The notes below the pieces were generated by a model. It was not told where the DNA came from. It did not search any database and saw nothing but the letters and a program-made list of their open reading frames with translations. A stretch of DNA of 46,813 nucleotides, from the NCBI GenBank assembly GCA_016179765.1, contig JACPCL010000014.1, positions 1 through 46,813 on the forward strand, read 5' to 3'. Each line of letters begins with the position of its first letter. The stretch's first letter is position 1. The translations under genes and the position numbers were made by a program. The DNA is from Chloroflexota bacterium (GTDB taxonomy: Bacteria; Chloroflexota; Dehalococcoidia; Lucifugimonadales; JACPCL1). Shown piece after piece: positions 1-46,813 of the stretch.

Positions 1-60
1 CCCGCTGTTCAACAGCCTCCATCCTCTCCAGACCAGGGGAGACCGACCATGCGAACAACG

Positions 61-261
61 TCAATCAGCAAGAAGACCCCTTCTTCCGCACCCTGCTAGT
101 GAGTTCTTAATCTCCGGATTGGATAAGCATTCATTTTGTGTCCATACCTGACCCGCATCGGCCCGCTCAGGATTACGAACATCCCAACCAAGCAAACGCA
201 AGTTATTCTTGATAAATTCATAGGCATGGACCTCACTATCCCTGGCTTTACGGCGTGGCAT
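61..261 (-). pseudogene. 5' fragment of a type IIG-like DNA methyltransferase/restriction gene
   Basis: The reading frame from the ATG at 261 gives 66 residues. Residues 1-52 look like the N-terminus of type IIG (fused methylase-nuclease) enzymes: MPRRKARDSEVHAYEFIKNN, then LGWDVRNPE and QVWTQNECLSNPEIK. After residue ~53 the similarity stops, and the remaining codons (LAGCGRRGLLAD) are translated from the end of a dispersed repeat whose terminal CTAG lies at 96-99. No SAM-binding or catalytic motif remains, so the gene is dead as seen here. Its start overlaps the end of the upstream HTH gene by 14 bp, which suggests a former two-gene operon of regulator plus methylase. The family call is from memory of N-terminal sequences. 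The rest may lie left of the window or be lost. Confidence 0.6.
75..99 (+). repeat. Right end of dispersed palindromic repeat (copy A)
   Basis: The sequence CTTCTTCCGCACCCTGCTAG at 80-99 matches the right terminus of the repeat family found throughout the window (compare 33508-33525). The interior to the left does not resemble other copies, so only the end is called. It interrupts the methyltransferase fragment. Confidence 0.6.
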
Positions 262-475
262 GGTCACTTCCCTTCGCATAGCGCCGTTGCTTCGGTATGC
301 GCTGCCGCCGCTGGAGCCTATTAAGTGCTTCCAAGGTTGCTTTTGAGACTCGTTGACGGTCCCCAGACTTCCACTTCTGGACAGCATTAGGAGTGAGCCC
401 TAATTCGTCGGCTATCGCTGCCAGTGTCCAGCCCTTCTCTTGAAGGACTGCCAAGCGTTGCTGGACATCGTTCAT
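248..475 (-). CDS. Small HTH DNA-binding regulator
   Basis: A 75-residue protein whose centre (about residues 14-37, KGWTLAAIADELGLTPNAVQ followed by KWKSGD) is a clear helix-turn-helix of the XRE/homeodomain-like type. The basic C-terminal tail (RLQRRQRIPKQRRY) fits DNA binding. The stop overlaps the start of the methyltransferase fragment, so it probably was a controller-type regulator of that gene. Its promoter diverges from the transposase gene, and both promoters contain the same palindromic core (ATACAnTGTAT), which makes this protein the obvious candidate to bind there. That binding is inference. The start ATG at 475 is the only good candidate. Confidence 0.65.
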   Translation of the reverse strand: MNDVQQRLAVLQEKGWTLAAIADELGLTPNAVQKWKSGDRQRVSKATLEALNRLQRRQRIPKQRRYAKGSDHATP

Positions 476-481
476 GGGCAG

Positions 482-511
482 ACACTACCATACACTGTAT
501 AGCATTGTCAA
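482..511 (-). promoter_or_regulatory. Promoter of the HTH gene with palindromic operator
   Basis: On the minus strand TTGACA (511-506) is followed after 18 bp by TAGTGT (487-482). The spacer holds the palindrome-like core CTATACAGTGTATGG. The same arrangement occurs in the opposite direction at 535-564. Confidence 0.5.
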
Positions 512-534
512 GGGGATTCATGGCTCCCAAGCCA

Positions 535-564
535 TTGACAACAGCATACAATGTATGGTACTGT
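535..564 (+). promoter_or_regulatory. Promoter of the transposase gene with matching operator
   Basis: TTGACA (535-540), an 18-bp spacer and TACTGT (559-564). The spacer holds CATACAATGTATGG (545-558), nearly identical in sequence and position to the operator of the divergent promoter. A regulator bound here would sit between -35 and -10 and repress. Confidence 0.5.
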
Positions 565-593
565 AGATATAACACAGATGCAGGAGAACTCAA

Positions 594-1835
594 ATGGAAG
601 CTAGAGAAGAAAAAGGCCTGGTAATCGCCGCTCAGAGCAAAATCAACAAGACCGACAAGGGGTATCTTGTACCTTCTCAGACAGGGAAGGGCCTGTACCT
701 GGTCAACGTGGGCAGTGAACCCGCTTGTAGCTGTCCCGACTTTGAGGCCCGTCACCTGCCCTGCAAGCATATTTTTGCTGTGGAGTTTACCATCCGCCGG
801 GAAGAAAACGCCGACGGCACGACCATTGAGACTCGGACGATGCGAGTCACCTATGGGCAGAACTGGCCCGCCTACAACATGGCCCAGACTCACGAGCAAG
901 AGCGATTCGGTGAACTCTTGCAGGCCTTGTGCGAGACAGTCCCACAGCCGCCACAGACGTTCGGACGGCCCCGCCTTCCTATCAGCGACTCTATCTTCAG
1001 CGCCGTCTACAAGGTCTATAGCACCATGTCGGGACGGCGCTTCATGACGGACTTGCGCAATGCCAAGAGTGACGGGCTGGTGGAGAAGGCCCCATCGTAC
1101 ACAAGCCTGTTCCGGTGGCTTGAAGATGCTTCCCTTACCCTCATCTTGAAGGCCCTGATAGAGCAAAGCGCCTTGCCTTTGAAGACGGTAGAAACGGACT
1201 TTGCCGTTGACTCTTCCGGCTTCTCTACCACCACCTACAACCGCTGGTTTGACCACAAGTGGGGCAAGGTTCGGAGCGAAGCCAAATGGGTCAAGTGCCA
1301 TTTGATGTGCGGCGTCACCACCAATGTTGTGACTAGCGTAGAAGTTACCCCCACTGAAACCGCCGATGCTCCCAAATTGCCAGACCTGGTAAGCACGACG
1401 GCACAGAACTTCAGCGTTCGGGAAGTGTCTGCCGACAAAGCATATTCCAGCCGCCGTAACCTCCATGCCATTGAAGCTGTTGGCGCAAAAGCCTACATCC
1501 CCTTCAAGGATAAGACGACGGGCATGGGTTCGCGCAGCAAGCCCTTTGATGGACTGTGGAACTATATGTGGGCCTACTACCAGTACAATCGCCCTGCGTT
1601 TATGGAGCACTACCACAAGCGGAGCAACGTGGAAAGCACATACTCCATGATTAAGGCCAAGTTCGGCGGTATTGTCCGTTCCAAGACGCCAGTCGCCCAA
1701 GTCAATGAGGTTCTGTGCAAGGTGCTTGCTCATAATCTCACCGTCCTTATCCAGAGCATGTACGAACTGGGCATTGAGGCCCAGTTTGGGACTTTTGGAA
1801 CAGAAATGGTGGATGTTCCAAAAGAGGCGGCGTAA
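594..1835 (+). CDS. DDE transposase with N-terminal SWIM zinc finger
   Basis: A 413-residue protein. Residues 45-59 contain CSC...C-x-H (C45, C47, C57, H59), a SWIM-type zinc finger that binds nucleic acid or protein. The C-terminal two thirds look like an IS4/IS1182-type DDE catalytic domain: D206 in AVDSSGFST, D281 in SADKAYSS and E347 in YHKRSNVESTYSMIK. Purine-rich AGGAGA just upstream supports the ATG at 594. The gene appears intact. I found no convincing terminal inverted repeats, so whether it is a mobile IS or a domesticated gene is unclear. Its promoter shares an operator with the divergent HTH gene. Confidence 0.8.
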   Translation: MEAREEKGLVIAAQSKINKTDKGYLVPSQTGKGLYLVNVGSEPACSCPDFEARHLPCKHIFAVEFTIRREENADGTTIETRTMRVTYGQNWPAYNMAQTHEQERFGELLQALCETVPQPPQTFGRPRLPISDSIFSAVYKVYSTMSGRRFMTDLRNAKSDGLVEKAPSYTSLFRWLEDASLTLILKALIEQSALPLKTVETDFAVDSSGFSTTTYNRWFDHKWGKVRSEAKWVKCHLMCGVTTNVVTSVEVTPTETADAPKLPDLVSTTAQNFSVREVSADKAYSSRRNLHAIEAVGAKAYIPFKDKTTGMGSRSKPFDGLWNYMWAYYQYNRPAFMEHYHKRSNVESTYSMIKAKFGGIVRSKTPVAQVNEVLCKVLAHNLTVLIQSMYELGIEAQFGTFGTEMVDVPKEAA

Positions 1836-1949
1836 GATGACTTTTGGAGCAAAGCCCCTTCCAGGAGAGGGGGACAGAGGGAGAGAGGTAAATCCCCCCT
1901 GCGCCTGCTATCATGTTGCCCAAAAGGAAGCGGACCTTCGGAGGCGCAC
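1836..1949. repeat. Partial dispersed-repeat module in the gap before pepA
   Basis: The stretch TTTTGGAGCAAAGCCCCTTC followed by AGGAGAGGGGGACAGAGGGAG resembles the module seen at 37400-37445 (TTTTGGTGCAAAGCCCCTTGG, AGAGAGGGAAGG). It is a fragment; no gene is visible. Confidence 0.35.
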
Positions 1950-3452
1950 ATGGACATCAAGGCAGTGGCCGGCAACGTGACCACCCTCTCTACCCCGGCA
2001 CTGATAGTCAACCTCTTCCAGGGCGTCACCCAGCCAGGCGGGGCCACGGGCGCGGTGGACGCCGCCCTGGATGGCGCCATCACCCGCCTCATCAGCGACG
2101 GGGAAATCACCGGCAAGCAGGGGGACCTCACCCTCATCCACACCCTGGGCAAGCTGCCAGCCCAGCGGGTCATCGTCGCCGGCCTGGGCAAGGTAGAAAA
2201 GTTCTCGCCAGAGGTGGTGCGCCAGGTAATGGGGAGCACCTCCCGCCACATCCGCGGCCTGGGCATACGGCGCTTCGCCACCATCGCCCACGGAGCGGGC
2301 ATCGGCGGCATGGACGCCGCTCCATCAGGCCAGGCCATCGCCGAAGGGACGCTCCTCGGCCTGTACACCTTCAACCGGTACAAGAGCCGCGACCCGGAAG
2401 ACCCGGCCCGCGAGCTTGAAGAGCTCCTTGTGGTAGAGCGCGAGGCCTCCAAGCTCCCTGCCTTGCAGCAGGGACTGGACCGGGGTAGGGCCATCGCCGA
2501 GGCCGTCAACCTGGCCCGGGACCTGAGCAACGAGCCTGCCAACGTCCTGACGCCCACGGAGATGGCGGAGCGCGCCCGCCGCATGTGTCAGGAGGCCGGC
2601 CTGGAGTGTACCATCATAGAGCAGCCACAGATGCGGGAGCTGGGCATGGGCGCCCTCCTGGCCGTCGCCGCGGGCAGCGCCCAGCCGCCCAAGTTCATCG
2701 TCATGCAGTACCGCGGCGATCCGGGGAACCCGTCCAACAACATCGCCCTGTGCGGCAAGGGCATCACCTTTGACTCCGGCGGCATCAACATCAAGACCGG
2801 CGACAACATGGGCAACATGAAGGGGGACATGGCCGCAGGCGCCGCCGTCATCGGCGCGCTGAAGGCCATCGCCGCTCTCAAGCCCCGCATCAACGTCATG
2901 GGCCTCGTGCCCGCCACGGAGAACATGCCCGGCGGCTCCGCCGCCCGCCCCGCCGACGTGGTGCGCGCCATGTCCGGCAAGAGCATTGAGATTGACAACA
3001 CCGACGCCGAGGGCCGCCTGGTCCTGGCCGACGCCCTGAGCTACGCGCGCCAGCACGGGCAGCGGCGCATCGTGGACGCCGGCACCCTTACGGGCACCCC
3101 CTTCGGCAACCTGGCCGCCGCCGTCATGGGCACCGACCAGGAGCTGGTGGACCGCATCATCCGCGTGGGCGAGGCCACAGGCGAGCGGTACTGGCAGATG
3201 CCCCTGTGGGAAGAGTACCGCGAGCAGATCCGCAGCGACATCGCCGACATCAAGAACACCGGCGGGCGCGGCGCAGGCTCCATCGCCGCCGCCTACTTCA
3301 TCCGGGAGTTTGCCGGCGACGCCGCCTGGGCCCACCTGGACGTGGCCTCCGTCGCCCGCACTGACCGCGACAGCGGCTACCTGGTGAAGGGCCACACCGG
3401 CAAGCCCGTGCGCACCTTTGTGGCCCTGGTGGAGGACCTGGCGAGGGGGTAA
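1950..3452 (+). CDS. pepA: Leucyl aminopeptidase (M17 family)
   Basis: A 500-residue cytosolic metallo-aminopeptidase that removes N-terminal residues from peptides. The M17 signature NTDAEGRLVLADAL is present (around residue 350), as is the metal and substrate segment GKGITFDSGGINIK followed by NMKGDMAAGAAV. These supply the Lys, Asp and Glu ligands of the two-metal centre. The N-terminal non-catalytic domain precedes it, and length is normal. The ATG at 1950 is used; upstream is repeat sequence. It is monocistronic, with intergenic repeat debris before it. The family is certain; substrate preference is not. Confidence 0.95.
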   Translation: MDIKAVAGNVTTLSTPALIVNLFQGVTQPGGATGAVDAALDGAITRLISDGEITGKQGDLTLIHTLGKLPAQRVIVAGLGKVEKFSPEVVRQVMGSTSRHIRGLGIRRFATIAHGAGIGGMDAAPSGQAIAEGTLLGLYTFNRYKSRDPEDPARELEELLVVEREASKLPALQQGLDRGRAIAEAVNLARDLSNEPANVLTPTEMAERARRMCQEAGLECTIIEQPQMRELGMGALLAVAAGSAQPPKFIVMQYRGDPGNPSNNIALCGKGITFDSGGINIKTGDNMGNMKGDMAAGAAVIGALKAIAALKPRINVMGLVPATENMPGGSAARPADVVRAMSGKSIEIDNTDAEGRLVLADALSYARQHGQRRIVDAGTLTGTPFGNLAAAVMGTDQELVDRIIRVGEATGERYWQMPLWEEYREQIRSDIADIKNTGGRGAGSIAAAYFIREFAGDAAWAHLDVASVARTDRDSGYLVKGHTGKPVRTFVALVEDLARG

Positions 3453-3507
3453 TAGTGGAACAGGCAGGTTCACCCTATCCTGGGCCATCTATGTAGGAGA
3501 CGCTTGT

Positions 3508-4146
3508 ATGAACCCCCTCCTGACCCGTTCCGAGCGGAATCTGGTAGCCCACATATTTGCAGGGTTTTTGTTCAATCCCCTGGGAAGATCGTACCCCCTT
3601 GGCGTATCAACTGTGCTACAACAGGCGGGCTTGCTCAACAAGGGAGACACCTTAAGGTCGGATGAGGTCACAATTGCTTATGAAGCTCAGGTCAGAGACC
3701 TCCTCTTCCTGAACACAAGCAAATCGCCTGTTGCCGCTCCCACGCCTTCTGCTACTGCTTTTGACATTGTCGTAAAGTATCGGAAGTCGCTGGCGAGCTT
3801 TGAAGTGAAGTTCTTGACTGGATGGAAACCGTCACAGCTTTGCCAGGAACTCAAGGACTGTGAATACATCAAGGTTACGAGAGGCTTCAGTAGCTGCTCT
3901 CTCATACTCCTTTACCCAAGTTGGCGCGATCCAGGGAAATTCCCTGGCAAGCCTATACCAAAGAAAGTGATCCAGCTAAACTGGCAGCACATTAGATTGG
4001 CGTGCCAGCAACTAGCTAACACAGAACCTGAAGGACACGACTTGGTAACATGGATGAACTCATTGCGAGTTCCTACTAGAATATCTGATGATGGAACTGA
4101 GAGTTCAACCAAAAGGAGGTTATTTGACCCTCACGCAAGCTGCTAG
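3508..4146 (+). CDS. Orphan protein with PD-(D/E)XK-like motif
   Basis: A 212-residue protein that I do not recognise. The ATG at 3508 follows GTAGGAGA with good spacing. Residues 85-102 (FDIVVKYRKSLASFEVKF) fit the core of a PD-(D/E)XK nuclease fold: D86, then E99-V-K101 at the end of a predicted beta hairpin. The segment after it is hydrophobic and strand-like (SCSLILLYPSW). Base composition is visibly more A+T-rich than the flanking pepA gene, suggesting recent acquisition. It sits between pepA and broken mobile or defence-like genes. A restriction-like nuclease role is inference from one motif. Confidence 0.5.
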   Translation: MNPLLTRSERNLVAHIFAGFLFNPLGRSYPLGVSTVLQQAGLLNKGDTLRSDEVTIAYEAQVRDLLFLNTSKSPVAAPTPSATAFDIVVKYRKSLASFEVKFLTGWKPSQLCQELKDCEYIKVTRGFSSCSLILLYPSWRDPGKFPGKPIPKKVIQLNWQHIRLACQQLANTEPEGHDLVTWMNSLRVPTRISDDGTESSTKRRLFDPHASC

Positions 4147-4161
4147 ATCCTGGGAGAACCC

Positions 4162-4425
4162 ATATCCTTTGAAGACGCCATACGGCAACTGAACCAGTGG
4201 AAGAGGCAGGGCGTGCTGCGTGACTACGTCCTCTTCGGCGCGGTGGCGGCCACTGCCTACATGGAACCTGTGTTCACGGAAGACCTGGACGTCATCATCC
4301 TTGTGGACACCGACGCCGAGTATTTGGACACCTTCCGGAAGGTCGCCCAGCTAGCCGGGGGACAGGAGGGCATGTCTGAACTGACACAGAAGGTTAGAGA
4401 ATGGAGGCAATCAGATGGGGCCTGA
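4162..4425 (+). pseudogene. Truncated duplicate of a nucleotidyltransferase gene
   Basis: Positions 4162-4374 align without gaps to 5857-6069, the start of the intact nucleotidyltransferase gene. They encode the same FGAVAATAYMEPVFTEDLD segment. The start codon has become ATA (4162-4164, ATG in the intact copy). After codon 71 the sequence diverges into unrelated codons (SELTQKVREWRQSDGA) and stops at 4425. The following LRR gene begins inside this tail. Confidence 0.75.
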
Positions 4426-5290
4426 GGTCGTCTTTCCAGACAAGAACCTGGAAGCCGTTGTCCGTGAGGCGCTTGGGAAACCCCAGGGGCCGCTAACTAG
4501 GGAGGACATCGAGAGACTGGAAGTACTGGATGCTACAAGGCGAGAAATCGAAGACCTCACGGGGCTCAACCGTTGCGTTAATCTGACCGCGCTCGGACTC
4601 GGGGAGAACCGGATCAGCGATGTCACGCCCCTGGCATCACTCACCAACCTAACTACGCTCACGCTCTGGAACAACCAAGTCAGCGACATTTCGCCCCTGA
4701 CTTCACTCACCAACCTGAAGACGCTTCGAATCTGGTACAACCACTTACGCGACATCAGCCCTCTGGCTACACTTACCAACCTGACTAGGCTCTACCTTGA
4801 CGACAACCACATCAGCGACATCACGCCTCTGGCTACACTTACCAACCTGACCGGGCTCAACCTCGACGGCAACCACATCAGCGACATCTCGCCTCTGGCT
4901 TCCCTCACCAAACTTACCACGCTTTACCTCGACGACAACCAGATCAGCGACATCTCGTCTCTGGCTACACTTACCAACCTGACCGGGATTGACCTCGACG
5001 ATAACCGGATCAGCGACGTCACGCCTCTGGCTCCACTCGCCAACCTGACCTGGCTCGAACTCCGTAACAACCAGAGCGGCGACATCACGCCTCTGGCATC
5101 ACTCACCAGCTTGTCGTACCTCGACCTCTGGAACAACCAGGTCAGCGACATCTCGCCCCTGACTTCACTCCCCAACCTTCATTGGATCCGCATTGGCAAC
5201 AACCCGTTGAGTAAGGATAGCGTCAATGTTCACATCTCCACCCTCAAGTCGAGAGGCGTGTTCGTAGTACTGTCGGTTGGCTTCGCTTAA
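4415..5290 (+). CDS. Leucine-rich-repeat protein (internalin-like)
   Basis: A 291-residue protein made of about ten 22-residue leucine-rich repeats of the form LTNLTxLxLDDNxISDITPLAx, flanked by an N-terminal cap (FPDKNLEAVVREALGK) typical of internalin-type LRR proteins. No signal peptide or membrane anchor is visible, so it is probably cytoplasmic or a fragment of a longer surface protein family. GGAGGC at 4403-4408 sits at good distance from the ATG at 4415. It lies within a recombined region, overlapping the tail of the broken nucleotidyltransferase copy. LRR arrays bind proteins; the partner is unknown. The near-identical repeats make slippage or recombination likely. Confidence 0.8.
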   Translation: MGPEVVFPDKNLEAVVREALGKPQGPLTREDIERLEVLDATRREIEDLTGLNRCVNLTALGLGENRISDVTPLASLTNLTTLTLWNNQVSDISPLTSLTNLKTLRIWYNHLRDISPLATLTNLTRLYLDDNHISDITPLATLTNLTGLNLDGNHISDISPLASLTKLTTLYLDDNQISDISSLATLTNLTGIDLDDNRISDVTPLAPLANLTWLELRNNQSGDITPLASLTSLSYLDLWNNQVSDISPLTSLPNLHWIRIGNNPLSKDSVNVHISTLKSRGVFVVLSVGFA

Positions 5291-5465
5291 CTCGGGCGTA
5301 TCTAGGCTAAGATGAGTATGGGTTGGAGGCAATCCAACAATCTTCTTAATTCAGCAACCCCGCACTTGAGCTAGCATCATAAGCGGAGGCGGTTCGGGCA
5401 ATGCTTGATCAGAATCCAACCTATCTGAACTTCAATGCGTACCCCCGTTCACAAAAATCGAAAGC

Positions 5466-5726
5466 TTGAAATACGATGAGGTGTACTTGAAGGGGTACGA
5501 AGGTGGCAGGGCAGCCAGGGTGGGTATTGGTGCCTACATGCGCCTCTACAACAACGAGCGGCCTCATCAGGCCCTTGGCTACCGGACACCGGCTGAGGTG
5601 TTCATGATCGGCACGAACGCAGACGCATTGCAGCACGTGGTAGAATCACCGCAACCTTCTTCGGCAACACAGCGTGTTGAGGCAACAGGCTCCGATCTTA
5701 ACATGGCCTCTTTCTTATCCTACTGA
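5466..5726 (+). pseudogene. IS3-family transposase C-terminal remnant
   Basis: About 86 codons from a TTG, encoding LKYDEVYLKGYEGG followed by YNNERPHQALGYRTPAEVF, the hallmark C-terminus of IS3-family OrfB integrases. The catalytic DDE core and the upstream two thirds are absent, and no intact IS end is recognisable. After the stop, 5743-5826 codes in one frame for LSDDQVQAELQYIDAWEERE and ends RQLFPSS, perhaps the tail of another deleted gene. The surrounding gap (5291-5465) shows nothing else. Confidence 0.75.
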
Positions 5727-5856
5727 TGGGGACCACCTCAAACTGTCCGACGACCAAGTTCAGGCGGAACTCCAGTACATAGATGCCTGGGAAGAGCGAG
5801 AGCGCCAATTGTTCCCCTCATCATAGGGAATACATGCACTGCGTGGACACTTTCCC

Positions 5857-6372
5857 ATGTCCTTTGAAGACGCCGTCCGGCAACTGAACCAGTGGAAGAG
5901 GCAAGGCATTCTCCGTGACTACGTGCTTTTCGGCGCGGTTGCGGCCACCGCGTATATGGAACCTGTGTTCACCGAAGACCTGGACGTCATCATCCTCGTG
6001 GACACAGACGCCGAATATTTGAGTACCTTCCGGAAGGTCGCCCAGCTTTCCCAGGGGCAGGAGGGTATGCACTACCTCATCGGCGGCGTCCCTGTGCAGA
6101 TGTTTCCCACTACAACCCAGCCCCTCTATCGTGACACTCTGGAGACGGCGCAACAAACGCGAATCGGCGACGTACGCGTGAGGGTGCCTTCGCGGGAGCA
6201 CCTGATACTCTTGTATCTTCAGGCCTTCAGAGCCAAAGACCACTTCCGTATCCTTCAGATCCTTGAACATGCGGACGTGACCAAGCTCAACGCCCTGTTG
6301 GAGCGCTTTGATGACGAAGCCAAAACCCTTGCCGCCAGACTCCAAAGCCTACGCCGAGCTGGCCTTTCGTGA
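5857..6372 (+). CDS. Nucleotidyltransferase (MNT/AbiEii-like)
   Basis: A 171-residue protein of the nucleotidyltransferase superfamily. The pattern FGAVAATAYMEPVFTEDLDVIILVD is the usual G(G/A)-x8-12-D-x-D motif, with the pair D-x-D at TEDLDVIIL. It resembles toxin-type or minimal nucleotidyltransferases often paired with a small partner. The ATG at 5857 follows a poor ribosome site. The next small reading frame overlaps its 3' end, so the two are probably co-translated. A truncated copy with a dead start lies at 4162. The role (toxin-antitoxin or defence) is inferred from family habits. Confidence 0.7.
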   Translation: MSFEDAVRQLNQWKRQGILRDYVLFGAVAATAYMEPVFTEDLDVIILVDTDAEYLSTFRKVAQLSQGQEGMHYLIGGVPVQMFPTTTQPLYRDTLETAQQTRIGDVRVRVPSREHLILLYLQAFRAKDHFRILQILEHADVTKLNALLERFDDEAKTLAARLQSLRRAGLS

Positions 6373-6493
6373 AAAAGAGGCGTTGCGCAAGAAACGCGCA
6401 CGCATGAGCTTCAAGCGCAAGCTGGAGACCCTGGACCGCCTGCGGGAGGAGGCGAAACATTTACCAAAGCCCTCTGGCGCGGAGAAACTGTAG
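6308..6493 (+). CDS. Small basic protein, probable partner of the nucleotidyltransferase
   Basis: A 61-residue, highly charged, probably coiled-coil protein (FREKEALRKKRARMSFKRKL then ETLDRLREEAKHL). It overlaps the nucleotidyltransferase gene by 65 bp in another frame, an arrangement seen in co-translated toxin-antitoxin pairs. No family is recognised. It could be the cognate partner of the upstream gene; that is inference from position. Confidence 0.5.
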   Translation: MMTKPKPLPPDSKAYAELAFREKEALRKKRARMSFKRKLETLDRLREEAKHLPKPSGAEKL

Positions 6494-6545
6494 GGGCGCA
6501 GCATGCTGCGCCCCTACGTGGCGTCCTCATGTCTTGCACGCCCCC

Positions 6546-7316
6546 TTACCCCAGCACCTCGTCCACGCGTACCGTCACGTCCGGAAAGGCAGAGGGCATC
6601 AGCATGCTGTCCCGTCCTACCAGGCGGGCCTCCGCATACCCTTGCGCCGAAGGCCCTTGGTACACCTCAACCCGCTGGGCCGTCAGGTCCACCAGCCACA
6701 CCTCAGGGATGCCGGCGCGGGCGTAGAGCAACACCTTTACCTGGCGGTCATAGGCAATCGTTGAATCGCCCACCTCTACGAGCAAAAGGACTTCTTCAGG
6801 CATTGGATGGCTGGCCCTATAAAAATCTGGACGTGGGCGAAGCACAGCAATATCAGGCTGCGGCTCAGAGTTATCGGCCAGACGCACAGGGTCTTGGGCG
6901 CTCACAATTGCTCGATCCCCAAGACGAGAAGTGAACAAACGAATCAGTTGCTTAACCGTACCGCCGTGGGGACTCCCAATAGGAGGCATTTGCACAATCT
7001 CTCCTTCAAGAAGCTCCACGCGGTCGTCCTCTGTGAAGATGCCTGCCTCGGCCATCTTGTAGTATTCGTCCACCGTGAACAGCCGGCGTTGCGCCTGGAT
7101 GATCTTAGCGACACCCCTTTTTGATTTTGGAAGGCGCGCCAAAAAGAAATTGTCCAACAATCCAACCCCATGAGGATGAGGAATGTCTATAGGAGCCATT
7201 TGCACAATCTCTCCTTCCACCAGTTCCACCCGGTCGTCCTCAGTAAGAATGCCTGCCTCGGCCATCTTGTAGTAGTCATCCGCTGTGAAGAACCTGCGTT
7301 GTACCTGAACCGTCAT
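6546..7316 (-). CDS. Uma2-family endonuclease with duplicated N-terminus
   Basis: A 256-residue Uma2 (DUF820) protein; the family has a PD-(D/E)XK fold and is abundant in Chloroflexota and cyanobacteria. The core motifs are PQPDIAVLRP (Asp near 155) and LLLVEVGDST with a downstream Lys at 194. Normal members are about 190 residues. This one is longer because residues 4-49 (QRRFFTADDYYKMAEAGILT...) are repeated at 74-118 (QRRLFTVDEYYKMAEAGIFT...), offset by exactly 70 residues. The corresponding DNA at 7197-7308 and 6987-7099 is a direct repeat. Either the first copy is a fusion relic or the real start is inside, but no good internal ATG precedes copy two. Cellular role unknown. Confidence 0.8.
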   Translation of the reverse strand: MTVQVQRRFFTADDYYKMAEAGILTEDDRVELVEGEIVQMAPIDIPHPHGVGLLDNFFLARLPKSKRGVAKIIQAQRRLFTVDEYYKMAEAGIFTEDDRVELLEGEIVQMPPIGSPHGGTVKQLIRLFTSRLGDRAIVSAQDPVRLADNSEPQPDIAVLRPRPDFYRASHPMPEEVLLLVEVGDSTIAYDRQVKVLLYARAGIPEVWLVDLTAQRVEVYQGPSAQGYAEARLVGRDSMLMPSAFPDVTVRVDEVLG

Positions 7317-7457
7317 AGCGCACCCTCTCGCATAAAGAGCGGATTCATTTTACCATAAGTCCTTAGCCTGAACGGGGGGCTAAGCGCCCCAAACCCTGCT
7401 CAGATGCTCTGTGGATGGGCGCTCTATTTCCCGTGCGTGTTGCGTCAAGAGAAAGTG

Positions 7458-8034
7458 TTACCGAGAGGGTATCGTTGCCTCAGAAGTGATTGTTACCGGA
7501 GTGGCTTGTTGTGCCGCCCGTGCCTGTGCCCACAAGTGGTCCAGGTGACGATCCAGTTCAGCCTTCAAGCGCACGGGGTTCAGTCGTTCATACTGGCTGC
7601 GCAGCGCTGCTTCCTGCACCCGCCAGAGGCGGGAGAACTTTGCTTTCCAAGAGGCGCTGGTAGGGCGTCCTGGCCGTATCATAGGTCTTCTGGACGCGTG
7701 CTCCTGTGCGGTGCTTGGCTTGGAGCTGCAGCACCGGTTGGAAGAAGTTCATGTAGAGCCGCAGGGTGCGGCACACGCCGTTGAGCTGGTCCAGGGCTTC
7801 TTTCGTCGTGTACCGGTCATACCCCACCTGCCGCCTGACCACGTTCCAGTTCTTCTGCTCTACATGGGCACTGTCGTTCTTCTTGTAGGGCCGGGAACGC
7901 GTGAGCGTGATCCGCCTACGGCGGACAGTAGGCGTACAGATGGTGGTTGATGAACTCACTGCCGTTATCCGAGTCCAACCCCAGCAAGGGAAAGGGCAGA
8001 CGCTCGGACTGCCCCTTCATGGTGGTGTTGCGGT
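7458..8034 (-). pseudogene. Frameshifted DDE integrase/transposase remnant
   Basis: Three reading frames together give the C-terminal half of an rve-type transposase. From the right: MKGQSERLPFPLLGLDSDNG then SEFINHHLYAYC (second catalytic Asp), stopped near 7920. A shifted frame then gives ITLTRSRPYKKNDSAHVEQK (catalytic Glu) through YDTARTPYQRLLES. Another shift near 7645 leads to AKFSRLWRVQEAALRSQYER and the end at 7458. At least two frameshifts and the missing N-terminus make it inactive. It abuts the 3' end of the CapA gene. Confidence 0.8.
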
Positions 8035-9396
8035 TTACAGTTTGACGGCAGCGGTGTTGCCCTGGATGCGGACGTCAGTGCCGAAGGGTTTGGAGAAGGC
8101 CTGGAAGCGCTCCAAGATCTCTTTGGCCTCGGGGCCATCGGCCAGGAGGGGGCGTCCCTGCTGGGAGCGGGGCCTGCCGAAGCCAAGGTCTACAGGGTAG
8201 AGCTTGATTTCAGCGAGCTGCCTGCCCTTGAAGGAGATGAGGGGCACGGTGCTCTGCCATCGGATGGGCTGGACGCTCTGGCCGCGGGTGGGTTTGCGGT
8301 CGGCGGTGTAGCCGGCGCGGGCATCGTAGAAGTCGGCGGGGCTGGCATCCCAGCCGAGGTTCTGGCGCTCAAAGTTATCCTGGGGCATCAACTCCACGGT
8401 GTCGTTCTCCAGGACAAAGTCACCCAGGGCGTAGAAGATGGGGCGGCCCTTATAGACCTCCATGCCGCGGTCCTGATGGGGGCCGTGGCCGATGAAGACG
8501 TGGGCGCCGGCGTCAATGACGGCGTGGGCGAGCTCCTTGATGTGGTCGGAAGGCTCATCGGGGGTGGCGCCGCCCTCGTGGTTGTGGATGGTAAAGACCA
8601 CCCAGTCGGCCATGCGGGCGGCGTCGCTCACGGCGCGGACGTTGCGGGCCAGGTCCAGCTTGTTGATTTCGGAGCGCCTCTCATAGGCCTCGCCCAGGAC
8701 GAAGCGGGAGAAGGCGTCCTCTTCGTACTGGCCGTGGTCCATCAAGAGGACTTCGGTGTTGGAGGGGTTGGCCCCGCCGAAGGCGGCGCGGCGCTGGGCG
8801 GCCTGCTGGGTCCAGCCCAGCTTGTCGGCCACCGACTTGAGGGCGTCAAAGGCCTGGCGCTCCACCACCCAGTGCTGCTGCCATCGGATGAAGTTGGAGC
8901 CAGGGCGGCCCATGACGTCGCGGCGGGCATCGCCGGCGCGGCCGGCGATGGGACCTGAGGAGGTGGCGGCGATCATGGCGAATCGGCCTTTGGGGGTGTC
9001 CAGGTAGGTGGGCCTGGCGGCGTCGCCCATGTTGCCGCCGGTGCCGGCGTGGGGCATATCGTACTGGTCCATGTAGGCCAGGTTGGTGAGCACGCCGTTT
9101 TCTCCGTAGTCAAAGGAGTGGTTGTTGGCGGTGCTCATGATTTGGATGCCCATCCACTTCAGGTCATCCAGGAACCGTGGGTCGCAGCGCATGTAGGTGC
9201 CGCCTGGGCGGTAGGTGGGTGGGTCCTCAAAGTTGTGGAAGAGCATCTCGGCGTGGCTGGTGCGCACGTCTGCGCTGTGGAGCAGGTCCCGCAGTTGCAG
9301 GTACCTTGGCTCCCGGTAGGGCTTCAGCGCCCGGCTGATCAGGGACTCGCCTGTGCAGGCCATCAGGATATCGCCGCTTTCGGATTCGTAAAGCAT
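8035..9396 (-). CDS. CapA-family protein (PGA_cap metallophosphatase fold)
   Basis: A 453-residue protein of the CapA/PgsA family. Motifs are DILMACTGESLI near the N-terminus, STANNHSFDYG around residue 95 and IGHGPHQDRGMEVYKGRPIF later, matching the metallophosphoesterase-like metal sites of capsule or poly-gamma-glutamate synthesis proteins. The start ATG at 9396 is preceded by AAAGGAGA at good spacing; longer alternatives lack this. There is no signal peptide or membrane anchor, unlike classical CapA, so a cytosolic phosphoesterase role is possible. It is flanked by a transposase remnant downstream. Confidence 0.8.
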   Translation of the reverse strand: MLYESESGDILMACTGESLISRALKPYREPRYLQLRDLLHSADVRTSHAEMLFHNFEDPPTYRPGGTYMRCDPRFLDDLKWMGIQIMSTANNHSFDYGENGVLTNLAYMDQYDMPHAGTGGNMGDAARPTYLDTPKGRFAMIAATSSGPIAGRAGDARRDVMGRPGSNFIRWQQHWVVERQAFDALKSVADKLGWTQQAAQRRAAFGGANPSNTEVLLMDHGQYEEDAFSRFVLGEAYERRSEINKLDLARNVRAVSDAARMADWVVFTIHNHEGGATPDEPSDHIKELAHAVIDAGAHVFIGHGPHQDRGMEVYKGRPIFYALGDFVLENDTVELMPQDNFERQNLGWDASPADFYDARAGYTADRKPTRGQSVQPIRWQSTVPLISFKGRQLAEIKLYPVDLGFGRPRSQQGRPLLADGPEAKEILERFQAFSKPFGTDVRIQGNTAAVKL

Positions 9397-9521
9397 ACCC
9401 TCTCCTTTCGTCTTACGCTGAAAGGCCAGGACCCGTCCCTGGCTTGCGGCCATTATAGGAAGCTTGGGGCCGCATGGCAATGGGAGGGGGAAATTGGGCT
9501 GAGCCACAACTTGGGATGCGG

Positions 9522-9857
9522 CTAAAGCCCTTTGACGGCGTTGTCCACCGCTTCCAGGAGGGCTGCGATGGGTGTGGCCTGGTACATGCTTCTGGAGGTG
9601 GTCTGGGGGATAAGGCACAGCCACTGGTCGTTGGGAAGCAGGTGGAACTCTGCCCCCGTGCCAATGGCGATGAGCCACCGGTTCAGGTCCAGGGTGGGGA
9701 CTCTGCCTGTTCCCGCGCAGATACAGGCGTTTGGGTGATAGGAGCCGGGGACGCTGGCTGGACAGGGGTCCAGGAGATCCTTAAACATGGGCGCGGCGTC
9801 GGGCCCCGGCGCCTGGGCCAACTGCCGCGCCAGCCGCAGCATCTCGTCAAGATTCAT
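9522..9857 (-). CDS. Hypothetical protein
   Basis: From the ATG at 9857, 111 residues beginning MNLDEMLRLARQLA. It contains a Cys-rich segment NACICAGTGR reminiscent of the CxC..GTG treble-clef edge of phage-type small zinc proteins, but only three cysteines are near each other. No family recognised. A longer start at 9971 would read through repeat-like sequence and is unlikely. Confidence 0.45.
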   Translation of the reverse strand: MNLDEMLRLARQLAQAPGPDAAPMFKDLLDPCPASVPGSYHPNACICAGTGRVPTLDLNRWLIAIGTGAEFHLLPNDQWLCLIPQTTSRSMYQATPIAALLEAVDNAVKGL

Positions 9858-10173
9858 GGTTGCCTCGCCATCAGGCCCGCACTCCGTTGGCGTTGACCCA
9901 AAAGTCTCTGACCTCTCCCCCTTAATCCCCCTCTCCGTCCCGGAGAGGGGGATTTTGAATCTAGGGGGCACCCCTAGAACCCCGATGGGAATCCTTCGTC
10001 CACCTACGGTGGACTCAAGGACAGGCTACGGTTTCCTCCACCTTCTCTCGGAGGCTCCGATTGTTTGGGTAAGGCCAGATGAAGGGGACAGGAGCAGGGG
10101 CGGCCTATCTGCGGCCCGTGACTATGGTAGTATAGGGTGCAACTGTAGCATACTCTTGAGGAGGGTGGTATCC
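9858..10173. other. Intergenic region with terminator-like hairpin and degenerate repeat
   Basis: No gene seen. At 9925-9953 a perfect 13-bp stem (ATCCCCCTCTCCG, loop TCC) is followed by TTTTG. Next to it lies CTAGGGGGCACCCCTAG and GGACTCAAGGACAGGCTACGG, a decayed version of the dispersed repeat's central and right modules. Confidence 0.45.
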
Positions 10174-10319
10174 GTGACTGTTACAGAGCGGGTTGTTGAA
10201 TCCCGACGAGTCGGGATACCCCTCATCCCGACCTTCTCCCACAAGGGGAGAAGGGGAAATCCCCTCTCCCTTGATGGGAGAGGGAGAGGGTGAGACCAAC
10301 CAAGTCTGTAACAGTCACG
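10173..10319. repeat. MITE-like element with 15-bp perfect terminal inverted repeats
   Basis: CGTGACTGTTACAGA at 10173-10187 is perfectly inverted at 10305-10319. The 117-bp interior contains two GC-rich hairpins and no reading frame. The left end, including CAGAGCGGGTTGTTG, recurs at 28190-28204, so this is a second repeat family. Confidence 0.7.
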
Positions 10320-10364
10320 TGGTCTCCATCCCTGGTGCACTTCCTGAGAGGTCAGGTGACCGCC

Positions 10365-11216
10365 ATGCTGCCCATCACCAAAGGCGTTCTGGACATCATA
10401 GACCGGGCCCTGGAAGAGGACCTGGCGTCGCAAGATACGACCACCGCATGCCTCATCGCCCCTGACCAGCAAGGGCAGGCGGTGCTCTTGGCCAAGGCCG
10501 CCGGCGTTCTGGCTGGGGTGGAGGTAGCCTGCGCCGTCTTTGCGCGGGTGGATCCCTCGTTACACACCACGGTCTTGAAGGGAGACGGCGCGCCATTGCA
10601 TCCCGGCGACCATATCGCCAGGGTGCACGGCGCCGTTGGCGGCATCTTGAGGGCGGAGCGCACGGCTCTGAACTTCATCCAGCGCATGAGCGGGATCGCA
10701 ACACTTACGTCCCTGTACGTGCGGGAGGTGGCGGGCCTGCCCGCGCGCATCGTAGACACGCGCAAGACGGCCCCAGGGTTGCGCTATCTGGACAAGTACG
10801 CTGTGCGCACGGGCGGCGGACGCAACCACCGCCTGAACCTGGCCGATGGCATTCTGGTCAAGGACAACCACATTGCGGCGCTGGAGGCCAGAGGCGTGTC
10901 ACTGCGGGAAGCGGTGCGCCGCGCTGTGGAGATGGCCCCGCATACGCTGAAGGTTGAGGTGGAGGTGGAGACGGTGGCGCAGGCCCAGGAGGCGCTGGAG
11001 GGCGGCGCTCATATTCTGCTCCTGGACAACATGAACCTGGAGGCGATGGCCGATTGTGTGGCCCTGGCGAAGGGCCGCGCCCTGACGGAGGCCTCTGGCG
11101 GCATCACGCTGGCGACGGTCCGCTCTGTGGCGGAAACAGGGGTTGACCTCATCTCTGTAGGCGCGCTCACCCACTCCGTTGCCGCTATGGACATTAGCCT
11201 TGACTTCCAGCCCTAG
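10365..11216 (+). CDS. nadC: Nicotinate-nucleotide pyrophosphorylase (quinolinate phosphoribosyltransferase)
   Basis: A 283-residue enzyme converting quinolinate and PRPP to nicotinate mononucleotide, CO2 and pyrophosphate in de novo NAD synthesis. Motifs: RTALNFIQRMSGIAT, DTRKTAPGLRYLDKYAV with the active-site Arg and Lys, RTGGGRNHRLNL, and the C-terminal ASGGITLATVRSVAETGVD barrel segments. Length is normal. The ATG at 10365 follows GAGAGGTCAGG. nadA and nadB are not in the window. The downstream lipoprotein gene overlaps its end. Confidence 0.96.
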   Translation: MLPITKGVLDIIDRALEEDLASQDTTTACLIAPDQQGQAVLLAKAAGVLAGVEVACAVFARVDPSLHTTVLKGDGAPLHPGDHIARVHGAVGGILRAERTALNFIQRMSGIATLTSLYVREVAGLPARIVDTRKTAPGLRYLDKYAVRTGGGRNHRLNLADGILVKDNHIAALEARGVSLREAVRRAVEMAPHTLKVEVEVETVAQAQEALEGGAHILLLDNMNLEAMADCVALAKGRALTEASGGITLATVRSVAETGVDLISVGALTHSVAAMDISLDFQP

Positions 11217-12525
11217 GCCGACAGCCAGGGCCGCAGCGATGGGGGGCCTTCTGCTGGCCGTGCTGCTGCTTGCCCCAGGCCTGGCCTGCCAGGAAATGCC
11301 ATTGGGGGAAGGCGTTTCTCCCACACCCAGGCCCACGGTCAGCGGCGCACGGAATATCTCTGCTGGCTCTGTGGGGCGCATCGCCTACGTGGGCCTTGAC
11401 TACCGCATCTACATTGTAGGGGCCGATGGCCGCGGAGGGCGGGCCGTTGCCACCGGGGACGTTCGCTCCACCTGGCCCACCTGGTCGCCTGCGGGGGTTG
11501 CCCTTGCCTTCTCCTCCTTTACCCCGGGGCCGCCAGTACAGGCCCAGGGCGTGTATGTGGCGAGGGTGGATGTAGGCGCAGGCCCTACGCCGCCCCTGGT
11601 CTATGAGGACCTGCCCGGCGCAGGCGCCGCCCTGGGGCCAGCCATTCCGCATTACGTCCAGTGGTCGCCCGATGGCCAGGCGCTGGCTATTATCGCATCA
11701 AGTGAAGGGGGCCAGGCCCTCTTCATCACCTCTGCCACCTCGGCTTCGCCTCCTCGGCGCATCGCCGATGGAGCATCAATCTCGGTGGCCTGGTCTCCAG
11801 ACTCCCAGAGCCTGCTGGTGCGGGCTGGCGCTGAACTGACACGGGTGGACGTGGGAACGGGAGGGCTGCTGGCCCTTCTTGCGAACTCTACCTCCCTCCA
11901 GAGCTTCCCTGCCTGGTCGCCCGGTGGCGCGGAAATCGCCTACGTTGCAACGGGAAGAGGCGGTAGCTTCCTATTCCTGGCGCGGCCCACGGGTGCCGGG
12001 CGCAGGGCTGTTGCCCGCATCACCGGGGCGGCCCGCTTCTCCTGGTCGCCCAGGGGGGACAGGCTGGCCCTGGGCCAGTCCCTGGAGGAGACGGAGGGGA
12101 TGCTCCAGGAGTTGCGTGTGGTGGATGCGGTCTCTGGGGATGCCGTGACCGTTCACCAGGGGCCGGTGCTCGCCTTCTTCTGGTCGCCTGGGGGGGATAG
12201 GCTGGCTTATGTCACGCCCAGGGAGGACGGCGCGGCCCTGAGGTGGCACATAGTGGAGGTGGTCCCGATAGCTACCGGGACTCAGGAGGTGGCGCTGGCC
12301 GACTTTGATCCCACGGGGGAGGAGCTGGCCCGGCTGGCTTTCTTTGACCAGTATGCCGTCTCCCACAGCCCCTGGTCGCCGGATGGACGCTGGCTCATGT
12401 TCGCGGGTACGCTCTCCGGCGAGGTCGCAGACGCCGACCCCCAAATCTATGTGATGGAGGCGTCTGAGGCGAGTCCGCCAAACCATGTGGCAAAGGGAAG
12501 GCTGGGAACCTGGGAGCCTGGATAG
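11200..12525 (+). CDS. TolB-like beta-propeller lipoprotein
   Basis: About 440 residues. A short hydrophobic N-terminus (GGLLLAVLLLAPGLAC) ends in a lipobox-like LAC, so the mature protein is probably lipid-anchored outside the membrane. The rest contains about six repeats carrying WSPDGQ, WSPDSQ, WSPGGA, WSPRGD, WSPGGD and WSPDGR, the PD40/WD40-like beta-propeller signature of TolB-type proteins. Start choice is uncertain: TTG at 11179 or 11200 gives a basic n-region (RPTAR) and overlaps nadC, while ATG at 11239 gives none. Role unknown; propellers bind proteins or ligands. Confidence 0.75.
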   Translation: MTSSPRPTARAAAMGGLLLAVLLLAPGLACQEMPLGEGVSPTPRPTVSGARNISAGSVGRIAYVGLDYRIYIVGADGRGGRAVATGDVRSTWPTWSPAGVALAFSSFTPGPPVQAQGVYVARVDVGAGPTPPLVYEDLPGAGAALGPAIPHYVQWSPDGQALAIIASSEGGQALFITSATSASPPRRIADGASISVAWSPDSQSLLVRAGAELTRVDVGTGGLLALLANSTSLQSFPAWSPGGAEIAYVATGRGGSFLFLARPTGAGRRAVARITGAARFSWSPRGDRLALGQSLEETEGMLQELRVVDAVSGDAVTVHQGPVLAFFWSPGGDRLAYVTPREDGAALRWHIVEVVPIATGTQEVALADFDPTGEELARLAFFDQYAVSHSPWSPDGRWLMFAGTLSGEVADADPQIYVMEASEASPPNHVAKGRLGTWEPG

Positions 12526-12684
12526 AACGCTACCTCCGGAGGGGACAGCTTCAAAAACGGCTGGGCGCCGCAGCCTGAAGGCTGTGGCATGATGCCCGCG
12601 CCTAAAACGTCTGATGCACTATTCCAGCGGTCTTGCCGTGGATGATTGTACATACAATCTCTGTTCCCGGTGCCGCCTGGCTGC

Positions 12685-13197
12685 TCAACCGCCCTGTGCC
12701 TTTGCCTTGTGGCCGCTAAAGCTCAGGTTGTTGCACGTCTCACATACCGAGGTGGGGATGAGGCCGCGGTGCATGAGCACAGCGAAGACGTAGCAGCCCA
12801 TGCAGAAGCTGAGGAAGGCTTCCAGGCCGGCGAAGAGGGCCAGCACCCCCAAGACGGCGTAGGCCGCTGCCTGCAACCCAAAGACCCAGTACAGCAGCAG
12901 GGCTGCGGTAGAAAAGGCTACGCCGATGCCCTGGGCGAACCGCTTGGGCGGGCCGGGGACCCGCTTGACTGGGTTGCCCAAGAGGGGGACCAGGACGCGT
13001 GTGGCCAGCAGCCCGGCGGGGCTCAGCGTGGGCCCCGTGAGCACGCGGGCCAGGAAGCCGTAGGCCAGGGGAAACAGGAGCCAGTTCTGCTGGAGGAAGA
13101 TGACGGCCAGGGACATGGCCACCACCATGCCTGCCACCATGCGGGCGGCGTAATCGTTGGCGGGGTCTGGAAAGGAGAAGAGTTGTCGTAGAGTCAT
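12685..13197 (-). CDS. DUF4395 membrane protein
   Basis: A 170-residue protein with four hydrophobic segments (for example VAGMVVAMSLAVIFL and AAYAVLGVLALFAGLEAFLSF) and the FCMGCYVF motif characteristic of DUF4395. The first segments after PDPANDYAARMVAG also match the family. The ATG at 13197 is preceded by GAAGGTGA and gives the usual family length; an extended start at 13308 runs into a hairpin. DUF4395 genes often neighbour sulfur and thiol-disulfide genes, and a cysteine synthase is adjacent upstream here. Biochemical function unknown. Confidence 0.8.
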   Translation of the reverse strand: MTLRQLFSFPDPANDYAARMVAGMVVAMSLAVIFLQQNWLLFPLAYGFLARVLTGPTLSPAGLLATRVLVPLLGNPVKRVPGPPKRFAQGIGVAFSTAALLLYWVFGLQAAAYAVLGVLALFAGLEAFLSFCMGCYVFAVLMHRGLIPTSVCETCNNLSFSGHKAKAQGG

Positions 13198-13276
13198 AAA
13201 GTCACCTTCAAGAAGCTTCTTGGCTTCTTCAGCCACCCCTGATTTGGTCATTCCCGACCACCCTCCAAGCTGTTTT

Positions 13277-13319
13277 AGTGAAGGTGTTTGCCCCGCTATG
13301 CGGGGCAAACACCTTCACT
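13277..13319 (+). terminator. Long perfect hairpin with T-tract
   Basis: GTGAAGGTGTTTGCCCCGC is perfectly inverted across a TAT loop, giving a 20-bp stem with the flanking A/T, followed on the plus strand by CTCTTTTTG. The minus strand has no U-run, although the neighbouring genes are on the minus strand. The plus strand at 13335-13455 reads AKRDFLVAGLESIEREAPKI in an open frame and could be a gene remnant. Confidence 0.55.
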
Positions 13320-13460
13320 CTTTTTGCCGGGGAGGAGGGCAAGCCAAGAGAGATTTCCTTGTCGCAGGGCTAGAGAGCATAGAGCGGGAGGCGCCAAAGA
13401 TTGGAGCCTCCTACTTACAGGTGCAGGCCAGGATTCTAAGACAAAAGAGGGGAAGAGATA

Positions 13461-14477
13461 TTACCACCATACCTTGCCCTGCACCTCCATCTCCAGGTCG
13501 GAGTAGCTCTTGGTCCACAGGCCGGTGCTCAGGTACTTCCAGCCGGCGTCGGCCAGGAGGCAGACGATGTTGCCCTTGTCTAAGCGGTGAGCCACCTTGA
13601 GCGCGCAGGCGACCACGGCACCGGAGGAGACGCCGGCGAAGACGCCCTCCTTGTGCAGCAGCTCTTTGGTCATCTTGAAAGACTCCTCGCTGGAGATCAT
13701 GATGCGGGAGTCCAGCATGGCCAGGTCAAGGATGGGCGGGATGAAGCCCTCTTCCAGGCTGCGCAGGCCGGAGATGGCGTCGTCGGGCTGGGGGGCCGCC
13801 GCCACGATCTTGACATTGGGGTTGTGCTCCTTAAGGCGGCGCCCGTTGCCCATGAGGGTGCCGCCGGTGCCGAGGCCCGCCACGAAGACGTCCACCTCTG
13901 GCAGGTCGCGAATGATTTCTTCCGCGGTGCCCAGGTAGTGGGCCAGGGGGTTAGCGGCGTTGCCGTACTGAAAGGGCATGAAGTAGTGGGGGTTCTCCGC
14001 CGCCATCTTCTGGGCGACGGCGATGGAGCCGTTGGTGCCGCGCCGCCAGTCGGAGAAGTGCACCTGGGCGTCAAAGGCCTGGAGGAGCTGCACCCGCTCC
14101 GGGCTGACGTTTTTGGGCATCACCACCTCCACTCGGTACCCTTTGAGCTTGCCCACCATGGCCAGGCCAATGCCGGTGTTGCCGCTGGTGGGTTCCAGGA
14201 TAATCTTGTCGGGGGTGAGCAGGCCCTGGGCCTCCGCCTGCTCAATCATGGAGAGGGCGATGCGGTCCTTGACGCTGCCGGTGGGGTTGTTGCCCTCCAG
14301 CTTTGCGAAGAGGCGCACCCCCGCCTTGGGCGAGAGGTGGGGCAACTCTACCAAGGGGGTGTTGCCGATGGCCCCCAGGACGCCTGGCCTCTTAGGGGTA
14401 GACAGGGCTTCTGCCTGGCCCGTGTTTTTGGCCGGCGCCACCCTCATTTGGGTGAGCATACTATCTTTGGTGGCCAT
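13461..14477 (-). CDS. cysM: Cysteine synthase, CysM-like (PLP-dependent)
   Basis: A 338-residue fold-type II PLP enzyme. K70 in NPTGSVKDR is the Schiff-base lysine, TSGNTGIGLAM binds substrate, and GLGTGGTLMG (201-210) grips the PLP phosphate. The C-terminus ADAGWKYLSTG and the stretch YGNAANPLAHYLGT resemble actinobacterial CysM, which uses O-phosphoserine and a thiocarboxylated carrier protein (CysO) rather than free sulfide. Supporting this, the gene starts 2 nt after the stop of a MoeB-like E1 gene that could charge such a carrier. Against it, the position I recall as substrate-selecting Arg in Mycobacterium CysM is Gln230 here. A CysK-type sulfide reaction remains possible. Confidence 0.88.
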   Translation of the reverse strand: MATKDSMLTQMRVAPAKNTGQAEALSTPKRPGVLGAIGNTPLVELPHLSPKAGVRLFAKLEGNNPTGSVKDRIALSMIEQAEAQGLLTPDKIILEPTSGNTGIGLAMVGKLKGYRVEVVMPKNVSPERVQLLQAFDAQVHFSDWRRGTNGSIAVAQKMAAENPHYFMPFQYGNAANPLAHYLGTAEEIIRDLPEVDVFVAGLGTGGTLMGNGRRLKEHNPNVKIVAAAPQPDDAISGLRSLEEGFIPPILDLAMLDSRIMISSEESFKMTKELLHKEGVFAGVSSGAVVACALKVAHRLDKGNIVCLLADAGWKYLSTGLWTKSYSDLEMEVQGKVWW

Positions 14478-14479
14478 GG

Positions 14480-15325
14480 CTAACCGATGAGCGACCCGTT
14501 GGTCCCGTTTTCCGAATGGGGCAGGCCGCAGAACTCCTCGTAGTCAATGAGCTCGGTGACGGTGGGGTGATCGCCGCAGACCGGGCAGTTGGGGTTGCGC
14601 CGTACTTTTACCTGGCGAAAGTCCATGTCCAGGGCGTCAAACATCAGGAGCCGCCCGGACAGGGTCTGGCCCAAGCCCAGGATGAGCTTAATGGTCTCCA
14701 CGGCCTGGATGGAGCCGACGATGCCCGGGAGGACGCCCAGGACGCCGGCCTCGGCGCAGCTTGGGACCATGCCAGGAGGGGGAGGCGTGGGGTAGAGGCA
14801 ACGGTAGCAGCCCTTGCCGGGCACGAAGGTGGAGGCCTGGCCCTCAAAGAGGAAGATGCTGCCGTGGACGCAGGGCTTGCCCAGCATGACGCAGGCGTCG
14901 TTTACCAGGTAGCGGGTAGGGAAGTTGTCGCTGCCATCCACGACAATGTCAAAGTCCTTCAGGACATCCAGAGCGTTGTCGGAGCGCAGGGCCACGGGGA
15001 TCTTGACGACGTTGATGTCCGGGTTGATGGCGTGGATGGTGTCCTCGGCGGAGTCCACCTTGGGGCGGCCAATGTCCTGGGTGCGGTGCAGGAGCTGGCG
15101 CTGGAGGTTGGTGATGTCCACGCGGTCAAAGTCCACAACACCCATGGTGCCAACGCCGGCGGCGGCCAGGTAGAGGGCTGCGGGGGAGCCGAGGCCGCCA
15201 GCGCCAATGAGCACCACCTTGGCGTCCAGGAGCTTGCGCTGGCCCACGCCGCCTATCTGGGGCATGATGATGTGCCGGCTATAGCGCCGGGCTTGCTGGG
15301 GTGTGAAGATGCGTGTCTGTGTCAA
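14480..15325 (-). CDS. moeB: MoeB/ThiF-type adenylyltransferase (E1-like)
   Basis: About 281 residues. This enzyme adenylates the C-terminal glycine of small ubiquitin-like sulfur carriers (MoaD, ThiS, CysO). Motifs: VVLIGAGGLGSPAALYLAAA (ATP-binding), DFDRVDITNLQRQ with the catalytic Arg, the KVDSAE segment, and Cys pairs at CYRC and CPVC for structural zinc. It ends without the rhodanese domain of MoeZ, although the last residues TELIDYEEFCGLP match the MoeZ linker. The start is probably the TTG at 15325, with GGAAGGGA upstream; no good ATG exists. Two-nucleotide spacing to cysM implies translational coupling and a shared sulfur-transfer role. Confidence 0.88.
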   Translation of the reverse strand: MTQTRIFTPQQARRYSRHIIMPQIGGVGQRKLLDAKVVLIGAGGLGSPAALYLAAAGVGTMGVVDFDRVDITNLQRQLLHRTQDIGRPKVDSAEDTIHAINPDINVVKIPVALRSDNALDVLKDFDIVVDGSDNFPTRYLVNDACVMLGKPCVHGSIFLFEGQASTFVPGKGCYRCLYPTPPPPGMVPSCAEAGVLGVLPGIVGSIQAVETIKLILGLGQTLSGRLLMFDALDMDFRQVKVRRNPNCPVCGDHPTVTELIDYEEFCGLPHSENGTNGSLIG

Positions 15326-15598
15326 GGGGGTGTCCCTTCCGTTTTTCTCTGCATGAAGTATGATGCGCCACCCCGCCATGGGGGTACACTGGCCAGATTA
15401 TCTTACCATTGTTGGCAAGGAGGAGCGAAGTCTGTATTTCAGCCGGTTTCTTTCTCACACGCTGGTGTTGCATCTACTCTCATACGTGGCTTTCTTTGGA
15501 GAAGGACCCCTCCTCGGAGATTGGTGTGAAAAACACAACCGCCCGCTATCCCTTCGGTGGATGGCCGGCGGTGTGGTTGAGGCCGACTCTTGGGACGC
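15326..15598. other. Intergenic region upstream of moeB
   Basis: About 270 bp without a convincing gene on either strand. It must hold the promoter of the moeB-cysM pair; no clear -35/-10 pair was identified. Confidence 0.4.
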
Positions 15599-16036
15599 TT
15601 AGATGTAGTACATGCCGCGGCTGGCGAGGTGTTGCTGGCGGGATGCGAGGTCCGCGATGGTGGTGGTGTCCAGGACGTTCTGGACCGTGTCCTCCACCGT
15701 CTGCCATACCTCACGCTGGGCGCAGGCGGCGGAGAGGGTGCATTCCGATGGGTGCTCTATGCACAGGAGCAGGGCGGCTGTACCCTCCAGGGTACCCACC
15801 ACCATGCCGAGGTTGATGTCGTTGGGGTTTCGGGCCAGGGTGTGCCCTCCCTGAGGGCCACGGCGGCTGCGCACGAACCCAAACTTCTGGAGCACGGCCA
15901 GCACCTGGTCCAGGTACGGCTCAGGGATCCCCTGGCGGCTAGCGATCTCAGAGGTAGGGAGGGGCGTTTCGTCGTCATGCTGAGCCAGCTCTACGAGGGC
16001 TCGCACTCCATAGTCCACCTTCATCGGTATTCGCAT
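15599..16036 (-). CDS. Rrf2-family transcriptional regulator with Fe-S cysteines
   Basis: A 145-residue winged-helix regulator (IscR, CymR, NsrR family). The N-terminal VDYGVRALVELAQ and the recognition region EPYLDQVLAVLQKFGFVRSR and GPQGGHTLAR are diagnostic. Three cysteines (LLCIEHPSECTLSAACAQR) have the spacing of the [2Fe-2S] ligands of IscR-type members, so it probably senses iron-sulfur or redox state. GAGGTGG upstream supports the ATG at 16036. It diverges from the L25 gene through overlapping promoters with a palindrome, suggesting autoregulation. Proximity to cysM and moeB suggests control of sulfur metabolism, by inference. Confidence 0.88.
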   Translation of the reverse strand: MRIPMKVDYGVRALVELAQHDDETPLPTSEIASRQGIPEPYLDQVLAVLQKFGFVRSRRGPQGGHTLARNPNDINLGMVVGTLEGTAALLLCIEHPSECTLSAACAQREVWQTVEDTVQNVLDTTTIADLASRQQHLASRGMYYI

Positions 16037-16067
16037 CCTGCCACCTCAACTCTCAGCGGTAGTAAAC

Positions 16068-16111
16068 AGTATAGCATTACCGTTGATGTCCATCAACTTT
16101 GAGGGTATAGT
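16068..16111. promoter_or_regulatory. Back-to-back promoters with shared palindromic operator
   Basis: Palindrome GTTGATGTCCATCAAC at 16082-16097. Its halves serve as -35 boxes on both strands: plus TTGATG (16083-16088), 17 bp, TATAGT (16106-16111) towards rplY; minus TTGATG (16096-16091), 17 bp, TATACT (16073-16068) towards the Rrf2 gene. A dimer bound here would block both. Confidence 0.6.
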
Positions 16112-16146
16112 TTAAGGGTTAAGCTACTATAAACAGAGGTATCACC

Positions 16147-16815
16147 ATGACCACGGAGACGACCCGCTTTGAGACCCAGCCGCGCACCACCTTCAGGAAA
16201 AGGCTGCGGGCCCTGCGGCGCGGCGGCGTCACTCCCCTGCACCTGTACGGCAGGGGCATCCAGCCCATGAGCCTTCAGGCAGAGAGCCGCCGCCTGGAGC
16301 GGCTGGTGACCCTGACCGGGTCAAACACTCCTTTGTATGTCTCGGTCACGGGCAGCCCAGACACCCACTTCGTCTTCATCCGGGAGGTGCAGCGCCACTA
16401 CCTGACCGGCAAGATTGTGCACGTTGATTTTTACGAGGTGTCCATGACGGAGAGGCTGGAGGCGGAGGTGCCGGTGCGCCTGGTGGGCGAGGCGCCCGCG
16501 GTGCGCGTCATGCAGGGCATTCTGCTGCAGGTCATGCAGGCGATTACCGTGGAGTGCCTGCCCCTGGACATCCCGCAGTACGTGGAGGTGGACGTCTCAG
16601 GCCTCACTGACTTTGAAAAGTCGGTAACGGTGAGGGACATCAGGGTGAGTGAGAAGGTGAAGCTGCTCACCCCCCTTGGGGACCTGGTGGCCCGGGTGAC
16701 GCCACCCAGGGTGGAGCGCGCCGAGGAGGAGGAGGAGGCAGCCGCCGCACCCACTGCCGCCGAACCGGAGGTGGTGACAGCCCGGAAGGCGGAAGAGGAG
16801 GAGCAGGAGGGGTAG
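16147..16815 (+). CDS. rplY: 50S ribosomal protein L25 (TL5/CTC form)
   Basis: A 222-residue ribosomal protein that binds 5S rRNA. The N-terminal L25 domain (residues about 5-95, with RRGGVTPLHLYGRG and HFVFIREVQRHYLTGKIVHV followed by DFYEVS) is followed by the beta-rich TL5 C-terminal domain (VPVRLVGEAPAV). It ends in an acidic, low-complexity tail (EEEEEAAAAPTAAEPE). The length fits the general stress protein CTC subtype. Its promoter shares a palindrome with the divergent Rrf2 gene. A strong hairpin follows at 16851. Confidence 0.93.
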   Translation: MTTETTRFETQPRTTFRKRLRALRRGGVTPLHLYGRGIQPMSLQAESRRLERLVTLTGSNTPLYVSVTGSPDTHFVFIREVQRHYLTGKIVHVDFYEVSMTERLEAEVPVRLVGEAPAVRVMQGILLQVMQAITVECLPLDIPQYVEVDVSGLTDFEKSVTVRDIRVSEKVKLLTPLGDLVARVTPPRVERAEEEEEAAAAPTAAEPEVVTARKAEEEEQEG

Positions 16816-16850
16816 CCTACTTCCGAGCCAGTTCCACGACGGTAGTTCAG

Positions 16851-16890
16851 GTGAAAGGACACGGCGTGCCGTGTCCTTTCACGATTTTGT
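16851..16890 (+). terminator. Terminator-like hairpin after rplY
   Basis: GTGAAAGGACACGGC (16851-16865) is perfectly inverted at 16868-16882, followed by GATTTTG. It resembles the hairpins at 13277 and 30268 in having a long perfect stem and a TTTTG tail. Confidence 0.6.
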
Positions 16891-16893
16891 ATC

Positions 16894-17075
16894 TATCAGG
16901 GTGCTGAAGAACACCCCCAAACCCTCTCAAAGGGGTTCAAGGTATTGCCTTCTCTTTCAAGAAGGCTCCAAAGGAGCCTTCCTCTCGGGGATTGATTTAT
17001 ATCTGGGGGACACCCCCAGACCCCCGCCAAAGGGGCTACGCCCCTCTGGACACCCCTTTTTCAGCATCCTGCCAG
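16894..17075 (+). repeat. Dispersed palindromic repeat, copy B
   Basis: Begins TATCAGGGTGCTGAAGAACA, contains the TTTCAAGAAGGCTCCAAAGG hairpin module and the core ATCTGGGGGACACCCCCAGA, then GGGGCTACGCCCCT, and ends CATCCTGCCAG just before the fmt stop. Orientation plus. Confidence 0.8.
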
Positions 17076-17078
17076 CGT

Positions 17079-18026
17079 TCATGAGGGCAACCGCGCATCC
17101 TGGAAGCGGGGATAGCCACGCAGGAAATTGGCGATGCCCTGGGGGCGCTTACCCTCAAGCTGCACCTCCTCTAGCTGCAAGAGGCCCTTGCCCGTCACCA
17201 CGCACGCCGTGCCTTGCCCGCCATGCTGCTGGCTCACGACTTGCCCTGGGTCTGCCCCCGGCGGAATCGGTTCGTCCACCGCAATACCTCGCAACATCTT
17301 CAGGGCCTTGCCCTCCCATCGGGTGGAACACCCGGGCCAGGGGTCAAAGGCCAGAAGTTGTCGCGCCAGCCGATGTGCCGGCAGCGCCCAGTCCACCTGG
17401 CCATCCTCCTTGGTGTATAGCCGCGTCACCGTCGCCTGGGCGCTGTCCTGGGGCGCGGGCGTCAGATCGCCCTTAGCCCATTTGGGCAGGATCTCCACCA
17501 GCAGCGAAGCCCCCAGCCTGAAGAGGCGCTCCGTCAGCGCCCCTGCCGTCTCCTCCGGCAGGATGGCGACCTCCCGCTGGGCCAGGATGGGGCCGGTGTC
17601 CATACCCTGGTCAAGGAGCATCACGGTGACACCGGTGGAGCGGCAGCCGTCCAGGATGGCCGTGGCTACTGGGGAGGGCCCGCGGTACCTGGGCAGCAGG
17701 GATGGATGGATGTTGAGCACTCTCATGGGAGGGATGGCGAGGGCCTCTGGGGGCAGGATGCGTCCGTAGGCGGCCACTGTGATGGCCTCTGGGGCGAAGG
17801 CTCGCAGTTCCTCCAGGGCTGGCTGGCGCCGTAGGGAGTCCGGTTGCACAACGACCAACCCTCTTTGCAATGCGTAGACCTTCACCGGCGGCGAGATGAC
17901 CCTCTGACCCCTGCCCGCAGGGCTGTCCGACCTGGTATACACCGCAGCCACCTGGTGCCCGGCGTCCATGAGGGCTTCCAGGACGGGGATGGCAAAGTGT
18001 GGGGTGCCCATAAAAACGGTGCGCAT
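17079..18026 (-). CDS. fmt: Methionyl-tRNA formyltransferase
   Basis: A 315-residue enzyme that formylates initiator Met-tRNA using 10-formyl-THF. The N-terminal Rossmann-like catalytic domain has the Asn-His-Asp triad: N and H in LNIHPSLLPRYRGPSP and D in LLDQGMDTGPIL. The C-terminal OB-like domain begins near KEDGQVDWALPAHRLARQLL. Start MRTVFMGTPHFAIPVLE is canonical. def is not in the window. A dispersed repeat abuts its 3' end. Confidence 0.96.
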   Translation of the reverse strand: MRTVFMGTPHFAIPVLEALMDAGHQVAAVYTRSDSPAGRGQRVISPPVKVYALQRGLVVVQPDSLRRQPALEELRAFAPEAITVAAYGRILPPEALAIPPMRVLNIHPSLLPRYRGPSPVATAILDGCRSTGVTVMLLDQGMDTGPILAQREVAILPEETAGALTERLFRLGASLLVEILPKWAKGDLTPAPQDSAQATVTRLYTKEDGQVDWALPAHRLARQLLAFDPWPGCSTRWEGKALKMLRGIAVDEPIPPGADPGQVVSQQHGGQGTACVVTGKGLLQLEEVQLEGKRPQGIANFLRGYPRFQDARLPS

Positions 18027-18232
18027 GTCTCTACCCTCTCATACCCTTACCACCAAACCCTGAAAAAATAAACCCCCCCTGAGCCTTGAAAAATGGGACG
18101 GAAACCTCTTGCCCCCCGGCAATTGCCTGGGTGGTATTGTGGGGCCGCCTCTTCTGGCTTAAACCTTTGATGTTCCTGTTGCTGACTCCAGCCTGTTGGC
18201 TGCGGCCACGTTGCAGATGTAGGTGTTTGCCC

Positions 18233-19606
18233 ATGATCAACCCGGCGCAAAAAATCTGGTCCGCTTGCCTGGGAAGGCTCCAGCTTGAAATACCCCGTAC
18301 GAGCTATGATACCTGGCTCAAGACCACCACGGGCCAGTCTATGGAGGACGGACACCTCATCGTGGGCGTCCCCACGACATTCGCCGCCGAATGGCTGGAG
18401 CGAAGGCTCACCCCTGCCATCCAACGGGTCGCCTCGGAGGTCGTCGGGGCAGAGATACGGGTGGTCTTTCAGGTCACGCCGGGAGGAGTGAGGGTGGAGG
18501 AGGAGCCCGCCGTGCCGTTGGTGTCTGCCAGGGCGTCCTCGCCTGCCGCCGACCATACCCCCCCAGTTGCGGTCGCCGCCACTCTGCCCCGGCAGGAGGC
18601 GCTCAACCCGCGCTACTCCTTCAGCAGCTTCGTGGTTGGGGAGGGCAACCAACTGGCGTACGCCGCCGCCACCGCCGTGGCGCAGCAACCGGGGGAGCGG
18701 TACAATCCCCTGTTCATCTACTCTGGCGTGGGCCTAGGCAAGACTCACCTTCTGCACGCCATCGCCAACGAGGTGGCCCTCCATAGCCTGAGACCCATGT
18801 ACGTCACCTCCGAGCAGTTCACCGGCGACTTTGTTCGCTCCATTCGGGAGCGCACACAGGATGAGTTCAGGGCCAGGTACCGCAGCGCCGATGTCCTGCT
18901 GGTGGACGACATCCAGTTTCTTGAGGGCAAGGAGCAGACCCAGATCGGCTTTTTCCATGCCTTTAATGAGTTGCACAACGCCAACAGGCAGATCGTCATT
19001 GCGTGCGACCGCGCCCCCAGCGCCGTCCAGTTCCTGGAAGACCGGCTACGCTCCCGCTTCCAGTGGGGTTTGGTTGCGGACATCCAGCCTCCGGATATGG
19101 AGACCCGCACCGCGATTCTGCACCAGAAGGCGGAGCGCGTTCGCGTCAACCTCAACCAGGAGGTGGCCCATGTCATCGCCCAGATGCCCGTTACCAGCAT
19201 ACGGGAACTGGAGGGGTGCCTCAACAAGGTGATTGCCCTGGCTACCTTCCTGGGCAAGGCCATCACCCTGGACCTGGTCTCCACCGCCCTCCCGGCCCTT
19301 GCCAATGGAACCCACAGATATGCCCTCCTTACCCAGGAGGCTACCTTACAGGCCGTCGCCAAGCAGTACGCAACCTCGGTCCATGACCTGTGCACCCGCC
19401 CGCGTGACCGGAAGACCACTGAAGCTCAGCGTGTAGCCATGTACCTCCTCGCCACCCTCGTAAAGGTGTCAGCCGAAGAGACCGGGAGGGTGCTGGGCGA
19501 TTGGAACAGGCGGACCGTGTCCAACTCCTTCAAGGCTGTCCAGCAGAAGCTACAGGGGGACTCAGCTTTCAAGGATACCCTTGACCGCCTTATGGAAAAG
19601 CTTTAG
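18233..19606 (+). CDS. dnaA: DnaA-like replication initiator, divergent domain IV
   Basis: A 457-residue AAA+ initiator. Domain I (residues 1-80, WSACLGRLQLEIPRTSYDTW) and a short linker precede the ATPase: Walker A GVGLGKTH (165-172), Walker B VLLVDDIQF (221-229), the arginine-finger region RLRSRFQWGL and sensor II SIRELEGCLN. Domain IV is present (AQRVAMYL), but the DNA-binding signature normally GGRDHTTV reads GDWNRRTV at 422-429, and the preceding SLPEIG is SAEETG. It is thus either a lineage-specific DnaA with altered box recognition or a paralogue. dnaN, recF and gyrB are not next to it and no DnaA-box cluster is visible. Its TAG stop (19604) is the first triplet of a dispersed repeat. 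Confidence 0.88.
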   Translation: MINPAQKIWSACLGRLQLEIPRTSYDTWLKTTTGQSMEDGHLIVGVPTTFAAEWLERRLTPAIQRVASEVVGAEIRVVFQVTPGGVRVEEEPAVPLVSARASSPAADHTPPVAVAATLPRQEALNPRYSFSSFVVGEGNQLAYAAATAVAQQPGERYNPLFIYSGVGLGKTHLLHAIANEVALHSLRPMYVTSEQFTGDFVRSIRERTQDEFRARYRSADVLLVDDIQFLEGKEQTQIGFFHAFNELHNANRQIVIACDRAPSAVQFLEDRLRSRFQWGLVADIQPPDMETRTAILHQKAERVRVNLNQEVAHVIAQMPVTSIRELEGCLNKVIALATFLGKAITLDLVSTALPALANGTHRYALLTQEATLQAVAKQYATSVHDLCTRPRDRKTTEAQRVAMYLLATLVKVSAEETGRVLGDWNRRTVSNSFKAVQQKLQGDSAFKDTLDRLMEKL

Positions 19607-19768
19607 CAGGCTGCTGACCTCACCCCCTTGTGTTCCTCCTCTTCCTTCGCTCCGCTCAAGGACAGGCTCTAAAGGGAGAGGGGGAAGATTATATCTGGGG
19701 GACACCTCCAGACCCCCGTCAGAGAGGCGGAGCCTCTCTGGACTCTCCTTCCTTCCGCGGCCTGCTAG
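19604..19768 (+). repeat. Dispersed palindromic repeat, copy C
   Basis: Starts TAGCAGGCTGCTGA, where the TAG is the dnaA stop, contains TATATCTGGGGGACACCTCC and the GGCGGAGCC hairpin, and ends CGCGGCCTGCTAG. Orientation plus. Confidence 0.8.
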
Positions 19769-19808
19769 GGCGGGGGAGAGAACAGCCGCACTTGTAACGG
19801 TCACGCTC

Positions 19809-20591
19809 ATGGCCGTTGTTTGCCTAATGGGTAGGGCCATGCTACCATGCGGGTCGGCATACCCATCAAAGGCACGGCCTGATAGCGTGACCCCTACCAG
19901 ACTCCCCTCCCTCCCTCAGGCGCCCTGGTCTCTGGCTGACGCCACACGGGGTCTGCTTTTGGTCTTGAGCGTCGCCATTCTCTTCGTGCTGGCTGGCAAC
20001 GCCCTTCATAGCGTGCTCTCTGGCGGAAGCGAAGGCGTTGCCAGTCTGCTCCTGCTCCTGGCCCTGGAAGGGTCGCTGCTGCTGGCGGTGGCCCTGTTCG
20101 GCCCCTGGAAGTACGGCCGCTCATGGGCCTCCCTGGGGCTGGTCTCCGGACTGAAGGGCGGCACGCCGCTCGCCCTGGCGGTTTTCGGCGGCATCTTCCT
20201 CTTCAGTGTGGCGTACACGCTCCTGGTCCGTTTCCTGAGCCTGGAAGCGCTCCTGCCTCCTGGGCTGCCGGAGGCGATGAGCCAAGGCGCCCTTCAGAGG
20301 GCGCTGGGCTTGGCGGCTACGGTGATGGCCGCGCCACTGGCGGAGGAGGTCTTCTTCCGGGGCTTCCTGCTGCCCGCCTTCGCTCTCCAGTGGGGATTTC
20401 TTCCTGGGGCGGTGCTGACCTCCAGCCTCTTTGCCCTCAGCCACGTGTCCCTGGGGCTGCTGCTACCGGCCTTTGTCTCTGGCCTGCTGCTGGCATGGCT
20501 CTACCGCCGCACCGGCTCCCTGTGGAACTGCGTGCTGGCCCACGGCATTCAGAATGCGCTGGCCTTTGGTGCGGCGCTCATGGGGTCATAG
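19809..20591 (+). CDS. CPBP-family intramembrane metalloprotease
   Basis: About 260 residues, mostly membrane-spanning. It carries the three CPBP (Abi/CAAX protease) motifs in order: EEVFFRG (two Glu and Arg), LFALSHVSLG (FxxxH) and VLAHGIQNAL (HxxxN). Members cleave within membranes; in bacteria they have roles from bacteriocin self-immunity to prenyl-protein processing. The start is uncertain: ATG 19809 or 19827, or a later GTG. Upstream is repeat copy C, so a longer N-terminus is unlikely. It is followed 4 nt later by trpA. Confidence 0.83.
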   Translation: MAVVCLMGRAMLPCGSAYPSKARPDSVTPTRLPSLPQAPWSLADATRGLLLVLSVAILFVLAGNALHSVLSGGSEGVASLLLLLALEGSLLLAVALFGPWKYGRSWASLGLVSGLKGGTPLALAVFGGIFLFSVAYTLLVRFLSLEALLPPGLPEAMSQGALQRALGLAATVMAAPLAEEVFFRGFLLPAFALQWGFLPGAVLTSSLFALSHVSLGLLLPAFVSGLLLAWLYRRTGSLWNCVLAHGIQNALAFGAALMGS

Positions 20592-20595
20592 CGCC

Positions 20596-21417
20596 ATGCC
20601 TTCACCCCGCATCAAGGAAGCCTTTGAAGCCATGCGACGCCAGGGCCGTCCCGGGCTGGTGCTCTATGTGACCACTGGCTTTCCAGATATGAAAACGACC
20701 TTGAATCTGGTCCCCGCCCTGGAAGGGGCGGGCGCGGACCTCGTAGAGTTGGGCGTGCCTTTCAGCGATCCCCTTGCCGATGGGGCCACCATCCAGAATG
20801 CCAGCTTTCGCGCTCTTGCCCAGGGGGTGACACTCAAGGGTTGCCTGGAAGCGGTGGCCGCCCTTCGCCGGGGAGGAGTCGGTATCCCATTGATCCTGAT
20901 GGGGTACTATAACCCCATTCTCGCTCTGGGGATGGAGGAGTTTGTGCGGCGCTGCGGGGAGTGCGGTGTGGATGGCCTGATCGTACCCGACCTGCCGCCG
21001 GAGGAGTGCGGCCCCTTGAAGGAAGCCGCCGTCGCGAAAGACATTGACCTCATCTGCCTGCTGGCCCCCACCAGCACCGACAGGCGCATCGCCGAGGCTT
21101 GCGCCACCGCCAGCGGGTTCATATACTGCGTGAGCCTGGCAGGGGTCACCGGCGCACGGGAACAGGTTTCGGAAGAGGGCCTGCGCCTGGTGGAGCGGGT
21201 GCGACGGCACACCAAGCTGCCCATTGCCGTGGGCTTCGGCATATCAAACAGGGAGCACGTGGAGGCGGTGGGACGGTACGCTGAAGCCACGGTCGTCGGC
21301 AGCGCCCTGGTGAACGTGGTGGACAAGGCGGCTCCGGGCCAGGCGTTGGCCGACGCTGTCCGGTTCGTCACCGAGCTGAAGGGCGAGGCCAAGCCCAAAG
21401 CCAGAGGCGGCCCATGA
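20596..21417 (+). CDS. trpA: Tryptophan synthase alpha chain
   Basis: A 273-residue TIM-barrel subunit that splits indole-3-glycerol phosphate to indole and glyceraldehyde-3-phosphate. The catalytic pair is in LVELGVPFSDPLADG (Glu, then Asp). The phosphate-binding GFGISNREHV and ATVVGSALV segments are intact. It is not preceded by trpB here, which is unusual because trpBA are normally adjacent. It overlaps the aroH start by 4 bp (ATGA), linking the two aromatic amino acid genes translationally. Confidence 0.96.
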   Translation: MPSPRIKEAFEAMRRQGRPGLVLYVTTGFPDMKTTLNLVPALEGAGADLVELGVPFSDPLADGATIQNASFRALAQGVTLKGCLEAVAALRRGGVGIPLILMGYYNPILALGMEEFVRRCGECGVDGLIVPDLPPEECGPLKEAAVAKDIDLICLLAPTSTDRRIAEACATASGFIYCVSLAGVTGAREQVSEEGLRLVERVRRHTKLPIAVGFGISNREHVEAVGRYAEATVVGSALVNVVDKAAPGQALADAVRFVTELKGEAKPKARGGP

Positions 21418-21791
21418 GCCCAATTGCCACAGTCTGCCGGGGGATCCGCGGGGCCACCACCGCCGACAACACCCCTGAGTCTATCCTGTCTGCTACCAGG
21501 GAGATGCTGGAGGCCCTGGTTTCTGCCAACGACCTGCGGAAGGATCAGATTGCCGCTGCCATCTTCACCGCCACGGGCGACCTTAACGCGGCCTTCCCTG
21601 CCACCGCGGCAAGGGTACACCTGGGCTGGGAGCACATCGCCCTTGTTGACAGCCAGGAGATGGAGATGGCGGGCTCCTTGCCTGCGTGCATCCGCGTCCT
21701 GCTGCTGGTGAATACGGACAAGCGGCCGGAGGAGCTGGTGAACGTCTATCTTCGCGGCGCTGTCAACCTGCGCGCCAACACACGGGGCTAA
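21414..21791 (+). CDS. aroH: Chorismate mutase, AroH type
   Basis: A 125-residue protein of the trimeric pseudo-alpha/beta-barrel family that converts chorismate to prephenate. The start VCRGIRGATTADNT carries the active-site Arg. ALVDSQEMEMAGSLPACIRVL includes the catalytic Glu and Arg, and VYLRGAVNLR is the conserved C-terminal strand. It overlaps trpA, so flux to Phe/Tyr and Trp may be co-expressed. A GACGCT-TCGTT-AGCGTC hairpin follows at 21804-21820. Confidence 0.94.
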   Translation: MSPIATVCRGIRGATTADNTPESILSATREMLEALVSANDLRKDQIAAAIFTATGDLNAAFPATAARVHLGWEHIALVDSQEMEMAGSLPACIRVLLLVNTDKRPEELVNVYLRGAVNLRANTRG

Positions 21792-21876
21792 CAGAGTGCT
21801 TCTGACGCTTCGTTAGCGTCGGTCTGGATTCCTTCCCTATGTCTAAAGTAACGATATTTCGGCGGCACCACACTAG

Positions 21877-22806
21877 ATGACGACCTTAGAAGACGAGTTG
21901 ACCCAGGCCAGGCCCATCAAAGATACCTACCTAACTGTAGGCGCCTTTGACGGCGTCCACGTGGGCCACCGGCACCTGGTGGAGCTGCTGAAGGCGGAGG
22001 CGTCGGGGGCTGGCTGCATCCCAGGGGTGGTCACCTTTCGCAACCACCCGCGCACGGTGCTGGGTCCCGGTTCTGCGCCGCCAATCCTGACGCCCATAGA
22101 GGAGCGCATCAGGCTGCTTGGGGAGCTAGGGATCGCCCTGGTGGCCCCCATCACCTTCAGCCGCGAGGTCTCAATGCTCTCGGCGCAGGAGTTTGTGGCC
22201 GTGCTGGCGGAGCGCCTGCGGATGAAGGGCCTGGTGGTTGGTCCTGACTTTGCCCTGGGCCACAACCGCCAGGGGACGCCGGAGGCGCTGCGGGAGATGG
22301 GCAGAGCGTGGGGTTTCGCCGTGGCCGTGGCCGAGCCGTTCCTCCTGGACGGCCAGCGGGTGAGCAGCACAGAAATCCGCCAGGCCCTGGCCCAAGGCAA
22401 CCTAGAGGCCGCCGCCCGCTGCTTGGGGCGCTGCTATGCCATCGCCGGCAAGGTGGTGCATGGGGAGGGCCGGGGCGGCAGGGAGCTGGGCTATCCCACG
22501 GCTAACCTCCAGGTTGACCCAGAGGTTGCCCTGCCCGGGGACGGCATCTACGCGACGTGGGCGTATCAGGGCCAGAGGCGGTACGCCGCGGCTGCCAGCA
22601 TCGGCGTGCGGCCTACCTTTGGCAAGGGCAACGCCCGCACGGTGGAGGCATTTCTTTTGGACTTCCAGGGGGACCTGTATGGGGCGCCGATGCGCCTGGA
22701 GTTTGTCCGTCGCTTGCGGGAGGAGCGCGCCTTCCCCAGCGTGGAGGCGCTCCAGGCCCAGATGGCTCTGGACGTGGAGGAGGCGCGACGGGCGCTGAGG
22801 GAGTGA
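21877..22806 (+). CDS. ribF: Bifunctional riboflavin kinase/FAD synthetase
   Basis: A 309-residue enzyme making FMN and then FAD. The N-terminal nucleotidyltransferase domain has VGAFDGVHVGHRHLV and VSSTEIRQAL. The C-terminal kinase domain has GRGGRELGYPTANLQ (the PTAN motif) and SIGVRPTFGKGNARTVEAF. Length is normal. No ribosome-binding site is obvious upstream, and no FMN riboswitch is apparent in the 85-bp gap. Confidence 0.96.
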   Translation: MTTLEDELTQARPIKDTYLTVGAFDGVHVGHRHLVELLKAEASGAGCIPGVVTFRNHPRTVLGPGSAPPILTPIEERIRLLGELGIALVAPITFSREVSMLSAQEFVAVLAERLRMKGLVVGPDFALGHNRQGTPEALREMGRAWGFAVAVAEPFLLDGQRVSSTEIRQALAQGNLEAAARCLGRCYAIAGKVVHGEGRGGRELGYPTANLQVDPEVALPGDGIYATWAYQGQRRYAAAASIGVRPTFGKGNARTVEAFLLDFQGDLYGAPMRLEFVRRLREERAFPSVEALQAQMALDVEEARRALRE

Positions 22807-22849
22807 ACGTCATGCCTGGCTCTAAAGCGCCAGGTTTAGACCACAAGCC

Positions 22850-23359
22850 TTGAGCATCCCCTACCCGACCATGGAAGAGGTACGTTTCTGCCAACGGTGC
22901 GGCTCCTCGTTGCGCCCTCAGATGCGGGAGGGACGGATGCGGCCCGTATGCGGCAACTGCGGGGCGGTGGTCTTCTTTGACCCCAAGGTAGTGGCCGGCG
23001 TCATCATCCCCATTGAGGGCAAGATCGTGATGATTCGCCGGAGCATGGAGCCGGGCCTGGGCAGATGGACCTTCCCCGCGGGCTTCGTGGACCGGGGCGA
23101 GGCCGTGGAGGCGGCGGCGGTGCGTGAGGCGCGGGAGGAGACGGGCCTGGAGGTGGAGCTGACCCGGCTGGTGGGCGTCTACTCCCGCAGCGGTGATGTC
23201 AACATCCTAGTGGTGTACGAGGGGCGAGTGGTGGGCGGGACCCTCCTGGCGGGGGACGAGGCGCAGGAGGCCGGCCTGTTTCCCCTGGACGGGCTGCCGC
23301 CCCTGGCCTTTGCGCGGGATGAGGGGATTATCCGGGAGTGGCGGGAGCACACCACATAA
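22850..23359 (+). CDS. Nudix hydrolase with zinc ribbon
   Basis: About 169 residues. The N-terminal zinc ribbon has two Cys pairs (FCQRCG and VCGNCG). The Nudix box GFVDRGEAVEAAAVREAREE followed by TGLE fits GX5EX7REUXEEXGU exactly. Zinc-ribbon Nudix proteins include NADH pyrophosphatase-like and ADP-ribose hydrolases; the substrate cannot be read from sequence. The start may be TTG 22850 or ATG 22871. A hairpin with a 9-bp stem follows at 23371-23391. Confidence 0.9.
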   Translation: MSIPYPTMEEVRFCQRCGSSLRPQMREGRMRPVCGNCGAVVFFDPKVVAGVIIPIEGKIVMIRRSMEPGLGRWTFPAGFVDRGEAVEAAAVREAREETGLEVELTRLVGVYSRSGDVNILVVYEGRVVGGTLLAGDEAQEAGLFPLDGLPPLAFARDEGIIREWREHTT

Positions 23360-23370
23360 TCTTCTTTCAA

Positions 23371-23397
23371 GGAGGCCCCAGAGGGGCCTCCCTCTCC
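23371..23397 (+). terminator. Hairpin after the Nudix gene
   Basis: GGAGGCCCC-AGA-GGGGCCTCC followed by CTCTCC. The same design with AAG instead of GAG occurs at 38536-38556 and inside repeats B and I, preceded each time by TTTCAAG. Confidence 0.4.
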
Positions 23398-23472
23398 GGA
23401 GGGGATGGCGAACCTTAGACATCAGCCGATTCGTTTTAGTTTATTGGAGAAACGAATCCGAGATTCGTCGTG

Positions 23473-23802
23473 TTAATGGATGCCCACTTTGTCTTGCACA
23501 TCTACCATACGGGTAAGGGCGCGGACTGCCTTGATGAGGATTTCACTAGAGGTGGATGGTTCAGCTATGAGACTGAAGATCTTGACGCGCATGAGGGCGA
23601 TCTCATGAGTAAGGCCCTTGATGCCAGCAGCTGATTCCAAGGCGTCCTGTTCTGTGGGGGTGAGACATAGGGCGTAAAAGCCGTGGGTGCGGGCATTCTG
23701 GTTGCCTGGCTGGCCACCGCGTTGGCGGGAGGTGAACTCGGCGGGTCTGTCAATAGCGGCCCTGACAAGGGGGATGTCCTGGGAGGTAGGCTCGGTAGTC
23801 AT
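23473..23802 (-). CDS. Hypothetical protein with GNQNARTHG motif
   Basis: A 109-residue protein. GGQPGNQNARTHGFYAL resembles the N-terminal motif of small proteins in phage and mobile DNA (often near terminase small subunits). The rest is helical with no family recognised. It lies in an accessory patch next to a toxin-antitoxin pair. Confidence 0.5.
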   Translation of the reverse strand: MTTEPTSQDIPLVRAAIDRPAEFTSRQRGGQPGNQNARTHGFYALCLTPTEQDALESAAGIKGLTHEIALMRVKIFSLIAEPSTSSEILIKAVRALTRMVDVQDKVGIH

Positions 23803-23924
23803 GGAGTGAGGATAAGAGAGAGGCGGGGGTATGGGGAAGGGGGAGATGGCAGGGGGGACGCGCAGTGATATTATAGATGGATAGGCGTACAGGCATACAA
23901 ACGCTCAGGTGTATAGGAGAGAGC

Positions 23925-24200
23925 ATGTCCAAGCGCATGACGGTGATTTTTGAGGATGAGGCGCTCTATACCGCCTTGAAGGTGGAGGCGGCGCGAAAAG
24001 GCCGCTACGCCAAGGATATTGTCGCCGAGGCCGTCAGTGAGTGGCTGGAGGCCAGGGAGGACGAGGAGTTGCGTGCCGACCTGGAGGAGAGGCGCACTGA
24101 ATGGAAAGAAAAGGGCGGACGCTCATGGGCCGCCGTGGAACGTGACATGGAACAGACGGTGAGCAGAAGGGAGAAAGAGGCAAAGGCAACGAGTGTATAG
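23925..24200 (+). CDS. Antitoxin, ribbon-helix-helix type
   Basis: A 91-residue protein starting MSKRMTVIFEDEALYTALKV, typical of ribbon-helix-helix DNA-binding antitoxins (beta strand then two helices). A long acidic-basic C-terminal helix presumably binds the toxin. AGGAGAGAGC precedes the ATG at 23925. It overlaps the start of the downstream RelE-like gene by 8 bp, the classic antitoxin-first arrangement with autoregulation by the complex. Confidence 0.75.
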   Translation: MSKRMTVIFEDEALYTALKVEAARKGRYAKDIVAEAVSEWLEAREDEELRADLEERRTEWKEKGGRSWAAVERDMEQTVSRREKEAKATSV

Positions 24201-24464
24201 CATTGAGGTCACGCCGGCCGCAGAGCGTGACCTGGACGGGCTCAAGAGGCGCATACAAAGGCATGATTTAGAACGCCTGCGCCTTGCCATAAGGGGTTTA
24301 CCAGCGAGCCCCGGCCAGCAGGAGTACGCAAGCTTCGGGGAGAGGAGCGGACCTGGCGCATCAGGGTTGGCCCCTACCGGGTCGTCTACGACATCCATGA
24401 CGACCGCGCGCTGGTGGTCATTCTGAAGGTCGCTCGTCGGAGCGAGACAACCTATGAACGATAG
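24193..24464 (+). pseudogene. RelE/ParE-type toxin, frameshifted
   Basis: From GTG 24193 the frame gives YSIEVTPAAERDLDGLKRRI and then LRLAIRGL. Near 24305-24325 the homology jumps to another frame, giving SEPRPAGVRKLRGEERTWRI then RVGPYRVVYDIHDDRALVVI and LKVARRSETTYER, stopping at 24464. A one-base deletion (or +2) explains it. Both halves are well conserved, so the lesion is recent or a sequencing error. If real, the toxin is dead while the antitoxin is kept. A 22-codon reading frame (24454-24522) overlaps the end. Confidence 0.8.
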
Positions 24465-24624
24465 CTCTCTGCGGCATAGCCTGGCGGAGAGGCTGAGGCA
24501 ACTGTTGGCCGGCAATTCATGATTCATCTGCTCTAGGGCACTCGGCGTTCATAGGCGGTGACACGGCGCCCCCTCGATTCCGCTGCGGGCAAAAACATTC
24601 TCCCCGACCATGGGGAACGAGTTC

Positions 24625-26190
24625 CTACGTTGACTCCAACGACGTGAGGAACTCTCGAGCACTAACAATTGCCGTGTTTTTGTAACGGGAAATGAGAGGA
24701 GCAAACTTCGTCAATAAGAAACTTCTCACCTGATAGGAGGCCCAAGGGTGCTGTGGTGTTAGGAACTTCTGGAAGGAGCCCTGATTCTGGATGAAAAAGG
24801 CAAGTCGGTCTTCCTGGCGCTTCGCTTCAGCCAGCAGTCCGTTATGGGCCAGGAGTTCCTGTGCCAGGAGATTTTCCCCGGTTACTGACGAGGGGTTTAC
24901 ATCCCGATATTTGGCGTCTGAGAGCACAATTGTGTTCTTGGCATCGGAGATCATGAGAAGGTCGTATTCGTAGCGGACTTTCACCGGCGCGTCCGGCCCC
25001 CGGAAACCTTCGGCACGGAGTTGGGCCCTGAGCCACAGTTCGAACTCACACCCAGCGCGGCCCCTCATCCTGTCCAGCAGCGGCTCGTTTAGACGTGCCG
25101 TGTTCTTGTCTACCAGGCGTGGTTCGCCCTGAAGGTACAGGATAAACAAGAGCAACGTGGTCTTGTCGAACAGCCAGCCTTCTGGAGTTAACACTATTAC
25201 TGGAGCCTGCTCTTCGCAGTCGATGTACCTCTTCACAAAGTCCGCAGCCGTCACCTTCCCTCCACTGAATTTCCGAAGATGAGCATCCAGCTTCGTAACC
25301 TCGTCCTTTTCCTTGTCTGCAGGAATCCGGCAGGTTTCATCGTCTGGGCACTGTCCCCAGTACCCCGCTAAGACGCTGAAATCCACGAGTTCAGGCTCAT
25401 GTTTGTAAAGTTGACTGGTTCTCCAGTGGCTTCTGAGCGCGTGGCGGAAGTGCAGCGTGAACGGCCAGAGGGCTTCGAGGTGATCGGCCAGTTCCGTTGT
25501 GCCAGGAGGTGGAGACGGGGTAGCAGCAGTCTCGATATGTTCATACTCGAATGGCGATTCATCAAGTTGTTCGATGCGCTCCACCAACCCCATAGCCCGC
25601 TCACTACTCCGGACTGCGAGGAGGTACTTCAAGGCGAAAGTGGGGGGGTACAGGGTCCCATTTTGGTGCCTTAGTATTGCGTAACGTCCAGTCCGCAGAT
25701 CCTCCATCAGCCGCATACGCGCCGCCCACGCCGAGGTCTCCGTAAGGATGCCCGCAAAGGTCCCTTCGTTCTCGTCACCTGTTGTGTGAAGTCGCCTTGA
25801 TGGTTGTCTCTGGGTAATCACCAGTAGTTCCGAGATGGCGTGCCATTCACTGATCCGCATACCTCGGTCTTTCAGGAAAGAAAGCCCCAGATTTCTGCGC
25901 TCCTCGTGCAGGAAACGACGGAGGGACGCGAGATTGCAGCGCCTTACGGTGTCCTCGATCCGGGCGTATTGTTCTTTAAGTTCTCGGTAAATCTTGGGCG
26001 ATGCTTCCGGGCGTGGGTCGGCGACGGATGAGTAGTCCGCAGGCCAGCGAAGGCACTTGGGGTTGAGACACACCTCGCGCTTGCTGATCACATCAACATA
26101 AAGAGGGTTGCGACAGTCGCCACAGAGATACGGCGAGTCGTAGGTGCCAGGCTGTAGGTCCGTAAGGGTTTGCACTAAATCTGCCCTCAT
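24625..26190 (-). CDS. Orphan zinc-ribbon protein with C-terminal nuclease-like domain
   Basis: A 521-residue protein that I do not recognise. The N-terminus has two cysteine pairs (YLCGDCR, CLNPKC) forming a probable zinc ribbon. The middle is helical. Near residues 380-430, EFELWLRAQL, YEYDLLMISD and IVLSDAKYRD fit a PD-(D/E)XK arrangement (Glu in the first helix, D410, then D425-A-K427), similar to nuclease domains of McrC-like restriction proteins. Composition is lower in G+C than its neighbours. It stands alone beside a toxin-antitoxin remnant, consistent with an acquired defence gene. ATG 26190 is chosen so that the zinc ribbon begins at residue 23; ATG 26223 is possible. Confidence 0.55.
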   Translation of the reverse strand: MRADLVQTLTDLQPGTYDSPYLCGDCRNPLYVDVISKREVCLNPKCLRWPADYSSVADPRPEASPKIYRELKEQYARIEDTVRRCNLASLRRFLHEERRNLGLSFLKDRGMRISEWHAISELLVITQRQPSRRLHTTGDENEGTFAGILTETSAWAARMRLMEDLRTGRYAILRHQNGTLYPPTFALKYLLAVRSSERAMGLVERIEQLDESPFEYEHIETAATPSPPPGTTELADHLEALWPFTLHFRHALRSHWRTSQLYKHEPELVDFSVLAGYWGQCPDDETCRIPADKEKDEVTKLDAHLRKFSGGKVTAADFVKRYIDCEEQAPVIVLTPEGWLFDKTTLLLFILYLQGEPRLVDKNTARLNEPLLDRMRGRAGCEFELWLRAQLRAEGFRGPDAPVKVRYEYDLLMISDAKNTIVLSDAKYRDVNPSSVTGENLLAQELLAHNGLLAEAKRQEDRLAFFIQNQGSFQKFLTPQHPWASYQVRSFLLTKFAPLISRYKNTAIVSAREFLTSLEST

Positions 26191-26479
26191 GAATAGGTTT
26201 GCACGCCTCGCGCATATACACAAGTGGCCTTTGGACGAATGGGTGCCTGAGCCATCGGACGTTCGAATTTCACTGGTTGGCCAAACGGGACTACAACCTC
26301 TGGGCTACTTTGCCATTGCGTGGCAGGCCCGCCCAAGGGGGACAAGCCCGGCATACGGTTGTTTCACGGAATCAGCTTGGCATGAGGGGTACGACGCTAC
26401 GATTCTCAGAGTGGCCAAAGCTATGCCCCGCTTATCCAAGGACAAGCCCCTGTCTCCCCAGGGACAGGGGAGGAAGGGG

Positions 26480-27379
26480 TTATGACTTCACCCTCGCTTG
26501 CACACCCGCCAACCTTTCGTGGGCCTTGACCAGGGCCTGGGTACCCTCCTCGCCGAGGCCGGCGGCCTCCAGGGAGGCGAAGAGCTGGTGCACGAGGGCG
26601 GTGGCCGGCAGGGGCAGGTGCATCTCGTCGGCGGCGTCCAGGATGATGCGGAGGTCCTTCTGCTGGAGCTTGACCATGAAGCCAGGGGCGAAGTCGCCCT
26701 TGATGAGGCGTGGCCCCAGGTTCTGGAGTTGCCAGGAGCCGGCGGCTCCGCCCTTGACGGCCTCTATGGTCTTCTCCAGGTCTGCGCCGGCCTTGGCGGC
26801 AAAGAGGAGGGCCTCGGCTACCGCGTTCATCGTGCCGACCACCAGGATCTGGTTGACCAGCTTGGTGACCTGGCCCATGCCGTTGGGCCCCACGTGGACG
26901 ATGTTCTGGCCCATGCCCTTGAATACGGGCAGGCACCGCTGGAAGATGGCCTCATCGCCGCCGACCATGATGGAGAGGGTACCGGACTGAGCGCCCCAGG
27001 AGCCGCCGCTGACAGGGGCGTCCAGCATGTGGGCGCCCTTGTCCCCCAGGCGCGCCGCGACGGTGCGGGTGACGGAGGGGGATATGGTGCTCATGTCAAT
27101 GAGCACCGCGTCCCGCTGGATGCCTTCCAGGATGCCCTCTGGCCCCAGGGCCACGGCTTCCACGTCGGGAGAGTCGGTGACCATGGTGATAAGGATGGGG
27201 CAGGCGCGGGCGACCTCCTTGGGGCTGCCGGCGGCCCTGGCCCCCTCCTTGGCGAGGGCCTGGGCCTTGGAGGCGGTGCGGTTGTAGCAGACGACGGGGA
27301 AGCCGGCCTTCATGAGGTTGCGGGCCATGGGCATACCCATGATGCCGAGGCCAATGAAGCCAATGGGGGTATCAGTCAT
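26480..27379 (-). CDS. NAD(P)-dependent beta-hydroxyacid dehydrogenase (HIBADH/GarR family)
   Basis: A 299-residue oxidoreductase. IGFIGLGIMGMPMARNLMKA is the Rossmann glycine motif, MLDAPVSGG the substrate-binding signature and GQVTKLVNQ contains the catalytic Lys. The family includes 3-hydroxyisobutyrate, tartronate-semialdehyde and succinate-semialdehyde reductases; the substrate cannot be assigned. GGAGG nine bases upstream favours ATG 27379 over 27394. Confidence 0.9.
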   Translation of the reverse strand: MTDTPIGFIGLGIMGMPMARNLMKAGFPVVCYNRTASKAQALAKEGARAAGSPKEVARACPILITMVTDSPDVEAVALGPEGILEGIQRDAVLIDMSTISPSVTRTVAARLGDKGAHMLDAPVSGGSWGAQSGTLSIMVGGDEAIFQRCLPVFKGMGQNIVHVGPNGMGQVTKLVNQILVVGTMNAVAEALLFAAKAGADLEKTIEAVKGGAAGSWQLQNLGPRLIKGDFAPGFMVKLQQKDLRIILDAADEMHLPLPATALVHQLFASLEAAGLGEEGTQALVKAHERLAGVQARVKS

Positions 27380-27394
27380 GATGTGCGCCTCCAT

Positions 27395-27713
27395 AGCTAG
27401 GCATAGGTGGGGGCGTCCCGACAGGTCGGGACGCCCTTACAGTTACTCATGGGGTCGTTAGTAAGTGGACTTTCACCCTCATCCGTTTCCGCCGCTCTGG
27501 GTGTCGCGGCGGAAGCGGCCTCTCCCCTCAAGGGAGAGGCGAACACCAGGCGCTTTTCTTGCGGCCAAACCTGCGTTGGTGACCACCAAACGAGTCATTT
27601 ACTAACGCACTCTTTAGTAAGAGGCATCAACTGCCAGATGGAAGGGCTCCTTCGGAATGCCAACGCCCGTTTCCGGTAGATGATCGCTCAAGAAAACCGT
27701 GATGCGATAGGTG
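27395..27713. repeat. Gap with hairpin and a third MITE-like element
   Basis: No gene. GGGCGTCCCGAC-AG-GTCGGGACGCCC forms a perfect 12-bp hairpin (27411-27436). CGTTAGTAAGTG (27456-27467) is inverted with one mismatch at 27596-27607, bounding 152 bp that contains CTCTCCCCTCAAGGGAGAGG. Confidence 0.5.
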
Positions 27714-28145
27714 TTACAGGTCTTTGGTCATGGTGACGTGGGGGATGTTGGCCTCCAGGAAAGGCTCGCCGACGGGGAGGTAGCCGTGGGCGGCGTAGAA
27801 GGCCGCGACGTAGGTCTGGGCGTGCAGGGTGATGCGCCGGACGCCGCGGGAGCGGGCCTCGGCCTCCAGGAAGGCTAGCACCTGGCCGCCGATGCCCTGG
27901 CGGCGTAGGGGTTGCTCCACGGCCATGCGTCCGATGCGGGCCTCCGTCGGCGAGTCCATGAGCAGCCGTCCGGTGCCCACGACGGCCTCCTGGTCCAGGG
28001 CCACAGCGTGAAAGGCGGCGGCGTCCAGGTTGTCCAGCTCCACCTCCCTGGGCACGCCCTGCTCCTGAACAAAGACGCGCAGGCGCAAGGCCCTGGCTCC
28101 TGTGAGCTCCCAGGGGGATTGGACGGCCTTGACCACCTGTGCCAT
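27714..28145 (-). CDS. GNAT N-acetyltransferase (ElaA-like)
   Basis: A 143-residue acyltransferase. RLRVFVQEQGVP near the N-terminus is typical of ElaA-like members, and RMAVEQPLRRQGIGGQVLAF is the acetyl-CoA pyrophosphate-binding motif (Q/RxxGxG/A). FYAAHGYLPVGEPFLEANIPH completes the fold. Starting at ATG 28145 gives the normal length; a longer frame upstream runs into a repeat. Substrate unknown. Confidence 0.88.
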   Translation of the reverse strand: MAQVVKAVQSPWELTGARALRLRVFVQEQGVPREVELDNLDAAAFHAVALDQEAVVGTGRLLMDSPTEARIGRMAVEQPLRRQGIGGQVLAFLEAEARSRGVRRITLHAQTYVAAFYAAHGYLPVGEPFLEANIPHVTMTKDL

Positions 28146-28178
28146 GGAGGCATTATAGCAGGAGTGAAGGGGTGCGAG

Positions 28179-28254
28179 GGTGACCGGTGCAGAGCGGGTT
28201 GTTGCCCAAGGATACCCCCATCCCTTCGGGTACTCAGGGCAAGCTCTGGTCACC
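28179..28254. repeat. Short member of the GTGAC/CAGAGCGGGTTGTTG repeat family
   Basis: GGTGACC at 28179 is inverted as GGTCACC at 28248-28254. CAGAGCGGGTTGTTG (28190-28204) is identical to 10184-10198. The interior is shorter and different, so the families share ends only. Confidence 0.55.
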
Positions 28255-28451
28255 TTGGCTTCCCCTTCATCCCGACTGTACCGGGTTTTCGCATTATCGG
28301 GGAGGGCTCCGTAGGCGGGGCGCGTTGACATGAGATAGGGACGCTGGTAAGATGAGGTTGTTCCTTTGTTCACAAACTACGCCTATCATCCTTTCTTTGC
28401 CCCTCGCCAGTAACGGTGAGGGGTTTCGCATAGCAGGAGTTCACGTTCGTC

Positions 28452-29858
28452 GTGGCCAGTACCGTCGCCGCTTCTGGCAAAGGCCAGGAGGGGCTTAACC
28501 AAAGCAGCGGGCCGCCCTCCCCCCTCCCTCATGCTCTGGTGGAAGAGTCTCACGAGCTGCGCAAGAGGCGCAGGGGAGCCATACGCGCCTCCATCGTAGA
28601 GGGGGCGGCCTCCAACCCTGTGCTCAGCGCCTCTGGCAACTACGTCACTCCCTTCGCCATTGCCCTGGACGCCTCCTACGTGCAGATTGGCATGTTGAAC
28701 GGGTGGCCAAACCTTGCGGCGGCCCTCTCCCAGTTCTTAGCCCCAGCCATTGGCAAGGGCCTGGGTACTCGCCGACGGATGTTGCTCCTCTCCATTGGGC
28801 TGAGCATCCTGGCCTGGGGGGGGATGATGGCCATCCCCTTCCTGCTGCCGGGGAACAAGGTGTGGTGGCTCATTGCTCTGGCCACCCTGTCCCTCGTCGC
28901 CTACTACCTGCCCCAGGGGGCTTTTGGGAGCTGGCTAGCGGACCTGGTGCCGGCCAAGCGCCTGGGCAAGGTGCAGGCGGCGCGCACGGCCCTGGCGTCG
29001 GTGGGGACCATCGTGGTCATCCTGGGGGGTGGCTTCATCCTGGACTGGTACGATAGCCGCATCTTCGTGGGCTTCCTGGTGGTCTTCGGCACTATTCTGG
29101 CGCTGCGCCTCTTCTCCCTGGGCATCTTCGCCCGGATGTACGAGCCGCCCTTTGATCCCACGAATGAGCCGAAGCACCGCCTGGGGGACCTCTTGGGGGA
29201 TACGCTGCACAGCAACCTGGGCCACTATCTCCTGGGCTACGCCCTGCTATTCTATGGGGTGAGCATCAGCGGCCCCTTCTTCTCCGTCTTCTGGCTGAAG
29301 GAGCTGCACTTCAGCTACCTGACTTTCATGGCAGTGTCCGTGAGTGCAACCCTGGTCACGCTGGTGGCGGTCCTGTTCTGGGGGCCCTTTGCCGATAGGT
29401 ATGGCAACGTGCGTGTGCTGAGGGTTACCCTGGGGGTGGTTGCGGTGGTGCCGCTGATGTGGATGGGGGTGGACGGCGTGGCCAAGGCGTACGTGGTACA
29501 GATTGTGGCGGGGGCCTTCTGGGCGGGCTTTAGCATGGCCTCCATCAACTTCGTGTACGAGGCCTCGGCGCGAGAGGAGCGGGTGCGCAACGTGGCTTAC
29601 CTCTTTGCCTTCCAGGGGATAGCCACCTTCCTGGGGAACATGACGGGGGGGTTCATCCTGCCCTACGTGCCCGAGGTGTTCGGCAGCAGCATCATCGCCC
29701 TGTTCGCCATCTCCGGCGCGGTGCGTCTGGGGGCCGCGGCGATGCTGTTCACCAAGGTGCGGGAGGTGCGGCACATCGCGCACCCCCGCGAAGGGGCCAA
29801 AGCCCAGGGGTTCCACCTGCACCACGCCTTCTGGCGGAAGCCGGGAAACACGCCGTAG
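28452..29858 (+). CDS. MFS transporter
   Basis: A 468-residue integral membrane protein with about 12 hydrophobic segments, an N-terminal cytoplasmic basic stretch (ELRKRRRGAIRA) and the loop motif GPFADRYGNVRVLR between helices of the second half, matching the MFS signature. It starts at GTG 28452 after CAGGAG. The substrate cannot be read. It stands alone, with a large repeat-filled gap downstream. Confidence 0.85.
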   Translation: MASTVAASGKGQEGLNQSSGPPSPLPHALVEESHELRKRRRGAIRASIVEGAASNPVLSASGNYVTPFAIALDASYVQIGMLNGWPNLAAALSQFLAPAIGKGLGTRRRMLLLSIGLSILAWGGMMAIPFLLPGNKVWWLIALATLSLVAYYLPQGAFGSWLADLVPAKRLGKVQAARTALASVGTIVVILGGGFILDWYDSRIFVGFLVVFGTILALRLFSLGIFARMYEPPFDPTNEPKHRLGDLLGDTLHSNLGHYLLGYALLFYGVSISGPFFSVFWLKELHFSYLTFMAVSVSATLVTLVAVLFWGPFADRYGNVRVLRVTLGVVAVVPLMWMGVDGVAKAYVVQIVAGAFWAGFSMASINFVYEASAREERVRNVAYLFAFQGIATFLGNMTGGFILPYVPEVFGSSIIALFAISGAVRLGAAAMLFTKVREVRHIAHPREGAKAQGFHLHHAFWRKPGNTP

Positions 29859-29988
29859 GGGAGGGGTTGCCCTCTTCCCCTGCCCCTCTCCCTGGGGGCC
29901 TTGCCCCAAAAGTCCATTAACCTCACCCCCTTGTGTCCCCCTCTTCCTTCGCTCTGCTCAAGGACAGGCTCTGCAGGAGAGGGGAATC
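29859..29988 (+). repeat. Partial repeat modules upstream of copy D
   Basis: TTAACCTCACCCCCTTGTGT and CTTCGCTCTGCTCAAGGACA followed by GGCTCT repeat the text of 19614-19671 inside copy C. No gene. Confidence 0.5.
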
Positions 29989-30134
29989 TAGCAGGGTGCT
30001 GAAAAACACCCCCAAACCCCCTCAAGGGGGTTCAAGGTATCCCCTTCGGGGATGGATTTGTATCTGGGGGACACCCCCAGACCCCCGTCAAAGGGGCTTC
30101 GCCCCTCTGGACTCTCCTTTTCCGCAGCCTGCTA
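29989..30134 (+). repeat. Dispersed palindromic repeat, copy D (most complete)
   Basis: CTAGCAGGGTGCTGAAAAAC at the left and CTTTTCCGCAGCCTGCTAG at the right are imperfect inverted repeats flanked by TA. Inside lie four hairpins in order: CCCCCTCAAGGGGG, ATCCCCTTCGGGGAT, CTGGGGGACACCCCCAG and AGGGGCTTCGCCCCT. Plus orientation. Confidence 0.85.
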
Positions 30135-30267
30135 GGGGGCAGCCCCAGACCCCCAGGGGAAATCCTTCACTTCGTTCAAGGACAAGCTCTGTGGTTTCTT
30201 CCACCTTCCCTTGGAGGCCCCGATTTTTCAGGCAAGGCCCCCTGGGAGAAAAGGATTAGGTTTGGAG

Positions 30268-30312
30268 TGGAAGGGGGTGCGACCCATGGGTCGCACCCCC
30301 TTCCATTTTGCC
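30268..30312 (+). terminator. 38-bp perfect palindrome with TTTTG tail
   Basis: TGGAAGGGGGTGCGACCCA followed directly by its exact inverse (30268-30305), then TTTTGCC. It is a very stable hairpin in the 588-bp gap between the MFS and CHRD genes, which otherwise holds only repeats. Confidence 0.6.
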
Positions 30313-30446
30313 TTGGGGATGGATGGCCGATTGGTTCATAAGAATCCAGGTTAGTGAGAGAGACGTATTATCCTGCGAAGGTCCCGGGTGTTCCTGTGGT
30401 GTGCCGAGAACAACCATCCTCACTCCGTGAACTATTAGGAGGCGCT

Positions 30447-31628
30447 ATGCAACGGTGGATGCCCTTATTCGGCTTGACCCTGCTTTTTCTGCTGGCGGTT
30501 GCCTGCGGGGGCGCAGCGGCGGAACCCACACCCACGGCAACTCAGCCGCCGCCTGTTCCGACGCCGACGGCCACGACAGCTCCCGCTCCACTCACGCCGA
30601 CGCCCACGACTGCCGCTGTAGCTACTCCAGCTACCGTCGCAGCGATCACAGGTGACCTGGTAATAGCGCTGAAGGAGCTGAACGCTTCCGGCCAAAAGGG
30701 CATAGCCGTGCTGACGGCCAAGGGCAGCCAGACGGAGGTGCTTCTGCTGGCCACAACCGATATCTCAGAGTTGAACCATATCCACACGGGTTCATGCGCC
30801 GTGGTGGGCGGCGTGGCGCACCCTCTGACTAACATGGCCGCCGGCAAATCTCTGACGACGGTGAATGCTACTCTGGACTCACTGCAGACAGGCGGTTTCG
30901 CTATCAGACTGCACAAGAAGGGGGATGCCGCCACCTACACCTCTTGTGGGGACATACCCACTAAGGCAAACGCTCTCACCGTTCAACTGAAGGAACTGAA
31001 CACCTCTGGCCAAAGCGGCGTGGCTACCCTTGTGGCGGTAGGAGACAAGACGGACGTGGCGTTATACGCCACAGCCGGGGTCTCTGAGCTGAACCATATT
31101 CACACGGGTACATGCGCCGTCGTGGGTGGCGTGGCGCACCCTATCCCCAACATGGTCAATGGCATATCGGTCGCAACGGTGAACGCCAAACTGGACTCGC
31201 TGGAGACAGGCGCGTTTGCTATCAGACTCCACAAGAAGGGCGATGCCGCTACCTACACCTCTTGCGGGGACATACCAGCCAAGAGCACAGTCAGCAGTGG
31301 GACCACGCCTACGACCTTCCAGGTCACTATTAACAATCTGACGTTTTTCAACGTCACGGTCCCTGTTGGCACAACCGTGGCCTGGACGAACAAGGACTCC
31401 GTGTCCCATACGGTCACATCAGGGACGGACGGCAAGTTTGAGGGAAAGGGGTGGAACAGCAGCGATCTCAGTCAGGGCCAGACGTTTAGCCACTTGTTCA
31501 CGCAAACAGGAACCTTCCCCTACACGTGCCAGATACATCCTACCCTCAATGCCACGGTGACCGTGACGGACTCCGGAACGAGCAGCGCTAGCGCTTCCTC
31601 AAGCAGTAGCTCTGAAACTTACTACTAA
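30447..31628 (+). CDS. Lipoprotein with two CHRD-like repeats and a cupredoxin domain
   Basis: A 393-residue exported lipoprotein. The signal peptide ends in lipobox LAVAC (Cys20), followed by a Pro/Thr-rich spacer. Two tandem repeats of about 100 residues follow, each with ELNHIHTG(S/T)CAVVGGVAHP and FAIRLHKKGDAATYTSCGDI, resembling CHRD domains. The C-terminal domain is plastocyanin-like: Cu ligands His in DSVSHTVTSG, Cys and His in FPYTCQIHPTLNATV. The usual axial Met after HP is replaced by Leu. A Ser-rich tail ends in ETYY. AGGAGG precedes the ATG. Probably an extracellular copper or electron-transfer protein. Confidence 0.85.
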   Translation: MQRWMPLFGLTLLFLLAVACGGAAAEPTPTATQPPPVPTPTATTAPAPLTPTPTTAAVATPATVAAITGDLVIALKELNASGQKGIAVLTAKGSQTEVLLLATTDISELNHIHTGSCAVVGGVAHPLTNMAAGKSLTTVNATLDSLQTGGFAIRLHKKGDAATYTSCGDIPTKANALTVQLKELNTSGQSGVATLVAVGDKTDVALYATAGVSELNHIHTGTCAVVGGVAHPIPNMVNGISVATVNAKLDSLETGAFAIRLHKKGDAATYTSCGDIPAKSTVSSGTTPTTFQVTINNLTFFNVTVPVGTTVAWTNKDSVSHTVTSGTDGKFEGKGWNSSDLSQGQTFSHLFTQTGTFPYTCQIHPTLNATVTVTDSGTSSASASSSSSSETYY

Positions 31629-31639
31629 CGACTGCCCAA

Positions 31640-31702
31640 GAGGTATCCCCTTCGGGGATTGATTTGTATCTGGGGGACACCCCCTTTTTCATCACCCTGC
31701 TA
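31640..31702 (+). repeat. Dispersed palindromic repeat, copy E (internally deleted)
   Basis: GAGGTATCCCCTTCGGGGAT, GTATCTGGGGGACACCCCC and CTTTTTCATCACCCTGCTA. The left end and the GGGGCTTCGCCCC module are missing. Plus orientation. Confidence 0.7.
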
Positions 31703-31714
31703 AGGAGTGAGGCG

Positions 31715-32149
31715 ATGCAGCGATACCAAAGCCGCAATAGATGGGTTTGTAATGCAGCGGTGGGGTTGTCTCTCAGCGCCGCGGTGATCCACGCTTGGGT
31801 GATGCCGGAACATTTTCAAGAATGGTGGGGTTACGGCACGTTCTTCCTCCTTGCTGCTTTGGCTCAGGGCCTTTACGGCATCGCTTTACTCAAATTACGC
31901 ATTCAGTCGAGGCGGTGGCTGTTCTCAGTCGGCATCGCAGGCAACATAGTTATCATCGTCTTGTACGTAGTAACGCGTACCTATGGAATCCCTTTGTTTG
32001 GGCCCCATGCTGGAGACGTAGAGCCGGTCGGCGTCGTTGATCTCGTTTCAAAGCTCGTAGAGGTCCTACTCGTCCTTACTCTCGCTACTTTATGGTGGAC
32101 GGCCCGGACCGTGCCGACGAGGAAGGCCTTTTCTGTAAGGCCGTCGTAA
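31715..32149 (+). CDS. Small membrane protein, four TM segments
   Basis: A 144-residue protein with four hydrophobic stretches (AAVGLSLSAAVIHAWVM, FFLLAALAQGLYGIALL, FSVGIAGNIVIIVLYVV, LVEVLLVLTLATLWW). AAGGAGTGAG precedes ATG 31715. It follows the cupredoxin lipoprotein and is probably co-expressed. No family name is certain; similar small proteins accompany copper and redox lipoproteins in Chloroflexota, by impression only. Confidence 0.65.
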   Translation: MQRYQSRNRWVCNAAVGLSLSAAVIHAWVMPEHFQEWWGYGTFFLLAALAQGLYGIALLKLRIQSRRWLFSVGIAGNIVIIVLYVVTRTYGIPLFGPHAGDVEPVGVVDLVSKLVEVLLVLTLATLWWTARTVPTRKAFSVRPS

Positions 32150-32152
32150 GGC

Positions 32153-32368
32153 CATTTGTATCTGGGGGACACTCTTTCGTCCGCCTTCGGCGGACTCAAG
32201 GACAGGCCCCAGACCCCCGCCCCTTCACTTCCCCATTCGCTGTCCCTTCACTGGGTTCAGGGCTGTGGCTCACCAGGGCTTCGGGTCACTCAAGGGCAGG
32301 CTCCGGGGCTACGTCCTTCGGGTGAAGGACTACGCCCCTCTGGACTTCCCTTTTTCCTCAGCCTGTTA
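32153..32368 (+). repeat. Dispersed palindromic repeat, copy F
   Basis: TTTGTATCTGGGGGACAC, then an insertion with CTTCACTTCCCCATTCGCTG and GGCAGGCTCCGGGGCTACG, ending TTTTTCCTCAGCCTGTTAG. The terminal TTA gives the stop codon of the minus-strand dehydrogenase. Plus orientation. Confidence 0.7.
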
Positions 32369-33355
32369 GGGAATGCCGCGCCGATTGGGGCGTTCCAGCA
32401 CGGCGGGGTTGATGACGCGCACCGGCTGGCCCTTGAGGTAGGTCTGGATGTTCTCCACGGCGTTGGAGTACATGCCCCTGTACCCCTCCTCCGTGACGTA
32501 GCCCAGGTGGGGCGTTAGCACGGTGTTCTCCATGTGGCGCAGGGGATGGTCCTGAGGCAAGGGTTCCACGTTGAAGACATCAAGGCCTGCGCCGGCAATG
32601 TGCTTGGTGCGCAGCGCATCAATCAGGGCCTGCTCGTCCACGAGGGGCCCGCGGGAGGTGTTGATGAGGTATGCGGTGGGCTTCATCCTGGCCAGGTCTC
32701 GCGCGGTGAGGAGGCCGCGGGAGCGCGCGTTCAGGTTGACGTGAAGGGTGACAAAATCGGAGCCAGAGAGGAGGTCGTCCTTGCTGGCAGCGGTGGCGCC
32801 CACGGTCTGGGCGCGCTGTGGGGTCATGTTCTGGCTCCAGGTCAACACCTGCATGCCAAAGGCCACGCCGACCTTTGCTACCTGGGAGCCTATACGTCCA
32901 AAGCCGATGACGCCCAGGGTTTTGCCGGCTATCCCCAGGCCGACGGAGGTTTGCCACTTGCCCTGGCGGACCGCACGGTCTTCCGCTGGGATGCTGCGGG
33001 CCAAGGCCAGGATCAGGCCCCAGGTCAGTTCGGCGGTGCCGGGGCCGCCGCCGCTGGAGGTGCCGGAGACGACGATGCCCAGCTCTGTGGCGGCGTCAAT
33101 GTCAAAGGAGGCGTTGCCCATGCCTGTGGTGATGAGCAGCTTGAGGTTGGGCAGGCGTTGCAGTAGTGATCGCGGCATGGGGGTGCGCTCTCTCATGCCA
33201 ATGACCACGTCGTAGTCCCGCAGGCGCTGGGCCAGGGCACTTTCGTCAGAGAGGTGGTCATGCAGGGTCTCCACTCTGGCATCCCGTGGCAGAGCCGACC
33301 AGTCCGCCATCTGCATCGCTGCGTTCTGATAGTCATCCAGAATGGCTACGCGCAC
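32366..33355 (-). CDS. D-2-hydroxyacid dehydrogenase (NAD-dependent)
   Basis: A 329-residue oxidoreductase. TLGVIGFGRIGSQVAKVG is the NAD-binding motif. The catalytic set is Arg in INTSRGPLVDEQAL, Glu in DVFNVEPLPQDHP and His in LTPHLGYVTEEGY. The His sits in an HLGY rather than HIGS context, as in phosphonate- or formate-type subgroups, so the substrate is uncertain. GGAGG upstream supports GTG 33355 (or TTG 33358). Its TAA stop is provided by repeat copy F. Confidence 0.88.
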   Translation of the reverse strand: MRVAILDDYQNAAMQMADWSALPRDARVETLHDHLSDESALAQRLRDYDVVIGMRERTPMPRSLLQRLPNLKLLITTGMGNASFDIDAATELGIVVSGTSSGGGPGTAELTWGLILALARSIPAEDRAVRQGKWQTSVGLGIAGKTLGVIGFGRIGSQVAKVGVAFGMQVLTWSQNMTPQRAQTVGATAASKDDLLSGSDFVTLHVNLNARSRGLLTARDLARMKPTAYLINTSRGPLVDEQALIDALRTKHIAGAGLDVFNVEPLPQDHPLRHMENTVLTPHLGYVTEEGYRGMYSNAVENIQTYLKGQPVRVINPAVLERPNRRGIP

Positions 33356-33423
33356 CAAGGGGCACCTCCAGTTTGTTGGTGTGCGTACCCTATCGGAGGG
33401 GAGAGGCGGTGTCAAGAGCAGGA

Positions 33424-33525
33424 AAGGTATCCCTTCGGGGATGGTTTGTATCTGAGGGACACCCTCAGACTCCCGGCAGAGGGGCAAAGCCCCTCTGCAC
33501 TCCCCTTTCTTCCGCAGCCTGCTAG
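33424..33525 (+). repeat. Dispersed palindromic repeat, copy G
   Basis: GGTATCCCTTCGGGGATGG, GTATCTGAGGGACACCCTCAG (compensatory changes keep the hairpin), GGGGCAAAGCCCCT, and TTCTTCCGCAGCCTGCTAG. Its CTAG forms the stop of the minus-strand SUOX-like gene. Plus orientation. Confidence 0.75.
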
Positions 33526-34130
33526 CTAAACTGGAACCGCTCCTCCTTCCAGGGGTCGGCGTTGGTGTGGTAGCCCAGGCGCTCCCAGAAGCCGGGATCG
33601 TCCTCCGCCATGAGCTCCAGCCCATTCACCCACTTCGCGCTCTTCCAGCCGTAGCGACTGGGCACCACCAGGCGCATGGGGCCGCCGTGGTCTGGCTCCA
33701 GGGGCTTGCCGTCGTGCTGGTAGGCAAAGAGTACGTCCTCCTCCATCAGCACGTCCAGGGGGAGGTTGGTGGTGTAGCCGCCGTAGCAGTGCACCATCAC
33801 GTACTTTGCCTCTGGCTTCGGCTGGACGCGCCGCGCCACCTCCCGGAAGGGGATGCCCTCCCACAGGTTGTCCAGGCGGGTCCACTGGGTGACGCAGTGG
33901 AAGTCACGGGTGATGGCCGCTTGGGGCAGGGCCATGAACTCCTGCCAGCTCCAGGAGACCTCCTTCTCCACCAGGCCAAAGACGCGGAACCGCCAGGTGG
34001 TGAGGTCAATCTTTGGCGTGTCCTCGTAGCTCAGGACAGGGAACTTGTCGGTGACGTACTGGCCGGGAGGCGCTGGCCGGCTCTCCCGCTTCTGGGTAAT
34101 GGCTTTGATGTTGCCTAGCTTCTTGAGCAC
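33522..34130 (-). CDS. Molybdopterin-dependent oxidoreductase (sulfite oxidase fold)
   Basis: A 202-residue protein of the SUOX/YedY-type family. Cys79 in RDFHCVTQWTRLDN is the molybdenum ligand. GGYTTNLPLDVL, DHGGPMRLVVPSRYGWKSAKW and WERLGYH are conserved cofactor and family segments. No Tat signal is seen, so it may be cytosolic. Substrate unknown; relatives include MsrP (methionine-sulfoxide reductase) and sulfite oxidases. GTG 34130 follows AAAGGGGA. The stop codon is formed by the end of repeat copy G. Confidence 0.88.
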   Translation of the reverse strand: MLKKLGNIKAITQKRESRPAPPGQYVTDKFPVLSYEDTPKIDLTTWRFRVFGLVEKEVSWSWQEFMALPQAAITRDFHCVTQWTRLDNLWEGIPFREVARRVQPKPEAKYVMVHCYGGYTTNLPLDVLMEEDVLFAYQHDGKPLEPDHGGPMRLVVPSRYGWKSAKWVNGLELMAEDDPGFWERLGYHTNADPWKEERFQFS

Positions 34131-34293
34131 GGTATTCCCCTTTCTCTTGCCTGGCGTAGAGCGGGGGGGTGGCCTGGAATACGCCAGCGCAGACAATTAG
34201 GCTTGTTGGCACGGAAAGCGTTGATGCTCTGCACCAGGATACTCCCCGTCCTCCTTCCAGGTAAAGGTGTACTGTATGCATTTGTTTATGCCC

Positions 34294-34450
34294 TAACAGG
34301 CTGCTGAAAAACACCCCCAAACCCCCGTACCTTCACTTCCCCATTCGCTCCGCTCAGGGCTTCGGTTCACGCAAGGGCAGGCTCCGGGGCTTCGTCCTTC
34401 GGGTGAAGGACTTCGCCCCTCTGAACTCCCCTTTTTTCATCACCCTGCTA
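34294..34450 (+). repeat. Dispersed palindromic repeat, copy H
   Basis: TAACAGGCTGCTGAAAAACA on the left and TTTTTTCATCACCCTGCTA on the right. The interior has the CTTCACTTCCCCATTCGCTC and TCCTTCGGGTGAAGGACTTC modules and lacks the CTGGGGGACACCCCCAG core. Plus orientation. It lies in the gap between the SUOX-like and BON genes. Confidence 0.75.
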
Positions 34451-34549
34451 AAGATAGGCTATGGTACGCTGGACCTTCTTGATATTTCGGGCTGAACTCG
34501 TGTGTGGCGATGTGTATACTGGACACACGGTGACTAGAAGGAGCCCGCA

Positions 34550-35470
34550 GTGAGGATTGCTATGCAAAAGGGTGGCGTGACCCTGAGGTGGGGCGAGCGC
34601 ATTGGGGGTGAGGGGGGGTGGAGCGCCCGGCTTCAGGGGGCTTTTCTGGCTTCTCGCTTTAATCAGGTCACCCATGTCCTGGCCAAGAGGGGTCTCTTTG
34701 GCAAACCGGAGGTCTTTTCTCTGGAAGGTATGCAGGTGACGCAGGACGGAAGGTTGCTTCTGACCGGCAGGGCTCCGGCGGCCCCTGGCCGCGGCTCTGT
34801 CCGTCTTACAGGGAAGACGCCGGTGAGCGTGGCGGGGGGCCGCGGCAGTCTTCAGGGAGTGGTGCTGGACCTGCGGAGCAGGTCTGCGCGGCGCATCCTT
34901 GTGGGTTACCTGGGAGAGGTGAGGGGTATCTCCCATGAACTGGTGCAGAACCTCGCCTCGGGCTCGCCGTCGGTCAGGGTATCTGCACAGGCGGCGGCGT
35001 TACTGCCGGTTTACCGGCCGGACCACGAAGCCTTGCGCAACGCCGTCGTTGCCCTGGAAAAGGCTACCCCTGTTGGAGATACCTATGCCGCCGTGGAGTT
35101 GCAGGTCTGGGAGGGGGTTGCCTATTTGATGGGGAACGTCCTGTTCCCTGTGCAGAGGGAGGAGGCAGAGAGGGCGGTGAGCAGGGCAAAAGGGGTGCTG
35201 GAGGTGCAGAACGGCATTGTCACCGATTGGGAATTGCGTCTAGGGGTGGCTGCGGCCCTGGCCAGGGAGGGCATAAGCCGCCACGGCCAGGTGACCGTAA
35301 GGAGTGTGCGTGGCAAGGTCACACTCCTAGGGCGCTTGCCCTCCCAGGAGATGGCAGAGCGGGCCTTTGCGGTGGCCCAGGGGTTCCCCGGCGTGCGACG
35401 GCTGTCTAGCGAGCTCAGCGTGGAGGAGGCTGCTGGTGAACGTCCGCTCCTCACCCCTGAGGTTCCTTAG
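34550..35470 (+). CDS. BON-domain protein
   Basis: A 306-residue protein. The C-terminal half has two BON domains (about residues 185-230, VELQVWEGVAYLMGNVLFPV, and 240-290, VRSVRGKVTLLGRLPSQEMA), which bind phospholipid or other ligands. The N-terminal half is beta-rich (LEGMQVTQDGRLLLTGRAP), perhaps PRC-barrel-like. There is no signal peptide. AAGGAG seven bases upstream supports GTG 34550. A possible promoter CTGAAC-17-TATACT lies about 50 bp upstream. The TAG stop is the first triplet of repeat copy I. Confidence 0.75.
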   Translation: MRIAMQKGGVTLRWGERIGGEGGWSARLQGAFLASRFNQVTHVLAKRGLFGKPEVFSLEGMQVTQDGRLLLTGRAPAAPGRGSVRLTGKTPVSVAGGRGSLQGVVLDLRSRSARRILVGYLGEVRGISHELVQNLASGSPSVRVSAQAAALLPVYRPDHEALRNAVVALEKATPVGDTYAAVELQVWEGVAYLMGNVLFPVQREEAERAVSRAKGVLEVQNGIVTDWELRLGVAAALAREGISRHGQVTVRSVRGKVTLLGRLPSQEMAERAFAVAQGFPGVRRLSSELSVEEAAGERPLLTPEVP

Positions 35471-35726
35471 CAGGGTGCTGAAAAACACACCCAAACCCCC
35501 TCAAGGGGGTTCAAGGTATCCCCCCTCTTTCAAGAAGACTCCAAAGGAGCCTTCCTTTCGGGGATTGGTTTGTATCTGGGGGACACCCCCAGGCCCCCGT
35601 CCCTTCACTTCCCCATTCGCTGCCCCTTCACTGGGTTCAGGGCTTTGGCTCACCAGGGCTTCGGTTCACTCAAGGGCAGGCTCCGAGGCCTCGCCCCTCT
35701 GGACTCCCATTTTCCGCAGCCTTCTA
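35468..35726 (+). repeat. Dispersed palindromic repeat, copy I, between two convergent stop codons
   Basis: TAGCAGGGTGCTGAAAAACA on the left and TTTTCCGCAGCCTTCTAG on the right. It contains nearly all modules known in the window. The left TAG is the stop of the BON gene and the right CTA is the stop of the convergent GNAT gene. Plus orientation. Confidence 0.85.
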
Positions 35727-36329
35727 GAAGACCCACCAGTTGAACCATTCTCCCAGGGGCATCTCCAGGATGATGATGTCTCTGGGGTGGCCGTCCAGGT
35801 CTTTGCCGTGGCCGGTCAGCACCGCTACCTGCCCGAAGCCTATGGCCTCCGCAGCCTTGATGGCTGCTATTTCCTTATCGGCTATCGCTTGGAGCGTGAG
35901 GCGTTCCAGGCCGTTCTCGTTGGCGATGTTGGCCAGCTCCTGGATCATGGTGGAGCCCAGGCCAAGGCTTCGGTACTCTGGGGCCACCAGGATACGAAGC
36001 TCACCGACGTGCCTGCGGGCGCCCGCCCTTGTACGGTGCAGGGTGCCATCGGCTACCACGGTGTCGTTCACCCAGGCCAGGATGGGCAAAGCGCGGTCGT
36101 AGTCTAACTCCCGGGCCCATCGCTGGATTACTTGGGGAGAGGCGACGTCGTCCTTCATGTAGTACCGCTCGTCTGCGGGGATGCGCAGGAAGAAGCGTTG
36201 CAAGGCTTCGCCATCCTGAGGGGACATGGGCTTGAGGACGACGCGGGCGCCATCCCGCAGGGTGACCTCTTTGGGATAGGCGCTGAGGCGGTAGATGTGG
36301 CTGCTCGCAAAAGGCCGCTCGGTTGCCAT
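35724..36329 (-). CDS. GNAT-family acetyltransferase
   Basis: A 201-residue acyltransferase. LRILVAPEYRSLGLGSTMIQ is the acetyl-CoA binding motif. The N-terminus EVTLRDGARVVLKPMSPQDG resembles GNAT domains associated with protein lysine acetylation or stress regulation. It begins 7 nt after the stop of the universal stress protein gene, so the pair is an operon. Its stop comes from repeat copy I. Confidence 0.82.
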   Translation of the reverse strand: MATERPFASSHIYRLSAYPKEVTLRDGARVVLKPMSPQDGEALQRFFLRIPADERYYMKDDVASPQVIQRWARELDYDRALPILAWVNDTVVADGTLHRTRAGARRHVGELRILVAPEYRSLGLGSTMIQELANIANENGLERLTLQAIADKEIAAIKAAEAIGFGQVAVLTGHGKDLDGHPRDIIILEMPLGEWFNWWVF

Positions 36330-36336
36330 AGTTCAT

Positions 36337-37248
36337 CTATTCCTCTTTGGCTCGGATAAGCAGCACGGGCGACCCCGTATAGCGCACCACCCGGTCAGCC
36401 ACGCTGCCCAACATCCAGCGACCTATGCCGGAGCGCCCGTGGGTGGTCATGGACACCAGGGACTCCGGGACGGCTTTGACGACATCTACAACGGCGGCTG
36501 CGGGCTGGCCGTGCATGAGCCGGCGCTCTACCTGGGCGATGCCCTGCTGTAGCAGCTTGGCCTCGGTATCCTGGAGGTCTTGTTGGGCGGTCTCGTCCAC
36601 CTCTTTAGAAAAGTCCTGGTAGCGCCCCACGGGGTACTCCATGTACCGGTAATAGTCAGCCGGGGCCGGGGTGACGCGCACCAAGATGGTCTTTAGCTTG
36701 AGGGCTTTGGCCACGGCGATGGCGTGGGGGAGGATTTGCTCAGCTATTCTTGAGCCGTCCAGAGGTACTACCAGGTGAGAGAGCTTCACTCTGCCCGTGG
36801 CTGCCCCGCCTTCCCGGGGATGGATGACCAGCATGGGATTTTCGGTTACCTGGAGCACCTTGCTGGTGATGCTGCCCATCACCCAGCGGGTTAGGCCAGA
36901 GCGCCCGTGGGTGGACATGGCGATGAGGGTGGTGGGGTCCCGCTCCGCCGCTTCTATGATCTTGGTGGCTGGGTCTCCTTCATAGGCGGCGTGGGAGATG
37001 GAGATGCCCACGCGGCGCAGGGACTGGCTGACGGTTTCCAGGTAGTCATCGGCTCTGGCCAGGAAACTCTCCGTCACCTTGCCCAAGAGGATACCTGGGG
37101 TTGGGTCTGCCATCTCTGGCGAAACCGGCTCAATGCACCGTAACAGCTCTACCGTTGAGCCAAGGGCGGCAGCAAAGGCGCCCACGTAGGGGAGCACCTG
37201 CTCTGCGAGCTTTGAACCGTCCAGTGGCACCAGGATGCGCTTGTACAT
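36337..37248 (-). CDS. Tandem universal stress protein (two UspA domains)
   Basis: A 303-residue protein. Both halves begin with a UspA strand and LVPLDGSxxAEQxLP, and both end with the ATP-binding GRSGLTRWVMGSITSKV or GRSGIGRWMLGSVADRV (GxxGx9G(S/T)), so both domains should bind ATP. Cytosolic; the role is stress signalling or energy-state sensing. It is followed by a GNAT gene in the same operon, which could acetylate proteins under the same stress. Confidence 0.92.
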   Translation of the reverse strand: MYKRILVPLDGSKLAEQVLPYVGAFAAALGSTVELLRCIEPVSPEMADPTPGILLGKVTESFLARADDYLETVSQSLRRVGISISHAAYEGDPATKIIEAAERDPTTLIAMSTHGRSGLTRWVMGSITSKVLQVTENPMLVIHPREGGAATGRVKLSHLVVPLDGSRIAEQILPHAIAVAKALKLKTILVRVTPAPADYYRYMEYPVGRYQDFSKEVDETAQQDLQDTEAKLLQQGIAQVERRLMHGQPAAAVVDVVKAVPESLVSMTTHGRSGIGRWMLGSVADRVVRYTGSPVLLIRAKEE

Positions 37249-37336
37249 GGGCGATACTCCTTGTCACCCGCTTGGGTTGGGTGTCCTTCCGAAGCCTAGC
37301 CTATCCTCGGCCCTGCGTAAAGGGGTACCGGCAGGC

Positions 37337-37445
37337 TAACAGGCTGCTGAAAAACACTCCCAAACCCCCGTCCCTTCACTTCGCTCAAGGACAGGCTCTT
37401 CCTAACTTTTGGTGCAAAGCCCCTTGGAAGAGAGGGAAGGAGGGG
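37337..37445 (+). repeat. Dispersed palindromic repeat, copy J (left part)
   Basis: TAACAGGCTGCTGAAAAACA, then CCCTTCACTTCGCTCAAGGA and the TTTTGGTGCAAAGCCCCTTG module. The right end and central core are missing. Plus orientation. Confidence 0.65.
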
Positions 37446-37505
37446 GTTGACGACTTGGAACTTGGGCAGCACCGTCATGTGTTGCCTCTTTGATGGGGAA
37501 TGCCG

Positions 37506-38450
37506 TTACAGCCAGCGTCCCAGCTTCAGGAGGAGCCACAGGCCCAGGGACATCATACTGGTGATGAGCAAGACAAACCAGAAGGCCCACCAACTGCCAG
37601 CGAAGGGCAGGGCCACGTTCATGCCATAGATGCCGGAGACCATGAGGAAGGGCAAGAGCACGGTGGCGACGCCGGTAAGGGTGCGGATGACGTCGCTGGT
37701 GTGCAGGTTCGTCAAGGAGTCTTGGGAGTCGTAGAGGCCTTCTATGATCTCTTTGAGGTCTTCCAGCTCGCTCCAGATGTGGCGCATGTGGTCGGCCAGG
37801 TCTCCAAAGTAGATGTCGGGGTTGAGTTTGAGGAAGGGGAAGTGGCGGGCTTCCATGGCCTCCAGCACCTCAATCTGAGGGCGGACAATGCGCCGGTAGG
37901 AGAGGATGTCGTGTCGTAGGCGAGCCATCTCGCGTACGATGTTGGGGTTCCAGGTCTCAAAGACCTGCGCTTCCACGAGGTTCACATTGTCAATGACCTT
38001 GTTGAGGATGGGGAAGCAGTAGTCCACCAGGGTATCCAGGATGCGGTACATCAGGTAGCCCGAGCCCTGGCTCATCATGGTCTCTCGCAGGTCTTTGCTG
38101 GTCTGGCAGTCCTGGAAGAGCTTGGTCAGGGGACGAAGGTTGCCATCGTGCACGGTGATGACGTAGTTGGCGCCGGCAAAGACATCCACCTCGCTAGCCT
38201 GAGTGATGCGGGTATCCTTGTTGAAGCGGGGGAAGTGCAACACCAGAAAGATATGGTCCTCAAAGAGGTCCAGCTTGGGCATTTGCACAACGCTGAGGCA
38301 GTCGTCCAGGGCGAGCTGGTGAAAGTTGAACCGGTCTTTCAGGTACTGCATTTCGGCCACGCCGGGGTGCTGGATGTTGATCCAGGAGGTAGGGCCGTGC
38401 TGAAGGACTTCCACATTCAACTGTTGCTGAGCGACCCCTGCCAAGGTCAT
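37506..38450 (-). CDS. corA: CorA-family divalent cation transporter
   Basis: A 314-residue protein with the large N-terminal cytoplasmic domain (FHQLALDDCL, FLVLHFP) and long helices. Two C-terminal membrane helices carry the selectivity motif YGMN (IYGMNVALPF) between them. It imports Mg2+ (or Co2+/Ni2+) as a pentamer. The basic C-terminus LLLKLGRWL is unremarkable. It stands alone, downstream of the ribosomal cluster and followed by a repeat. Confidence 0.92.
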   Translation of the reverse strand: MTLAGVAQQQLNVEVLQHGPTSWINIQHPGVAEMQYLKDRFNFHQLALDDCLSVVQMPKLDLFEDHIFLVLHFPRFNKDTRITQASEVDVFAGANYVITVHDGNLRPLTKLFQDCQTSKDLRETMMSQGSGYLMYRILDTLVDYCFPILNKVIDNVNLVEAQVFETWNPNIVREMARLRHDILSYRRIVRPQIEVLEAMEARHFPFLKLNPDIYFGDLADHMRHIWSELEDLKEIIEGLYDSQDSLTNLHTSDVIRTLTGVATVLLPFLMVSGIYGMNVALPFAGSWWAFWFVLLITSMMSLGLWLLLKLGRWL

Positions 38451-38535
38451 CCTTCACCTCTGAGGTACGGGATAACTGCGCAACGGCGCCGGAGGCCAAC
38501 CGGTTGAGACAAGGCTCCCCTCCATATCCTTTCAA

Positions 38536-38560
38536 GAAGGCCCCAGAGGGGCCTTCCTCT
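38536..38560. terminator. Hairpin at the end of the tuf-rplA cluster
   Basis: GAAGGCCCC-AGA-GGGGCCTTC at 38536-38556. It lies between rplA and corA and may end the rplA transcript, although no U-run follows on the minus strand. Confidence 0.4.
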
Positions 38561-38580
38561 CCATGAGGCGGACAAGGGTC

Positions 38581-39294
38581 TCACTCTGCCCTTAGCGCCA
38601 CCAGGGAGGAGAGGTCCAGCTTGATGCTGGGCCCCATGGTGGAGGTCAGGTAGCTGCTCCGGATGAAGGACCCTTTGACGGCGGGGGGCCGGTTACGGTT
38701 GATGTTGTCAATGAGGGCGGTGAGGTTTTCCATCAGGGCGGTTTCCTCAAAGCTGGCTTTGCCAATGGGGGCGTGGATGATAGCGGTGCGGTCCAGGCGC
38801 ACCTCCACGCGTCCTTTCTTGGCCTCATCCACGGCGCGGCGGATGTCTTGGGGCTGCACCACGGTGCCAGTTCTGGGGTTGGGCATGAGGCCGCGACGTC
38901 CCAGGACACGGCCCAGGCGTCCGACGCGGCCCATCAGGTCTGGGGTGGCGATGGTAATGTCAAACTCCACCCAGCCGGCATCAATTTTTTGGATGAGGTC
39001 GTCGGCGCCGATGAAATCAGCGCCGGCCTCTCGGGCGGCCTGGGCGGCGTCGCCTTGGGCAAAGACGAGGACGCGCACCTGCTTACCCAGTCCGTGGGGG
39101 AGCAGGGCCCCGGTACGGATTTGCTGCTCGGCGTGGCGGGGGTCCGCGCTGGTGCGCAGGTGGGCTTCTATGGTCTCGTCAAACTTGGCGTTGGCCGTCT
39201 TTTTGATGATGGCCACGGCCTCTTGTGGGGGGTAGGCCTTTCGCCGGTCCACAAGCTGTGTGACGTCAAGGTATCTCTTGCCATGCTTAGGCAT
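38581..39294 (-). CDS. rplA: 50S ribosomal protein L1
   Basis: A 237-residue ribosomal protein binding 23S rRNA at the L1 stalk, and a translational repressor of its own operon in many bacteria. MPKHGKRYLDVTQLVDRRKA at the start, FIGADDLIQKI and GLMPNPRTGTVV are canonical. It starts 3 nt after rplK. rplJ and rplL, which usually follow, are not here: a hairpin and corA come next. Confidence 0.97.
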   Translation of the reverse strand: MPKHGKRYLDVTQLVDRRKAYPPQEAVAIIKKTANAKFDETIEAHLRTSADPRHAEQQIRTGALLPHGLGKQVRVLVFAQGDAAQAAREAGADFIGADDLIQKIDAGWVEFDITIATPDLMGRVGRLGRVLGRRGLMPNPRTGTVVQPQDIRRAVDEAKKGRVEVRLDRTAIIHAPIGKASFEETALMENLTALIDNINRNRPPAVKGSFIRSSYLTSTMGPSIKLDLSSLVALRAE

Positions 39295-39297
39295 AGG

Positions 39298-39723
39298 TTA
39301 CTCCACCACTTCAATGCCCATACTACGGGCTGAACCTTCTATGATGCGCATTGCTCCCTCTAGGTCTACCGCGCTGAGGTCTTTCATCTTGGCTTCGGCG
39401 ATTTGCCGCACCAGGGCGCGGGAGATGGCGCCTGCTTTCTGGCGGCTGGCCTGAGGGCTGCCCTTCTCCACTCCGGCGGCCTTGCGGATGAGGTCTGTGG
39501 CTGGCGGGGTGCGGGTGATGAAGGTGAAGGAGCGGTCCTCAAAGATGGTAATCTGGGCAGGGATGACCGTGCCTGCCATGTTGGCGGTGCGGGCGTTGTA
39601 CTCTTTGACGAAGGTCATGATGTTGACGCCGTGCTGGCCCAGGGCTGGTCCTACGGGGGGCGCAGGGGTAGCGGCTCCCGCTGGCAATTGCAGGTTGACG
39701 ATGGCTCTTACCTTTTTGGCCAT
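39298..39723 (-). CDS. rplK: 50S ribosomal protein L11
   Basis: A 141-residue protein of the GTPase-associated centre. The N-terminal domain [20 protein letters not shown] and [20 protein letters not shown] and the C-terminal rRNA-binding domain with the [12 protein letters not shown] end are canonical. It lies between nusG and rplA. Confidence 0.97.
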
Positions 39724-39809
39724 GGCTTTCCTTTTCTCCTAACGCTCGGCATTGCTGCCGTGGCTCCCTCGCGTTGGTCTGCCCGAGGTCCGGCGCAGGC
39801 TCACTGAGG

Positions 39810-39862
39810 TCTGTGGTAAGCGTGTGGGGGGCACCCCCACACCCCTCTGGACTTCCTTGGTG
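39810..39862 (+). repeat. Decayed repeat core between rplK and nusG
   Basis: GTGTGGGGGGCACCCCCACAC followed by CCCTCTGGACTTCCTTGG. This resembles the core hairpin and right module of the dispersed repeat without its ends. Plus orientation. Confidence 0.5.
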
Positions 39863-39865
39863 GGA

Positions 39866-40426
39866 TTACAGCTTTGCGATTTGCAAGAAATCCAGCTCCA
39901 CGGGGGTCTCCCTGCCAAAGAAGGAGACCAGCACCGTAATCTTGCTGCGTTCTGTGTCAATCACCTCTACGGCACCAATGAAGTCGGCGAAAGGGCCATC
40001 CATGATGCGGACGCTTTCCCCTTTGGTGAAGCCTATCCTTGCCTTTGGCTTTTCGGAGCGCATCTGCTGGAGGATTTTTTCAGCCTCCCAGGACTCCAGG
40101 GGCACGGGTTTGGGGCGTTTGTCCCGCTCGTCCTCTGCGGAGACAAAGCCGGTGACGCCTGGGGTGTTGCGAACGACGTACCAGCTTTCATCGTCCATGA
40201 TCATCTCCACCATGATGTAGCCTGGGTAGAGATGGACGCGGCGGGGGACTCGCTTGCCTTCCTTGATCTCAATGATCTCTTCTGAGGGGACCTCTATCTG
40301 GAAGATTTTGCCACCCATGTCCATGGTTGCAATGCGATGAACCAGATTTTTTTTCACACGCTCCTCCTGTCCGGAGTAGGTGTGAACAAAGTACCAGCGA
40401 TGCTCTATTGTTTCCGTGGCGTTCAT
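39866..40426 (-). CDS. nusG: Transcription termination/antitermination factor NusG
   Basis: A 186-residue protein. The NGN domain (RWYFVHTYSGQEERVKKNL, VHLYPGYIMVEM, TPGVTGFV) binds RNA polymerase. The C-terminal KOW domain (GESVRIMDGPFADFIGAVEV) binds rho or S10. The ATG at 40426 is chosen: a longer reading frame upstream is repeat sequence. Flanks contain repeat fragments on both sides (39810-39862 and 40461-40550), which is unusual inside this operon. Confidence 0.95.
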   Translation of the reverse strand: MNATETIEHRWYFVHTYSGQEERVKKNLVHRIATMDMGGKIFQIEVPSEEIIEIKEGKRVPRRVHLYPGYIMVEMIMDDESWYVVRNTPGVTGFVSAEDERDKRPKPVPLESWEAEKILQQMRSEKPKARIGFTKGESVRIMDGPFADFIGAVEVIDTERSKITVLVSFFGRETPVELDFLQIAKL

Positions 40427-40460
40427 GCCACCCAGCCCCGCTTTCCCATGGGATGTGTGT

Positions 40461-40554
40461 TCCCCCTCTCCTAAAGGGAGAGGGGGAAGATTAGTTCTGG
40501 GGGACACCCCCAGACCCCCGCCAAAGGGGCTTCGCCCCTCTGGACTCCCCACTA
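40461..40554 (+). repeat. Dispersed palindromic repeat fragment (copy L) at the secE stop
   Basis: CCCCCTCTCCTAAAGGGAGA then GTTCTGGGGGACACCCCCAG, ACCCCCGCCAAAGGGGCTTC and CTCTGGACTCCCCACTAG. The CTA (40552-40554) is the secE stop on the minus strand. The usual GCAGCCTG right end is missing. Plus orientation. Confidence 0.7.
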
Positions 40555-40800
40555 GATGAACAGGTTTAACATTTGAGAGAAGAGGATGTCCAGGAGGCCC
40601 AGGACGGCGCCGATAGCAGCGGCGATGGCGATGACGAGCATGGTCAGGCGCGTGGTCTCCTGGCGGGTGGGCCAGGTGACCTTCTTAAGTTCACTGACCA
40701 CTTCGCCTAAGAACTGCAACAGGGCAATGCGGCGGCGGGCCTCGTCAGGCGTGGGCCTTCGGAGGATGTTGCCGCCGCTGCTGGTAGGGAGGCGGGCCAC
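40552..40800 (-). CDS. secE: Preprotein translocase subunit SecE
   Basis: An 82-residue single-pass membrane protein. LQFLGEVVSELKKVTWPTRQ is the diagnostic amphipathic segment before the C-terminal membrane helix LTMLVIAIAAAIGAVLGLLD. It starts at GTG 40800 immediately after the rpmG stop, with GAGGT inside rpmG as ribosome site. Its TAG stop overlaps the terminal CTAG of a repeat. Confidence 0.95.
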   Translation of the reverse strand: MARLPTSSGGNILRRPTPDEARRRIALLQFLGEVVSELKKVTWPTRQETTRLTMLVIAIAAAIGAVLGLLDILFSQMLNLFI

Positions 40801-40971
40801 CTACCGGACCTCGCGGTGGAGCTTGTGGCTTCTGCACCGTGGGCAGTACTTGGTGAGCTCTATGCGGTTGGGGTCGTTGCGCCGGTTCTTGGTGGTGCTA
40901 TAGGACCGCTCACGACAGTCGGTGCAACCCAGTGTGACGATGACCCTGGCTTTTGAGCTTTGCTTTGCCAT
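40801..40971 (-). CDS. rpmG: 50S ribosomal protein L33
   Basis: A 56-residue protein starting [20 protein letters not shown]. Two Cys pairs (CTDC and CPRC) show the zinc-binding form, and [19 protein letters not shown] is canonical. It starts 4 nt after tuf and its stop abuts the secE start, the standard tuf-rpmG-secE-nusG order. Confidence 0.95.
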
Positions 40972-40975
40972 GACG

Positions 40976-42163
40976 CTACTCCATGATGGTGATGAAGACG
41001 CCGGAACCCACGGTCCTGCCGCCCTCACGGATGGCGAAGCGGAGTCCCTGCTCCACGGCTACGGGGTAGAGGAGCTTGATATCCATTTCAATGTTGTCTC
41101 CGGGCATCACCATCTCCACGCCCGCGGGCAACTGTATTTCGCCGGTGACGTCGGTGGTGCGGATGAAGAACTGGGGCTTGTACCCGTTGAAGAAGGGGGT
41201 GTGTCGGCCACCCTCTTCCTTGCTCAGGACGTATACTTGGCCCTTCATGTGCATGTGTGGGTTGATGCTGGCGGTCTTGGCCAGCACCTGGCCGCGCACG
41301 ACGTCGTCGCGCTCAACGCCGCGCAGGAGGCAGCCCACGGCGTCGCCTGGCTCGGCGGCGTCCAGGGTTTTGTGGAACATTTCAACGCCGGTGACGACGG
41401 ACTTGCGGGTTGGCGTGATGCCAACGATCTCAATTTCGTCGCCCACCTTGACGGAGCCGCGCTCCACGCGGCCGGTTACCACGGTGCCGCGGCCCTTGAT
41501 GCCGAAGACGTCTTCCACGGGCATGAGGAAGGGCTGGTCCTTGGCGCGCTGTGGGATGGGGATGTACTCGTCCACGGCCTTCATGAGGGCGAGGATGCCC
41601 TTCTCGGCTTCGGGGTCGCCCTCCAGGGCTTTGAGGGCCGAGACGCGGACGACGGGGATCTCGTCGCCGGGGAAGTCATACTTGGAGAGGAGCTCTCGCA
41701 CCTCCAGCTCTACCAGCTCCAGAAGCTCTTCGTCCTCCATGGCGTCCACCTTGTTGAGGGCTACGACGATGCGGGGCACGTCTACCTGGCGAGCGAGAAG
41801 GATGTGCTCACGGGTCTGTGGCATGGGGCCGTCAGGGGCGCTGACCACGAGGATGGCGCCGTCCATCTGGGCTGCGCCGGTGATCATGTTCTTGATGTAG
41901 TCGGCGTGGCCTGGGCAGTCCACGTGGGCGTAGTGCCGGTTGGCGGTCTCGTACTCAATGTGCGCGATGTTGATGGTGACGCCGCGGGCCTTCTCTTCTG
42001 GGGCTGAGTCAATCTGGTCAAAGGCCACGGCCTTTGTGCCCGTGCCATGTTTGGACAGCACTTGGGTGATGGCCGAGGTGAGGGTGGTCTTGCCGTGGTC
42101 CACGTGGCCGATGGTGCCGATGTTCAGGTGGGGTTTGGTGCGCTCAAATCTCTGCTTTGCCAT
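40976..42163 (-). CDS. tuf: Elongation factor Tu
   Basis: A 395-residue GTPase delivering aminoacyl-tRNA to the ribosome. G1 [10 protein letters not shown]2 region [16 protein letters not shown]3 DCPGHADY, G4 NKVD and G5 SALKAL are all intact, as is the C-terminal [19 protein letters not shown] sits directly between the encoded CCA of the upstream tRNA-Thr and the ATG, showing the tRNA-tuf transcript is processed. Confidence 0.98.
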
Positions 42164-42179
42164 AGATGATGCCTCCTGA

Positions 42180-42255
42180 TGGAGCCCACAATCGGGATCG
42201 AACCGATGACCTCGCCCTTACCAAGGGCGTGCTCTACCTGCTGAGCTATGTGGGC
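42180..42255 (-). tRNA. thrT: tRNA-Thr (GGT anticodon)
   Basis: On the minus strand GCCCACA...TGTGGGC pairs perfectly, all four stems are complete, the anticodon loop TTGGTAA reads GGT, and the 3' CCA is encoded (42182-42180). It lies 16 nt before tuf. Confidence 0.95.
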
Positions 42256-42307
42256 CCGATACCTCGGTTTTAGTTTGTTTCCTTTGAAAAGGGTTGACGG
42301 TGATGGG

Positions 42308-42395
42308 TGGTGGAGGGGGTAGGATTCGAACCTACGAAGCCCTTCCGGGCGCCAGATTTACAGTCTGGTGGTATTAGCCACTCGCCCACCCCTCC
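42308..42395 (-). tRNA. tyrU: tRNA-Tyr (GTA anticodon)
   Basis: Class II tRNA with a long variable arm (GCCCGGAAGGGCTTCG region). Acceptor GGAGGGG pairs with CCCCTCC, the anticodon loop is CTGTAAA, and CCA is encoded at 42310-42308. Same strand as the flanking tRNA-Thr genes. Confidence 0.95.
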
Positions 42396-42411
42396 GAAAA
42401 ACGTCACGTAT

Positions 42412-42450
42412 TGTAGCATACCACCTTGAGGTGGGCAAAGCTATGCTACA
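42412..42450. other. Two-tier hairpin between tRNA-Thr and tRNA-Tyr
   Basis: TGTAGCATA (42412-42420) pairs with TATGCTACA (42442-42450), enclosing CCACCT-TG-AGGTGG. It is within the tRNA transcript spacer and may aid processing. The rest of the 263-bp gap shows only another small CAGCC/GGCTG palindrome. Confidence 0.45.
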
Positions 42451-42658
42451 GGCGCCTCGGCTCTGTTTGCTAGGGGATGAAACCACCGCTCCGTACATGG
42501 GGCGGCATCACTCCGCAGCCTTCAGGCTGAGGCACGTCCCGCCAACAGCAAGGGGGATGCTACCTGTGCTCTCCTCTTGATGAGAGCCGGGCCTGGAGAG
42601 GGTGGGTGGGCTGGGGGTGGGGCATTGCCTATGGACGGCCCCTCTAGCTTGGTGACGA

Positions 42659-42731
42659 AGCCCGAGAGGGGAGTCGAACCCACCAACCTGCCGATTACAA
42701 ATCGGCTGCGCTGCCATTGCGCCACTCGGGC
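42659..42731 (-). tRNA. thrU: tRNA-Thr (TGT anticodon)
   Basis: GCCCGAG pairs with CTCGGGC. The anticodon loop TTTGTAA reads TGT, and D and T arms are regular (GGTTCGACTCC). CCA is not encoded. First gene of the tRNA-tuf operon. Confidence 0.93.
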
Positions 42732-42753
42732 GGGCTGCTAGGTACCACCAGAA

Positions 42754-42785
42754 GCGCAACTCAAGCCTTCCGGCTTGAGTTGCGC
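42754..42785. other. Perfect hairpin in the leader of the tRNA-tuf operon
   Basis: GCGCAACTCAAGCC-TTCC-GGCTTGAGTTGCGC, a 14-bp perfect stem between the promoter (42825-42853) and tRNA-Thr(TGT). No T-tract on the minus strand, so a processing or pausing element is more likely than a terminator. Confidence 0.5.
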
Positions 42786-42824
42786 ACACGAACTATCCTG
42801 GCCTAGGGCCTGGCTAACCCATTA

Positions 42825-42853
42825 AGTATACGGGAGAGCGTGGCCAGGGTCAA
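42825..42853 (-). promoter_or_regulatory. Promoter of the tRNA-Thr/Tyr/Thr-tuf operon
   Basis: On the minus strand TTGACC (42853-42848), exactly 17 bp, TATACT (42830-42825). Near-consensus sigma70 type, about 90 bp upstream of the first tRNA. Confidence 0.65.
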
Positions 42854-42983
42854 GGTGAGGGGGCTCTATGAGCGTGGGAGTGGCGTGGGAGTTAGGACCT
42901 TCCTTGGCAGGCTGGCTCAGGAATGGTGGGACTGCAGCGGGATGTACCTGGTTTTCGCTACGGGAATGAGGGAATAAGGCTCA

Positions 42984-43012
42984 TTGCCTACCCGGTAGGC
43001 ACCTGTCATAAT
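42984..43012 (+). promoter_or_regulatory. Possible promoter of the aminotransferase gene
   Basis: TTGCCT (42984-42989), 17 bp, CATAAT (43007-43012), about 90 bp before GTG 43106. Moderately good match. Confidence 0.4.
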
Positions 43013-43105
43013 GCGGGCCAAAGGATGGGAGCATGAGCATGGCAGGGGAAAGGCATTGGGGCGGTGGTATCATAGAGGCATTTCCAGGGAGAAGGGAGGG
43101 CTAAG

Positions 43106-44383
43106 GTGGCAAACACGCGTGGAGGAGATTGGGCAGCAAGGGCCGCCAACCTGTGGCGGCAGGTGGAATTGCGCTCCCTCCTGAGCCGTGCGGTCATCGC
43201 CGTAGGGGCTGGCAACCCAACGGATGCTGGCGTCTCCTGGACATTGCCTACCGAGGCGGAGCGCCCCATTGTCTTGGGCGCAGGCGTGCCTGATCCGGCC
43301 ACCATGCCGGTGGACGATCTGCGCGACGCCCTTCATCATGTGCTCTCCACGGAGGCCGAGGAGGCGTTGAGCTACGGCGGCGTCCTAGGCTTCTCGGGCC
43401 TGCGGGAGGCCCTGGCCCAGCGCCAGAGCCGGCTGGACGGCCTGGCCCTGGAGCCAGAGAACTTCCTGCTGAACAACGGTGGCGCTGGCAGCATTGACTC
43501 CGTATGCCGGGCCTTTCTGGAGCCTGGCGACGCCGCCATCATTGAAGGGCCTACCTTCTCCGGCTCGGCCCGGACCTTCCGGGGCCATCTGGCAGAGGTG
43601 GCCCAGGCGCCCCTGGATGAGGAGGGCTTACTGGTGGGGATAGCATCCGAGGCCATCAAAAAAGCGGAGCGGGCTGGCAGGCGGGTCAAGCTACTCTATA
43701 CCGTGCCCGACTTTCACAACCCCACGGGGGCTACCCTCTCCCTGGGCCGGCGGTACGACCTGCTGGAGCTGTGCGCGGCCCACCAGGTGCTGATCCTAGA
43801 GGACACCGCCTATACCGAACTGTACTTCAATGATCCGCCGCCGCCTTCCCTCTACTCCCTCAGCCAAGGAGAGGGTGTACTGAAGGTGGGGAGCTTCAGC
43901 AAGATTATTGCCCCAGGCCTGCGCGTTGGGTGGGTGCAGGGCCGTCCGGACTTCATAGAGGCTCTGGCCCGGGTGCGGTACGATATGGGGGTCAGCCCAC
44001 TGCTACTGCGGGCGCTGGCAGAGCACGTCGGCGGTGGCAGGCTGGAGGCCCACCTGAAGGGTATGCGCCCCATCTACGCGGAGAAGTGTGAGACGTTGAG
44101 CCGCTCCCTTCAGGAGCACTGCGCCGGGTATGTTCGCTTCCGAAAGCCTGCCGGCGGGTTCTTCCTGTGGGTGGAGTGCCTGGGGCCGTCGGCCCGAGAG
44201 ATACGGGAGGCCGCGGCCCTGGAGGGGCTGGTCTTCCCTGGAGGCGATAGCTTCTACCTCCGCCGGGAGCAAGACGACGCCTCCCACCTGCGCCTGGCCT
44301 TCAGCACGGCATCCCTGGAAGAGTTGGCGGAGGTTGGGCCGCGGCTGCGCGCCGCCTTCAGGCGCGCCTTGGGCGAGGGATAG
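43106..44383 (+). CDS. PLP-dependent aminotransferase, class I/II (2-aminoadipate/MocR-like subgroup)
   Basis: A 425-residue fold-type I aminotransferase. SFSKIIAPGLRVGW holds the Schiff-base Lys and Arg; VPDFHNPTGATLS is the NPTG motif and EDTAYTELYF the Asp and Tyr pair. ALSYGGVLGFSGLREALAQR matches the alpha-aminoadipate aminotransferase (LysN-like) and MocR catalytic domain type, without a GntR DNA-binding domain. Substrate uncertain: aromatic, branched-chain or aminoadipate. GGGAGGG precedes GTG 43106. Confidence 0.9.
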   Translation: MANTRGGDWAARAANLWRQVELRSLLSRAVIAVGAGNPTDAGVSWTLPTEAERPIVLGAGVPDPATMPVDDLRDALHHVLSTEAEEALSYGGVLGFSGLREALAQRQSRLDGLALEPENFLLNNGGAGSIDSVCRAFLEPGDAAIIEGPTFSGSARTFRGHLAEVAQAPLDEEGLLVGIASEAIKKAERAGRRVKLLYTVPDFHNPTGATLSLGRRYDLLELCAAHQVLILEDTAYTELYFNDPPPPSLYSLSQGEGVLKVGSFSKIIAPGLRVGWVQGRPDFIEALARVRYDMGVSPLLLRALAEHVGGGRLEAHLKGMRPIYAEKCETLSRSLQEHCAGYVRFRKPAGGFFLWVECLGPSAREIREAAALEGLVFPGGDSFYLRREQDDASHLRLAFSTASLEELAEVGPRLRAAFRRALGEG

Positions 44384-44478
44384 AGTTCTTGGTGATTGTA
44401 CCTTGACACGGTACTCATAAGGGCACGTTTTTGGCCAAGGGGTGGGCGACCTAACCCGCCCCTCTCCCTGGACTTGCC

Positions 44479-44553
44479 TGGTGGCAACGGGTGGATTCGA
44501 ACCGCCGACCTAACGCTTATGAAGCGTCCGTTCTGCTATTGAGCTACGTTGCC
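44479..44553 (-). tRNA. tRNA-Met (CAT anticodon)
   Basis: GGCAACG pairs with CGTTGCC, discriminator A and encoded CCA (44481-44479). The anticodon loop TTCATAA reads CAT. There is one mismatch each in the D stem and the T stem (C-A). Elongator Met is most likely; tRNA-Ile2 with lysidine at C34 cannot be excluded from sequence alone. Confidence 0.82.
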
Positions 44554-44686
44554 ACCGAATGGGAGAGACCAGACGCCCCTTCCCCTAGCCTCGCCACATA
44601 GCATCTTACGGCCCGCCAAAGGTGGGTGGCAATTCCTTGCGCGTTGGCGCTTTGGAACGCAGCGTCCGTCTCGCACCTGTGCGTCC

Positions 44687-44886
44687 TAGCAGGCTGCTGA
44701 AAAGCACCCCCAAACCCCCTCAAGGGGGTTCAAGGTATCCGCCTGCGGCGGATTGATTTGTATCTGGGGGACACCCCCACACCCCCGCCCCTTCGCTACC
44801 CCCTTCACTGCGTTCAGGGCTTCGGCTCACCAGGGCAGGCTCCGGGGCTTCGCCCCTCTGGACACCCCTTTTTCACACCCTCCTCG
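44687..44886 (+). repeat. Dispersed palindromic repeat, copy K
   Basis: CTAGCAGGCTGCTGAAAAGC on the left, then CCCCCTCAAGGGGG, a hairpin ATCCGCCTGCGGCGGAT with compensatory changes, GTATCTGGGGGACACCCCCAC and GGGGCTTCGCCCC. The right end is decayed (TTTTTCACACCCTCCTCGG). Plus orientation. Confidence 0.8.
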
Positions 44887-44899
44887 GGAAGAGCAAGGG

Positions 44900-45015
44900 T
44901 TGACAGTCATCTGGAAGATGGCCGTATACTCTCGCCTATGGAGTGGCTGTTGCCGAGATAGCGGCGACATGGGAACCTGAGTTCAGTGGAGAGGGAAGCC
45001 CCCCTGGGGCTTCCT
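44900..45015 (+). promoter_or_regulatory. Possible promoter and leader hairpin upstream of the LLM oxidoreductase
   Basis: TTGACA (44900-44905) and GTATAC/TATACT (44924-44930) with 18-19 bp spacing, followed by a leader of about 170 nt containing GGAAGCCCC-CCT-GGGGCTTCC near 44994-45014. It could drive the LLM oxidoreductase and UGSC genes. The rest of the 548-bp gap is repeat copy K. Confidence 0.4.
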
Positions 45016-45101
45016 TGAAAGCAAGATAGGAGTTTGTCCTGGCAGGACTCTCGGCCTACATTGAGCGGAAAGTCCCTGTCCAGGGCGCCGGAGGAGTAGC
45101 C

Positions 45102-46046
45102 GTGCCAGCAAAAGCAAACATAGCGGTGTTGATCCCCAAAGCCTTCGCCGGTCCTATGCCCACGCCCCAGGAGTACACCAGCTTCTTCCGGTCAGCCGAG
45201 TCCCTGGGGTTCCACTCACTGTGGACTACCGAGCGCATCATCCACCAGATCAATATCCTTGACGCCTTTACGGCGTTGGCGTGGGCGGCGACGGTGACCA
45301 GCAGGATCAAACTGGGTAGCGCAGTCACCCTAGCCCTGCTCCGTCATCCCCTGGTGCTGGCTAGGACGGTTTCCAGCCTGGACTACCTTTCGGGCGGCCG
45401 GTTTATTCTGGGTCTCTCTCTGGGTGGACACCCGGAGGAGCTGGAGGCGATGGAGGTTAACGTCCGGCAGCGCCGGCGCCGCCTTGAGGAGACGATCGCC
45501 CTCCTTCGCCAGCTCTGGGACCACCCAGACGTCTCCTTCCAGGGTCGCCATTACCATATGGAGAAAGCCACGGTCGCTCCCCACCCCACGGCAGGAAAAC
45601 GGTTGCCCATACTCCTGGGCGGCTCGGCGGACCCGCTTCTGCACAGGGTGGTAGCCATGGCCGACGGCTGGCTTGCCAGCTCCTCGGTGCTGCCAGACCA
45701 ACTCCGCGAGCGGCGTGACACCCTTCACCGCATGGCCCGAGAGACGGGCAGGGAGACAGGGACCTTGGAGATCGGCAAGCTCCTGTACCTGGCCATAGAC
45801 GACGATCCTGCCAGGGCCCGAAAGCGCATCGCGTCGTCCATGCAGGACTATTATGGAGCAGGGTTTGACGTGGACCGGCTATGTCCCTTTGGACCGCCGG
45901 AGGTGTGCGCCCGGGGCATCCAACCGTATCTGGACGCGGGCGTCACCACCCTCATGCTGGGGCTTGCCTGGCCCAGTGTCCGGGAGCTGGAGCGTCTGCA
46001 CCACGAGGTGCTGCCACTCCTTGACACAGCCGTCAAGCAATCGTAG
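45102..46046 (+). CDS. LLM-class (luciferase-like) F420- or FMN-dependent oxidoreductase
   Basis: A 314-residue TIM-barrel flavin-dependent enzyme. SAESLGFHSLWTTERI, TSRIKLGSAVTLALLRHPLV and YLSGGRFILGLSLGGHPEEL are the bacterial luciferase-like signatures, and the phosphate-binding region GGSADPLLHRVVAMADGW follows. Many Chloroflexota members use F420, but cofactor and substrate cannot be settled from sequence. GGAGGAG supports GTG 45102. The UGSC selenoprotein starts 50 bp downstream on the same strand, so the two are probably one transcript. Confidence 0.9.
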   Translation: MPAKANIAVLIPKAFAGPMPTPQEYTSFFRSAESLGFHSLWTTERIIHQINILDAFTALAWAATVTSRIKLGSAVTLALLRHPLVLARTVSSLDYLSGGRFILGLSLGGHPEELEAMEVNVRQRRRRLEETIALLRQLWDHPDVSFQGRHYHMEKATVAPHPTAGKRLPILLGGSADPLLHRVVAMADGWLASSSVLPDQLRERRDTLHRMARETGRETGTLEIGKLLYLAIDDDPARARKRIASSMQDYYGAGFDVDRLCPFGPPEVCARGIQPYLDAGVTTLMLGLAWPSVRELERLHHEVLPLLDTAVKQS

Positions 46047-46095
46047 TCTTCTGGCGTACCAGGTTCTCAGACGTGCGACCCCAGGAGATGCCACC

Positions 46096-46653
46096 ATGCC
46101 TACCAGCAGGACCGCCACAATTCGCGTGCTGGATCCGAGTGCTTCCCCACGGGATTCCCATTGTACGAACGCGCAACGCTTGTCAACCCTACGTGGCCGC
46201 TCCATTGGGTTTCTTTGGAATAGCAAGCCCAACGGCGACGTCCTCTTTACAGAACTGGAGGAGTCGCTGCGTCGGGACCACCGCATTGGAGCCTCACTTC
46301 ACCTCAGCAAGCCTAGCTCTTCTCTCCCGGCGGCAAAGGAGTTGATCGCCAGACTGGCGTCCTCTGTGAGCGCCGTTATCGTTGGCATTGGCGACTGAGG
46401 CTCCTGCACATCATGGAGTGTCCATGACGCAGTTGAACTTGAAACCCTTGGCGTACCCACGGTTACGGTCTGCACCGACAGATTCAAAGGACTCGCTGAG
46501 CTAGAGCGCGGAACGCTGGGTATGCCGCAGCTTGCCCTGGCTATCGCACAACACCCCATCGGGGGCCTGGCTCCCGAGGCCATGCGCTCCAAAGCAATAG
46601 AACTGCTCGGTCACGTGGTCTCCGGGCTGACAACCGCCAAGGTGACAGCGTGA
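46096..46653 (+). CDS. UGSC-family selenoprotein (in-frame TGA read as selenocysteine)
   Basis: A conventional reading stops at TGA 46396-46398 after 100 residues (ending VSAVIVGIGD). The same frame continues without interruption for 84 more codons to TGA 46651: GSCTSWSVHDAVELETLGVP, then TVTVCTDRFKG and IGGLAPEAMRSKAIE. GIGD-U-GSCTSWSVHDAVELE is the hallmark of UGSC proteins, where U101 and C104 form a Sec-x-x-Cys redox motif. A hairpin with the properties of a bacterial SECIS lies just after the UGA. AGGAG precedes ATG 46096 at good spacing. The protein has 185 residues including Sec, the family's usual length as I recall it. The family's function is not established; a redox or thiol-handling role is inferred. 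selABCD are not in the window. Confidence 0.88.
46399..46427 (+). promoter_or_regulatory. Candidate bacterial SECIS element
   Basis: After the UGA, 12 nt are followed by TCATGGA (46411-46417), loop GTG (46418-46420) and TCCATGA (46421-46427): a perfect 7-bp stem. The loop starts 19 nt after the UGA and has G first, which fits the consensus for SelB-binding elements. Confidence 0.7.
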
Positions 46654-46754
46654 CCAATCGATTTGAGGCAGGTATGGTGCCACTCACCTCTCGTCTCCTT
46701 GAAGTGCAGGACGACCTAGTACCTACTTACGTAATTGATTATACAGAGGTTTGA
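46650..46754 (+). other. Short reading frame overlapping the UGSC stop (GTGA)
   Basis: GTG 46650 overlaps the UGSC stop by two bases and reads VTNRFEAGMVPLTSRLLEVQ then DDLVPTYVIDYTEV before TGA 46752; the frame then continues EGLGGRLLWST to another TGA. It may be a small co-translated gene, a fragment, or chance. No family recognised. Confidence 0.25.
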
Positions 46755-46813
46755 GAGGGTCTTGGTGGACGGTTGCTTTGGTCCACTTGAAGGGTACGGG
46801 GTGCTGGTTTCGC

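Follow-up and report, generated by a model that had tools for sequence, protein, structure and literature searches.

The locus examined here raises the question of whether an in-frame TGA, close to the end of a Chloroflexota contig, is a stop codon or is decoded as selenocysteine (Sec) and, if the latter, what the resulting protein might do. The window, i.e. the whole stretch of DNA that was analysed, is 46,813 nucleotides in length. The first-pass annotation had read positions 46096-46653 as a selenoprotein gene of the UGSC family, and its description of the open reading frame agrees with the sequence: codon 101 is TGA, 84 sense codons follow it in the same frame and the residues around it read exactly GIGD-U-GSC-TSWSVHDAVELE. 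The relevant features are as follows.

42183-42255, 42311-42395, 42659-42731 and 44482-44553, minus strand: four tRNA genes (Rfam scan)
45102..46046, plus strand: LLM-class F420-dependent oxidoreductase gene, upstream, 49 bp from the UGSC start (PF00296, 186.6 bits; TIGR03619, 175.7 bits, cut-off 166.9)
46083..46087, plus strand: AGGAG, from its sequence a probable ribosome-binding site, 8 nt ahead of the ATG
46096..46653, plus strand: UGSC-family selenoprotein gene, 185 residues with Sec at 101, ATG at 46096, terminal stop TGA at 46651-46653
46396..46398, plus strand: in-frame TGA, codon 101, decoded as selenocysteine (residue 101)
46405..46407, plus strand: Cys104, second cysteine of the UxxC motif and candidate resolving thiol
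46411..46427, plus strand: bacterial SECIS-like hairpin within the coding sequence, 7-bp stem and GUG loop

The F420-dependent oxidoreductase gene and the UGSC gene possibly belong to the same operon.

At the local base composition an open stretch of 84 codons is expected by chance with a probability of about 0.04, so the open frame past the TGA proves little by itself. What raises it above chance is the homology that continues beyond the TGA, the pattern of substitutions there and the covariation of the hairpin. The read-through protein was expected to belong to the UGSC family, and it passes both curated cut-offs, scoring 168.8 bits with the Pfam UGSC model (PF24696, cut-off 25, residues 11-179) and 140.8 bits with the NCBIfam model UGSC_fam (NF041046, cut-off 125); the query for these values carried an extra C for the final stop, and the domain alone gives 168.4 and 141.1 bits, respectively. 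The 91 loci examined comprise 37 Sec sites and 55 Cys loci, with both kinds present in one locus (L071). Exactly one in-frame TGA is present in the domain at 37/37 Sec-type sites, the Sec/Cys column is invariant in all 40 aligned members (37 Sec, 3 Cys), and the second Cys of the UxxC motif is nearly invariant among the members. Homologues with Cys at position 101, suggested earlier as a check, do exist, although the 55 Cys-type relatives give no frequency because the pattern used to gather them required Cys. A single TGA is also found in every UGSC match among the matches listed for genomes of the class, of which the 29 loci L090-L118 are the best-scoring matches and not a random sample. On a Xanthobacteraceae MAG contig (L071, 5159-5692, minus strand) a Sec-type UGSC (GVGLUSSC) lies beside a Cys-type one.

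Comparison with a same-genus orthologue (L023) reveals 15, 12 and 46 changes at codon positions 1, 2 and 3, respectively, in the 80 codons after the TGA, and 20, 8 and 36 in the 70 codons before it. Substitutions after the TGA are thus mostly at third codon positions, i.e. purifying selection acts downstream of it.

The first-pass annotation had placed a 7-bp hairpin 19 nt downstream of the TGA. The hairpin is present (TCATGGA 46411-46417, loop GTG 46418-46420, TCCATGA 46421-46427), but it is the loop that lies 19 nt past the TGA; the stem begins after 12 nt. Other Sec-type UGSC genes have counterparts at the same offset. Across 35 distinct Sec genes, 87.3% of the stem cells are paired compared with 74.6% in shuffles, cells with a double change number 24 compared with 7.8, and the covariation score is 0.323, compared with 0.132 in shuffles and at most 0.104 when the stem is slid; pairs with a double change number 5 against 2.8, a count that 34 of 500 shuffles reach. 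In Cys-type genes 43.4% of the stem cells pair, which is within the slid controls, and the loop begins with G at 32/37 Sec sites versus 0/55 Cys sites. The hairpin therefore covaries across the Sec genes, and the Cys genes do not preserve it. Among these related sequences the Val codon tracks the neighbouring residue in the way that matches the stem (GTG in 12/12 with Cys-x-Val, GTC in 6/6 with Trp-x-Val). Folding of the 45 nt past the TGA in the window is not below that of synonymous-codon shuffles (z +0.30; 60.5% as low), and with such shuffles the group signal is weak (mean z -0.74 for the 37 Sec sites and -0.08 for the 55 Cys sites); domain matches under 60 bits were left out before the fold-energy and hairpin counts. 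Covariation is the better test of this hairpin than fold energy. An Rfam scan of 40500-46813 returned the four tRNAs only, with no match inside the UGSC gene at E up to 1.

The further claim that the organism possesses Sec machinery stands for tRNA-Sec, SelA and SelB; SelD was not found in the assembly. The source assembly (2.29 Mb, 53 contigs, 94.83% complete) encodes a tRNA-Sec with the anticodon UCA (65.1 bits, Rfam cut-off 47; confirmed by ARAGORN), SelA (537.3 bits, cut-off 267.9) and SelB (308 bits, 340.3 with the in-frame neighbour and 339.7 for the whole protein; cut-off 242.25), all of them located elsewhere in the assembly, away from the UGSC gene. The best SelD score in this incomplete assembly is 74.3 bits against a cut-off of 125. 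Because SelD is present in two of three other genomes of the same genus (366.6 and 384 bits, one in-frame TGA each), we infer that the gap reflects missing sequence. These SelD genes with an in-frame TGA are at G002:C228 (L030) and G003:C314 (L029). One locus considered as SelD (L019) scores below the cut-off and was rejected; it lies beside a TsaE-like gene and is presumably a thiamine-monophosphate kinase. A second tRNA-Sec candidate on contig C30, above the Rfam cut-off with 49.5 bits, is a tRNA-Ser by ARAGORN and was likewise set aside.

Under the standard code the frame is closed at codon 101, and a true stop leaving a 100-residue protein, a pseudogene or a sequencing error would accommodate this as well as the unexceptional hairpin energy of the window. 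Such a reading has to contend with the single TGA at the same place in all 37 Sec sites, with purifying selection past it, with the covarying hairpin and with the Sec machinery in the assembly; neither a lack of selB/selC nor homologues that end at the TGA with no conservation beyond it were seen. Short of proteomics we judge it refuted, and its remaining chance is very small. Still smaller is the chance of a genome-wide reassignment of TGA, for instance to Trp, for which nothing was found in favour and which we also judge refuted: the UGSC frame itself terminates at a TGA, tRNA-Sec, SelA and SelB are present, and the relatives carry Cys, not Trp, at the aligned residue. It is nearly certain that the gene encodes a selenoprotein, and we regard its Sec coding as an observation. 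The earlier warning that gene callers would lose the catalytic half of the protein need not hold for every standard pipeline, since the NCBI model NF041046 is titled '(seleno)protein'.

The Sec gene itself thus belongs to a known family, in print since at least 2008 (PMC2398784). The accessible part of that study places UGSC among the commoner selenoprotein families of aquatic metagenomes, with 255 Sec sequences in the GOS set, and that of a 2026 review (PMC13188914) lists it among selenoproteins with largely uncharacterised functions. Our survey of the class of the source organism found UGSC in 94 of 294 genomes. SelA, at E 1e-60 or better, is encoded in 197 of the 294, i.e. in 84/94 genomes with UGSC versus 113/200 others (Fisher P 5.6e-9, with kinship among genomes uncorrected), and the assemblies of ten UGSC genomes are without SelA. 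At least 11 UGSC copies were observed in each of five class genomes (G024, G030, G031, G048 and G049), and the source assembly has a second UGSC selenoprotein gene (G000:C22:3108-3608; L027, L119). What our analysis adds, and what is worth following, is a link to the GrdB/PrdB proteins and a partner family.

An NCBIfam scan of 40 UGSC members at E up to 0.1 reveals matches to the GrdB model TIGR01917 in 26 members (best 2.5e-6), the other 14 being without one, as well as to GrdF (17), TIGR01918 (14), PrdB (TIGR04483; 9) and GrdH (7). Families outside the GrdB/PrdB group are each matched by at most 3 of the 40, and one stray unrelated model, NF041563, reaches 9.9e-5 for a single member. The window protein matches TIGR01917 with E 0.0012 and 17.9 bits, against a cut-off of 602.2, over model positions 325-407 of 431; with TIGR01918 it scores 13.6 bits, below the cut-off of 65.45. 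In the GrdB of C. sticklandii, according to the available text of PMC3091704, Sec is residue 350 of 436. Profile alignment with hhalign of 91 UGSC domains to 21 read-through GrdB/PrdB-like sequences gives a score of 54.3 (probability 94.5%) and places Sec on Sec; reversed profiles score 19.4 and 20.9, and among 30 column shuffles the highest score is 17.5. Sec-type UGSC compared with four full-length GrdB sequences scores 44.2, and UGSC compared with the PrdB-like sequences alone only 33.5 (44.3%). Judged from these profiles, UGSC is very probably homologous to the Sec domain of GrdB/PrdB.

None of the 40 UGSC members matches the Pfam GrdB model, PF07355. Matches to this model end 0 to 3 residues ahead of the in-frame TGA (21 loci, among L142-L169, whose sequence was followed past it), which is probably why Pfam lacks the link; the proteins underlying the model were apparently cut short at the Sec codon. 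No statement of a link between UGSC and GrdB/PrdB was found in the accessible portions of the open-licence PMC literature.

The source assembly also contains a PrdB-like selenoprotein gene on another contig (G000:C31:33932-34360 and beyond; L148:1501-2241). Read through its TGA, that protein scores 90.0 bits with TIGR01918 (cut-off 65.45) and 179.5 bits with TIGR04483 (cut-off 300). Because this separate gene exists, UGSC is not simply the PrdB of the organism.

The UxxC motif could also be that of a thioredoxin-like redox protein. The AlphaFold2 model of the UGSC domain (19 aligned sequences, mean pLDDT 90.5) predicts five strands and five helices in alternation (beta-alpha x5); Sec101 follows strand 93-99 and precedes helix 102-117. 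The order of strands and helices in thioredoxin differs from this arrangement. The predicted structure does not seem to match the 'likely Trx-like fold' mentioned in the available part of PMC2398784, a statement in favour of the thioredoxin-like reading. This reading would fit the thioredoxin-reductase-like neighbours of the Cys homologues (see below) and a peroxidase activity of GrdB itself, the latter known to us from the title of a reference; no thioredoxin is found among the best 50 Foldseek rows, however, and the models matched by several UGSC members are those of GrdB/PrdB. We consider it unlikely. At E 0.001 or better, Foldseek searches of solved structures found no match for the UGSC model or for a model of a fused Cys-type protein (pLDDT 80.2). 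Sequence searches of the PDB gave a best E of 0.068 with the UGSC profile and 0.45 with a GrdB protein, and nothing up to 1 with the profile of the fused protein.

Analysis of the gene neighbourhoods reveals a partner. In 15 of the 21 neighbourhoods from the class, UGSC shares its strand with an adjacent or fused coding sequence for a protein that carries the motif W-[TS]-D-G-L-P and for which no credible match was found in Pfam or NCBIfam; 20 of the 21 were fetched from three non-random sources (the organism's own second copy, the same genus and the top scorers). In these 15 the partner gene lies at most 300 bp from UGSC or overlaps it, and in L122 and L124 it occupies the same reading frame as UGSC, beyond the TGA. 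The second UGSC locus of the source assembly, on C22, comes with a partner gene of its own, which lies 12 bp upstream. The partner motif is present in 56 sequences of the Sec-type and Cys-type sets combined, and the partner is linked to UGSC. Cys-type frames are at least 500 aa long in 44/55 loci, which is consistent with the UGSC/Unknown_1 fusion mentioned in the accessible part of PMC2398784. Invariant residues of the partner in the 56 sequences include W31, D33, N78, N146, R151 and E185, and none of its Cys residues is conserved in more than 33 of them. With the GrdE profile, built from two GrdE sequences only, the partner scores 14.2 against a reversed control of 16.0, and no homology is seen. 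The pyruvoyl proprotein GrdE/PrdA (PF09338) was not found in the source genome or in 10 further UGSC genomes (11 of 12 tested); it is present in all three genomes that were picked because they encode a full-length GrdB, and among these G077 carries UGSC as well.

A thioredoxin-reductase-like gene, recognised by motif, lies within 1.5 kb in 35/55 Cys-type loci, and none of the 247 ORFs in the 21 Sec-type neighbourhoods from the class of the source organism shows this motif. The thioredoxin-reductase-like gene of L053 scores 303.5 bits with TIGR01292, under the cut-off of 343.45, and Pyr_redox_2 genes adjoin UGSC in L039 and L042. Other neighbours of UGSC encode MmgE/PrpD, CoA-transferase family III, amidase, thiolase-like and luciferase-like proteins.

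Two features at the contig end concern the partner of the window gene itself.

46674..46715, plus strand: initial 14 codons of the partner gene, which a repeat at the contig end cuts off (MVPLTSRLLEVQDD, compared with MSHLSSQLYEVQDD at the partner start in L120)
46716..46813, strand not given: terminal part of a repeated element (probably an insertion sequence); the contig breaks here

These last 98 bases are found again at the ends of two other contigs, C13 and C30. The opposite border of the repeat, C22:1-99 (L119), has further copies in C26 and at the C14 end, and CTAG is present at both borders. Just past the repeat C22 carries on with AVNQLFMDKSWSDGLP, and the remaining partner is at the start of this contig. 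With the partner start ahead of the repeat and its continuation on C22, the partner gene of the window's UGSC has probably been interrupted by the repeated element, as far as contig ends, rather than an assembled junction, indicate.

Taking these observations together, we favour, with a probability of roughly 0.55, the explanation that UGSC is a Sec-nucleophile reductase, homologous to GrdB/PrdB, which works with a substrate-binding partner. Aided by the hairpin at 46411-46427, tRNA-Sec and SelB would insert Sec at the UGA 46396-46398; the product is predicted to be a small domain in which alpha and beta elements alternate and a helix starts at Sec, and it is very probably homologous to the Sec domain of GrdB/PrdB. 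By analogy, the selenolate may attack a carbon of an activated substrate and displace a leaving group, Cys104 may resolve the selenoether or Se-S intermediate, and a disulfide reductase, as putative electron donor, may then re-reduce UGSC. The unclassified partner, adjoining or fused, would take the place of the pyruvoyl protein GrdE/PrdA in holding the substrate. In the mechanism proposed for PrdB in the available text of PMC3091704, the substrate is attached to the pyruvoyl group when Sec attacks it, a PrdB Cys then breaks the selenoether, and the selenol is regenerated by a reductase; according to the same text, the glycine system relies on NADPH with thioredoxin reductase and thioredoxin for this regeneration. 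Since the Sec domains are very probably homologous, the second Cys is conserved and disulfide-reductase genes neighbour the Cys relatives, the same GrdB-like reductive chemistry is our best guess for UGSC, somewhat better than an even bet.

The catabolic neighbours (CoA-transferase family III, MmgE/PrpD, amidase and thiolase-like) might instead point to Sec acting with the partner as a nucleophile without net redox change, e.g. in a transferase, racemase or lyase, and there is a very weak profile match to an aspartate/glutamate racemase chain (E 0.43). The disulfide-reductase neighbours of the Cys homologues speak against this, and a redox cycle is favoured because the second Cys of the UxxC motif is nearly invariant; we regard a non-redox role as quite improbable. 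UGSC with its partner might form, alongside the glycine and D-proline reductases, a third branch of reductases with a Sec nucleophile, in which a new substrate-binding family replaces the pyruvoyl subunit, a tentative idea to which we would give somewhat under even odds. As UGSC is widespread in the class and its copies sit among varied catabolic genes, such a branch may be a family of enzymes that depend on Sec to cleave bonds in many substrates. With the link to GrdB/PrdB and to one partner family, what was an 'unknown redox protein' gains an enzyme hypothesis that can be tested.

Compared with protein B of glycine, sarcosine and betaine reductase (GrdB/GrdF/GrdH; TIGR01917, TIGR01918), UGSC has a Sec region that is very probably homologous, with Sec on Sec followed by G and C. 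However, it is without the long N-terminal part (185 versus about 436 residues, the latter from the available text of PMC3091704), scores far under the curated cut-offs, and in 11/12 UGSC genomes no GrdE-type pyruvoyl partner was found. PrdB of D-proline reductase is, like UGSC, a short Sec protein of similar size, whose model (TIGR04483) is matched by 9/40 UGSC members at E up to 0.1. With the UGSC family itself (PF24696; NF041046; the 'UGSC-containing' selenoprotein in the accessible part of PMC2398784) the window gene shares the motif, the Sec codon, the hairpin and the scores. Nothing essential differs, although its partner gene appears interrupted, and the window gene is an ordinary member of this described family.
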